Assembly (NCBI GenBank): GCA_902766935.1
Contig: CACXFR010000116.1
Location: 1-45,016 of the forward strand
Source of the DNA: an uncultured Planctomycetota bacterium
GTDB taxonomy: Bacteria; Planctomycetota; Planctomycetia; Pirellulales; Thermoguttaceae
Direction of reading: 5' to 3'
Length of the DNA: 45,016 bases
Shown: positions 1 through 45,016 of the stretch, in pieces
How the letters are laid out: the number at the start of each line of letters is the position of its first letter
Position numbering within the stretch: the first letter of the stretch is position 1
Position numbers and translations under genes: made by a program
The notes under the pieces: model-generated
The model's input: the letters and a program-made list of their open reading frames with translations, nothing else
The model's database searches: none
What the model was told of the DNA's origin: nothing

Positions 1-9
1 CCGCGCGCG

Positions 10-2700
10 TCAAATCCCCAGATGCCCCGACTGCCACGCCTCGATCGCCTCGAGAACGTCGCCGGTCAGACGCTGGTCGAGCGCCGGAGAGTTTTCCGTG
101 GCGTTATACTGGTCGTAGAGGCGGTTCACTTCGGGCCGGTCGAGGAGAAGCCCGTATTTGGCAAGGTGGCGGCGGAACAGGTCGAGCGCCTCTTCCCTCT
201 TTTCCGTCTCAAGCGCGCTGTCGGCGACCAGGTCGCCCAAAAGGTTCTGAATGTGCGACGACGGGATCGACAGGGCGATCTCGCTCTTTTCGGGCGTGTT
301 GTCGGCGATCAGACGGAAGAAGGTTTTCCGCGCCTCGCCGGAATCGCCCGGCCACGGTCCGCTGAAGATGCTCAGAATATCGGGACCGCGGAGAAGAAGT
401 CCGTATTTCTCGATGTGGCGGCTGAGCGCGTCCAGATAACGATGACGCGTATCGGCGTCGAACCGGCCGTCGAAGGTCAGCTGGCTGAGCGCGATCTGGA
501 TCGACTTGGCGGGAACGGTCATCGCAAAATCGATTCCCTCGCGATAAGTGGCGGGAGTGGCCAGAAAACGGAGCGCCAGATTCTCCACGTCTTCGATGTA
601 GTAGACGTTCTTCCCCGTCCCGTTCAGACGGGTCAGCATTTCAATCGCCTCCTTCGCCTGCCGGAACCGCACGTCGGCGGGAACCTGGCGCGGATCGGTC
701 TTGGCGTAGAGTTCGCCGACGAGCCGTTTACCCGACTCCGTATCGAACGGAATGACCGAGACCTCGGCGTTCGGCTCCCCTTCCCCGTAACGGCGCGCCT
801 GGCTGCGGCGCGTGTCGTCTTCGAAAACGATCAGAATCGGGATGTCGTGGGTACGGAAATCGGCGGCCAGCGCCTGAGCCACGGCGCGCGGGTCGGGGGT
901 CTTCACGTCGGAGAGGGTCACCACGAATTCAACGTCGGCGTCGTTTTGCGCCTTGGTCAGAATGTCGCGGCCGGTTCCCGCCGGCGTGGTCAGAATCCCC
1001 CCGTCGGAAATGAAGTTGCCGACTTCGCCGATCGTCTCCATATCGGGCGCCGCCACGATCGCGCGGCGTTTGCCGAGGGATGTGGTGAACCAGACGAGCG
1101 AGGCGGTCACGCTGCTCGAACCGTTGTACGAAACGCCGGGCGCCAGAGCGACGATCGTCCGGAGCGCGGCGAACCGGAGCCGCCGGTCCCGCGAGACCGC
1201 GGCGCGGACGAGATCCGAAGGTTCGTTTTCCCCGAAACAGAGAGAGGCGTCCCCCGTCTCTCCCAAAAGGGTCACCGGAATGACCGCTCCTTTTTCATGC
1301 CCCGACTCCAGCGCCAGCCGGAGGGCGGCGGAGCAGTCCTCGGCCGTCAGATCGGGAAAGAGCGCGCCGAACGCGTCGACGTCGGCCGGCGCGTCCAGTC
1401 CGTTCTGATAGAGGAGCTTTTCGGCCGCGGCCACCTGGGCGGCGGCGCGGATCGGCATTTCCGAGGGGTTCAGCCGGTATGCGTCGCAGAGCGACTGGGC
1501 GGCCAAGACGCGCAGCGCCGTTTCGGTCGGCACCATTTCGCGCTGAATCCGGCCGTCTTCCCGAGGCTCCCAGATCGGATACTCGCCGCCGACGGTGTTC
1601 GGCAGAACGATTTTCCCCTCGAAATACGCCATTCCGCGGCGATACGCCCGTTCGGCCTCTTCGGCGGGAGTCGGCACCGTCTCGACCTGCGCCTGAATCA
1701 CGCTTTCCAGAACCGCGCGCGTTTCGCCGGAAGTCTTTCCGTCGTAATACCGCAGAACCAGCGGAGTGATTTCGGGGAGTTCGCCGCTCTCCCGAAGGAT
1801 CGGAGCCAGGCGGCGAAGCTCTTCCTCGCCGCAGAAGCGGACCCGCGCCAGGAGCCCCTCGGCGGCGAAGACGCCGCCGTGCGCCAGAAGCGACGCGGCG
1901 CGCCCGCTCTCTTCCGCGTCGCTCGAATTGAGTTTTTCCAGAAGGAAGTCGAACGATTCGGGATAGCCCCGTTTCAGGTCGGCCAGGGCGGCGGCGCGGA
2001 TTTCGGGAGAACGTTCCCCCGCCCGCCGGAACGCGTCCTCGATGTGGGCGGGATCCCGCCACTCTTTTTTCGCTTCCTCGAAAATTTTGCGGACCGACGC
2101 CTCGGCGGTCTCGCCGATCACCTCGTTATGCCCGAACGCGATCAGTTTGTCTTCCCCCACACTGTCGACCAGCGCGGCGTACTGAGCGGGAGTCCCTTCG
2201 GCTTCCAGTCCCTGCTGCGCCAGAATCTTGGCGAACTCGGCCCGGCCGACGCGGGAGATGCGGATCGCCGCCTCGAAGAGTTCCGGACCGGTCGTCGGCC
2301 GATTCGTCAGGAGTACTTTTTCGGCGGGGGTCAGCGTTTTATAGAAGTCCTCTTCGGTCATTTCGGAGAGGGGTTTTTCGGAAGGATGCTGAAAGACGAC
2401 GTCCCCCCTGTCGTCGAAGCGCGGAACGTCGACCCCTTTGCGGTCGCGGAAAAAACGGGACGGGAGCTCCGGCCGCACCGTCTGCGAAGCGTCGGCGCCC
2501 TCGGTTTTCGGAGTCTCTTTCGACGGCGGCGCGATCGCGTCGGTTTCGGCGTCTTCCCCGGCGAACGGATCGGCGGCGGCGAAAATGAGCGCCGCGCCCC
2601 CCAGAAGAAACGACGCCGCGGCGGCGAACGTCAAAAATCGGTTTCGTCCGCACCCCGATTCGGAATAACTCCTGAAAAGAGGGAATGGGAAGATCGTCAT
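10..2700 (-). CDS. Membrane-anchored HEAT-like repeat protein, function unknown
   Basis: I do not recognise a named family. The 896-residue product has one hydrophobic segment at about residues 22-44 (signal anchor or uncleaved signal peptide), then a low-complexity Pro/Glu/Thr stretch to about residue 80, so the bulk is probably periplasmic. Residues about 215-320 have the alternating Ala/Leu helical pattern of HEAT repeats. Residues about 520-680 look like an alpha/beta fold without an obvious catalytic motif. The C-terminus carries a duplicated unit: HIEKYGLLL (762-770) and HLAKYGLLL (845-853), 83 residues apart and each preceded by a charged helix. The ATG at 2700 follows AAAGGTTCAGCG, a weak ribosome binding site. 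It is divergent from thiL. A full-length open frame on the opposite strand is a codon-bias shadow. Confident that the gene is real; function unknown. Confidence 0.8.
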   Translation of the reverse strand: MTIFPFPLFRSYSESGCGRNRFLTFAAAASFLLGGAALIFAAADPFAGEDAETDAIAPPSKETPKTEGADASQTVRPELPSRFFRDRKGVDVPRFDDRGDVVFQHPSEKPLSEMTEEDFYKTLTPAEKVLLTNRPTTGPELFEAAIRISRVGRAEFAKILAQQGLEAEGTPAQYAALVDSVGEDKLIAFGHNEVIGETAEASVRKIFEEAKKEWRDPAHIEDAFRRAGERSPEIRAAALADLKRGYPESFDFLLEKLNSSDAEESGRAASLLAHGGVFAAEGLLARVRFCGEEELRRLAPILRESGELPEITPLVLRYYDGKTSGETRAVLESVIQAQVETVPTPAEEAERAYRRGMAYFEGKIVLPNTVGGEYPIWEPREDGRIQREMVPTETALRVLAAQSLCDAYRLNPSEMPIRAAAQVAAAEKLLYQNGLDAPADVDAFGALFPDLTAEDCSAALRLALESGHEKGAVIPVTLLGETGDASLCFGENEPSDLVRAAVSRDRRLRFAALRTIVALAPGVSYNGSSSVTASLVWFTTSLGKRRAIVAAPDMETIGEVGNFISDGGILTTPAGTGRDILTKAQNDADVEFVVTLSDVKTPDPRAVAQALAADFRTHDIPILIVFEDDTRRSQARRYGEGEPNAEVSVIPFDTESGKRLVGELYAKTDPRQVPADVRFRQAKEAIEMLTRLNGTGKNVYYIEDVENLALRFLATPATYREGIDFAMTVPAKSIQIALSQLTFDGRFDADTRHRYLDALSRHIEKYGLLLRGPDILSIFSGPWPGDSGEARKTFFRLIADNTPEKSEIALSIPSSHIQNLLGDLVADSALETEKREEALDLFRRHLAKYGLLLDRPEVNRLYDQYNATENSPALDQRLTGDVLEAIEAWQSGHLGI

Positions 2701-2917
2701 CGCTGAACCTTTTATTCGGAGAACCGTTTCGGAGATCTTTTCGGACGGCGATCCCCCGCTCAGGGGCGCGGAAACCGGGCGCCGAAAACGTCGCGCATAA
2801 TAATAGGGGATACTAACATATCTGCGGAAAAAAACAAGAGAAAATAGGAAAGATGCGCTTGCCGGCGTTCTCTCCGCGCCGCCGCGCGAACCGGCGGGGA
2901 AAGGGGAGGGCGGGTTC

Positions 2918-2945
2918 TTGCCTTTTTCCGAACTTTCGATTAAAT
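2918..2945 (+). promoter_or_regulatory. Candidate sigma-70-type promoter of thiL
   Basis: TTGCCT (2918-2923), 16-bp spacer, TTAAAT (2940-2945). Predicted start near 2952 gives a short leader before the thiL ATG at 2985, which is preceded by CGGAG. Four of six matches in each box; read by eye only. Confidence 0.4.
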
Positions 2946-2984
2946 AACTTCTGAGAAGCGTTCCCCCGACGGAGTATATTCCCG

Positions 2985-4034
2985 ATGAAATCCGAAGAAA
3001 AACTGATCCGGCATCTGCGCCGGAAGATCGAGTCGATTCCCGAACTGACCTCGCGCCTTCGGCGCGGGATCGGCGACGACGCGGCGATCCTCGAAACGTT
3101 CCCGGGAAACCTGGTCGTCACGACCGACATGCTCTGCGACGGGATCGACTTCGTCTGCGGGAAAGACGCGCCGGAAGAGATCGGGCGGAAATCGCTCGCC
3201 GTCAACCTGAGCGATCTGGCGGCGATGGGCGCCGCCCCCCTGGCGGTCGTGCTGTCGGTTCTCCTCCCGCTCGACGCCGAAAAGCGGATCGGCCCGACCG
3301 GCGGGTTCGCTGAACGGCTCTTTCGGGGAATGGTTCCGCTCGCCCGGCAGTTCGCCGTCTCGGTGGCGGGAGGGGACACTAACGCCTGGCACGGAGATTT
3401 CGCGATTTCGATCACCGCGCTGGGAAGCGTCGAGCCGGGACGCGCTCTTCTGCGCAGCGGCGCGCGGCCGGGCGACCGCGTCCTGGTCACCGGCGGCGTC
3501 GGCGGCTCGATCTTCGGCCGGCAGTTCCGGTTTACTCCGCGGATACTCGAAGCGCTCTATCTGGCGAAGTATTACGAGATACACGCGGCGATCGACATCA
3601 GCGACGGGCTGGAGCTCGACGCCTTCCGGCTGGCGCGGGAGAGCGGACTGGTCTGCGGCTTGGATCCCGCGTCGATACCGATCCACCGCGACGCGCTGAA
3701 TCCCCCGCCCGACGCCGACCGCTTCCCCGGCTGGAAAACCGAAAAGCCCCCTCTCGAACACGCGCTCTCCGACGGGGAAGATTTTGAACTTGTCCTGGCG
3801 GTGCCGGCCGGCGAGGCGCGGCGTCTAATCGACGCGCAGCCGTTTTCGGCCGCCGCGCGGGGAGACCGAACCGTACGCCGCGCTCTGGAAGAGCTCTGCC
3901 GCGTACACGGCTTTCGGTTTACCGAAGAAGATATTCAAAAGCTGGCGGAAGTCCGCCTGACCGAGATCGGGGCTTTTAAAGAGGGAGAGTCTCCCGAAGC
4001 GCCCGACGGCGCCGGCTGGGAATACCGGTTCTGA
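2985..4034 (+). CDS. thiL: Thiamine-monophosphate kinase
   Basis: ThiL phosphorylates thiamine monophosphate with ATP to give thiamine diphosphate, the cofactor used by enzymes such as the DXS encoded in this window. The 349-residue product has the AIRS/PurM-like family signatures: GIGDDAAIL at 28-36 (metal/ATP-binding acidic loop), NLSDLAAMGAAP at 74-85, GGDTN at 129-133, DISDG at 204-208 and SDGEDFEL at 262-269. Length is in the normal range. The ATG at 2985 follows CGGAG at a reasonable distance. It stands alone between a divergent HEAT-like gene and a convergent coiled-coil gene, with no other thiamine genes nearby and no TPP-riboswitch-like sequence noticed in the leader. Confidence 0.93.
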   Translation: MKSEEKLIRHLRRKIESIPELTSRLRRGIGDDAAILETFPGNLVVTTDMLCDGIDFVCGKDAPEEIGRKSLAVNLSDLAAMGAAPLAVVLSVLLPLDAEKRIGPTGGFAERLFRGMVPLARQFAVSVAGGDTNAWHGDFAISITALGSVEPGRALLRSGARPGDRVLVTGGVGGSIFGRQFRFTPRILEALYLAKYYEIHAAIDISDGLELDAFRLARESGLVCGLDPASIPIHRDALNPPPDADRFPGWKTEKPPLEHALSDGEDFELVLAVPAGEARRLIDAQPFSAAARGDRTVRRALEELCRVHGFRFTEEDIQKLAEVRLTEIGAFKEGESPEAPDGAGWEYRF

Positions 4035-4058
4035 AAAAAAGACGGCGCGCCGCGGCCG
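4034..4058 (-). terminator. Candidate intrinsic terminator of the coiled-coil gene
   Basis: Read on the minus strand, a GC-rich stem of about 4-5 bp (CGGC ... GCCG) directly after the stop codon is followed by TCTTTTTTT. The stem is short, so this is moderate evidence. It sits in the 26-nt gap between the convergent thiL and coiled-coil genes. Confidence 0.45.
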
Positions 4059-4060
4059 CG

Positions 4061-4879
4061 TTACTTGTCTTCCTCTTTGACGTAAAAGCGCTCCAGGTTG
4101 ATTCCCCCTTTGAGCTGCTCTTCGAGGAGCATCACGCGGCTTTCGAGGAGCGCGATCCGGCTTTTGAGCACCGGAATCTGGTTCTCCTCCTCGTGGATGT
4201 GAAGCGGACGCGGCACTTTCGGATACCCCAGATGGCGGTTCAGCGCCGAAAAGAGAAACGCCGGATCCCGCCCCCGGGAAGCCCAGCCGATCCGCCCTTC
4301 CCGTTCCCCGAAAAGAATCTTCTCTTCCGGCTCGTCCCCCGTTCGCTGACGGTAATACAGGCTGCGGACATAGATGAGCGCCGCCAGGTCGACCGCCCCC
4401 AGCTGCCGGCGAAGAATGACGTTGATCCAATACGTCCACTCGTCGTCGTACATCGGGTCGGCGGCGATCGCGCCGAGCGACTCGTCGTAGCCGAGCCGGT
4501 TCCGGCTGACCGTCTCGAACTGGTAGAAGAAGACCCCCTGCGGGGTCGGGTCCCCCGCCATATAGCCGGCCAGACGTTCCAGAATCCGCAGCGCGGTTTT
4601 AAAGTCGAACCGCCCCCCTTCCGTTTCGCTCTCTTTGACGACGAACGTCTGAAACGGGGAGAAGTAATGCTTCATGACCGCCATCGCGCCCGACATCGTC
4701 CCGCGCAGCTTAATTTCGGCCAGGAGGTAGTCGATCGCCATCGGGAGCTTGACCGTCGAGAGAACCTCGCTTTTCATCGCACGGAGGATTTCCTGGGACG
4801 AATAGCCGTCGTCAAGGCGTTCCAAAAACGTCTTGAAAAAGAAACGCTGTTCGACGTATTCGTCTTTTTCCAGAAGCAT
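4061..4879 (-). CDS. Conserved-looking hypothetical protein with C-terminal coiled coil
   Basis: The function is not recognised. The 272-residue product has no signal peptide or membrane segment and should be cytoplasmic. Most of it is helical and charged with many aromatic residues. The C-terminal part (about residues 222-260: NQIPVLKSRIALLESRVMLL and onward) shows a clear heptad pattern, suggesting a coiled-coil oligomerisation stalk. No catalytic motif is visible. It starts with ATG at 4879 and has a poor ribosome binding site. It lies downstream of the helix-turn-helix regulator gene on the same strand, but the strong terminator at 4966-4998 separates them, so it is probably transcribed on its own (a TAGAAT box at 4950-4945 is a possible -10). 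Confidence 0.75.
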   Translation of the reverse strand: MLLEKDEYVEQRFFFKTFLERLDDGYSSQEILRAMKSEVLSTVKLPMAIDYLLAEIKLRGTMSGAMAVMKHYFSPFQTFVVKESETEGGRFDFKTALRILERLAGYMAGDPTPQGVFFYQFETVSRNRLGYDESLGAIAADPMYDDEWTYWINVILRRQLGAVDLAALIYVRSLYYRQRTGDEPEEKILFGEREGRIGWASRGRDPAFLFSALNRHLGYPKVPRPLHIHEEENQIPVLKSRIALLESRVMLLEEQLKGGINLERFYVKEEDK

Positions 4880-4965
4880 ACCGCCGTTCCCGGGGAGAGA
4901 AAACCTTTTCGGCGCGGAGCGGAAACCGCCCGCTCCGCGAATTCATTCTACCCGAAACCGGGGAG

Positions 4966-4998
4966 AAAAAAAGCCCGCCGAACTTTCGTTCGGCGGGC
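4966..4998 (-). terminator. Strong intrinsic terminator after the HTH regulator gene
   Basis: On the minus strand an 11-bp perfect stem (GCCCGCCGAAC / GTTCGGCGGGC, 4-nt loop) is followed by TTTTTTT (4972-4966). It lies about 30 nt after the stop codon of the regulator gene. Confidence 0.85.
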
Positions 4999-5029
4999 GT
5001 CGGTTCACCCGAGAGCAAAAGCTCCGAGT

Positions 5030-5605
5030 TCATTCCGTCAGACGTCTCTCGACATCGGGTTCGAATCGGCGGGTCGCCGTCACTCCGAGACTGCGGGCCT
5101 CGTGCGACTGACCGACTTCGGGCCACGCCTGAACGTTTTCGAGTTCCGGCATCACCTCGCAAAGCTGGTCGACCATATTGTCGGCCATCACCCGAATGTT
5201 CGATTCGCGCGCGTCCCGACGGATCTGTTTGGCCGACTTCATCACCAGCACGAGGGTGGCGCGGCTGCGGATCGGATTATCGAGCTCGCCGTCGATCGGT
5301 CCGAGCAGTTCCGCAAGCGGAACGTCGAGAACCTCTTTCCAGGCCATCAGCTGCGAGATCGTCAGATCGGTGGTCGGCCGTTCCTGACGGCGCGCCTCCT
5401 GAACCGAGATCCCGAGCTTCCGAGCGCAGGTCTGAATCGACATTTCCTGATTGATGCGGACCTGCTCAATCTGGTGAAACCTCTTCTCCGACTTTCGGGA
5501 CTGAGGTTGTTTCGCCCCTCCCGTCACAACGATCGGGGCACCGCTGCCAAGACCGGTCAAATTACCGGTGGTAATGGGGATGTTGGGAACTGAGGGATTG
5601 CTCAT
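5030..5605 (-). CDS. Small helix-turn-helix (XRE-like) DNA-binding protein
   Basis: The 191-residue product has a flexible Pro/Gly/Thr-rich N-terminus (about 1-40) and a central helix-turn-helix-like region (about 42-98) with pattern IEQVRINQEMSIQTCARKLG ... ISQLMAWKEVLDVPLAELLG, resembling XRE/Cro-type domains. A helical C-terminal part (about 110-150) may mediate dimerisation, followed by a charged tail. Role inferred: transcription regulator; targets unknown. It is not a sigma-54 activator because no AAA+ domain is present. Two ATGs are adjacent (5608 and 5605); I chose 5605 because it lies 7 nt after AGGAGG, the other only 4 nt. The gene is preceded by a very good sigma-54 promoter and inverted repeats and is followed by a strong terminator, so it is monocistronic. 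Confidence 0.75.
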   Translation of the reverse strand: MSNPSVPNIPITTGNLTGLGSGAPIVVTGGAKQPQSRKSEKRFHQIEQVRINQEMSIQTCARKLGISVQEARRQERPTTDLTISQLMAWKEVLDVPLAELLGPIDGELDNPIRSRATLVLVMKSAKQIRRDARESNIRVMADNMVDQLCEVMPELENVQAWPEVGQSHEARSLGVTATRRFEPDVERRLTE

Positions 5606-5724
5606 CATCTTTCCTCCTATACCGGTATTGCACCGTCACTGATATTGTTTCGAACGCCGCGGCCTTCCCCAACGGTCACAAAGCTGTTGCCGAACGGCGT
5701 TCCTTCTTTCGCGCCCTATGAATT

Positions 5725-5740
5725 CTCGGAGCGCTCCGAG
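5725..5740. promoter_or_regulatory. Perfect 16-bp palindrome in the HTH-gene leader
   Basis: CTCGGAGCGCTCCGAG is a perfect palindrome located just downstream of the predicted sigma-54 start site (about 5756) and roughly 120 nt before the start codon. It could be an operator, possibly for autoregulation, or a leader hairpin. The binding protein is unknown. Confidence 0.5.
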
Positions 5741-5765
5741 CGCCCCGTCATTGGCAACTTAAATT

Positions 5766-5783
5766 AAGCAAGGATCGTGCCAA
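5766..5783 (-). promoter_or_regulatory. Sigma-54 (RpoN) promoter of the HTH regulator gene
   Basis: On the minus strand the sequence TTGGCACGATCCTTGCTT matches the -24/-12 consensus (YTGGCACG-N4-TTGCW) at every defined position, with the invariant GG (5781-5780) and GC (5769-5768) separated by exactly 10 nt. The predicted transcript starts near 5756 and has a leader of about 150 nt. Sigma-54 promoters need an AAA+ enhancer-binding protein; candidate upstream sites are the inverted repeats at 5825-5860. Confidence 0.8.
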
Positions 5784-5824
5784 AATCAAAAAACTTTAGT
5801 AAATTTTGAAACAATTTCAGTTTT

Positions 5825-5860
5825 CCCCGATTTTTCGAGACGATTTCGGCGAAATCGGGG
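5825..5860. repeat. Nested inverted repeats upstream of the sigma-54 promoter
   Basis: Outer arms CCCCGATTT (5825-5833) and AAATCGGGG (5852-5860) pair. Alternatively the inner arms CGATTTC (5841-5847) and GAAATCG (5851-5857) pair across GGC. The inner repeat is centred about 93 nt upstream of the predicted start, a normal distance for an enhancer-binding-protein site. A TTTGACAG element follows at 5862-5869. Confidence 0.5.
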
Positions 5861-5950
5861 GTTTGACAGAAGGGAAACTCAAAAAAGAGGGGGGCGTTCG
5901 GCAAATCGTTGGATCGAAAAGCGCGGCGCGCCGTCCGCTTCGGCGCCGAT

Positions 5951-5980
5951 AAAAAAAGGCTGCGGTACTTTACCGCAGCC
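5951..5980 (-). terminator. Intrinsic terminator of the htrA-like gene
   Basis: A 10-bp perfect stem (GGCTGCGGTA / TACCGCAGCC, 3-nt loop) is followed on the minus strand by TTTTTTT (5957-5951). It starts 25 nt after the protease stop codon. Confidence 0.88.
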
Positions 5981-6004
5981 AGCTGACAGAAAACGCCGCA
6001 AATT

Positions 6005-7663
6005 TCAGCGGAGACCCGAGACGGGACTCATCGGAATGTCAAGAAAATAGGGAGCGCCGTTTCGAACCAGGTAAACTTTGGCGTTGACCGATTCGGCGGC
6101 GAAATCGTTCCACTTCCGAGCGATGACATAGAGGATGTCGATCGAGGTGGTCGCCCAGCGGTTATTCGACGAGTCGTCGATCACAAATCCGAAAATTACG
6201 TCGCCGACCTGAATTCCGCTCTTCGTCGTCTTAAAGAGGGTCGTGTCGCTCACGCGTGTCACGACCGCGCCGCCGGAAGGCATAATCTTGTAGTTGTCCA
6301 TCGAAACCTGCGCCAGGAAAGGATAACGGCGGAGAAACTCCGACTTGTCGATCGGCTCGGCTTCGATTCCGAGAATCTTGTAGACGACCTCCTCTTTGCT
6401 GTTTCCGACCAGCGAAAGGTTTTCGCCGGCGTTGCGCGAATAGGAAGGCGCTGCTTTCGCCTCGCTGAACCCGCTGCCGGAACCGGCCTGCTCGTCAAGA
6501 CCGCGCGCCGCCGCGGGACGCTGCGCGGCGTAGAGGACTCCCTCCGAAGAGGCCGACGCGCCGCCCATCGCGACCTGTTTTTCGAACTGCTTTCCCTGGC
6601 GTTTGACCTTGATGTCAATGTTGTCGCTGAGGGCGACGCCGATCAGCGAACGGGTGAAGTCGAGGGACGAGTGAATTTTGATTCCGTTCGACTCGAGAAG
6701 AATATCCCCCGCCTCGACTCCGGCGGCGGCGGCGGGGCTTCCCGGCTCGACCGACTTGACGCTGACGCAGTCGGTTTCGCTCTCGCCGAGCGGGTTTTCG
6801 TCGGTCGGAACCACCATCTCTTCCAGATGAAGCCCGTGATGGTTCGCTTTGGCGACCGAGGCGCGGATCAGCCGGTCGGTCACCGAGGTCACGATGTCGA
6901 CCGGAATGGCGAACGCGATATTCTGTGCGTCGTCGCGGACCGCGGCGTTCATGCCGATCATTTCGCCGTCGAGGTTCACCAGCGGCCCGCCGGAATTTCC
7001 GGGGTTGATCGGCGTGTCGGTCTGAATGGTTCGTTCGTAGGAGACCGTCTCGCTCGAGGTGAGCGGACGGTTCAGCCCGCTGACGATCCCGCGGGCGGCG
7101 GCGTTGGCGTAACCGAACGGATTGCCGATCGCCAGGACGTCTTCGCAGACGTAGACCCGTTCGTTCTTGCCGAACGTGATCGGAGTAAACTCGCGGTTGG
7201 CAACGATCCGCAGAAGAGCCAGGTCGGTTCCCGGGTCGTGCCCGATGAATTCGATGTTTCGATAGACTTCGCCGTCGAACGTGGTCACCTGGATGTTCTG
7301 GAGCCCCTTGACCACATGGTAGTTCGTGATCACATAGCCCCGCTCGTCCATAATGATGCCGGATCCCATCCCGGTCACGCTTTCCTGCTTCGATTTTTCG
7401 GCGAGCTGGCGTTTATAGGCGTCGTTCCGGACTTCGGCCACGTCGAACTTCTTTTCACCCCGAATACTCACCACCGACGGGGCGGCCTTGTCGTAAGCGA
7501 GAGCGAACGCGTTCTTCTTGGCTGCGAGCGATTCTTTTCCCGAAACGGGAATCGTCAGAAAAAGAGCGCACAGAACGAGAAGGGCAAACCGCCAAACCGA
7601 GCGGAATTCCTCGCGATCGAAACGGCACTTCCTCGTAAACGGAATCGGAAGGAATCGCTTCAT
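6005..7663 (-). CDS. HtrA/DegP-like serine protease with PDZ domains
   Basis: A trypsin-like envelope protease for misfolded proteins. The 552-residue product has a hydrophobic segment at about 24-42 (signal anchor or signal peptide), so it acts in the periplasm. The catalytic triad is intact: His116 in NYHVVKG, Asp147 in DPGTDLALL, and Ser224 in NPGNSGGPL. A PDZ domain follows at about 275-365 (SVEPGSPAAAAGVEAGDILL), then a low-complexity Ala/Ser/Gly linker (about 366-410), then a second, diverged PDZ-like region at about 420-545 (SGIQVGDVIFGF). The start at 7663 lacks a good ribosome binding site but places the hydrophobic segment correctly. It is monocistronic with its own strong terminator. 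The family is certain; the choice between DegP, DegS and DegQ types cannot be made from sequence alone. Confidence 0.93.
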   Translation of the reverse strand: MKRFLPIPFTRKCRFDREEFRSVWRFALLVLCALFLTIPVSGKESLAAKKNAFALAYDKAAPSVVSIRGEKKFDVAEVRNDAYKRQLAEKSKQESVTGMGSGIIMDERGYVITNYHVVKGLQNIQVTTFDGEVYRNIEFIGHDPGTDLALLRIVANREFTPITFGKNERVYVCEDVLAIGNPFGYANAAARGIVSGLNRPLTSSETVSYERTIQTDTPINPGNSGGPLVNLDGEMIGMNAAVRDDAQNIAFAIPVDIVTSVTDRLIRASVAKANHHGLHLEEMVVPTDENPLGESETDCVSVKSVEPGSPAAAAGVEAGDILLESNGIKIHSSLDFTRSLIGVALSDNIDIKVKRQGKQFEKQVAMGGASASSEGVLYAAQRPAAARGLDEQAGSGSGFSEAKAAPSYSRNAGENLSLVGNSKEEVVYKILGIEAEPIDKSEFLRRYPFLAQVSMDNYKIMPSGGAVVTRVSDTTLFKTTKSGIQVGDVIFGFVIDDSSNNRWATTSIDILYVIARKWNDFAAESVNAKVYLVRNGAPYFLDIPMSPVSGLR

Positions 7664-7791
7664 GGGTGAATTTGGATAAAAACCGGCAAATAGAGAGGAA
7701 CAGTCCCCCTCCGGGTTAGGTCAACGGCAAAGAAAATGGTTCTTTGCGGGTTCTTCCGGTTGTAACGGAAATAACCTTTACCCTTTTTCGG

Positions 7792-8865
7792 TTATTCCCA
7801 GCCCAGGGCTTTATTAAAAAACGACTCTCCGCTTAAGAAGTTTAATTCTGTTTTCACTCCCCAGACCGGCCGGCCGGCGATCTCCCCTTCCGGAAGTTTG
7901 ACCAGGTCTTTGACGGTGGTCAGATACCCCGCGGCTTCGGAACGGCAGGCGGCCAGACGGCGGATCCCCTTCACGCCCGGCGCGGTATGGTCGGGGAATG
8001 CGATTCCCGGGGCGGTTCGGACTCCTTCGGCCCGGAGCATCCTGAAGAAGCCGTCCGGGTTTCCGATCCCGCAAAAGGGGACCCAGATCCTTTCCTTTTC
8101 CTCTTTCAGCAGACTAAACGGTGCCGATTCCCACCCGCTCAGGGTTCGGCGCAGAAGAGAAGTCGGGCGGACCGCCGCCTCCCCCCACAGGATGTCGGGG
8201 ACGTATCGGCGGACCCGCGCCTCGATCGCGCGGCGCGCCGGCTCGTCGACCAGGTCGGCGCGGTTGAGAATCACCCCGTCGGCCCGGCGCAGGGCGTCGA
8301 GCGGCTCCCGCGCCGTCCCGGCGGGAAAGAGCCCCCCGCCGAACGGGTCGAGCGCGTCGATCAGAACCAGGTTCACGTCCCGCGCCAGGCGGCGGTGCTG
8401 AAATCCGTCGTCTAATATGATGAGATTCGTCTCGGGAAAATCGGCCAGAAGGGCGCGTCCGGCCTTCACGCGGTCGGGATCCTGGTAGTGGGGAACGTCG
8501 GGAAAGTCGAGCGCCAGTTCCGCCGCCTCGTCGTTTCGGCGCCGAAACCGATTCGGCGCCCCTTCCCCCGCCGCCGGTTTGTCCGGCGCGCGGTAACCGC
8601 GGCTTAAAAGGGCGGGACGGATTCCGCGCGCCAGCGCCGCGCGGAGCAGGGCCGCCGACGCCGGAGTCTTCCCCGTCCCCCCCATCGTCAGGTTCCCGAG
8701 GCTGACCGTCGTCACGCCGAGACGGTAACTCTTTTTCAGCCCGGCGTCGTAGAGGAGGTTCCGGCACCGGACGATCGGGGCGTAGATAAGCGCGCATCCG
8801 GCCAGGAAAAGATGCAGGACGCCGTAAAGACCGCGCCGTTTTTTCAGCAGTTCCCGAAAGTCCAT
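7792..8865 (-). CDS. lpxK: Tetraacyldisaccharide 4'-kinase (lipid A biosynthesis)
   Basis: LpxK is the membrane-associated kinase that phosphorylates the 4' position of tetraacyl-disaccharide-1-phosphate to give lipid IVA. The 357-residue product has the N-terminal hydrophobic helix (about 14-32), the P-loop GNLTMGGTGKT at 57-67, SRGY, and the LDDGFQHRRLARDVNLVLID segment typical of the family. Length is slightly above the usual 320-350. Its presence shows that the organism makes lipid A, hence an outer membrane with LPS. The ATG at 8865 follows a GAGGAG-containing stretch. It is transcribed from its own promoter at the end of the upstream membrane protein gene. No other lpx genes are in the window. 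Confidence 0.93.
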   Translation of the reverse strand: MDFRELLKKRRGLYGVLHLFLAGCALIYAPIVRCRNLLYDAGLKKSYRLGVTTVSLGNLTMGGTGKTPASAALLRAALARGIRPALLSRGYRAPDKPAAGEGAPNRFRRRNDEAAELALDFPDVPHYQDPDRVKAGRALLADFPETNLIILDDGFQHRRLARDVNLVLIDALDPFGGGLFPAGTAREPLDALRRADGVILNRADLVDEPARRAIEARVRRYVPDILWGEAAVRPTSLLRRTLSGWESAPFSLLKEEKERIWVPFCGIGNPDGFFRMLRAEGVRTAPGIAFPDHTAPGVKGIRRLAACRSEAAGYLTTVKDLVKLPEGEIAGRPVWGVKTELNFLSGESFFNKALGWE

Positions 8866-8917
8866 CCTCTGAATCGCTCCTCTTTTCGTTCCGCGGCGCT
8901 CCGCCGAATCCGCGGGT

Positions 8918-8946
8918 ATTATAACGGAAGGAAAGCGGAAGGTCTA
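8918..8946 (-). promoter_or_regulatory. Candidate promoter of lpxK
   Basis: On the minus strand TAGACC (8946-8941), 17-bp spacer, and a perfect TATAAT (8923-8918). It overlaps the last codons of the upstream gene and gives a leader of about 45 nt. Confidence 0.55.
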
Positions 8947-9630
8947 TACGCGCTCCGGTTTCGGCGGGGCGGAAGTCTTCTTCCCGCCGAGTCGGACGAG
9001 CGCCCAGGCGATCAGCGCCCCGACACCGGCGAAAAGGAGAAAGACCGCGGCAGAGTCGAGAAAAAAGAAGACCCGCGGCTCGTTGAAATCGAGAAAGAAA
9101 AAACCCGCGCGGCGGAAAAGGTAGTCGGCGAACCGACGCCGGACCAGTGCGGGGCCTCCGTAAAGGGCGGCGGCGACCCAGAGAGCCGAAACGAGGACCG
9201 CGGCGGTTTTCCCCTTTTTGCCTCCGGCGGCCAGCCGGCGGATCGGCGGGATCAGGTGCGAGCCGGTGTGAACCGCCAGCAGGAGAAAACCCCAGTGAGC
9301 CAAAAGAAGATGCGCTTCGCGGGCCGGAGAGGTCAATCCTGAAAAATGAACGAACCTGTAGAGATGTTTCGAAATCAGAACGCCGCAGACCGGCTGGAGA
9401 ACCGCCCAGACCAGGAGGAGAACGTCGAGAGCCGAATCGAAGAGGCGCTTGGGGGTATGGGCGCCGCGGAAAAAGGCGCGGTACCACCCGCCGCGGCGGC
9501 GGTGGTGCAGAAGGAAGAGAAAGAACGCCGCGGTTCCGGCCGCCTCGTGAAATCTCTCGCCGACGAGGGAATACGCCATCAGAAAGGGGAGGAGCGCCGC
9601 CATGGCGACCTCAAGATTGATTCGTTTCAC
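8944..9630 (-). CDS. Cytochrome-b561-like / DUF4405-type membrane protein
   Basis: A 228-residue integral membrane protein with about five hydrophobic segments (roughly residues 8-23, 30-42, 65-87, 105-125 and 195-213). Conserved-looking histidines lie in or next to the helices (LLHH near 41, HLLLAHWGFLLLAVHTGSHL near 107-126), the arrangement expected for haem b ligands in DUF4405/cytochrome b561-like proteins. The role inferred is membrane electron transfer; the partner is unknown. GTG start at 9630 behind GAGAGGA. It has a good promoter of its own (9737-9709) and precedes lpxK with a separate promoter, so the two may be independent. The family assignment rests on pattern only. Confidence 0.65.
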   Translation of the reverse strand: MKRINLEVAMAALLPFLMAYSLVGERFHEAAGTAAFFLFLLHHRRRGGWYRAFFRGAHTPKRLFDSALDVLLLVWAVLQPVCGVLISKHLYRFVHFSGLTSPAREAHLLLAHWGFLLLAVHTGSHLIPPIRRLAAGGKKGKTAAVLVSALWVAAALYGGPALVRRRFADYLFRRAGFFFLDFNEPRVFFFLDSAAVFLLFAGVGALIAWALVRLGGKKTSAPPKPERV

Positions 9631-9708
9631 CGCGCGTCCTCTCTCCGCCGCCTTAAATTTTCGCGTCCGTTCCGCGTTCGGATTCTTCCCCTTTTCGCGA
9701 ACGGGGTC

Positions 9709-9737
9709 ATTTTAGCAGAGCTGACGCCGGTTTTCAA
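9709..9737 (-). promoter_or_regulatory. Promoter of the cytochrome-like gene
   Basis: On the minus strand TTGAAA (9737-9732), 17-bp spacer, TAAAAT (9714-9709); five of six matches in each box. The leader is about 70 nt. Confidence 0.6.
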
Positions 9738-9768
9738 GTTTCGCCGCGGAAGGGGCGAAGCCGGAAGA

Positions 9769-9797
9769 TTGACAAAAATTCCGTCTGAAGATACGAT
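9769..9797 (+). promoter_or_regulatory. Promoter of the TerB/BrxD/helicase module
   Basis: Perfect -35 TTGACA (9769-9774), 17-bp spacer, TACGAT (9792-9797). The predicted start near 9804 leaves about 134 nt before the TTG start codon at 9938. Confidence 0.65.
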
Positions 9798-9937
9798 CAT
9801 AGAGCTGGGACGAGAGGGACGCAGGGCGCAGGGGCTCCCCGACGCGCGGCTCGGTTTCGGAGAGGAGTTCCGAAACTTCCCGAGACGGTTTTCCGCTCCC
9901 TCCCTTTAACGATTCTCCCACCCCCAAGAGGAACTGA

Positions 9938-11782
9938 TTGAGACTTTCGGAGCTGACCGACTACGCCGCGGGGAAATACGGAATCAGGGAAGAGTTCAAG
10001 TGGGACGCCTTCCCCGGTTTTTCGGTACTTGCCGATCCGAGAACGGGTCAGTGGGCCGCGCTTCTGATGCGTCTGCGCAACGAGGTCACCGGCGAAATCG
10101 TCGAACGGTGCGACGTCAAATGCGGGCAGCGGACCCTTTCGGAAATCCGCGCCCCTTTTCTCTCCCCGCCGTTCCGCATGACGGGGTACCGATGGATCGG
10201 CATCGCTTTCGGCGAGTCGACCGATCCGGAGACCGTCTTTACCCTTTTCGACCGCGCGCTTCAGTCCGCCAATCGGAGCGGCTGCCTCATCCGGCTGGCC
10301 CCTTCGGCCGACGAGGGAGGCGAACTCTACCGCGAGACGCCGCTGGCGGCCCCCGGACCGCCGCCGCTTCCCGAACGGACTTTCGTGCCGGAAAAGATCG
10401 TCGAGATGAAAAAACGGTTCGGCCGGGAGGAATACTCTCCGGAATGGAACGCGCGGAATTTCGTCCTTCAGGCGAAATTTATGGAGGACTACGAGGACGA
10501 CGCCGTCTGCACGGAAGGTTTCCACCATTACTTCCCCACGTATAATGACCTGAGCCTGCGCCAGCTGCGCGGTTATTTCGGGTGGCGGACGCGGCTTCGA
10601 AAGGGGATCTACGAACCGATCGCCGCCTCGATGGCGTATCTGTATCTCTACGAGCTCCTCTGCGGGGTCGGCTCCTCCTCGCCGGAAGAGGCGTTCGGGA
10701 AGATGAAGACGTTCGAGTCCGGCTACCTCGACTCGGGCCTCGGCGATCCGGGAATGCGCCGGAACCTCCGCCGCTGGATGTTCGAGTTCGCGGTGATCCG
10801 CAATCTTCCCGTCGAGACGGCGCTCGCCTACGCCGATCCGGAGACCCTGGCAAAAGACGCGCAGCTTGCGGTCCTGAAAGTGCCGAAACTCCACTCCGAC
10901 GAGGAAATCTTCGCCGCCCTTCTCCGCTTCGGCGACCGGGCGCTGACGCGCACGTCCGTCTATAAACAGAGCGAAGAGGAGGCGAAAACCCTCTTCGCCG
11001 CGATCTGGCGGCATCTTTCCGAAAAGTGCCGAATTGGGGACAAGAGCTTCTTCACCGCCTGTTTCGGCCGGCGGCGCTCCTATCGGTGGTATCCGCTTTC
11101 CAACGCGATCTTCTGGGAGAAGGATCCCGTCCGAACCGCGGATTACGATCTGTCGGTCTGCCGCTCGTACCGATGCCGAGACGGACGGTGGCGCGAAATG
11201 CGATACGAAAAACTCTTCTTCAACCGGAACCGCTTCCTTGCCGTATTCCGGGAAGCGGATAGAATCTTCCGTAGAAAGACGAAGTGGGGGCATTACCTCA
11301 AAGAGAAGCCCGAAGATCTCTGGGCCGCGCCGTTTATCGAAGAGGTCTTCGCCGCGCGGGAGCGGGCAAAGGCCGAGGCCGCCCGGCCGGTCGTCACGCT
11401 GAGTCTTTCCGAAATCGAACACGTCCGCCGCGACGCCGCGATCACCCGCGAACGCCTTCTGACCGAAGAGGAACTCGGCGGTCCGGGGGCGGAAGAGCCC
11501 CTTCCGCCCCCCGCCGCGGACGAAGAGCCGAGCGCGGCTTTGGCGCGGCCGAGTCTCGACGGACTCGACGCGACGCACACCGCCGTCCTGGCGGCGCTGG
11601 TCGACGGGAAAAACCCCGCCGGGCTGATCGGCGCCGAACGTCTGATCCCTTCGGTCGTCGCCGACCGGATCAACGAGGCGCTCTTCGACCGGATCGGCGA
11701 CAGCGCGCTCGAATGCGACGGAAACACGATCTCCCTCGTCGAGGATTACCGCGAGGATCTCGAACGGATATTGAGAGGATAA
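9938..11782 (+). CDS. TerB_N/TerB_C-domain protein of a putative DNA-processing or defence module
   Basis: A 614-residue cytoplasmic protein. The segment around 150-330, with YFGWRTRLRKG (213-223) and AYLYLYELL (233-241), matches the TerB_N pattern as I know it. The last 70 residues (AVLAAL ... IPSVVADRINEALFDRIGDS) match TerB_C. The first ~110 residues vaguely resemble the MmcQ/YjbR fold; this is tentative. An acidic/Pro-rich linker lies at about 505-540. TerB-type domains are tied to stress and DNA-processing systems, where they are often next to ATPases and helicases, as here. TTG start 5 nt after AGAGGA. It is first in a three-gene operon; the next gene starts 7 nt after its stop. Biochemical role unknown: no nuclease or protease motif was recognised. 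Confidence 0.75.
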   Translation: MRLSELTDYAAGKYGIREEFKWDAFPGFSVLADPRTGQWAALLMRLRNEVTGEIVERCDVKCGQRTLSEIRAPFLSPPFRMTGYRWIGIAFGESTDPETVFTLFDRALQSANRSGCLIRLAPSADEGGELYRETPLAAPGPPPLPERTFVPEKIVEMKKRFGREEYSPEWNARNFVLQAKFMEDYEDDAVCTEGFHHYFPTYNDLSLRQLRGYFGWRTRLRKGIYEPIAASMAYLYLYELLCGVGSSSPEEAFGKMKTFESGYLDSGLGDPGMRRNLRRWMFEFAVIRNLPVETALAYADPETLAKDAQLAVLKVPKLHSDEEIFAALLRFGDRALTRTSVYKQSEEEAKTLFAAIWRHLSEKCRIGDKSFFTACFGRRRSYRWYPLSNAIFWEKDPVRTADYDLSVCRSYRCRDGRWREMRYEKLFFNRNRFLAVFREADRIFRRKTKWGHYLKEKPEDLWAAPFIEEVFAARERAKAEAARPVVTLSLSEIEHVRRDAAITRERLLTEEELGGPGAEEPLPPPAADEEPSAALARPSLDGLDATHTAVLAALVDGKNPAGLIGAERLIPSVVADRINEALFDRIGDSALECDGNTISLVEDYREDLERILRG

Positions 11783-11789
11783 ATTCCAG

Positions 11790-13121
11790 ATGAACGACGA
11801 AAACAGACGGGCGCCGCGGCGAATCGCGCAAACGGTCCTGAACTCACTCAAGGGGGGCGTGGTGCCCCGGATCGGACTCCCCTACATCGCCGTCGGGCGG
11901 AAAAGCGAGATTGAGGCGCTTCTGCACGACGTCGACGTCATCGGCGAAGGGGGCGCCTCGTTCCGATTCGTCGTGGGCCGCTACGGCTCGGGAAAGAGCT
12001 TTCTCATCCAGACGATCCGCAACTACGTGATGGACCGGGGGTTCATCGTCGCCGACGCCGACCTTTCCCCCGAACGGCGTCTGCACGGCACCCAGGGACA
12101 GGGGCTGGCCACCTACCGCGAGCTGATCGGGAACCTGTCGACCAAGACGAAGCCAGAGGGAGGGGCGCTTTCGCTCGTCCTCGACCGCTGGATCAGCTCG
12201 GTGCAGACCGAGGCGGCTCGGCAGACCGGCCTGGCACCCGGCGACCCGGCGCTCACCCAAGCGGTCGACCGGCAGATCTACGCCGTCACCCAGGCGGTGA
12301 GCGAACTGGTGCACGGATTCGAGTTCGCCCGCCTCCTTTCGCTCTACTACCACGCGTATATCGACGGCGACGACGAGACGAAGGCGAAAGTCACCCGATG
12401 GTTCCGCGGCGAATACACGCAGAAGCGGGAGGCGAAAAGCGAACTCGGGGTCAACATCATCATCTCGGACAGCGACTGGTACGACTATCTCAAGCTCTTC
12501 GCCGTCTTCTTCCGGCACGCCGGCTATACGGGAATGATGATTATGATCGACGAGCTGGTCAACATTTTCAAAATCCCCAACACGGTAACCCGTCAGTATA
12601 ACTACGAAAAGATGCTGACCATGTACAACGACACGCTCCAGGGAAAGGCGAAATACCTGGGGATCATTATGGGGGCCACTCCGCAGGCGGTCGAGGACAA
12701 GCGGCGCGGCGTCTACAGCTACGAGGCGCTCCGATCGCGCCTGGCCGAAGGGAAGTTTTCGCGTCCGGGGGCGCGCGACCTCCTGGCGCCGGTCATTCGG
12801 CTCGAGGCGCTGACCGCCGAAGAGATGCTCGTTCTCTGCGAGAAACTCGCGCAGATGCACAAAGACCTTTACGGACACGACCGCGTCCCTTCCCCCGCCG
12901 AACTGGGGAGTTTCATTAAGATCGAGTACGGCCGTATCGGCGCCGACCAGAACATCACACCGCGCGAGGTGATCCGCGACTTCATCGAGCTGCTCGACCT
13001 CCTCTACCAGAACCCGAAAATGACCCTCGACGAACTGCTCAGCTCCGGCGAGTTCACCTACGCCGAGTCGGACGCCGTCTCGGACAAGGGAGAGGGGGGC
13101 TACGCGGAGTTCACCCTATGA
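11790..13121 (+). CDS. BrxD-like P-loop ATPase (DUF2791-type)
   Basis: A 443-residue AAA-like ATPase. Walker A GRYGSGKS at 63-70 and Walker B MMIMIDEL (249-256) with the catalytic Glu are intact. The N-terminal layout (ALLHDVDVIGEGGASFRFVVGRYGSGKSFL), the ELSPERRLHG-like segment (DLSPERRLHG, 91-100) and the YNYEKMLTMYND motif fit the BREX ATP-binding family (BrxD, DUF2791). In BREX systems BrxD accompanies the BrxHI helicase, which is also the gene that follows here. ATG at 11790 behind GAGAGGA. Its stop overlaps the helicase start as ATGA (13118-13121), so translation is probably coupled and stoichiometry linked. Family confident; role as defence component inferred from context. Confidence 0.8.
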   Translation: MNDENRRAPRRIAQTVLNSLKGGVVPRIGLPYIAVGRKSEIEALLHDVDVIGEGGASFRFVVGRYGSGKSFLIQTIRNYVMDRGFIVADADLSPERRLHGTQGQGLATYRELIGNLSTKTKPEGGALSLVLDRWISSVQTEAARQTGLAPGDPALTQAVDRQIYAVTQAVSELVHGFEFARLLSLYYHAYIDGDDETKAKVTRWFRGEYTQKREAKSELGVNIIISDSDWYDYLKLFAVFFRHAGYTGMMIMIDELVNIFKIPNTVTRQYNYEKMLTMYNDTLQGKAKYLGIIMGATPQAVEDKRRGVYSYEALRSRLAEGKFSRPGARDLLAPVIRLEALTAEEMLVLCEKLAQMHKDLYGHDRVPSPAELGSFIKIEYGRIGADQNITPREVIRDFIELLDLLYQNPKMTLDELLSSGEFTYAESDAVSDKGEGGYAEFTL

Positions 13122-15379
13122 ACGTCTACGAACGATACGCGCCGTTTATCCGGGACTACATCTACCGCAGCGGCTGGCAGTCCCTGCGCGGCGTGCAGAA
13201 CGGCGCGGGGGAGGCGATTTTCGGAACCGACAAAAACGTCCTTCTGACCGCGTCGACCGCCTCGGGAAAGACCGAGGCCGCGTTCTTTCCGATCCTGACC
13301 CTTCTCGACGAAGACCCGTCGGCCACCGTGGGCGTTCTGTATATCGCTCCGCTCAAAGCGCTGATCAACGACCAGTTCGGCCGGCTCGAAGAGCTGTGCG
13401 AAGAGGCGCACATTCCCGTATATCGCTGGCACGGCGACGTGCCGCAGACGCGCAAGCGGAAACTCCTGAAAAAGCCGGCGGGGATTCTCCAGATCACCCC
13501 CGAATCGCTCGAGTCGCTCATGATCAACAAGCGGACGGAGATCCCTTCCCTTTTCGGCGATCTGCGGTTCATCGTGATCGACGAGATTCATTCCCTTCTG
13601 CGCGGCGACCGCGGAATGCAGACTTTCTGCCTGATCGAACGGCTCTGCCGGGCGGCCGGCTGCGCCCCCCGGCGAATCGGCCTTTCGGCGACGATCGGCA
13701 ACCCCGAGGCGGCCGGCGCTTTTTTGGCCGCCGGGAGCGGACGCGAGACGGTCATCCCCCGATGCGAGTCCGGGCGGGAAGTCTGGCGTCTTTCGATGGA
13801 GCATTTCTTTAACACGTCTCCCCAGGCGGACGAGGGAAAGACCGAACCGATCGACGCGCTCGAGCCGGACGAACCGACCGACACCGCGCCGGCCGCCGCC
13901 GACCCGGGGATCGGCTACATCTTCGAACACACCCGCGGCAGGAAATGCCTCATCTTCACCAATTCGCGCGAAGAGTGCGAGGCGGTCTGCCAGTCGCTCC
14001 GGCAGTACTGCGAGGTCAAACGCGAGCCGGACCGTTTTCTGATCCATCACGGGAACCTTTCCGCCTCGTACCGCGAAAGCGCCGAAGAGGAGATGAAAGA
14101 CGACGACTCGTCGATGTCGGTCTGCGCCACCGCCACGCTCGAACTGGGGATCGATATCGGCCGGCTCGAACGGGCGTTTCAGCTCGAATCCCCTTTCACC
14201 GTTTCGGGTTTCCTGCAGAGGATGGGGCGGACCGGCCGGCGGGGCGACCCTTCGGAAATGTGGTTCGTCATGCGCGAGGAACATCCCGAGGCGCGCGCCA
14301 TGCTCCCCGACATGATTCCGTGGCACCTGATCCAGGGGATCGCGCTGGTGCAGCTCTACGTCGAGGAGCGGTTCGTCGAGCCTCCGCGGACCGACCGGCT
14401 TCCGTTCAGCCTCCTCTACCACCAGACGATGAGCACGTTGGCCTCGTGCGGCGAGATGACCCCCGCCGAACTCGCCTCGCGCGTTCTGCCCCTTTCGCCG
14501 TTCCGGCGGATCGTTCCCGACGACTACCGTGTTCTTCTCCGCCATCTTCTGGAAACCGACCATATCGCCCGCACCGAAAACGGGGGGCTGATCGTCGGCC
14601 TGACGGGAGAGAGAATCACCAACAGTTACAAATTTTACGCAGTGTTTCAGGAGAACGTCGAGTATTCGGTCCGCAGCGGCTCCGAAGAACTCGGGACGAT
14701 CGTCAAGCCCCCGCCGGTCGGGGACAAGATCGCCATCGCCGGACGGGTCTGGGTCGTCGAAGAGGTCGACCACCAGCGCCGCAGCGTCTACTGCACCCTG
14801 GTCAAGGGAAACATTCCCGCCTATTTCGGCGACTGCGCCGGCGACATTCACACGCGGATTCTGGAACGGATGCGGCGGGTTCTCGCCGAAGAAAAAGAGT
14901 ATCCCTACCTGATGCGCCACGCGGTCTGCCGCCTGGCCGACGCGCGCGAGGCGTTCGCGAAATCGCGGATGTCGCGCAGCCCGCTGGTTCACCTGGGGGG
15001 GAAAATGTGGGCGCTCTTCCCCTGGCTGGGCAGCTACGCGTTCCTGGCGATGGAGCGGTTCCTCAAACTCCGATGCGCCAAACGTCTCGAACTGCGGGGG
15101 CTGAATCCCTCGCGTCCGTATTACATTCAGTTCACCATGCAGGCCGACGAGGAGGAGTTTTACCGCGTCCTCGCCGACGAGGCGGCGAAAGAGTTCGACC
15201 CGCTCGAACTCGTCTATCCCAAAGAGGTTCCCGTCTTCGAAAAGTACGACGAGTTCGTTCCCGAAGAGCTTGTCCGCAAAGGATTCGCCCGCGGGGTTCT
15301 CGACGTCGCGGGGATGAAAGAGCGGATCTTCGCCTGGGCGCGGGAGCGGGACGGCGGCCATTCGGAAGAAAAAAGGTAA
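13118..15379 (+). CDS. Lhr/BrxHI-like superfamily 2 DNA helicase
   Basis: A 753-residue DEAD/DEAH-type helicase. Motif I TASTASGKT (44-52), motif II DEIH (155-158), motif III SATIG (190-194), motif V LELGIDIG (341-348) and motif VI QRMGRTGRRG (367-376) are all intact, so it should be active. The two RecA domains cover about 20-400. The C-terminal ~350 residues resemble the winged-helix and Lhr-core region of Lhr/BrxHI helicases. It is shorter than full Lhr (about 1,500 residues), consistent with the BrxHI-size class. A short acidic/Pro insert lies at about 236-264. It is translationally coupled to the ATPase by an ATGA overlap and is last in the three-gene module; a TATAAT follows at 15419. 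Known role of the family: 3'-5' unwinding of DNA or hybrids. Exact substrate here unknown. Confidence 0.87.
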   Translation: MNVYERYAPFIRDYIYRSGWQSLRGVQNGAGEAIFGTDKNVLLTASTASGKTEAAFFPILTLLDEDPSATVGVLYIAPLKALINDQFGRLEELCEEAHIPVYRWHGDVPQTRKRKLLKKPAGILQITPESLESLMINKRTEIPSLFGDLRFIVIDEIHSLLRGDRGMQTFCLIERLCRAAGCAPRRIGLSATIGNPEAAGAFLAAGSGRETVIPRCESGREVWRLSMEHFFNTSPQADEGKTEPIDALEPDEPTDTAPAAADPGIGYIFEHTRGRKCLIFTNSREECEAVCQSLRQYCEVKREPDRFLIHHGNLSASYRESAEEEMKDDDSSMSVCATATLELGIDIGRLERAFQLESPFTVSGFLQRMGRTGRRGDPSEMWFVMREEHPEARAMLPDMIPWHLIQGIALVQLYVEERFVEPPRTDRLPFSLLYHQTMSTLASCGEMTPAELASRVLPLSPFRRIVPDDYRVLLRHLLETDHIARTENGGLIVGLTGERITNSYKFYAVFQENVEYSVRSGSEELGTIVKPPPVGDKIAIAGRVWVVEEVDHQRRSVYCTLVKGNIPAYFGDCAGDIHTRILERMRRVLAEEKEYPYLMRHAVCRLADAREAFAKSRMSRSPLVHLGGKMWALFPWLGSYAFLAMERFLKLRCAKRLELRGLNPSRPYYIQFTMQADEEEFYRVLADEAAKEFDPLELVYPKEVPVFEKYDEFVPEELVRKGFARGVLDVAGMKERIFAWARERDGGHSEEKR

Positions 15380-15418
15380 TTTTTTCGCCGGCGAACCCCC
15401 ACTGCCCATCGTTTCCCG

Positions 15419-15424
15419 TATAAT
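15419..15424 (+). promoter_or_regulatory. Possible -10 box for the HAD phosphatase gene
   Basis: A perfect TATAAT at 15419-15424 lies in the 118-nt gap between the helicase and the HAD gene. No good -35 box is seen 16-18 nt upstream, so support is weak. Confidence 0.3.
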
Positions 15425-15497
15425 GGATGAGTGTCCGCCGCGCAGAAGCCGGCGGACGGACTGTCAAAGTTTCCTGAAGAATATCGAGTGAACGCCG

Positions 15498-16397
15498 ATG
15501 GCCAACATTATCGCTGTGATCTGGGATTTCGATCGAACGCTGATCGACGGACATATGCAGGACCCTATCTTCAAGCGTTACGGCGTCGACGCGGCCGCGT
15601 TCTGGAATCAGGTGAACGCCGCGCCGGCAAAGATCGCCGCCGACAAAAAGATCCGCGTCAACGCCGACACCTACTATCTGAACCACTTCATTCGGTGCGC
15701 CCATAACGGCACGTTCGAAGGCCTGAACAACAAGATGCTCCGCGACTTCGGCAAGGAGCAGAAGTTCTATCCCGGGGTCCCCGAAATCCTTCGGCGCACC
15801 AAAGAGCTTCTGACGTCCGACGATTCGTACGCCGAATTCGGAATTCAGGTCGAGCATTACATCGTCAGCACCGGATTCGCCGAGACGATCCGCGGGACGG
15901 AACTGATTCCTCTGGTCGAGGAAATCTGGGGATGCGAACTCCTTGACGACGAAAATGGCGTGATCGGCGACATCGTCTATACCATCGACAACACCACCAA
16001 AACGCGCGCCATCTTCGAGATCAACAAGGGGATCGGCAAACGCGAAGTGATCGACGTGAACTCGAAAGTCCCCAAAGAGCTGCGGCGGGTCCAGTTCGAG
16101 AATATGATCTACATCGCCGACGGCCCGAGCGACGTTCCGGCGTTCTCGCTGATCGGGCAGAACGGCGGGTCGACCTTCGCCGTCTATCCGAAGGGGAATA
16201 TGGAGGCGATGAAACAGGTCGAACAGATGCGCCAGGACGGCCGGGTCGACATGTTCGCCGAAGCCGATTACCGGGAAGGAACGACCGCGTGCATGTGGAT
16301 CGCCAACAAGATTCTGGAACTCGCCGACCGCATCCGAAACCGGGAAAAGGAAAAAGTGATCTCGTCGGCGACGCCGGCCCCGCACCATCTGATTTGA
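15498..16397 (+). CDS. HAD-superfamily phosphatase
   Basis: A 299-residue cytoplasmic hydrolase of the haloacid dehalogenase superfamily. Motif I is DFDRT (10-14), with the nucleophile Asp10 and general acid Asp12. Motif II is probably the Ser in IVSTGF (122-127), and motif IV is IADGPSD (206-212). The large cap region between motifs I and II (about 20-95) suggests a C1-type helical cap. The product is presumably a small-molecule phosphatase; the substrate cannot be told from sequence. It begins with ATG at 15498. It lies downstream of the helicase with a 118-nt gap and 16 nt upstream of the macro-domain gene, with which it may be cotranscribed. Confidence 0.8.
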
Positions 16398-16413
16398 ACC
16401 GGAGGGGGAAAGT

Positions 16414-16986
16414 ATGAAAATGTATATCGCGACGACGGTCGTTCGAACCGAGCTGGGCGACATCACGAAAATCGAGGGAATGGACGCCGTCGTCAACGCC
16501 GCGAACAAGACGCTTCTGGGGGGCGGCGGAGTCGACGGCGCGATCCACCGCGCGGCGGGTCCGGAACTTCTCGCCGAGTGCCGCACGCTCGGCGGATGCG
16601 AAACGGGCGAGGCGAGAACCACCAAGGCCTACCGTCTTCCGTGCCGATACGTCATTCACACGCCGGGCCCCGTCTGGCGCGGGGGGGCGCGCGGCGAGGC
16701 GCGGCTTTTGGCCGACTGCTACAGGAACTCTCTCGCCGAGGCGATGCGCGTCGGCGCGCGGAAAATCGCATTCCCCTCCATTTCCACCGGGGTCTACGCC
16801 TATCCTCTCGGCGAGGCGGCGCGGGTCGCGGCCGGCGCGGTGCGGGAGACGATCGAACAAAACGCCGGGGCGTTCGACCATATCGTCTGGGTCCTCTTCG
16901 ACCCGGCGACCAAAGCGGCTTACGACAAGGTCCTCGCCGGGCTCGACGAGGAGCTGAACGGCCCGGCGGAATATCGGAAAGAATAA
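16414..16986 (+). CDS. Macro-domain protein (probable ADP-ribosyl / O-acetyl-ADP-ribose hydrolase)
   Basis: A 190-residue single macro domain. GDIT (15-18), [20 protein letters not shown] (28-47) and the second loop [12 protein letters not shown] (120-131) are the standard ADP-ribose-binding signatures of the MacroD/YmdB type, which removes ADP-ribose from acidic residues or deacetylates O-acetyl-ADP-ribose. The catalytic-loop Asn and Asp (NAAN, GGVD) are present, so it should be active. The ATG at 16414 is preceded by GGAGGGGG, an excellent ribosome binding site. It follows the HAD phosphatase by 16 nt and precedes a nitroreductase by 51 nt. The link to nucleotide or NAD-derivative repair is only suggestive. 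Confidence 0.9.
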
Positions 16987-17037
16987 CGGCGCCGCCGAAT
17001 CGGCGGACTTTTCAGCAACAGAAGAAAGGACAAGACC

Positions 17038-17553
17038 ATGGAATTCATCGAACTGGCGAAAAAGAGATTTTCGGTCCGCAAGTACGCAAGCAGACCGGTC
17101 GAGCGCGAAAAGCTCGACCTGGTGATCGAGGCGGGGCGCGTGGCGCCGACCGCGAAGAATCTGCAGCCTCAGCGGATCTACGTCGTAGAGAGCGCCGAAG
17201 GGCTCGCGAAGATCGACGCGCTGACCCCCTGCCGCTTCGGCGCGGGAATCGTCTTCATTTTCACCAAGAACACCGACGAGGAATGGACCAATCCGCTCGA
17301 GGCGGGCGTCCGCGCCGGGGTGGAGGACGTGAGCATCGTCGCCACGCACATGATGCTCGAAGCCGAGGACCTGGGACTGGGAACCTGCTGGGTCAACTAC
17401 TTCCCGAACACCGAGCTGGAAAAGGCGTTCGGACTTCCGAAAAACGAGCGTTCGGTTCTTTTGATGCCGCTCGGCTACCCCGCCCCCGACGCCGCGCCCG
17501 GCCCGAATCACGCGGCGAGCAAAAAGGCCGACGAGTTTGTGAAGTTCATCTGA
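17038..17553 (+). CDS. Nitroreductase-family flavoprotein
   Basis: A 171-residue FMN-dependent NAD(P)H oxidoreductase-like protein. FSVRKY (11-16) is the classical N-terminal FMN phosphate-binding motif. APTAKNLQPQ (36-45) corresponds to the APSxxNxQP element, and DLGLGTCWVNYF (116-127) to the conserved GLGTCW segment. It is short, as expected for the small nitroreductase subgroup. Substrate not predictable. The ATG at 17038 is preceded by AGAAAGGA. A 10-bp hairpin lies shortly after the stop (17566-17595), so it is probably the last gene of the HAD-macro-nitroreductase group. Confidence 0.88.
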   Translation: MEFIELAKKRFSVRKYASRPVEREKLDLVIEAGRVAPTAKNLQPQRIYVVESAEGLAKIDALTPCRFGAGIVFIFTKNTDEEWTNPLEAGVRAGVEDVSIVATHMMLEAEDLGLGTCWVNYFPNTELEKAFGLPKNERSVLLMPLGYPAPDAAPGPNHAASKKADEFVKFI

Positions 17554-17565
17554 CGCGCCGAAGCC

Positions 17566-17595
17566 GGAGCCCCCGTCCGCCGAATCGGGGGCTCC
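17566..17595 (+). terminator. GC-rich hairpin after the nitroreductase gene
   Basis: Perfect 10-bp stem GGAGCCCCCG / CGGGGGCTCC with a 10-nt loop, 13 nt after the stop codon. No T run follows, so it may be a transcript 3'-end stabiliser or a weak terminator. Confidence 0.4.
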
Positions 17596-17736
17596 GCCCG
17601 GCCGCGCCGCGGGACTTGCCGCGGCGGACCCTTTTCCATCCTTCTCCGACCGCAATTCAGGCTTTTGCAAAGACGAATTTTTGAGGAACGCCGCGGGAAC
17701 GCGCGATCCCGCCGGGGGTGTGTTCCGACGGGAATA

Positions 17737-17745
17737 TGATATAAT
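17737..17745 (+). promoter_or_regulatory. Extended -10 promoter of the cyclophilin-xseB-ispA-dxs group
   Basis: TGATATAAT (17737-17745) is a perfect extended -10 element (TGn plus TATAAT). No good -35 box is present, which is usual for extended -10 promoters. Leader about 54 nt. Confidence 0.6.
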
Positions 17746-17805
17746 GTTAGGGTTATTCTTCGCTCTGAAAAAAGTCACTCTATCCACGAAAGGAAGATCA
17801 GCCAG

Positions 17806-18243
17806 ATGAAAATCGCCACCATCGAAACGCCCCGCGGCACCATCAAACTCGAACTCTTCGCCGACAAGACCCCGAAAACGGTCGCCAACTTTGAGAAGCT
17901 CGCCAAAAAGGGATTCTACGACGGCCTGACGTTCCACCGCGTGATCGCCGACTTCATGATCCAGGGGGGCTGCCCCCTCGGGAACGGCTGCGGCGGGCCG
18001 GGCTACACCTTTGAAGACGAATTCGTGCCGGAACTCCGCCACGACGGGCCGGGAACCCTCTCGATGGCGAACGCCGGGCCGAACACCAACGGTTCGCAGT
18101 TCTTCATCACCCACGTCGCCTGCCCCTGGCTCGACGGCAAACACACCGTCTTCGGGAAGGTTCTCGAGGGTCAGGACGTCGTCAACGCCGTCCGTCAGGG
18201 GGACAAGATGCTCAAGGTCACCGTGACCGACGTTGAGGAATAA
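17806..18243 (+). CDS. Cyclophilin-type peptidyl-prolyl cis-trans isomerase
   Basis: A 145-residue cyclophilin that catalyses cis-trans isomerisation of X-Pro bonds. Family signatures are FHRVI (43-47), the catalytic Arg at position 45, QGG (53-55), [19 protein letters not shown] (82-100) and VFGKV (115-119). No signal peptide, so cytoplasmic; length matches the minimal single-domain form. The ATG at 17806 follows AAAGGAAG. It is the first gene after the extended -10 promoter, with xseB starting one nucleotide after its stop codon, so it leads the xseB-ispA-dxs group. Confidence 0.95.
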
Positions 18244-18244
18244 T

Positions 18245-18562
18245 ATGCCAAACGATTCTTCTCCGACATTTGAAGAGACGCTGGAAAAGCTCGAGAAGAT
18301 CGTTGCGTATCTCGAAAGCGGCAAGGCCGATCTCGACGACTCCCTCGCCAAATACGAAGAGGGAGTGAAGCTCCTTCGGCAGTGCCGGACCCTCCTGAGC
18401 CGGGCCGAGCAGAAGATCGAAATCCTGCGGGGCGTGAACCCCGAAACCGGCGAAGCGGAAACCGAGCCGGCCGATCTCAGCGCGCTGACCGCCGACGAGA
18501 CAACCGCCGTACGGGGGAAATCTCCGCGCCGCGCGAAGAACCCGGACGAAGACCTCTCTTAA
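18245..18562 (+). CDS. xseB: Exodeoxyribonuclease VII small subunit
   Basis: The 105-residue product matches XseB: the core FEETLEKLEKIVAYLESGKA, then DLDDSLAKYEEGVKLLRQC (about residues 8-48), forms the helical hairpin that binds the XseA catalytic subunit. ExoVII degrades single-stranded DNA from both ends. The C-terminal ~40 residues are an acidic/basic extension beyond the usual 75-80 residues. I chose the ATG at 18245 rather than an in-frame TTG at 18233 inside the preceding gene, because the family's N-terminus starts close to it. It is one nucleotide after the cyclophilin stop and directly abuts ispA. xseA is not in the window. Confidence 0.92.
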   Translation: MPNDSSPTFEETLEKLEKIVAYLESGKADLDDSLAKYEEGVKLLRQCRTLLSRAEQKIEILRGVNPETGEAETEPADLSALTADETTAVRGKSPRRAKNPDEDLS

Positions 18563-19465
18563 ATGGAAAGTTCACATTATCTCGAAACGCTCCGCGCGGT
18601 CATCAACGCGCAGCTCGACCGGCTCTCCGACTACCCGGCCGCGGTCCCGCCGCGGCTGAAAGAGGCGGTCCGCTACTCCCTCCTGCTGGGGGGGAAGCGG
18701 CTCCGGCCGATATTGACGCTCGCTTCGGCCGAAATGGCCGGGGGGAATCGCGCGGAGGCGATTCCCGCGGCGTGCGCGCTCGAGATGATACACACCTATT
18801 CCCTGATCCACGACGACCTTCCCGCGATGGACAACGACGACCTGCGCCGCGGTAAGCCGACCTGTCACGTCAGGTTCGGCGAGGCGACGGCGATTCTCGC
18901 GGGAGACGCGCTCCTGACCGAGGCGTTCGCGGCCGTCGCGCGCACGACCGACGCGTCGCTCCGCGCGCCGATGACCGCCGTCCTCGCCGAGGCCGCGGGG
19001 GTCTTCGGGATGATCGGCGGGCAGACCGACGACGTGATCGGCGAGAAGAACCTTTCGGGGGGAAGCGCGTTCGAGGATCGTCTGACCCTTCTCCGCTCGA
19101 TACACAGGCGGAAGACCGGCGCGCTGATCACCGCCGCGTTTCGGCTCGGCGGGCTCGCCGCTTCGGCCGGCGAGGAACAGCTCCTCGCGCTCGAGACCTG
19201 CGGCGAAGCGTTCGGCCTGGCGTTTCAGATCACCGACGATCTGCTCGACGTCACGGGAAACGAAAAACTCCTGGGCAAACGGGTCGGCAAAGACGCCGCG
19301 CTCGGGAAACTGACCTTTCCGGGCCTTCTCGGAATCGACGAAAGCCGCGCCGAAGCGGCCCGTCAGGTCGAGGCGGGGCGCCGCGCGCTCGACGTTTTCG
19401 CCGACTCGCCGGCCAAGTCGGCGGTCGTCGAAATTCTCGAGTCGACGCTCACGCGCAAAAAATAA
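18563..19465 (+). CDS. ispA: Farnesyl/geranylgeranyl diphosphate synthase (short-chain polyprenyl synthase)
   Basis: Condenses isopentenyl diphosphate with allylic diphosphates to C15 or C20 prenyl diphosphate, feeding carrier lipid, quinone and hopanoid/carotenoid pathways. The 300-residue protein has GGKRLRP (43-49), the first Asp-rich motif DDLPAMDNDD (84-93, with the two-residue insertion typical of bacterial IspA types), GQTDD (153-157), KT near 184 and the second Asp-rich motif DDLLD (225-229). All metal-binding residues are present. Product length (C15 or C20) cannot be settled by eye. ATG immediately after the xseB stop codon; dxs follows 66 nt later. The xseB-ispA-dxs order is a classical bacterial arrangement. 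Confidence 0.93.
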   Translation: MESSHYLETLRAVINAQLDRLSDYPAAVPPRLKEAVRYSLLLGGKRLRPILTLASAEMAGGNRAEAIPAACALEMIHTYSLIHDDLPAMDNDDLRRGKPTCHVRFGEATAILAGDALLTEAFAAVARTTDASLRAPMTAVLAEAAGVFGMIGGQTDDVIGEKNLSGGSAFEDRLTLLRSIHRRKTGALITAAFRLGGLAASAGEEQLLALETCGEAFGLAFQITDDLLDVTGNEKLLGKRVGKDAALGKLTFPGLLGIDESRAEAARQVEAGRRALDVFADSPAKSAVVEILESTLTRKK

Positions 19466-19531
19466 AAAGTTCGATTCGAAACGCGTCCGCCGCGAAAGGC
19501 GCGCCGCTGAACAAGTGAAATCATTCGTGAA

Positions 19532-21604
19532 ATGAACCAGGAATCCGACCGTCCCCTCCTCCCCGAAATCGCCGAAAGCCCGGCGCGCTTAAAGGAGTTC
19601 ACCGAACCGCAGCTCCTTCAGGTCGCTCGGGAGATCCGCGAACTCCTCTGCCGTCTTTCCGAGAAGCGGAGCGTTCATTTCGCGTCGAATCTGGGCGTGG
19701 TCGAGCTGGCCGTGGCGCTCCACTCCTCCCTGGACTTTTCGAAAGACCGCCTCGTCTGGGACACGGGGCATCAGTGCTACCCGCACAAAATTCTGACCGG
19801 CCGATACGGCGAAATCGACTCGATCCGAACGCTCGGGGGTCTGATGGGATACCCGAATCCCGAAGAGAGTCCGTTCGACCTCTTCATGACCGGTCACGCC
19901 GGATGCAGCGTCGGTTCGGCGCTCGGCCTTTCGCTCGGCGACTCGATCCTTCGGCCGGAAGAGGAACGCCACGCGTTCGCCGTTGTCGGGGACGGCGCGC
20001 TGGCCAGCGGGGTCATCTTCGAGGCGCTGAACCTCGCCGGCGGTCTGAAACACCCGATCACGGTCATTCTGAACGACAACAAAATGTCGATCTGCGGCCG
20101 GGTCGGCGGACTGGGTCTCTACCTGGACCGGCTCCGTCTGAACCCGACGTATAAAAAGATCAAAAACGCGATACGCAGCGCGATCGACGCCGTTCCTTCG
20201 GTCGGCACGAGTACGGGGGATCTCATTTCGCGATTCAAAGACAGCGTCAAGGCGGGAATCACCGGCGGGATGCTTTTCGAGGAATTCGGGTTCCGGTATA
20301 TCGGGCCGATCGACGGGCACAACATTCCCCTTCTGCGCCGGTATCTGACGATGGTACGCCAGTTCCGCGAACCGGTTCTGCTGCACATCCTCACACAAAA
20401 AGGACACGGGTATCGCGACGCCGAACTCGACCCGGCGCGGTATCACGCGCCGAAACCGAGTCTGGTCGGTCATCATGACGATCAGCCGGACGGGGCGGAA
20501 GCCGAAAAACCGAAGGGCAAACGCGGGAAAACCGCCTCGGTAGCGATTCCCGAGGCGCGGTCGGTCCGATCCAAGCAGGACCGTACCCCGCCGGTCTCCC
20601 CGGCGGCGGAAATGCTCCCGAACGATTCCGATCCCGACATGCCGGGAGACCACTCGTTCACCCACTGGGCGCGGAACGCCATCTACCGTCTGATGAAAGA
20701 AGACCGCCGCTTCTGCGTTCTGACCGCGGCGATGGCGCAGGGGACGATGCTCGAGCCGATCCGGCGTCTTTTTCCCGACCGTTTCTTCGATGTCGGGATC
20801 TGCGAGGCGAACGCCGTGGTGACCGCCTCGGGGCTGGCCAAGGCGGGAATGAGGCCGATCGTCGATATTTACAGCACCTTTTTACAGCGCGCGTACGACC
20901 ACCTGTTTCAGGAGATCTCGCTCCAGAACCTGCCGGTCATTTTTATGATCGACCGCGCCGGGGTCGTCGGCGCCGACGGGCCGACTCACCACGGGGTCTT
21001 TGACCTGGCGTATCTGCGGCCGCTGCCCAACTTTCAGGTGATGGCGCCCGCCGACGCGCGCGAGGTCGAACCGATGCTCCGCTACGCCGCGGCGGGCAAT
21101 TCCCCCGCGGCGATCCGATATCCCCGCACCACCGCTCCCCGGCTCGAACGGAATCCCGCGCCGATCGAGGCCGGCAAAGCCGAAATCCTCCGCGAAGGGG
21201 CCGACGGCGCGATCGCGGTGCTGGGGGAACGCGCCCGCGCCGCCCTCGAGGTCGCCGGCGAACTGGCCGCCCTGCCGGGGCCGGAGCGCCTCGACCTGGC
21301 GGTGATCAACGCGCGGTTCGCCAAGCCGCTCGATACCGAAACGCTCCTCTCCCCCCTGCGGGAGGGGAAATTCCTTCTCACCGTCGAAGAGGGGGTTCTG
21401 GCCGGCGGGTTCGGCAGCGCCCTGCTCGAAGCAGCTTCCGATGCCGGCGTCAATACACAAAAGATCCGCCGGCTCGGAATCGGCGACGCCTACACGCCCC
21501 ACGGGAGCCGCGACGAACTGCTCCGGCTCATCGGGCTGGATCAGGAGAGTCTCCGTTGCGCCGCGCTCCGCGCGAAAAGGGATTTTGACGAAAAGAAATT
21601 CTGA
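19532..21604 (+). CDS. dxs: 1-deoxy-D-xylulose-5-phosphate synthase
   Basis: A thiamine-diphosphate enzyme condensing pyruvate and glyceraldehyde 3-phosphate, the first step of the MEP pathway. The 690-residue product has GHQCYPHKILTGR (79-91), the ThDP motif GDGALASGVIFEALN (153-167), YIGPIDGHN (256-264) and RAGVVGADGPTHHG. It is longer than the usual 620-640 because of an enlarged, Lys/Pro/Asp-rich linker (about 308-374) between the ThDP-binding and pyrimidine-binding domains. At the catalytic Glu the usual EQH triplet reads EAN (Glu425 kept). The ATG at 19532 has only a weak ribosome binding site. It is last in the cyclophilin-xseB-ispA-dxs group and ends at a bidirectional terminator. ThiL elsewhere in this window supplies its cofactor. 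Confidence 0.93.
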   Translation: MNQESDRPLLPEIAESPARLKEFTEPQLLQVAREIRELLCRLSEKRSVHFASNLGVVELAVALHSSLDFSKDRLVWDTGHQCYPHKILTGRYGEIDSIRTLGGLMGYPNPEESPFDLFMTGHAGCSVGSALGLSLGDSILRPEEERHAFAVVGDGALASGVIFEALNLAGGLKHPITVILNDNKMSICGRVGGLGLYLDRLRLNPTYKKIKNAIRSAIDAVPSVGTSTGDLISRFKDSVKAGITGGMLFEEFGFRYIGPIDGHNIPLLRRYLTMVRQFREPVLLHILTQKGHGYRDAELDPARYHAPKPSLVGHHDDQPDGAEAEKPKGKRGKTASVAIPEARSVRSKQDRTPPVSPAAEMLPNDSDPDMPGDHSFTHWARNAIYRLMKEDRRFCVLTAAMAQGTMLEPIRRLFPDRFFDVGICEANAVVTASGLAKAGMRPIVDIYSTFLQRAYDHLFQEISLQNLPVIFMIDRAGVVGADGPTHHGVFDLAYLRPLPNFQVMAPADAREVEPMLRYAAAGNSPAAIRYPRTTAPRLERNPAPIEAGKAEILREGADGAIAVLGERARAALEVAGELAALPGPERLDLAVINARFAKPLDTETLLSPLREGKFLLTVEEGVLAGGFGSALLEAASDAGVNTQKIRRLGIGDAYTPHGSRDELLRLIGLDQESLRCAALRAKRDFDEKKF

Positions 21605-21629
21605 GCGATTCGATTCCTTTCCCATGGAC

Positions 21630-21664
21630 AAAAAAAGAGACCGCCAAAAGCGGTCTCTTTTTTT
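21630..21664. terminator. Bidirectional intrinsic terminator between dxs and grpE
   Basis: An A7 run, the stem GAGACCGC / GCGGTCTC with a 5-nt loop, then a T7 run: symmetrical, so it can terminate both the dxs transcript (plus) and the chaperone operon (minus) in the 84-nt gap between convergent genes. Confidence 0.92.
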
Positions 21665-21688
21665 GTCGTCTCGTCCGTACGAAGCGGT

Positions 21689-22369
21689 CTATTCCGCAGG
21701 CCCCGATTCGGCGGAAGCGTCATCTTCGGCGTTCTTCTTCGGCTCGGCCGGTTTCGGCGCGGCGATCACCACCTGGGCGTGACGCACAACACGGTCGTAC
21801 AGCATAAAGCCGGGCCGCGCCTCGTTGATCACCGTGTTCGGCTCGGCGTCGCTCGGGAACATCGCGATCGACTCGTGAACATTCGGGTCGAACTTCTCCC
21901 CTTCGGTCGGAATCCGAACCACGTGGTTCTTCGCCAGAACGTCGAGAAGCTGGTCGTAGACCATCTTCACCCCTTCGACGAACCCTTTCACCGATTCGTC
22001 GGCGGGCGCGGCTTCGAGCGCGCGGCCCAGGTTGTCCCAGACGGGGAGAATGTCGCGCGCCAGTTTCATCGGCGCGTATTTCTCCTGGTCGGCCAGCTCT
22101 TTGTTTTTCCGCTGGCGGAAATTCTCCAGTTCGGCCATCGCGCGCAGACGCTGATCTTCGGCCTCGGCCAGCTTCTCTTTGAGCGCGTCGACTTCCTTGA
22201 CCGCCGCGGTGCGCCGGTCGCGCTCTTTTCGGGAACCTCCGAGAACTTCATCCCCGGCTTTTTTCAGGATCTCGTCGAAATCGTCCTGAGTCTCCCCTTT
22301 CGAGGCGTTCCCGGGCTCGTTTTCGGGCGCGAACTCATCGCGCGGGGTCTTGTTGTCGCTGCGTGCCAT
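21689..22369 (-). CDS. grpE: GrpE nucleotide exchange factor
   Basis: GrpE releases ADP from DnaK. The 226-residue product has a disordered acidic N-terminus (1-60), a long coiled coil (about 65-125: VDALKEKLAEAEDQRLRAMA, then ELENFRQRKNKELADQEKYA) and the beta domain with the signature FDPNVHESI and a degenerate GF motif (ARPGFMLYDRVVRHAQVVIA). The C-terminal tail is acidic/Ala-rich. I start at the ATG at 22369; an in-frame TTG at 22378 is possible. It is the last gene of the groEL-groES-groEL-dnaJ-grpE operon, 61 nt after dnaJ. dnaK itself is not in the window. Confidence 0.93.
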   Translation of the reverse strand: MARSDNKTPRDEFAPENEPGNASKGETQDDFDEILKKAGDEVLGGSRKERDRRTAAVKEVDALKEKLAEAEDQRLRAMAELENFRQRKNKELADQEKYAPMKLARDILPVWDNLGRALEAAPADESVKGFVEGVKMVYDQLLDVLAKNHVVRIPTEGEKFDPNVHESIAMFPSDAEPNTVINEARPGFMLYDRVVRHAQVVIAAPKPAEPKKNAEDDASAESGPAE

Positions 22370-22430
22370 CTTTCCCAACCTTTATCTGTTCAGCAGCCGC
22401 CGTATCGCCGAAACACAGCGGCCCAGAAAG

Positions 22431-23651
22431 TCAAGAACTCTTTCTAGGAGACTTTCTTTTTTTTTTTCGATCCGCCGACTTTACGTCTTCGGTTCTCTCT
22501 TCGGGAAACGAGGCGTCCTCTTTCCCGAAATAGTCTTTCATAAACTTTTTAAGCGTATTGAAATAGGCCTTCCGCTGACTGAATCCCGCTTCGCCTTCGG
22601 TTTCGGCGAGTTTTTTCAGATCGGCCTGATGTTTCGGCGAGACGCTTCGGGGAACCTCGATAAAGACCTGAACCAGCAGATCCCCTTTCAGGTTCCGCCG
22701 CGGAAGGGGCATACCGCGCCCCTTCATGCGGATCACGTCGCCGTTCTGGGTGCCGGCGGGAACCTTGACCCTGTCGATCCCCTCCAGGGTCGGCACCTCG
22801 ATTTCGGCGCCCAGAACCGCCTGGGTGTACTTGATCGGGACCTGTATGACCAGATCCTGACCGTCGCGCCGGAAGAAGGGGTGCTGTTTGACCTGGATAA
22901 AGACGTAGCAGTCCCCCGCCGGACCGCCGTCGGGACTCCGGTGCCCTTCCCCCTGCATACGGAGGCGGACGCCGCTGTCGATCCCGGCGGGAATGCGGAT
23001 TTCGCGAACCACGTCTTTTTCGACCATCCCGGCGCCGTGACACGTCGGGCAGGGCGTCTGAATGATCTTCCCGCGCCCGCCGCATTTCGGGCAGGTGGTC
23101 TGCATCGAAAAGATGCCGTTCGACTTCTGGATTCGGCCGCGTCCGCCGCAGTAGCGGCAGACCTCGGGCTGGGTGCCCGCCTTGGCGCCGCTGCCGTGGC
23201 AGCTGTCGCACGGCTCGTTGCGGCGGTAGCGGATCTCGCGCGTCGTCCCTTTGGCCACGTCGTGCAGGTCAAGAGTGACGCTGCAGCGGATATCGGCGCC
23301 GCGGTGCGCGCGTCCCGACCGGCCTCCGCCGAAGAAGGAACCGAAAATGCCGTCCCCGAAAATATCGCCAAACGCCCCGAAGATGTCGCTGACGTTCTCG
23401 AACCCGCCGGGAGCGGCGCCGTTATGGCTGAGGCCTTCTTTCCCGTAGCGGTCGTAGATGGCGCGCTTTTCGGGGTCTTTCAGAACCTCGTAGGCTTCGG
23501 CGGCGAGTTTGAACTTGGCCACGGCTTCTTCATCTCCGGCGTTGCGGTCGGGATGATATTTCATCGCGGCTTTGCGGTAACTCACCGCGATCTCTTCCTG
23601 GGTCGCGGTGCGGTCAACTTCGAGTATTTGGTAATAATCGAGCTCGGGCAT
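22431..23651 (-). CDS. dnaJ: Chaperone DnaJ (type I Hsp40)
   Basis: A co-chaperone that stimulates DnaK ATP hydrolysis. The 406-residue protein has the J domain with HPD (in KYHPDRNAGD, about residues 33-42), a Gly/Phe-rich linker (about 75-115), four zinc-binding repeats (CDSCHGSG, CRYCGGRG, CPKCGGRG, CPTCHGAG, about 147-212) and the C-terminal substrate-binding domains ending in a Lys/Arg/Ser-rich tail. All four CXXCXGXG repeats are intact, so it is a full type I DnaJ rather than CbpA. The ATG at 23651 lies 11 nt after the groEL stop, in the same operon. The basic tail is an odd addition. Confidence 0.95.
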   Translation of the reverse strand: MPELDYYQILEVDRTATQEEIAVSYRKAAMKYHPDRNAGDEEAVAKFKLAAEAYEVLKDPEKRAIYDRYGKEGLSHNGAAPGGFENVSDIFGAFGDIFGDGIFGSFFGGGRSGRAHRGADIRCSVTLDLHDVAKGTTREIRYRRNEPCDSCHGSGAKAGTQPEVCRYCGGRGRIQKSNGIFSMQTTCPKCGGRGKIIQTPCPTCHGAGMVEKDVVREIRIPAGIDSGVRLRMQGEGHRSPDGGPAGDCYVFIQVKQHPFFRRDGQDLVIQVPIKYTQAVLGAEIEVPTLEGIDRVKVPAGTQNGDVIRMKGRGMPLPRRNLKGDLLVQVFIEVPRSVSPKHQADLKKLAETEGEAGFSQRKAYFNTLKKFMKDYFGKEDASFPEERTEDVKSADRKKKRKSPRKSS

Positions 23652-23662
23652 TATTCAGCGTT

Positions 23663-25291
<1,629 letters not shown>

Positions 25292-25318
25292 TCAGATTTG
25301 AACCGGTATGCGGCTTTA

Positions 25319-25624
25319 TCACTTAACGACTTTCGCCAGAATGTCGGATTCGCGCAGAATCTTGATTTCGCGGCCGTCCACTTCGATGTCCGAGCCGGAA
25401 TATTTTCCGTAAATGACTTCGTCGCCGACCGCCACGCCCATTTCGCTCCGTTTGCCGCAATCGAGAAGTTTGCCGGCGCCGACCGCCAGAACGGTCCCGC
25501 GCTGCGGTTTTTCTTTGGCGCTGTCGGGAAGAAGGATCCCGCCCGCGGTCATCTCTTCGGCGGCCAGCGGTTCAACGACGACGCGGTCTTCGAGGGGGAA
25601 GATGTTGATTTCTTTTTTCGACAT
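25319..25624 (-). CDS. groES: GroES co-chaperonin
   Basis: A 101-residue Hsp10. It has the typical N-terminus ([11 protein letters not shown]), the mobile loop ([14 protein letters not shown], about 22-36) that binds GroEL with the hydrophobic GGILLP core, and the C-terminal segment ending LAKVVK. Placed between two groEL genes, so one GroES probably serves both rings, though preference cannot be inferred. The ATG at 25624 has AAAGGG a few nucleotides upstream. Confidence 0.96.
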
Positions 25625-25704
25625 AGTGAAACCCTTTCAATCTGTATGACTGTTCTTTTTGAATTTTTATTTTTGTGTTACGTGTTATAGGCGTCGGCGG
25701 GCGA

Positions 25705-27369
25705 TCAATACATGCCGCCCATGCCTCCCATTCCGCCCATGCCTCCCATGCCGTCCATGCCGGGCTGACCGGCGGGGGCGGGAGTCTCTTTCGGAATTTC
25801 GGTCAGAAGGCACGAGGTCGTCAGCAGAAGGCCGGCGACGCTGGCGGCGTTGGTCAGCGCGGTGCGAACCACCTTCGCCGGGTCGATGATCCCGGCTTCG
25901 ACCAGGTCGCAGTAGACGCCCTTGTCGGCGTCGAACCCCTCGTTCTTCCCCTTCATCTGGCGGACGCGGTTGATGACCACGGCGCCGTCGATTCCGGCGT
26001 TCTTGGCGATCTCGCGGATCGGCGCTTCGATCGCCTTTTTGACGATCTGAATCCCGTAGACCTCATCGCCGACGCCCTCGACCTTGTCGAGAACCTTGGC
26101 GCTCTTGAGAAGGGCGACCCCGCCGCCGGGGACGATTCCCTCTTCGAGCGCGGCCTTGGTCGCGGCCTGGGCGTCTTCGTAGAGGAATTTCTTTTCTTTC
26201 AGTTCCGACTCGGTGGCGGCGCCGACGTTGATCTGCGCGACGCCCCCGGCGAGTTTGGCCAGACGTTCCTGCAGCTTCTCTTTGTCGTAGCTGCTGGTCG
26301 TCGTCTCAATCTCTTTTTTGATCTGATCGACGCGGCCGTCGATCGCTTCTTTTTTACCCGCGCCGCCGACGATCGTGGTGCTGTCGCTGGTGACGGTGAT
26401 CTTCTTGGCCCGGCCGAGATCCGAAAGCTTCACCGCGTCGAGCTTGATCCCCAGGTCTTTGTAAATGGCCGACGCGGCGCAGAGGGTCGCGATATCGCCG
26501 AGCATCGCCTTGCGGCGGTCGCCGTAACCGGGCGCCTTCACGGCGCAGACGTTCAGGATCCCGCGGAGCTTGTTGACCACCAGCGTGGCGAGCGCTTCGC
26601 CCTCGATGTCTTCGGCGATGATCAGCAGCGGCTTGTTCTGCTTGCTGACGGCTTCCAGAAGAGGAACGAGCGTCTTGGCGGTCGAGATTTTATCTTCGTA
26701 GACAAGAACCAGGGCGTCTTCGAAATCGACGGTCTGGTTGTCGACGTCGGTCACAAAATGGGGCGAAAGGAAACCGCGGTCGAACTGCATCCCTTCGACG
26801 ACCTCGACGTAGGTGTTCGCCTGCTTCCCCTCTTCGACGGTGATCACGCCGTTCTTCCCGACTTTCAGGAACGCTTCGGCCAGAACCTGACCGATCGCGG
26901 CGTCGTTATTCCCGGCGATCGAAGCGACCTGGGCGATCTCTTTTTTGCTCTTGTCGCTGACCGGAACGGCCTGCTTGGCGATCGCGTCGCAGACTGCTTC
27001 CGACGCCTTCTGAATCCCGCGGAACAGAGCCATCGGGTCGGCGCCGGCGGCGATCATTTTGAGACCTTCGGTATAGATCGCTTCGGCCAGAACCGTGGCG
27101 GTCGTGGTACCGTCGCCGGCCATCTGGTTCGTCTTCGAGGCGGCCTGCTTGACCAGCTGCGCGCCGAGGTTCTCTTCGGGATCGTCGAGGGTGATGTCTT
27201 CGGCGACCGTGACGCCGTCTTTGGTGACCTTCGGCGCGCCCCACCCCTTGTCAAGGACGGCGTTTCGGCCGCGGGGCCCCAGGGTACACTTCACGGCGCG
27301 TGCCAGTTTGCTCACCCCGGCGGCAATCGCCTGTCGGGCGGAATCATCAAAAGATAGATTTTTCGACAC
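25705..27369 (-). CDS. groEL: GroEL chaperonin, copy with Gly-Met tail
   Basis: A 554-residue chaperonin subunit. ATP-site motifs are intact ([16 protein letters not shown], and [13 protein letters not shown] with the catalytic Asp). The C-terminus is the classical flexible Gly/Met repeat ending [13 protein letters not shown], encoded by a repetitive stretch at about 25708-25760. This is the first gene of the operon, behind the sigma-54 promoter at 27484-27468. The start is GTG at 27369, 8 nt after AGGAG. It is clearly diverged from the second GroEL; presence of both in one operon with a single groES suggests the two rings have different clients or assembly partners. Confidence 0.96.
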
Positions 27370-27467
27370 TTCGGACTTCTCCTCTTGCTAAAGATGTTGA
27401 ACGTTTATCTAAAACAAATCGACTTCATTCAAAATGACAGTCCCAACCCCACCCCCACGGTATACGG

Positions 27468-27484
27468 TGCAAATAGTGTGCCAA
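27468..27484 (-). promoter_or_regulatory. Sigma-54 (RpoN) promoter of the chaperone operon
   Basis: Read on the minus strand, TTGGCACACTATTTGCA matches the -24/-12 consensus TGGCAC-N5-TTGCW, with the GG (27482-27481) and GC (27470-27469) exactly 10 nt apart. Predicted start near 27457 and a leader of about 88 nt. A competing TATAAT lies slightly upstream (27516-27511). Confidence 0.78.
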
Positions 27485-27510
27485 TCGCCGCAAAAGGGGT
27501 ATTCTTTTAA

Positions 27511-27516
27511 ATTATA
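27511..27516 (-). promoter_or_regulatory. Possible sigma-70 -10 box upstream of groEL
   Basis: A perfect TATAAT on the minus strand, but the sequence 17 nt upstream (GTGGAA) is a poor -35. It could give a basal, sigma-54-independent transcript of the chaperone operon. Confidence 0.3.
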
Positions 27517-27561
27517 GCCGAAAAACGGATTTCTTCCACTACGGGGGGGCAGAAACAAGAG

Positions 27562-27590
27562 GGGGAAAATGTCATTTTGACAGTTTCCCC
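27562..27590. promoter_or_regulatory. Large palindrome upstream of the groEL sigma-54 promoter (candidate enhancer site)
   Basis: Arms GGGGAAA-A-TGTCA and TGACA-G-TTTCCCC pair around TTT, with one mismatched position (27569/27583). It is centred about 119 nt upstream of the predicted sigma-54 start, where enhancer-binding proteins usually sit. A related half-site, ATGACAG, occurs at 27434-27440. No T run follows on either strand, so it is less likely to be the csrA terminator, although it lies 41 nt beyond the csrA stop codon. Confidence 0.55.
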
Positions 27591-27630
27591 GCTTTGGAAA
27601 GGGCGCGCGTTCCCGAAACGGGACGGCGGC

Positions 27631-28065
27631 TCAAAGATCGGAATTCCGTCCCCCGTCGGGTCGGAACCGCTGGTAGATCTCCCCCCGCAGGATCGCGATG
27701 TTTTTCGGAGCGTCGAAACCCAAATATACCCTGCGGGAGCAAACCTCGGTAATGCGGATCTCAATGCTGCCGCCGATCACGATTCGCCAATCCTTCCCTC
27801 CGAGAAAAATCAGATCCCCTCTTTTCCACGGAAGGCCTGCGAGCTCGGCGGCACTTTCGTCTCGGCCGTTCCTCCGAGCGGAAGAGGGAGATTCCGGTCC
27901 GTCCCCGGCTCGGGTTTGGGGGTCGGTTTCTTTCGGAAAGACCCGAACGTCCCTCGTCGTCCTGATCAGAATCGGAACGGTTCCGTTGTCCATACAGCCG
28001 GCGATGATCGTGATATCATCGTCGATGATAACGCTTTCGCGCTCGCGACGCATCAAAACTAACAT
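27631..28065 (-). CDS. csrA: Double-domain CsrA: two fused CsrA-like RNA-binding units
   Basis: CsrA is normally a 60-70-residue homodimer that binds GGA hairpins in mRNA leaders and controls translation. This 144-residue protein contains two CsrA-like units: residues 1-46 (MLVLMRRERESVIIDDDITI start; DVRVFPKE end) and about 84-134 (GGSIEIRITEV, GFDAPKNIAILRGEIYQRF), joined by a charged 37-residue linker. Compared with E. coli numbering, unit 1 keeps Leu4, Arg6 and Arg7 but has Pro at position 44. Unit 2, offset by 83 without gaps, has Gly89-Gly90 in place of Arg6-Arg7 but keeps Arg127 (= Arg44). So one complete strand-1/strand-5 RNA-binding face could form and the other not. ATG at 28065 behind AGGAG. 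It lies between ispF and the chaperone operon, all on the minus strand. Confidence 0.85.
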   Translation of the reverse strand: MLVLMRRERESVIIDDDITIIAGCMDNGTVPILIRTTRDVRVFPKETDPQTRAGDGPESPSSARRNGRDESAAELAGLPWKRGDLIFLGGKDWRIVIGGSIEIRITEVCSRRVYLGFDAPKNIAILRGEIYQRFRPDGGRNSDL

Positions 28066-28417
28066 ATTTATTTCTCCTGGCTGAACCGAGAGGCGCCCTC
28101 CCGTCGGCGGTCGGGCCGAGGGTCGGAAACGAACTCAAATGAAAAAAATCGGATATCCCTTTCCCTATGGTATCGAGTCGATTCCGCGCGCCTTTATGAA
28201 AAAAATCTTTCGCGGCGTCCGCCCCGGCGAGGGGGCGGAAACTCGATCCCGATCCGCTTGTCCGGGAAGTATGATACTAACGAGCCGAAACGAAGGTAAA
28301 TAATAAGATTCCAAAAAACCGATTTCGGCCGATTTTTTCGAAAAAAAAACGTTGGTTTGGAATGCCGGAAGAAAAAACGGGCGGTCCGAACGAACCGGGG
28401 GCGTCCTTTGCGCGCGG
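28066..28417. other. 352-nt intergenic region between ispF and csrA
   Basis: No ORF is credible here. It includes the csrA ribosome binding site, A/T-rich runs at 28330-28350, a weak hairpin followed by a T6 run on the minus strand (28396-28372), which may terminate ispF, and a weak -10-like TATCAT (about 28277-28272) that may serve csrA. No stable structured RNA was recognised. Confidence 0.4.
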
Positions 28418-28906
28418 TTATTTCGGGTTGTTTTCGAGAAGAACGACCGCTTCGGCGGAAATCGCCTCTTCGCGGCCGATGAATCCGACCCGTTCGCCGG
28501 TCTTCGCCTTGACGCCGACCGCATCGGGCGGAATATTGAGGATCCGCGCGATGCGGGCCTTCATCTGTTCCTTATACGGGCCGAGTTTCGGCGCCTGGGC
28601 GAAGATGACCGCGTCGACGTTTTCGATCCGCCATCCCCGTTCGGAGAGGAGAGCGGCGGCGTATTCCAGGAACTCGGCGGAATTCCGGCCGCGGTTCTCT
28701 TCGGCGGTGTCGGGGAAGATCTCGCCGATATCCCCCTCGCCGAGCGCTCCCAGAACGGCGTCGGTCAGGGCGTGGAAAAGGACGTCGGCGTCGGAATGGC
28801 CGACCAGGCTTCGATGGTACGGAATCTCGACCCCTCCCAGGATCAGGGGGCGACGCGCGGGACCTTCTTCAAAACGATGAGTGTCGTGTCCCAGACCGAT
28901 ACGCAT
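28418..28906 (-). CDS. ispF: 2-C-methyl-D-erythritol 2,4-cyclodiphosphate synthase
   Basis: IspF converts CDP-ME 2-phosphate to MEcPP, the fifth step of the MEP pathway that DXS starts. The 162-residue protein has the zinc-binding GHDTHRF (6-12), HSDADVLFHALTDAVLGA (37-54) with the third ligand His, GDIGEIFPD (58-66), the cytidine-pocket AQAPKL (103-108) and KAKTGERVGFIGREEAISAEA (133-153). It is a stand-alone form, not fused to IspD. The ATG at 28906 follows GGAAGGAAAC. Its promoter lies at 29014-28987, divergent from the promoter of the L12-like gene. Confidence 0.96.
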   Translation of the reverse strand: MRIGLGHDTHRFEEGPARRPLILGGVEIPYHRSLVGHSDADVLFHALTDAVLGALGEGDIGEIFPDTAEENRGRNSAEFLEYAAALLSERGWRIENVDAVIFAQAPKLGPYKEQMKARIARILNIPPDAVGVKAKTGERVGFIGREEAISAEAVVLLENNPK

Positions 28907-28986
28907 AGAGGTTTCCTTCCGACAGGCCGAAAACGGCGCAGAGATCGTTGTTGAGCCGGCGGACGCCGAGGGCGCCGTACCGTTCT

Positions 28987-29014
28987 ATTTTAAAAAACGA
29001 ACCTCAAAGTTCAA
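28987..29014 (-). promoter_or_regulatory. Promoter of ispF
   Basis: On the minus strand TTGAAC (29014-29009), 16-bp spacer, TAAAAT (28992-28987), five of six matches in each box. Leader about 74 nt. Confidence 0.6.
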
Positions 29015-29046
29015 GGACCGTTCTTTCGAAAGATTCTCCCGGACGC

Positions 29047-29075
29047 TTGCCCGCGGCAAAAAAATGGTTTAAAAT
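29047..29075 (+). promoter_or_regulatory. Promoter of the small L12-like gene
   Basis: TTGCCC (29047-29052), 17-bp spacer, TAAAAT (29070-29075). Leader of about 100 nt to the ATG at 29183, which is preceded by AAGGAG (29167-29172). Confidence 0.58.
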
Positions 29076-29182
29076 GTCAATAGACGGACGGATCGAAACT
29101 TCCCGCCCCCCCGTTTCCGAACGGCCGCGTTTGGCGGCGTCCCGCCGGAGAAAACTTTCACCCTTTAAGGAGAATGAACATA

Positions 29183-29506
29183 ATGCCCCTTTACGAGATC
29201 GAAACCGAAGGCCACATCGTCATTGCGTGGGGAGAGAACGAAGTCGACGCGCAGGACGTCTTCAGCGAATACTACCCCTCCGAAGAGATCATTCGGATCA
29301 CCAAGCGCCCTCGGAACGCCTGGGTCATTTCGAAGGCGCTCCTGGGAATCACCGGCAAAGTCGAAAAGAGCGAACTGGCGCGGGAATGCCTTTCGAAAGC
29401 CGCCGGGGACAAGATTCACGCCATCCGTCTCTACGTGAGCGAAACGGGGGCCGACCTCGACGAGGCGCGCCGGATCATCGAGTCGAATATGTCATACGGC
29501 TGGTAG
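29183..29506 (+). CDS. Small protein with L7/L12-C-terminal-like motif
   Basis: A 107-residue protein of unknown function. The N-terminal half (YEIETEGHIVIAWGENEVDA) is beta-rich and reads as a small separate module. The C-terminal DKIHAIRLYVSETGADLDEA, followed by RRIIE, matches the pattern of the ribosomal L7/L12 C-terminal domain (KVxxIKxVRxxTGLGLKEAKxxVE), the face that contacts translation factors. It may therefore bind GTPases or another partner of that face, but this is inference. I chose ATG at 29183 (10 nt after AAGGAG) over an ATG at 29174, which would be only 1 nt away. Its last 32 nt overlap the convergent CHAT gene. Confidence 0.75.
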   Translation: MPLYEIETEGHIVIAWGENEVDAQDVFSEYYPSEEIIRITKRPRNAWVISKALLGITGKVEKSELARECLSKAAGDKIHAIRLYVSETGADLDEARRIIESNMSYGW

Positions 29507-32500
29507 CGTCCGCCGGGCGTTTCCGTTCACCCTGCCGGTCTGACCCTTTCGACCCTTTTCTCACCGAGCCGCCGCCGCGCCGATTTTTCGGCGGCGGCGC
29601 TTTTTCGTTTTCCGGCGGATCGGCCTGCGCCCCGTCGTCGGCCAACGGTTCATCGTCCGGCGCGTCCGGTCCGGACGGCTCGTCCCCGAAATCCGAACCG
29701 TCAAGCTCATCGTCCCCGAAATCCGAGCCGTCGTCCTCATTCTCCGCGTCGTTTTCGCTTTCGACAGAATCGGCGTCGGCCGTCTCTCCCCCGCCGGGGC
29801 CGGTCGGCGTCTTATCCCCGTCGGCGGGAGCCGTCTCGTCTTCGGAATCCGATTCTTCCGGCGCGGGGGGGACCAAACCGCGGCAGACCAGCATATAACC
29901 GCCCCAGAAGAACGGATGTTCCCCCGGAATCGGTTCTTTCGGGGGCGCGCCGCGGAACCGTGGTTCCTCTTTCAGGTTCAGCGGCTCGCTCATAAACTTG
30001 GCGAGCGTCTCTTTCCACGCTTCGGGAGCGGCTTTCTTTTCGGCGTTTTCGAGGAACGATTCGCACAGGCGATAGGTCGAGTCCCCTCCGACGCGCCATC
30101 GGCTCAGCAGGAGATTCTCACCCCCCTGCGATTCGAACAGAAGGATCGGCGTGAAGAATTCCGCGCCGCCGGCATTCTCTTTCAGCGCGGCCTCTCCTCC
30201 CGAACGGAGTCCGGGCAGGACCGCCGTCTTCGGTCCCCCCCACGGGAGGAGGCGCAGGTCGGAAAGGGGGGTTCCGTCCTTTTTCCCCTCGGCGCCGACC
30301 AGCGGCCAGTCGGCGCTGTCGGCGAAGATCTCTTCGTAGGAGAGGAGGCGGTCGGAAAGGGAGAGGAGGAGGGGGCGCGGCGCGGTGAGGGCGCATTCGG
30401 GCCAGAGGGCGCTTTTCGGAAGATTTTTCGTCAGCCGGGCGAGGGCGGCACGCTGTATATCAGCGTCCTCTTTCGGGTGGAGTTTTCCCGGGACGATCAC
30501 CGTTTCGCTCCGCAGGGGTGTCGAGGAGGCGCCTCGGGCGAAACAGAGCGAAACGGTCGGCGCGCAGAAGAGGGTGAAGTTCTCGACCGACGCGATCGGA
30601 ACGAGCTCATCCCCCCGCGGGAGGGTCATTGCGCCGAACGGGACGTACCAGAGGATCGAGTCGGGAACGACCGCCAGCTGTTCGAAGAGGGCCGAACCGC
30701 GCGCGTCGTCCGAGGTCGGATGTCCGAGCAGTGTCAGGAAGAACGCGTTCCCTTCGTCCCGCCAGTCGTCGGAGAGGTATTCCTTTAAGAGTTTCGCCTT
30801 CGACCCGTCGGAAGCGCCGCACGCCGAGAGGAACCCCGCCAGTTCCGCGCCGACCCCGCCGACGCTCCCCAGCCGCCACGCGTCGAATTCGTTTCGTGTG
30901 ACAAAGAAGCCGTACAGGCCGCCGTCGATTTCGATAAACGAGAGGATCGCCCCCTTTTCGGGGATCTTTTCGCGCGTCTTTTCGAGCGGTTCGCGGGGGG
31001 GGAAGATTTCGGGAACGGGAAAGGGCATCGCGGCGATTCCGCGCAGGAGGGTCTCTTCGTCGTCGGCGGCGGACTCGAGTCGGCCGAGCGATTCCTGAAC
31101 CGTTTCAATTTGCGCGGCGTCGGGAAGAATGCTGAAGGGGCGGAGCTGTTCGGCGAGCGCCGCGCAGTTTTTCTGAAGGGTTTCGAGCGCGGGATAATCC
31201 GCAAAAAGGCCGCGGCGCGCGATACGCTGATCGTCGGTGAGGGACTCTTCGGGCGCGGCCGAAAGGAGGCGGAGCGAAAGAACGCGCCCGCCCATCTCCT
31301 GCGGGGTCAGGAAGCGCCGGACGCGGATCCGTTCGGCGATCTCGAACGCCTTTTCCGGCTGCTGCCGGTCGACCGCCAGGAGGAACTGATTCCCCATCTC
31401 TTCGCTCCAGAGGCTCGTATCGGCGGCCAGCGACGCGACCGGGTCGAGCGTCCAGTCGTAGAAATCGGAATCGCGGAGCAGTTCGTCGTACAGTTCGGCG
31501 GCGGCGCGGGGGGTGAGCGAGTCGAGGGAGGCGTTCACCCGCCGGATCTGAAAGAACCGGAACGACCGGGACCTCGCCCCGTCGACGGCGCGGGCGAGGA
31601 GCTCGCCGCCTTCCTCGAAGTTTTCCCGGCGGTATTGCGTCACGGCGGCGAGATACCGGTACAGATCGGCGTAGCGGCTCTCGTCCAGGCCCGCCGACTT
31701 CAGGAGGGGGGCGGCGGCGCGCAGAAGCGGTTCGGCCGCCTCGGCTTCGCCCCGGCGGATCAGTCTTTCGGCGGCTTTCAGGTTCATCGACGCGGCGATC
31801 CATCCGCTCCGCGCCTGATCCGACGCCCACGCCGCCGCCGTCTCGACGGGAAAGGCCGACGCGGGATCGTCCCTCAGCAGGTCGGCGCCGACGAGTTTTC
31901 GCAGCGCCTCTTCGACCTGCTCCGGATTCCCGTAGGCGTAGGCCGAAACGGAGGCCTCGAGATACGAGTCGGCCGCTTCGAAGACCTTCCCGCTTCTGAG
32001 ATAGATATCGCCGAGCGCCAGGAGCGCGTCGGAAGCAAGGAAGTGGTCATACGCGCCTTCCATCAGGAGCGACTTGTTCAGCCGGTCGACCGCCTCTTCG
32101 TGTTTTCCCGCCCCTTCCAGGGCGATGCCGAGCATCACGTCCAACAGGGGGCTCGACCAGTGGTTCCGCGACACCGCCCGTTTCGAGAAACACTCGACGA
32201 TCGGCCGGGACCGGTGATCGTAGGGGGAGAGGGGCCCGAGGATTTCGTTCCGGCGGCGAAGCGCCAGCGCCGTGCAACGGAGGATTTCGGTCGGGTCGAT
32301 TTTCCGCAGTTCGGGGTTCTTGAGCATTCCGCCCTGTTTGATCCGTTCGTCGGTGATCGGGTCGCCGAGCCGGATCATCGCGTCGTTGGGGAATATCCCG
32401 AGCGGAAGATTCCGCGCGCCCGCGCCCCAGGGGGGAGGCGTCCCTTCGCCGTGCCGCGTTCCGGTCGGATACTCGACGCGGGCGATCCAGTCGGGAACGC

Positions 32501-32858
32501 TCATATAGATGTCGATCGCCGACTCGAACGCGTCGAGCGCCGCGTCGGTGTCCCCGGTAACGAACTCGCATTCCCCCAGCACGGCGTAATAGCAGATCGA
32601 GTCGATCCACCGCTGCTGGCCGACTTTGGTCGCGCGTCCGAGTTCCTCGCGGCAGAGGTCGGCGGCGGCGGCGAACTCCCCCCGATTGAGGAGCTGCACG
32701 CTCTTGTAATGCAGGGGGGACGGAATGGTGCCTCCCCGTTCCCCCCGCGCCGGCGAGAGGGAGGCGGCCGTCAGGAGCGCCGTCCAGAAAAGCGCGCGCA
32801 GGAGCCCGGAGGCGGAACGGAAGGAAAAGCGGGCCGGAGCGGAGTTTATCTGTTTCAT
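29475..32858 (-). CDS. Exported TPR-CHAT protein with degenerate caspase-like active site
   Basis: A 1,127-residue protein. It begins with a signal peptide (about 1-40, hydrophobic core ALFWTALLTAASLSPARG), then many TPR-like helical repeats (about 45-560), then a CHAT (caspase HetF-associated with TPR) domain at about 680-1010, seen in WYVPFGAM, LLSRWRVGGDST and HPFFWGGYMLV. The segments that should hold the catalytic His and Cys read LVGAEG and AVLPGLRSG, with neither residue, so it is probably a pseudo-protease or scaffold. The tail (about 1015-1100) is very acidic with a repeated DGSDFGD unit, then a basic end. I chose the ATG at 32858, just after the ruvX stop and behind AAGGA, over one at 32891 inside ruvX. 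Last gene of the tatD-tcdA-ruvX group. Confidence 0.8.
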   Translation of the reverse strand: MKQINSAPARFSFRSASGLLRALFWTALLTAASLSPARGERGGTIPSPLHYKSVQLLNRGEFAAAADLCREELGRATKVGQQRWIDSICYYAVLGECEFVTGDTDAALDAFESAIDIYMSVPDWIARVEYPTGTRHGEGTPPPWGAGARNLPLGIFPNDAMIRLGDPITDERIKQGGMLKNPELRKIDPTEILRCTALALRRRNEILGPLSPYDHRSRPIVECFSKRAVSRNHWSSPLLDVMLGIALEGAGKHEEAVDRLNKSLLMEGAYDHFLASDALLALGDIYLRSGKVFEAADSYLEASVSAYAYGNPEQVEEALRKLVGADLLRDDPASAFPVETAAAWASDQARSGWIAASMNLKAAERLIRRGEAEAAEPLLRAAAPLLKSAGLDESRYADLYRYLAAVTQYRRENFEEGGELLARAVDGARSRSFRFFQIRRVNASLDSLTPRAAAELYDELLRDSDFYDWTLDPVASLAADTSLWSEEMGNQFLLAVDRQQPEKAFEIAERIRVRRFLTPQEMGGRVLSLRLLSAAPEESLTDDQRIARRGLFADYPALETLQKNCAALAEQLRPFSILPDAAQIETVQESLGRLESAADDEETLLRGIAAMPFPVPEIFPPREPLEKTREKIPEKGAILSFIEIDGGLYGFFVTRNEFDAWRLGSVGGVGAELAGFLSACGASDGSKAKLLKEYLSDDWRDEGNAFFLTLLGHPTSDDARGSALFEQLAVVPDSILWYVPFGAMTLPRGDELVPIASVENFTLFCAPTVSLCFARGASSTPLRSETVIVPGKLHPKEDADIQRAALARLTKNLPKSALWPECALTAPRPLLLSLSDRLLSYEEIFADSADWPLVGAEGKKDGTPLSDLRLLPWGGPKTAVLPGLRSGGEAALKENAGGAEFFTPILLFESQGGENLLLSRWRVGGDSTYRLCESFLENAEKKAAPEAWKETLAKFMSEPLNLKEEPRFRGAPPKEPIPGEHPFFWGGYMLVCRGLVPPAPEESDSEDETAPADGDKTPTGPGGGETADADSVESENDAENEDDGSDFGDDELDGSDFGDEPSGPDAPDDEPLADDGAQADPPENEKAPPPKNRRGGGSVRKGSKGSDRQGERKRPADATSRMTYSTR

Positions 32859-32859
32859 C

Positions 32860-33357
32860 TCAGGGGAGTTCCTTCGGGGCAGGGCCGTCATCGTCGAGCG
32901 GCTCGGGGATTTCGGTGCCGCGGCATCCCCGTTCGATGTAATTGGCCAGGAGGATCTGCGCGGCGATCTTATCGGTACGCTTTTTCCGCTGTTTCATCGT
33001 CATCTTCGCTTCGCGAAGGTAATAGCCCGCCTCGACGCTCGTAAACCGTTCGTCCATATAGTCGACCGGCAGACCGGTCAGCTCCGAAAGCCGCGCGCCG
33101 AAGGCGAGCGCTTCCTGAGCCTTTTCGCTGAGACGGCCGTCCAGGTGGAGGGGGAGCCCGACCACGAAGCGAACAATCCGCTCTTCCCGAACGAGCCGCT
33201 TGAAATACTCGGCGTCGAGCCGCTCGTTTTTGCGCGTGTAGATCTCGTAGGGACTGGCGATGATCCGGTCGGGATCGCTGATCGCCACCCCGATGCGGAC
33301 CGAACCGAAGTCGATTCCCGCCAGTTTACCCTTTTCCTTCGGCGTTTCTGTATCCAT
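32860..33357 (-). CDS. ruvX: RuvX/YqgF-family nuclease (pre-16S rRNA maturation / Holliday junction resolvase-like)
   Basis: A 165-residue RNase H-fold protein. GIDFGSVRIGVAISDP (about 14-29) holds the first catalytic Asp; GLPLHLDGRLSEKA (about 67-80), DERFTSVEA (about 104-112) and the DKIAAQILLANYI end are family signatures. Family members help mature the 5' end of 16S rRNA and can resolve junctions in vitro. The ATG at 33357 is 7 nt after GAGG and lies inside the end of tcdA (32-nt overlap), so the two are probably translationally coupled. The CHAT gene starts immediately downstream. Confidence 0.93.
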   Translation of the reverse strand: MDTETPKEKGKLAGIDFGSVRIGVAISDPDRIIASPYEIYTRKNERLDAEYFKRLVREERIVRFVVGLPLHLDGRLSEKAQEALAFGARLSELTGLPVDYMDERFTSVEAGYYLREAKMTMKQRKKRTDKIAAQILLANYIERGCRGTEIPEPLDDDGPAPKELP

Positions 33358-34117
33358 CGGTTAACCTCATGATCGCCTGATTGGCGAGCGTCAGACCGAA
33401 AATGCCGGTGATCGTCGGCAGACTTCCCAAAGTCGAACGCCGCCGCCCGTGCAGACGCCTGTCGTCTTCCGAAACCTCCGGGGGGAGGATGCCGCGCGAG
33501 GGGAGCGTCTCCCGTATCGGTTCGGTCGAATAGACACACGGGATCAGGTCGGTATTAACGCCTTTTCGGCGGATCCGTTTGCGGAGCATCATCGAGAGGC
33601 GGCAGTGGGTGACGTCGGTCAGGCGGCCGAACCGGACCAGCGTCGGGTCGGTCCTCAGCGCCGCCCCCATACTCGAAAGGACGGGAATCTTCGCCTCGAG
33701 GGCGGCGGCGAGGAGTTCGACCTTCGGCGCGAGCGAATCGATCGCGTCGATCAGCAGGTCGGGCGCGTCCCCTTCCGGCGCCAGAAGTTCGGGAATCGAC
33801 TCGGCGTTCAGAAGCCGGTCGACCGCCTCGACCCGCGCGCGGGGCGAGATCTCGAGAACGCGCCGGCGGGCCGCCTCGACCTTCCGCATTCCGACCGACG
33901 CGTGGGTCGCCAGAAGCTGGCGGTTGATGTTGCTTTCCGTAATACGGTCGCAGTCGACCAGGCGGAACCGGCCGACCCCGGCGCGGGCCAGCGCCTCGAG
34001 CGCGTAGCCGCCGACCGCGCCGACCCCGCAGATCATCACAAACGACCGATGGAGCCGCTCGACCGCCTCGACGCCGAGCAAAAGGCCGATCCGGTGAAAC
34101 TGATCAAACTCTTCCAA
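33326..34117 (-). CDS. tcdA: tRNA threonylcarbamoyladenosine dehydratase (ThiF/MoeB family)
   Basis: TcdA uses ATP to cyclise t6A37 of tRNA to ct6A. The 263-residue protein has the E1-like adenylation fold: FHRIGLLLG start, the nucleotide-binding GVGAVGGYALEALARAG (31-47), DCDRITESNINRQ (54-66) and IDAIDSLAPKV (about 122-132). The late STLGSLPTITGIFGL segment (about 228-242) is a TcdA/CsdL signature distinguishing it from ThiF and MoeB. There is no rhodanese domain. Start is TTG at 34117, six to seven nucleotides after AGGAG. It follows tatD by 9 nt and overlaps ruvX. Confidence 0.9.
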   Translation of the reverse strand: MEEFDQFHRIGLLLGVEAVERLHRSFVMICGVGAVGGYALEALARAGVGRFRLVDCDRITESNINRQLLATHASVGMRKVEAARRRVLEISPRARVEAVDRLLNAESIPELLAPEGDAPDLLIDAIDSLAPKVELLAAALEAKIPVLSSMGAALRTDPTLVRFGRLTDVTHCRLSMMLRKRIRRKGVNTDLIPCVYSTEPIRETLPSRGILPPEVSEDDRRLHGRRRSTLGSLPTITGIFGLTLANQAIMRLTDGYRNAEGKG

Positions 34118-34126
34118 CGCAGACTC

Positions 34127-34888
34127 CTACTTTGGGGAAAACAGGCCGAACGCTTCCGAAAACCGCGCGGCGGCAATCGACGGACGCGCGCCGAGCTCTT
34201 CCAGGAGGGCGGCGGTCTCGACGACCCCCGACGGTTCCCGCCCTCCAGCGGGATAGTCGCTTTCGGGGACGATCTGTTCCGGGGCCGACAGGGCGAGCCG
34301 CCGAACCGCCTCCCGCCCCCGCCGCCGATCCGGAGCGGTCTGCGCCGCCGAAAAGGAGAAGAAGAACCTCTCCGAAACCGCCTCGCGCGGAACCGGCTCG
34401 ACCGACCCGTGAACCAGAACGGCGGGAATCCGGCGGCATGAGCGGAGCGCGGCGAAGACCTCCCCGCCCGTTCGATAGGCGTGAACGACGACCGGCACCG
34501 CGAGCGCGTCGGCGAGCTCCAGCTGCGCGGCGAAGAGTTCACGCTGTCTCTCCCGCGCCGCCGCGGCGAGCCCTTTCGGCCCGAAGTCGAGACCGATCTC
34601 ACCGATCAGAGGGGTTTCAAGCCGGCAAACCGCCTCCCGAAGCCGGCTGATCACCCCCGGCCCGGCCATAGACGCATACCAGGGGTGAATCCCGAGAGCC
34701 CCGGCAAGGCGGACCTTCCCCGTCCGGCCGGTCAGGCGGCTCACCGCGTCCCAGTCGTCCGGGCGCGCCGCCGCGGTCACCACGGCGGCGACCGACCGCT
34801 CGGCGGCCCGCGCCAGGAGCGCGTCGAGCTCCGCGGCCGACGGGGCGTCGGTCAGATGCGCGTGCGCGTCGACGATCAGGCTTGGCAA
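34127..34888 (-). CDS. tatD: TatD-family metal-dependent hydrolase (DNase-like)
   Basis: A 253-residue TIM-barrel metallohydrolase. The ligand set is visible: DAHAHL (7-12), GEIGLDFG with the bridging Glu (about 96-103), VVVHAY (about 128-133), LVHGS (about 151-155) and PESDYP with the catalytic Asp. TatD-type enzymes act as 3'-5' exonucleases or deaminating hydrolases in quality control of DNA and tRNA. Start is TTG at 34888 behind GGGAGGA. It is the first gene of the tatD-tcdA-ruvX-CHAT group. Slightly shorter than the usual 260. Confidence 0.88.
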   Translation of the reverse strand: MPSLIVDAHAHLTDAPSAAELDALLARAAERSVAAVVTAAARPDDWDAVSRLTGRTGKVRLAGALGIHPWYASMAGPGVISRLREAVCRLETPLIGEIGLDFGPKGLAAAARERQRELFAAQLELADALAVPVVVHAYRTGGEVFAALRSCRRIPAVLVHGSVEPVPREAVSERFFFSFSAAQTAPDRRRGREAVRRLALSAPEQIVPESDYPAGGREPSGVVETAALLEELGARPSIAAARFSEAFGLFSPK

Positions 34889-35029
34889 TTCTTTTCCTCC
34901 CGGGACTTTACGATATCGCCCGTCTCTAATAATCGAAAGAATTCAGCCTTCCCCATTTTACCGCTTTTCCTTTTTCGCCGGACCTTCTCAAGAAGGATAC
35001 CGTTTGAACCGATATTAACGATTAGAGGG

Positions 35030-35038
35030 ATTATACCA
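35030..35038 (-). promoter_or_regulatory. Extended -10 promoter of the tatD group
   Basis: On the minus strand TGGTATAAT (35038-35030) is an extended -10 with a perfect TATAAT. No -35 match. Leader about 135 nt. Confidence 0.5.
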
Positions 35039-35091
35039 AAACCGGAAGAAAAGTTTCCGAAAAAAGTTCAAGCTCAAATTGCCCCGGCGCA

Positions 35092-35358
35092 ATGGATATT
35101 CCGAAATCGATAATACTGACTCTCTGTATCACGTTCCTTCTTTTCGGGGGGTGCGCTCTTACGCAGAAGAACGAGCCGAAAGAGGACGCCGTTCACGCGG
35201 TGTTCGAGGCTCAGCGTTCGCAGCAGACCCAAATGTCGAACTTTGCGGCTTCGGCGGGAAAGAAAAAGAGTTCGGAGAGTGAAAAGCCGGTCGGAACGGG
35301 CGAAACGTTCCTCCTTTCCGACAGGGCGAGGGAAATCTACGCGAACACCGAACGATAG
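35092..35358 (+). CDS. Small putative lipoprotein
   Basis: An 88-residue protein with an N-terminal hydrophobic stretch (about 6-20) ending LFGGC, a lipobox-like sequence with Cys21 as the candidate lipidation site; the remainder is a short polar chain rich in Lys, Ser and Glu. No family recognised. There is no convincing ribosome binding site before the ATG at 35092, so the gene call is less secure than its neighbours. It lies 49 nt upstream of the radical SAM gene and divergent from tatD. Confidence 0.55.
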   Translation: MDIPKSIILTLCITFLLFGGCALTQKNEPKEDAVHAVFEAQRSQQTQMSNFAASAGKKKSSESEKPVGTGETFLLSDRAREIYANTER

Positions 35359-35406
35359 TCCGAAACTCCGGCCGGCGCGCCGAAAGGGCGGCGGCACGAG
35401 GCAGCG

Positions 35407-36471
35407 ATGAGCTACTCCTACACATTCAACGTTCCCGACCTGCCCGACCCGCCGCGGCAGGCGCGGTTCTGGTCGAAGGCCGACGACGACCCGCAGACCG
35501 TCGTCTGCGAAGTCTGTCCCCATCACTGCCGCGTCAAGCCGGGCCGTTCCGGCCGATGCCGCGTCCGAACCAATTCGGTCGGCGCCATGGCGCTCCCCTT
35601 CTACGGGAAATACACTTCTCTGGCGATCGATCCGATCGAAAAGAAACCCCTCTACCACTTCTTTCCCGGAAGCCAGATCCTTTCGATCGGAACCGCCGGG
35701 TGCAATCTGAGCTGTAAATTCTGTCAGAACTGGCAGATCTCGCAGGGGGATTTTTCTTCGGGCGCCCTTTCGTTTATGGGGCCGGCGCGTCTGGCCGACC
35801 TGGCGATCGGCCGGCAGGTTCCCGCGGTCGCGTTCACCTATAACGAACCGTCGATCTGGGCGGAGTATGTGATCGACGCGGCGCGCGAGTGCCGGCGCCG
35901 GGGGCTTCGGACCGTGGCGGTCACCAACGGAATGATCGAAGGGCGCGCCCGCGAAGAGTTCTACGGCGTCCTGGACGGGGTGAACATCGACTTGAAAGCT
36001 TTTACCGACGAGTTCTACCGCGGTCTCTGCGGCGGCGAGCTCCGCGCGGTGCGGGAGACGCTCCGCTACGCGGTTCGCGAGACCGACGTCTGGGTCGAGG
36101 CGACCAACCTTCTCATCCCCACGAAAAACGACGACCCCGACGATCTGAAACGCCTGGTCGACTGGTTCGTCGGGACGCTCGGGCCGGACGTGCCGCTCCA
36201 CTTTTCGGCGTTCTTTCCGACTTTTCGGCTGACCGACGTTCCGAAAACTCCTCCCGAGACGGTTTACCGCGCGCTCGAAATCGCCAAAGACGCGGGGGTC
36301 CGCTACGTCTACGCCGGGAACGTCTGGTGGCGGCGGGGCCATTCGACCGCCTGTCCCGAATGCGGGGAGGAGATCGTCACGCGAACCGGATTCCGGTCCG
36401 AGTCGCGCATCACTCCCGAAGGGAAATGCCCGAAGTGCGGCGCGGCTATTCCCGGACGGTACAGCCGGTGA
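35407..36471 (+). CDS. amrS: AmmeMemoRadiSam-type radical SAM enzyme
   Basis: A 354-residue radical SAM protein. GTAGCNLSCKFCQNWQ (about 97-112) carries the CxxxCxxC cluster that binds the 4Fe-4S and SAM. An N-terminal Cys motif (CEVCPHHCRV ... GRCRVR, about 36-56) and the YGKYTSLAIDPIEKKPLYHF segment are hallmarks of the AmrS/pyruvate-formate-lyase-activating-like family. The C-terminus has a zinc-ribbon-like pair (CPECG, CPKCG, about 318-344). Its classical partners AmrA/AMMECR1 and Memo are not in this window. The reaction is not established for this homologue. The last 26 nt overlap the convergent alpha/beta hydrolase gene. Confidence 0.9.
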   Translation: MSYSYTFNVPDLPDPPRQARFWSKADDDPQTVVCEVCPHHCRVKPGRSGRCRVRTNSVGAMALPFYGKYTSLAIDPIEKKPLYHFFPGSQILSIGTAGCNLSCKFCQNWQISQGDFSSGALSFMGPARLADLAIGRQVPAVAFTYNEPSIWAEYVIDAARECRRRGLRTVAVTNGMIEGRAREEFYGVLDGVNIDLKAFTDEFYRGLCGGELRAVRETLRYAVRETDVWVEATNLLIPTKNDDPDDLKRLVDWFVGTLGPDVPLHFSAFFPTFRLTDVPKTPPETVYRALEIAKDAGVRYVYAGNVWWRRGHSTACPECGEEIVTRTGFRSESRITPEGKCPKCGAAIPGRYSR

Positions 36472-38473
36472 CTCTCATCAGATCTTCCACGTCATACGCG
36501 CGCAGAACCGCGTGAATCACATTCTGAAGCGGGTACGGTCCGGGCGCGGCGTCGACGTAGCCGGCCCACGAGCCGGGGACGGCGGACGGGTCCAGCACGA
36601 CGCCGGAAAAGAGTTCCGGCTGCGCCGCCGCCGCGTGGAGCGCGACCAGCGCCGCCGAGGGGGTGTCGGCGGTCAGTTCGATCGGCGCGGCGTTTTCCCC
36701 GCCGAGAAAGCGGGCGGTCGAAACGACGTCTTCGGCGCGCAGGCCGACGTACGTCTCGCCCAGCAGATAGGCGAGGTACCAGATCGTCCCGTCCGGCCCG
36801 AAAATATCCTTATTGTAATACGGCTTCCCTTCGGCGCGCGACTCTCCCCAACCGCGCGGCTCGACCGACCAGACCGCGGCGGCTCCCTCTTCCCGCGCCC
36901 GGCCGGCGAGTTCGGAAACCCTTTCGCTTCCGTTCCCCTCTTCCGAAACGATCAGACGGAGTTTCCCCCCGCCGCGCGCGAAGGAGCGAACCGGCAGACC
37001 GACCGATCCTTCGGCTTTCAGAACGAGGGCGTCGGGCCGGTCGGAAACTTCGACCGGCTCGACCGGCGGGATTTCGCCCAAGGGGCGGATCTTCGCCGTC
37101 GCGCGGACCAGGCCGGCGAACCCTTCCGGCGGAAGGCCGGCCAGTTTCGCACGGCGCCGCTCTTTCAGCTCGGCGTTATAGTCGCGGTTAATGTCGTAGG
37201 TCGTCCGAGCTTCGGGAAGCGCCATCACGCCGCCGGAAACCGACTTGATCTCTTCCGGCGATAGGGTCGGCAGCGGATAGGTTCCGACGATCCGCTCGTC
37301 CCGCCCGGCGAGCCAGCGGAGCATCCAGCTGACCGTCGCGTCGAGGAGTTCGGGGCAGTAGCCGTGCTCCCCCTCGATTTCGACGATCGACAGGGCCTCG
37401 GAATGTTCCTGCCGGGAATAGATCCGAAGCGCGTCGCGGAAAGAGGCCCACGTGTCGTCGATATTAAAGAAGTCCCCGGTTTTCGTGTTCAGAAGGGTCG
37501 GTTTCGGCGCGCGCATAATGATGTAGTCGGCGTGATCCATTCCGAAACCGAGCTGGCCGAAGATGTTCTGCTCGGCGTCCTGCGGGGTCGACTTGTGTGT
37601 CTGCGCCCCGTAGAGCGAGCAGAGGTAGCAGCTCGGCGCGGCGCAGAGAACCCGGTCGTCGAGCGCCATCAGATAAGAGGACTGCGTTCCCCCTCCGCTG
37701 TTCCCCGCCACGCCGAGCCGGTCGGAAATCACGTCGGGGCGGGACTGCAGAAAGTCGAGTCCGCGGATCATATCCCAGACTTCGTAGGTGGCGGTGTTCC
37801 GCCCCAGAAGGATCGAGCCGATCCCCGCCAGGGAGTGGGACTCGGTGGTCGACGCTTTCGGGTTCCCCTCCGCGTCGAAATGCTGGATCCGTTCCCCCTG
37901 GTCGACGGGGTCCTGGATATACATCGCCAAACCGTTCATCGCCCCTAAAACGCAAAGCCCCTGATAGAGGTCCGACGCTTTTCCTTCGAACGAATGGCCG
38001 CAGACGACCAGAACGCCGGGATAGGGGGGCGCGAACTTTTCGGGCCGGGGCAGGAAAAGGGTTCCGGTCGCGTAGAAGCGGGGAAGCGTTTCGAGAACGA
38101 TCTTTTCGGCGCGGTATTCGGGCCGGTCGATCACGCCGGTCACCCGCGCGTTGAGCGGGGTCCGCCCCCACATTTCGCCGAGCCGGTCGTAGAAGAATTC
38201 GCGGCGCTCCTTCTGATAGGCGGCGATGTCGTCTTCGGTTTTGACGCTCTCGTATCGCTCGCGCCACTGCTGCCGTTTCGCGTCGATCCTGGCGATCAGG
38301 TCGTCGGACATCATCCGGCTCGGCTCGGCGCAGACCCCCGAGACGGTCAGCGTCGGAGGGGGAACCTCCTCGACGGCTTCCGGCACGGCGGCGTCTTCGG
38401 CAAAAACCGGGACGGCAACCGGCATCAGGAGGGAAAGAAACGCAAAGAGGGCGGCCGACTTTTTCATCACCAT
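36446..38473 (-). CDS. Secreted alpha/beta hydrolase (acetyl-xylan-esterase-like), with degenerate second domain
   Basis: A 675-residue exported protein. A signal peptide (MVMKKSAALFAFLSLLMPVA region) ends near VFAEDA. The first alpha/beta-hydrolase domain has VLVVCGHSFEG (oxyanion region), the nucleophile elbow GVAGNSGGGTQ with the catalytic Ser, and GEHGYCPELLD with the catalytic His, like acetyl-xylan/cephalosporin esterases; a sugar-ester substrate is a fair guess only. The C-terminal ~250 residues look like a second such domain (SVEPRGWGESR), but its elbow reads ELTADTPSAA, with no GxSxG. Of several in-frame ATGs I chose 38473, 6 nt after GGAG, which gives a clean signal peptide. It has its own promoter (38545-38517). 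Confidence 0.82.
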   Translation of the reverse strand: MVMKKSAALFAFLSLLMPVAVPVFAEDAAVPEAVEEVPPPTLTVSGVCAEPSRMMSDDLIARIDAKRQQWRERYESVKTEDDIAAYQKERREFFYDRLGEMWGRTPLNARVTGVIDRPEYRAEKIVLETLPRFYATGTLFLPRPEKFAPPYPGVLVVCGHSFEGKASDLYQGLCVLGAMNGLAMYIQDPVDQGERIQHFDAEGNPKASTTESHSLAGIGSILLGRNTATYEVWDMIRGLDFLQSRPDVISDRLGVAGNSGGGTQSSYLMALDDRVLCAAPSCYLCSLYGAQTHKSTPQDAEQNIFGQLGFGMDHADYIIMRAPKPTLLNTKTGDFFNIDDTWASFRDALRIYSRQEHSEALSIVEIEGEHGYCPELLDATVSWMLRWLAGRDERIVGTYPLPTLSPEEIKSVSGGVMALPEARTTYDINRDYNAELKERRRAKLAGLPPEGFAGLVRATAKIRPLGEIPPVEPVEVSDRPDALVLKAEGSVGLPVRSFARGGGKLRLIVSEEGNGSERVSELAGRAREEGAAAVWSVEPRGWGESRAEGKPYYNKDIFGPDGTIWYLAYLLGETYVGLRAEDVVSTARFLGGENAAPIELTADTPSAALVALHAAAAQPELFSGVVLDPSAVPGSWAGYVDAAPGPYPLQNVIHAVLRAYDVEDLMRVTGCTVRE

Positions 38474-38516
38474 ATAATTCTCCCGAAACGCGGCGGACAT
38501 TGATCGTTTAAGCCCC

Positions 38517-38545
38517 ATTGTAGCCGAGCCGACGCCGAAAATCAA
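38517..38545 (-). promoter_or_regulatory. Promoter of the alpha/beta hydrolase gene
   Basis: On the minus strand TTGATT (38545-38540), 17-bp spacer, TACAAT (38522-38517). Leader about 37 nt. Confidence 0.55.
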
Positions 38546-38628
38546 ACGCGCCCCCTCCGTTCCCCTTTCCCGCCGCGGGGGGAGTCGGAACGCCGCGGCG
38601 CATCTCTATTAGAAAAAAACGCCGGCGG

Positions 38629-38637
38629 TGGTAAAAT
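38629..38637 (+). promoter_or_regulatory. Extended -10 promoter of the moxR operon
   Basis: TGGTAAAAT (38629-38637) is an extended -10 element; the -35 (TTAGAA) is weak. Leader about 113 nt to the moxR ATG at 38757. Confidence 0.45.
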
Positions 38638-38756
38638 TCACGCGAACGTTTTTGCGCTCTGCGGATACGGTACCCGATGAGGGCTCCCGCGGCGCCCCGG
38701 CGCGCGGCGGACGACCCCATCGAAAAATCAAGAAGCGACAAGCGAAAGAGGGATTC

Positions 38757-39743
38757 ATGACCGACGTCAACCAGATGAAAGAAGAGGTTCGCCGACAGGC
38801 GGAAAAGATCGACCGGGTCCGAAGCGAGATCGCCCGCGTGGTGGTCGGGCAGGAATATATGGTCTCGCGCCTTCTGATCGGCCTTTTGACCGGCGGGCAC
38901 GTCCTTTTGGAAGGGGTGCCGGGTCTGGCGAAAACGACGACGGTCAAGGCGCTGGCCGACGCGCTCGATACGAAATTTCAGCGTCTTCAGTTCACGCCCG
39001 ACCTCCTCCCCGCCGACCTGATCGGCACGATGATCTACCGGCCGAGCGACGGAAAGTTCGAGACGAAAAAGGGACCGATCTTCGCCAACTTTATCCTGGC
39101 CGACGAGATCAACCGCGCGCCGTCGAAGGTGCAGTCGGCGCTCTTAGAGGCGATGCAGGAAAAACAGGTCACGATCGGCGAGGCCACCTTCCCGCTCGAC
39201 GACCTCTTCCTGGTCATGGCGACGCAGAACCCGATCGAGCAGGAGGGAACCTATCCCCTTCCCGAAGCTCAGGTCGACCGTTTTATGCTGAAACTGAAGA
39301 TCGGCTACCCCACCGCCGAAGAGGAACGGAAAATTCTCGACCGCGCGCTCGACTCGGTCGGCACGGCGATCCGCGCGGCGATGACGCGCGACGAAGTCCT
39401 GCAGGCGCAGAACACCGTCGCGCAGGTCTACATCGACGAGTCGGTCCGCGGCTACATCCTCGACCTGGTTCAGGCGACGCGCCGTCCCGAAGACTACCGT
39501 CTGGCGAAACTCCGTCCTCTGATCGAGTTCGGCGCCTCGCCCCGCGCGGGAATCTTTCTCGGGAAAGGGGCGCGGGCGGCCGCGGCGCTGGCCGGACGCG
39601 GGTTCGTCACCCCGCAGGACGTCAAGGACATCGTCTATGACGTTTTGCGGCACCGCGTCATTCTGACCTACGAGGCCGAGGCCGAATCGGTCACCGCCGA
39701 AGACGTGATCGGCGAAATCCTCAACACGGTTCCGGTTCCGTAA
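38757..39743 (+). CDS. moxR: MoxR-family AAA+ ATPase
   Basis: A 328-residue MoxR AAA+ ATPase, thought to act as chaperone or insertase for VWA-domain partners. Walker A is EGVPGLAKTT (about 48-57), Walker B FILADEINRAPSKVQSALLE (about 109-128), and the sensor region ATQNPIEQEGTYPLPEAQVD (about 150-169) is intact. I chose the ATG at 38757 (after AAAGAGGG) because the family starts there; a longer frame from 38628 adds only low-complexity sequence. It is first in the MoxR-DUF58-BatD-like-VWA-VWA operon. Confidence 0.93.
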   Translation: MTDVNQMKEEVRRQAEKIDRVRSEIARVVVGQEYMVSRLLIGLLTGGHVLLEGVPGLAKTTTVKALADALDTKFQRLQFTPDLLPADLIGTMIYRPSDGKFETKKGPIFANFILADEINRAPSKVQSALLEAMQEKQVTIGEATFPLDDLFLVMATQNPIEQEGTYPLPEAQVDRFMLKLKIGYPTAEEERKILDRALDSVGTAIRAAMTRDEVLQAQNTVAQVYIDESVRGYILDLVQATRRPEDYRLAKLRPLIEFGASPRAGIFLGKGARAAAALAGRGFVTPQDVKDIVYDVLRHRVILTYEAEAESVTAEDVIGEILNTVPVP

Positions 39744-39763
39744 TACAAAAGGGAAACGTCCGA

Positions 39764-40648
39764 ATGAACGGCCAGCTGAGCGACATTCTGAAAAAGGTGC
39801 GGCGGCTCGAGATCGTCTCGAACCGTTCGGCGAACGATCTCTTCGCGGGGGAATACAAGAGCGTCTTCCGCGGACAGGGGATCGAGTTCAGCGAAGTGCG
39901 GGAATACCAGCCGGGGGACGACGTCCGTCTGATCGACTGGAACGTCACCGCCCGCGCCGGCCGGCCGTTCATCAAGCGGTTCGTCGAGGAACGGGAGCAG
40001 ACGATCCTCTTTATGCTCGACGTTTCGGCGTCGGGAATCTTCGGGTCGCGGCGCGGCAAGCTCGACACCGCGGTCGAAGCGGCCGCCACCTTAATGTTTT
40101 CGGCGCTGAAAAACAACGATAAAGTCGGGCTGCTCACCTTCTGCGACAACGTGATCGACTGTCATCCGCCGCGGAAGGGGAAAGGCGCGGTACTGCGTCT
40201 GATCCGCGAGATGATCGCGCAGGAGCCGATACCCCGTCCGACCGATCTGGCCGGGGCGCTCGACTACGCCAACCGGATTCTGAAACGGCGGTCGGTCGTC
40301 TTTCTGATCAGCGACTTTTTCGCACCGCAGGCGGACAGGGAGCTGGCGATCTGCCGCCGAAAGCACGACCTGATCGCCCTTTCGCTCACCGACCCGCGCG
40401 AGGCGGATTTCCCGAACGTCGGCCTGATTCGGCTCCGCGACCCCGAAACGGGCCGGACGGCGGAGATCGACACCGCCTCGCCCCGCGTGCGCGCCCTCCT
40501 GGCGCGGCGGCTCGGCGCTCAGCGCGAGTCGGTGAAAAACTGCCTGGGCCGCTACGGAATCGATCAGCTGGAAATCGGAACCGAGCGCGACTACGTCAAA
40601 GATCTGCGCGGGTTCTTCGAAAAGCGGCGGGGGCGGAAACACCCCTGA
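39764..40648 (+). CDS. DUF58-domain protein
   Basis: A 294-residue DUF58 protein. The defining segment (GIEFSEVREYQPGDDVRLID, followed by WN, at about 42-63) precedes a VWA-like half with LDVSAS (86-91), which resembles a MIDAS. It has no membrane helix and should be cytoplasmic. DUF58 proteins are almost always next to MoxR, as here, and are presumed to be its partner or target. ATG at 39764 preceded by AAAGGGAAA; 20 nt after moxR. Confidence 0.92.
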   Translation: MNGQLSDILKKVRRLEIVSNRSANDLFAGEYKSVFRGQGIEFSEVREYQPGDDVRLIDWNVTARAGRPFIKRFVEEREQTILFMLDVSASGIFGSRRGKLDTAVEAAATLMFSALKNNDKVGLLTFCDNVIDCHPPRKGKGAVLRLIREMIAQEPIPRPTDLAGALDYANRILKRRSVVFLISDFFAPQADRELAICRRKHDLIALSLTDPREADFPNVGLIRLRDPETGRTAEIDTASPRVRALLARRLGAQRESVKNCLGRYGIDQLEIGTERDYVKDLRGFFEKRRGRKHP

Positions 40649-40695
40649 CCGCGCCGCGCCTAACACGTCCGACAACCTTGAAAGCGTTCGCTTCG

Positions 40696-41658
40696 ATGAA
40701 CAGTTCGTCCCATCTCAAACGGAAACTCGCCCTTCTGCTGATCGCGCTTCTGGCGCTCGGCGCCGCGCCGGTCCGCACGACCGGTCCGGCCGACGGCGAA
40801 AGGTACGCGGCGGCCGAGATCGCGCCCGACCCGGTCCGACTGGGCCGGAGCGCCGAAATGACGATCACCGTCGTCCTTCCGGCGGGATGCGAGACGGTTC
40901 CGCCGGAGTTCGGCGCCTCGTACGGCGCAATGACCGTCGAAAGCGTCAAGGCCGACCCCCCGACCCTCGCCGGCGGGAAACACACGTCGGTCTTTCACGT
41001 CGGGCTGATTCCGAACGAAAGCGGCGAGCTTTTCCTCCCTCCGATCCCGATCGACGCGCGCGACGCGTCGGGGGCCCTTTCCCCCCTGCTGATTCCCGCG
41101 GGGAGCGTCGAGGTCGCCTCGCAGTTCGACCCCGAAAGCGCGTCCCTTTCGGAACTCCCCCCTTCGGCGCCGCCGGTCAAACGCTTCCCGTGGATTCTCG
41201 CCGCGGCGCTCCTGGCCGGGGCGGTCACTTTTGTGTTTCTGGCGCGCGGCATGTTCCGCTCGCCGATCGCCTTCGCCGCCAAGGAGCTCTCGCCCCGTCA
41301 GCGGGCGCTCCGCCGTCTGGACGTGCTGAAAAACTCCGGTCTGGCCGAAACGGACCTGCGCGAGTACTACATTCACCTGACGGGAATCGTGCGCGTCTTC
41401 ATTGAAGAGACGACCGGGATCCGCGCTCCCGAACAGACGACCGAAGAATTCCTCCGGCATATCGAGACCGAACCGAACCGGCACTTTTCGCCGGAGGCGC
41501 GCGGGAGGCTCGCCCGATTTCTGGAATCGGCCGACATGGTCAAGTTCGCCAAGTTCCGCCCCGCCCCCGGCGAGGTCGCCGCGGGGGAAGAGAGCGCCCG
41601 CGATTTTCTGACGACATTCGAACCGGCCGCGCCGCCGAAGGAAGGAGGCGCGGCATGA
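40696..41658 (+). CDS. BatD-like membrane protein (DUF4381-like)
   Basis: A 320-residue protein with an N-terminal signal-like segment (about 9-25), a beta-rich periplasmic region (about 30-165) similar in layout to BatD/'oxygen tolerance' proteins, one transmembrane helix (FPWILAAALLAGAVTFVFLA, about 170-189), and a cytoplasmic helical domain (YYIHLTGIVRVFIEE; RLARFLESADMVKFA). Start: ATG at 40696 is preferred, but a TTG at 40678 is possible; neither has a strong ribosome binding site. Its stop overlaps the next gene as ATGA (41655-41658). Expected role: envelope component of the MoxR/VWA complex. Confidence 0.75.
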   Translation: MNSSSHLKRKLALLLIALLALGAAPVRTTGPADGERYAAAEIAPDPVRLGRSAEMTITVVLPAGCETVPPEFGASYGAMTVESVKADPPTLAGGKHTSVFHVGLIPNESGELFLPPIPIDARDASGALSPLLIPAGSVEVASQFDPESASLSELPPSAPPVKRFPWILAAALLAGAVTFVFLARGMFRSPIAFAAKELSPRQRALRRLDVLKNSGLAETDLREYYIHLTGIVRVFIEETTGIRAPEQTTEEFLRHIETEPNRHFSPEARGRLARFLESADMVKFAKFRPAPGEVAAGEESARDFLTTFEPAAPPKEGGAA

Positions 41659-42704
41659 CGACGCTTTTCGCCGCCGGCGCGTCGTTTCGATTCCAGACGC
41701 CCTCGGCGTTTCTGCTCCTGATTCCGGCGCTGTGGCTGGCGCTGAGGATCCTGTCGCCCCGCCGCCGCGAGGCGTTCCTCTTTTCGAGTCTGACGGTCTT
41801 CGGCTCCCTGCCGCAGACGTGGGCGACGCGTCTTTTTCCCGTCGTCCGCGCGCTCGTTCCGGCGGGGCTGATCCTCGCGGTCGCCGCCCTGGCCCGCCCG
41901 CAGTGGGGGGAACAGGAAAACAGCGTCGAAAACGAGGGGATCGCGATGGCGATCTGTCTCGACCGGAGCGGCTCGATGCGCAACGACGACTTCGTCCTGA
42001 ACGGGAAACGGGTCGAACGGTTCGACGCGGTCAAGAAAATCTTCAACGACTTCGTTCTCGGAGACGGGAAGTTTTCGGGCCGGCCGAACGACAAGATCGC
42101 GCTGGTCGTCTTCGGCGGCTACGTCGACGCCCTCTGTCCGCTGACCCTCGACCACGAGGCGCTCGCCGAGATGCTCCGAACGGTTCACGTTCCGAACCCG
42201 CCGGTCAACCGGTACGGGCAGATGGTTCCCGACCAGCTCTTTCAGGAAGAGTCGGCCACGGCGATCGGCGACGCGCTGGCCGCGGCGGTCGGCCGTCTCA
42301 AAGACGCCGACGCGAAGAGCAAAGTCATCATCCTCCTTTCGGACGGCGTGCAGAACGTCGGCGCGGTCACCGCCGAAGAGGCCGCCGAACTGGCCGCGGA
42401 ATTCGGGATCCGGATCTACACGATCGGGATCGGCACCCGCGGCACGCCGTTCGAACCGCTCGCGTTCGACGACGAGACGCTCCGCAAGACCGCCGAGATC
42501 ACCGGCGGCGAGTACTACAGCGCCGAAGACACCGAGACGCTCGACCGCGTCTGCCGGCAGATCGACAAACTCGAAAAAAGCCGGTACGAGGAGCGCGTCT
42601 ACACCCTTTACCGCGAGTTATACAGTTGGTTTCTCTTCCCGGGGGTCGTTTTGATCCTCCTGGGAATCGTTCTGCGGACCACCCGATTCCGGAGTCTTCC
42701 CTAA
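41655..42704 (+). CDS. VWA-domain membrane protein, BatA-like
   Basis: A 349-residue protein with N-terminal transmembrane helices (about 14-30 and 55-77), a von Willebrand A domain with an intact MIDAS (DRSGS at about 102-106; the Thr in ATAIGDAL; SDG in LLSDGVQN), and a C-terminal transmembrane helix near 322-340. This is the BatA layout: VWA domain held at the membrane between helices. Coupled to the preceding gene by an ATGA overlap; the second VWA gene starts with ATG directly after its stop. Confidence 0.9.
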   Translation: MTTLFAAGASFRFQTPSAFLLLIPALWLALRILSPRRREAFLFSSLTVFGSLPQTWATRLFPVVRALVPAGLILAVAALARPQWGEQENSVENEGIAMAICLDRSGSMRNDDFVLNGKRVERFDAVKKIFNDFVLGDGKFSGRPNDKIALVVFGGYVDALCPLTLDHEALAEMLRTVHVPNPPVNRYGQMVPDQLFQEESATAIGDALAAAVGRLKDADAKSKVIILLSDGVQNVGAVTAEEAAELAAEFGIRIYTIGIGTRGTPFEPLAFDDETLRKTAEITGGEYYSAEDTETLDRVCRQIDKLEKSRYEERVYTLYRELYSWFLFPGVVLILLGIVLRTTRFRSLP

Positions 42705-45016
42705 ATGATCTGGACGTGTAAATACTGGCTCTGGAGCCTCTGGCTCCTTCCGATTCTGGCCTGGCTCTTCCGGCGCGCGGCGACGGGCGCCGAGCGGAAC
42801 AGGAAGCTCTTCGCCGAGCCGCCGATGAGCGAACGTCTGGCGCCGGCGCGCAGCGGCGCGCGCGGCGCGCTGCGCGCCGCGCTGATCCTGGCGGGGGTCG
42901 CGATGCTCCTTATCGCGGCGGCCGGTCCGCGCGGCGGGGGAGAATCGATCCGCGTCGAGCGGAAAGGGGCGGACATTCAGATTCTGCTGGACATCTCCCG
43001 TTCGATGCTTTCCGACGACGTCAGTCCGAACCGTCTCGAAAGCGCCAAACTCGACATCAGCGATCTTCTCGAACGGCTCCGGGGAGACCGCGCCGGTCTG
43101 ATCGCCTTCGCCGGCCGGCCGACGGTAAAGATTCCGCTGACCCGCGACGCCGAGTTCTTCCGCGAGGCGCTCCGGCCCCTTTCGGCGGCCGACGCGCCGC
43201 GGGGGGGAACGGCGATCGGCGAGGCGATCCGCCTGGCCCTGCGCGCGGTCGACGACGACAGTTCGCGCGACCGGGCGATCCTTCTGATCACCGACGGCGA
43301 AGACCACGAGTCCGACGCGCTCGAAGCCGCCGGCCAAGCCGCGGCGGCGGGCGTGAAGATTTACACCGTCGCGATCGGCGACGACGACCGGGGGGGGCGG
43401 ATTCCCCTCTACAACGACCGCGGCGAACTCACCGGCTATCAGAAATACAAGGGAAAAGAGATCCGCACCAAGGCCGACCGCGGCCTTTTGCGTCAGATCG
43501 CCGAAAAGACCGGCGGGGCGTTCCTCGACATGGGAAAGACGCCGACCGACCTGGGGGCGTTCTACCGAAAGTCGATCCGTCTGGATCGTTCCGGCTCCGG
43601 CGAAGAGAACCGCCGTGTCTGGAAAGAGAAATACCAGCCGCCGCTTCTGGCCGGTTTGGTTCTCACCTTCTTCGGCTGCGCGCTTTCCCCCTGGCGCGCC
43701 GAACGAAAGGCGGCCGCGGCGCTCCTTCTGGCCGTTCTCCTTCTTCCCCTTTCGGGCGGGTCCGTCTCGGCCGCGTCCGACGACGGCGTCGACTTTTTCG
43801 ACGTGCCGGCCGACGGGCGGAGTTCGGAAGACGAACCGGCGGCGGAGCCTCTCCCCGCGGCGGAACCTTCGCCCGCGGCGGACCGGAACGCCGAAAACTC
43901 CGGGACGTTCGAAGAGGAACCCGATCCGAACCTGACCGCCGAAGATCTGTATAACACCGCCTGCGAACTGGCCGCGCGGGGCGAGACCGACCGCGCCGAA
44001 CTCTGCCTGAGGCGGGGGCTCGACGCGGCGCGTCCGCGCGAGAAATCGCTCCGCGCCCGGCTACGGTACAATCTCGGCGTCTTACTGGCGGGACGGCTCG
44101 AAGCCGAGGCGGAAAAGGTTTTCGGCGAGACAGGCGGCGAGGCGGAAAAAGAGCCCGCCGCGCCCGGCACGGCGGATTCCGCCGCCGACGGGAACGGGGC
44201 GGCCGCCCCGCGCGACGCGGTCGCCGACTACCGCCGCGGCGCCGAAAGGCGGCGTGCGGCGCTCGACGAACTGCTGAACAAAACCTCCCAAGCGGCGGCG
44301 GTGCTGCGCGCCGCGGCGGCCGACGGCGGCGGGAAACTCCGCGGCGACGCCCTGCGCGGCAGCGACCTTCTCCTCTCCTGGGGAGAGGGGCAGTCGCGCG
44401 CCTTCGCCGAAAAGGAACGGGAAAAGCGCGCCGAACTCTTCGCGCCGGCCGACCAGCTCCGCTGGCTCGACGAGGAGCTGACGCGTCCGTTCGAAGAGCG
44501 CGTCTCGGCGGAAGAGCCCCGCCGCGCCGGCGAGTGGCAGAAGATTTACGAACAGGGCGAAGATCTCGCCGAACGGAAAGCCGATCTGGAGAGCCTCCTC
44601 GAAAAAGGAACGTTCCGCGACGACGAGAATCCGGACGACGCCGCCGCGCGGCTCGAACACGCCGAAAGCGGGCTGGCGGCGCTCGGCGCCGCCGCCGAGA
44701 CCTATTCCGCCGGCGGCGAATCGGCCGTCGACGCGCTGGGCGGCGCGCTCGCCGAACTCGACCTTGCCCGGCTCACCTACGACGATTACCCGGCGGTCGT
44801 TCGCGACGCCGTCGCGCGTCAGGAAGAGATCGTCAAAAAGTGCGGCGTCTCCGCCGAACCGAAACCGGACGCCGAAGACGCCGAAAAGCCCCTCGCGCGG
44901 GAGGCGCTTCTGGCGCGGGGGGGCGCGGTCGCCCGCCGCCTGGACCGGATGACCGCCGACGCACAGAAGGAATTCGCCGAACGGCCGTACGCCGAAGAGG
45001 AAAAGGAAGAAGCCGA
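42705..45016 (+). CDS. VWA-domain membrane protein, BatB-like with long C-terminal extension (partial at window end)
   Basis: Open to the window edge (about 770 codons seen, no stop). Two N-terminal hydrophobic segments (about 6-22 and 56-75) are followed by a VWA domain with intact MIDAS (DISRS at about 97-101; GGTAIGEAI; ITDGEDHES), then transmembrane-like stretches near 311-327 and 335-352. The remaining ~400 residues are Ala/Glu/Arg-rich and helical with a TPR-like segment (AEDLYNTACELAARGETDRA, about 411-430), suggesting BatB and BatC functions in one chain. The ATG at 42705 directly follows the BatA-like stop (TAA 42702-42704). I read the frame through to the end and saw no stop codon; a terminal BatC or BatE may follow outside the window. 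Confidence 0.82.
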   Translation, partial: MIWTCKYWLWSLWLLPILAWLFRRAATGAERNRKLFAEPPMSERLAPARSGARGALRAALILAGVAMLLIAAAGPRGGGESIRVERKGADIQILLDISRSMLSDDVSPNRLESAKLDISDLLERLRGDRAGLIAFAGRPTVKIPLTRDAEFFREALRPLSAADAPRGGTAIGEAIRLALRAVDDDSSRDRAILLITDGEDHESDALEAAGQAAAAGVKIYTVAIGDDDRGGRIPLYNDRGELTGYQKYKGKEIRTKADRGLLRQIAEKTGGAFLDMGKTPTDLGAFYRKSIRLDRSGSGEENRRVWKEKYQPPLLAGLVLTFFGCALSPWRAERKAAAALLLAVLLLPLSGGSVSAASDDGVDFFDVPADGRSSEDEPAAEPLPAAEPSPAADRNAENSGTFEEEPDPNLTAEDLYNTACELAARGETDRAELCLRRGLDAARPREKSLRARLRYNLGVLLAGRLEAEAEKVFGETGGEAEKEPAAPGTADSAADGNGAAAPRDAVADYRRGAERRRAALDELLNKTSQAAAVLRAAAADGGGKLRGDALRGSDLLLSWGEGQSRAFAEKEREKRAELFAPADQLRWLDEELTRPFEERVSAEEPRRAGEWQKIYEQGEDLAERKADLESLLEKGTFRDDENPDDAAARLEHAESGLAALGAAAETYSAGGESAVDALGGALAELDLARLTYDDYPAVVRDAVARQEEIVKKCGVSAEPKPDAEDAEKPLAREALLARGGAVARRLDRMTADAQKEFAERPYAEEEKEEA

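Follow-up and report, generated by a model that had tools for sequence, protein, structure and literature searches.

A gene for two CsrA units in one chain

The window analysed here (positions 1 to 45,016 of contig CACXFR010000116.1) carries on its minus strand an open reading frame of 144 codons followed by TGA (27631..28065), with its ATG at 28065 and its stop at 27631-27633. A Shine-Dalgarno sequence, AGGAGA, can be read 7 nt upstream of the ATG (28073..28078, minus strand). The Pfam CsrA profile PF02599 matched the 144-residue product in two stretches at 75.6 bits against a curated cut-off of 27, and this double match is not a chance result because the domain-wise scores were 35.9 and 45.3 bits. 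On these profile scores the protein is a member of the CsrA superfamily, and because it fell below both NCBIfam equivalog cut-offs (NF002469 and TIGR00202; 65.6 of 73 and 62.1 of 70.1 bits) it should not, by sequence, be named CsrA itself; we refer to it as double CsrA.

Unit 1 (residues 1-46; 27928..28065, minus strand) matched profile positions 1-46 at the lower of the two scores, and unit 2 (residues 84-134; 27664..27816, minus strand) matched positions 11-50 at the higher one, with the domain-wise match spanning 27786-27667. A charged linker of 37 residues (residues 47-83; 27817..27927, minus strand) joins them in one frame, with no stop or internal start between the units. The units are identical to each other at 6 of 46 residues, and each has 13-22 residues in common with ordinary CsrAs of related genomes. 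Codon preference was in frame in both units and uninformative in the linker, and codon bias was weaker than in the neighbouring genes (third-position GC of 0.66 versus 0.70-0.82). The original prediction of a real 144-residue frame holding two CsrA-like units was borne out, and the strand, which it had left unstated, is now fixed as minus.

Such a chain could also come from an assembly or sequencing error that joined two csrA genes, given that the source genome is a draft and that a class relative (G879, locus L209) possesses adjacent, separate csrA genes with stops between them. We regard this as very improbable. A single missed stop fusing two ordinary genes is ruled out because the linker and second half offer no in-frame start codon before V96, inside unit 2, and because unit 2 opens with DLIFLGG, without the 'ML'. 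The low identity between the units also speaks against an error, as does the loss of different residues in each unit (see below), which one error cannot produce. An error of this kind had been named at the outset as something that would overturn the prediction, and the evidence runs against it.

The source genome (83% complete, 267 contigs) holds two ordinary CsrAs besides double CsrA (C47 and C176; profile search), and a profile search of the same 83% complete genome returned no match for FliW. Most genomes of the order possess several csrA genes, with up to 14 matches per genome.

Reciprocal loss of RNA-contact residues

In the CsrA/RsmE dimer, each RNA site is built from strand 1 of one protomer and strand 5 of the other. 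To evaluate these half-sites we compared both units with a reference profile of 26 non-redundant CsrAs from related genomes, using the contact positions that PMC3791407 and PMC7652899 describe for complexes of RsmE and of RsmN and adding positions 7, 37, 38 and 43 as neighbours. Among the near-invariant positions, unit 1 retained M1, L2, V3, L4, R6 and E10, as well as R7, and carried L, T, T and P at G33, A36, P37 and R44, with the C-terminal alpha1 helix gone. Unit 2 carried F, G and W at L4, R6 and E10 (F87, G89 and G90 standing at L4/R6/R7) and retained the equivalents of G33, A36, P37, K38 and R44, the last of these being R127, together with the helix. The residues first singled out at this locus (L4/R6/R7/P44 in unit 1 and F87/G89/G90/R127 in unit 2) were thus read correctly, and the reciprocal loss proved wider than had been claimed, reaching all mapped RNA contacts and including G33/A36/P37 and the alpha1 helix, which had been missed.

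Combining the half-sites across units gave two very different composite sites. Site A joins beta1 of unit 1 (residues 2-7, LVLMRR; 28045..28062, minus strand), whose contact score of 12.0 lies just inside the range of the 26 real CsrAs (minimum 11.8, median 18.4), to residues 119-127 of unit 2 (APKNIAILR, corresponding to CsrA 36-44; 27685..27711, minus strand), where the C-terminal contact score was 21.3 and the real-CsrA median 24.9. Site B joins beta1 of unit 2 (residues 85-90, LIFLGG; 27796..27813, minus strand), which has lost L4, R6 and R7 and scored -5.1 against the minimum of 11.8 among real CsrAs, to the beta4-beta5 loop and beta5 of unit 1 (residues 36-44, TTRDVRVFP; 27934..27960, minus strand), in which A36, P37 and R44 are lost. 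Composite site A scored +33.3 bits, within the range of real CsrAs, and composite site B scored -9.8 bits, which matches the anticipated pattern of one intact and one dead site; the two symmetric RNA sites of a CsrA dimer are predicted from these scores to be lacking. Swapping units at random at each contact position equalled the A-B difference in 0.12% of trials, under a null model that treats positions singly when neighbouring residues may be lost together.

Each unit has hydrophobic residues at all 12 core hydrophobic positions, and the contacts are kept at one site; the chain has therefore preserved the fold in both units and a single RNA surface. Overall conservation of unit 1 is weak past residue 21. 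Subfunctionalisation rather than decay, as originally proposed, is a possible reading whose basis is the retained hydrophobic core. Both losses adjoin the fusion junction, and the pattern might stem from the fusion and not from selection on RNA binding.

Predicted fold of the two units

AlphaFold2 run with an alignment gave a model of the whole 144-residue chain at pLDDT 79 and pTM 0.66, with five strands predicted in each unit and a helix in unit 2 (residues 128-134). The aligned rows covered unit 2 only, and despite having no row of its own unit 1 reached pLDDT 79-90 per ten-residue block, its strands being modelled at residues 2-6, 10-14, 18-22, 30-35 and 40-43. The linker was modelled at low confidence (pLDDT about 56-63 over residues 51-80). 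From single sequence, AlphaFold2 gave an almost identical set of strands with less confidence (pTM 0.57), so that both units folded as CsrA halves with and without an alignment.

A Foldseek search of the model against the PDB yielded no significant match, and CsrA came up only on realignment. CsrA and RsmE chains in the PDB then fitted model residues 81-139 with an rmsd of 1.6-1.9 over 53-57 residues, at modest Z scores of 5.1-5.7. The expected superposition on known CsrA/RsmE structures was accordingly seen for unit 2, the only part that these fitting chains span. Larger beta-sandwiches matched model residues 1-129, which suggests that in the model units 1 and 2 are packed into one sandwich.

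The same data allow the chain to be divided differently, with beta1-beta2 of unit 1 and beta3-beta5 of unit 2 forming one composite CsrA, the middle 83 residues being an insertion between beta2 and beta3, and two chains dimerising to give two working sites. MAFFT, unprompted, placed residues 1-21 of a short CsrA on unit 1 and residues 22-46 on unit 2, and chain 4kji_B of RsmN matched model residues 1-131 (Z 4.2, 50 aligned). RsmN/RsmF of Pseudomonas aeruginosa (4KJI) resembles double CsrA as a divergent CsrA relative with inserted sequence and the key Arg kept, and despite its beta2-beta3 insertion it is a two-site dimer (PMC3791407). It differs, however, in being a true two-site homodimer of 71 residues with one CsrA unit per chain (PMC3791407). 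A composite alignment around an RsmN-type inserted helix between beta2 and beta3 can be made, but the model has CsrA strands there, and the middle part was modelled as CsrA strands in both AlphaFold2 runs. The middle also keeps the CsrA core, at V30, I32, I34, V40 and V42 of unit 1 and at positions 2, 12, 14, 18 and 20 of unit 2, and we consider an RsmN-like dimer a poor bet on this evidence.

A candidate one-site regulator

The reading that we favour, at a probability of roughly 60%, is that the chain forms a pseudo-dimer within itself and has one functional GGA site, so that the original interpretation is upheld in part. Double CsrA would then be a post-transcriptional regulator of CsrA fold that is made as a single chain, in which units 1 and 2 pair with each other like the protomers of CsrA/RsmE to form two sheets, beta1A-beta4B-beta3B-beta2B-beta5A and the one with A and B exchanged. 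Site A would take L2, V3, L4, R6 and R7 from beta1 of unit 1, and unit 2 would contribute A119, P120, K121, I123, I125, R127, I130 and R133 from its beta4-beta5 loop, beta5 and helix; being intact, site A is predicted to bind one GGA motif. Site B, with F87, G89 and G90 of beta1 in unit 2 facing T36, T37 and P44 of unit 1 and no helix, would be dead. With site A intact and site B dead, each chain would bind one RNA, and we infer that the protein would sit on GGA sites one at a time and would not bridge a pair of them. It may act by covering a Shine-Dalgarno sequence and so repressing, or alternatively it may compete for the sites of the two ordinary CsrAs that the genome encodes.

The closest functional parallel is with laboratory dimers. 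R44 and L4 are key RNA residues of CsrA, and two-pocket bridging of two GGA sites is held to be necessary for full repression at some targets (PMC7652899). Mercante et al. 2009, as reviewed in PMC7652899, introduced R44A into one or both polypeptides of the CsrA dimer, and dimers with R44A in one polypeptide lost both bridging and full repression. These dimers possess one working and one dead site, as double CsrA would, but are engineered and consist of two separate chains. By analogy with such one-site dimers, double CsrA should bind single sites. Compared with the CsrA/RsmA/RsmE homodimers (PF02599, TIGR00202; for example the RsmE-hcnA complex 2JPP), double CsrA has in common the five-strand unit, the site A contacts and the predicted arrangement, and differs in carrying two units in one chain, in the apparent loss of one site and in its sub-equivalog scores.

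A further step, which we hold only tentatively and at somewhat less than even odds, is that double CsrA is a natural, genetically encoded monovalent CsrA, in which fusion allowed each half to give up one half-site and turned a bivalent bridger into a one-site binder whose action differs from that of the cell's ordinary CsrAs or opposes it. If true, a natural one-pocket single chain would reveal what effects monovalent binding can have, and could serve as a ready-made single-chain framework in which to study the two CsrA sites separately.

Other tandem CsrAs in the class

To search for further tandems we built a profile from the 144-residue protein and artificial concatenations of real CsrAs and ran it on samples from the order, phylum and class, most genomes being only sampled. 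In a control, synthetic tandems were recognised as whole sequences in nine of nine cases; since some of them registered solely as a pair of separate stretches, the profile may overlook tandem CsrAs, and divergent ones can escape it. At 1e-28 the order and phylum samples yielded only the double CsrA of the source genome, and the class sample yielded G982, G870 and the split pair in G879.

G982/L210 encodes 393 aa (L210:1501-2679, plus strand), a double CsrA that continues in frame into a TIGR02996 domain and leucine-rich repeats, a partnership that would not be expected for CsrA. G870/L211 encodes 182 aa (L211:1489-2037, minus strand), with two CsrA units behind a 45-residue N-terminal extension. 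Both resemble double CsrA in carrying two units in one chain with a joint of about 30 residues (37 in double CsrA), and unlike it both of their sites look intact: L4, R6, A/S36-P37 and R44 are present in each half, and the composite sites, two per protein, score 28-45 bits. Unit-to-unit identity was 21/51 in G982/L210 and 30/51 in G870/L211, and their identity to double CsrA was 25-28%, with no sign of orthology. The two adjacent csrA genes of G879/L209 are 44/51 identical and in the same frame, and plausibly represent a stage before fusion.

Because the class holds two more in-frame tandems, CsrA fusion is, by sequence, recurrent there, with asymmetric loss seen once so far. The original prediction had called for homologues of this length class with R6/R7 and R44 lost reciprocally; fused tandems do exist, but their R6 and R44 are not lost reciprocally. 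As they show no sign of orthology they do not refute the asymmetry of double CsrA, and their residues indicate that asymmetry is no rule of tandem CsrAs. These symmetric tandems would provide a matching two-site control for double CsrA. Our literature searches found no report of a tandem, double or fused CsrA.

Origin of the double-CsrA gene

The gene sits within roughly 820 bp of additional sequence (27593..28411) for which two close congeners, G001 and G003, have no counterpart between groEL and ispF. Blastn of the groEL-ispF gap against these genomes matched only at both edges, stopping near 27592 and resuming near 28412, and the gap measures 1049 bp here, 316 bp in G001 and 274 bp in G003; the groEL of G001 is 99% identical to that of the source genome. 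Congener G004 has a groEL-ispF gap without csrA, and G002, G005 and G006 have other sequence upstream of groEL. We found no transposon-like repeats at the edges of the insert and no second copy of it in the source genome.

Protein queries identified no orthologue of double CsrA among 60 relatives, 119 family genomes and 397 order genomes, nor did searches of genome-contig, viral-contig, phage and plasmid collections. Long open frames in three family genomes (G105, G108, G026) were rejected as orthologues, being single CsrAs with tails. Weak repeated CsrA hits in 616-657-residue frames (G000:C224 and, in congeners, L005, L050, L052, L053) were likewise set aside as a chance likeness, since they look like the S1-type repeats of a ribosomal protein S1-like protein.

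Occurrence in a single genome, one that is 83% complete and in 267 contigs, the absence of the segment from two congeners and the lower third-position GC would all fit a young or decaying gene, in which two unlike CsrA copies were fused by chance and drift without a selected function. We judge this unlikely, in that the frame and Shine-Dalgarno are intact, both units carry the in-frame codon signal, and every core position and one site's contacts are preserved, a selectivity that drift would not produce.

No double CsrA was present among 110 loci from viral CsrA scans, and tandem queries run against plasmids and phages gave only single CsrAs, matched twice. Foldseek against viral models (BFVD) matched phage proteins of 81-160 aa across both units at probability 1.00 and 9-20% identity, including A0A6G5YEX0, A0A6J5RUQ1 (named carbon storage regulator) and A0A2I7RQV3; judged from the models, these are possible single-chain CsrA pseudo-dimers. 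Congener G006 carries a divergent CsrA ('MLCITRYPGESF...APGEVKVLRTELL'; L051:1501-1716) amid phage-like genes, and viral contig IMGVR_UViG_3300033407_000007 (L117) carries a CsrA whose RNA-binding strand is duplicated in a short tandem (EVSVHRREVSVHRREV).
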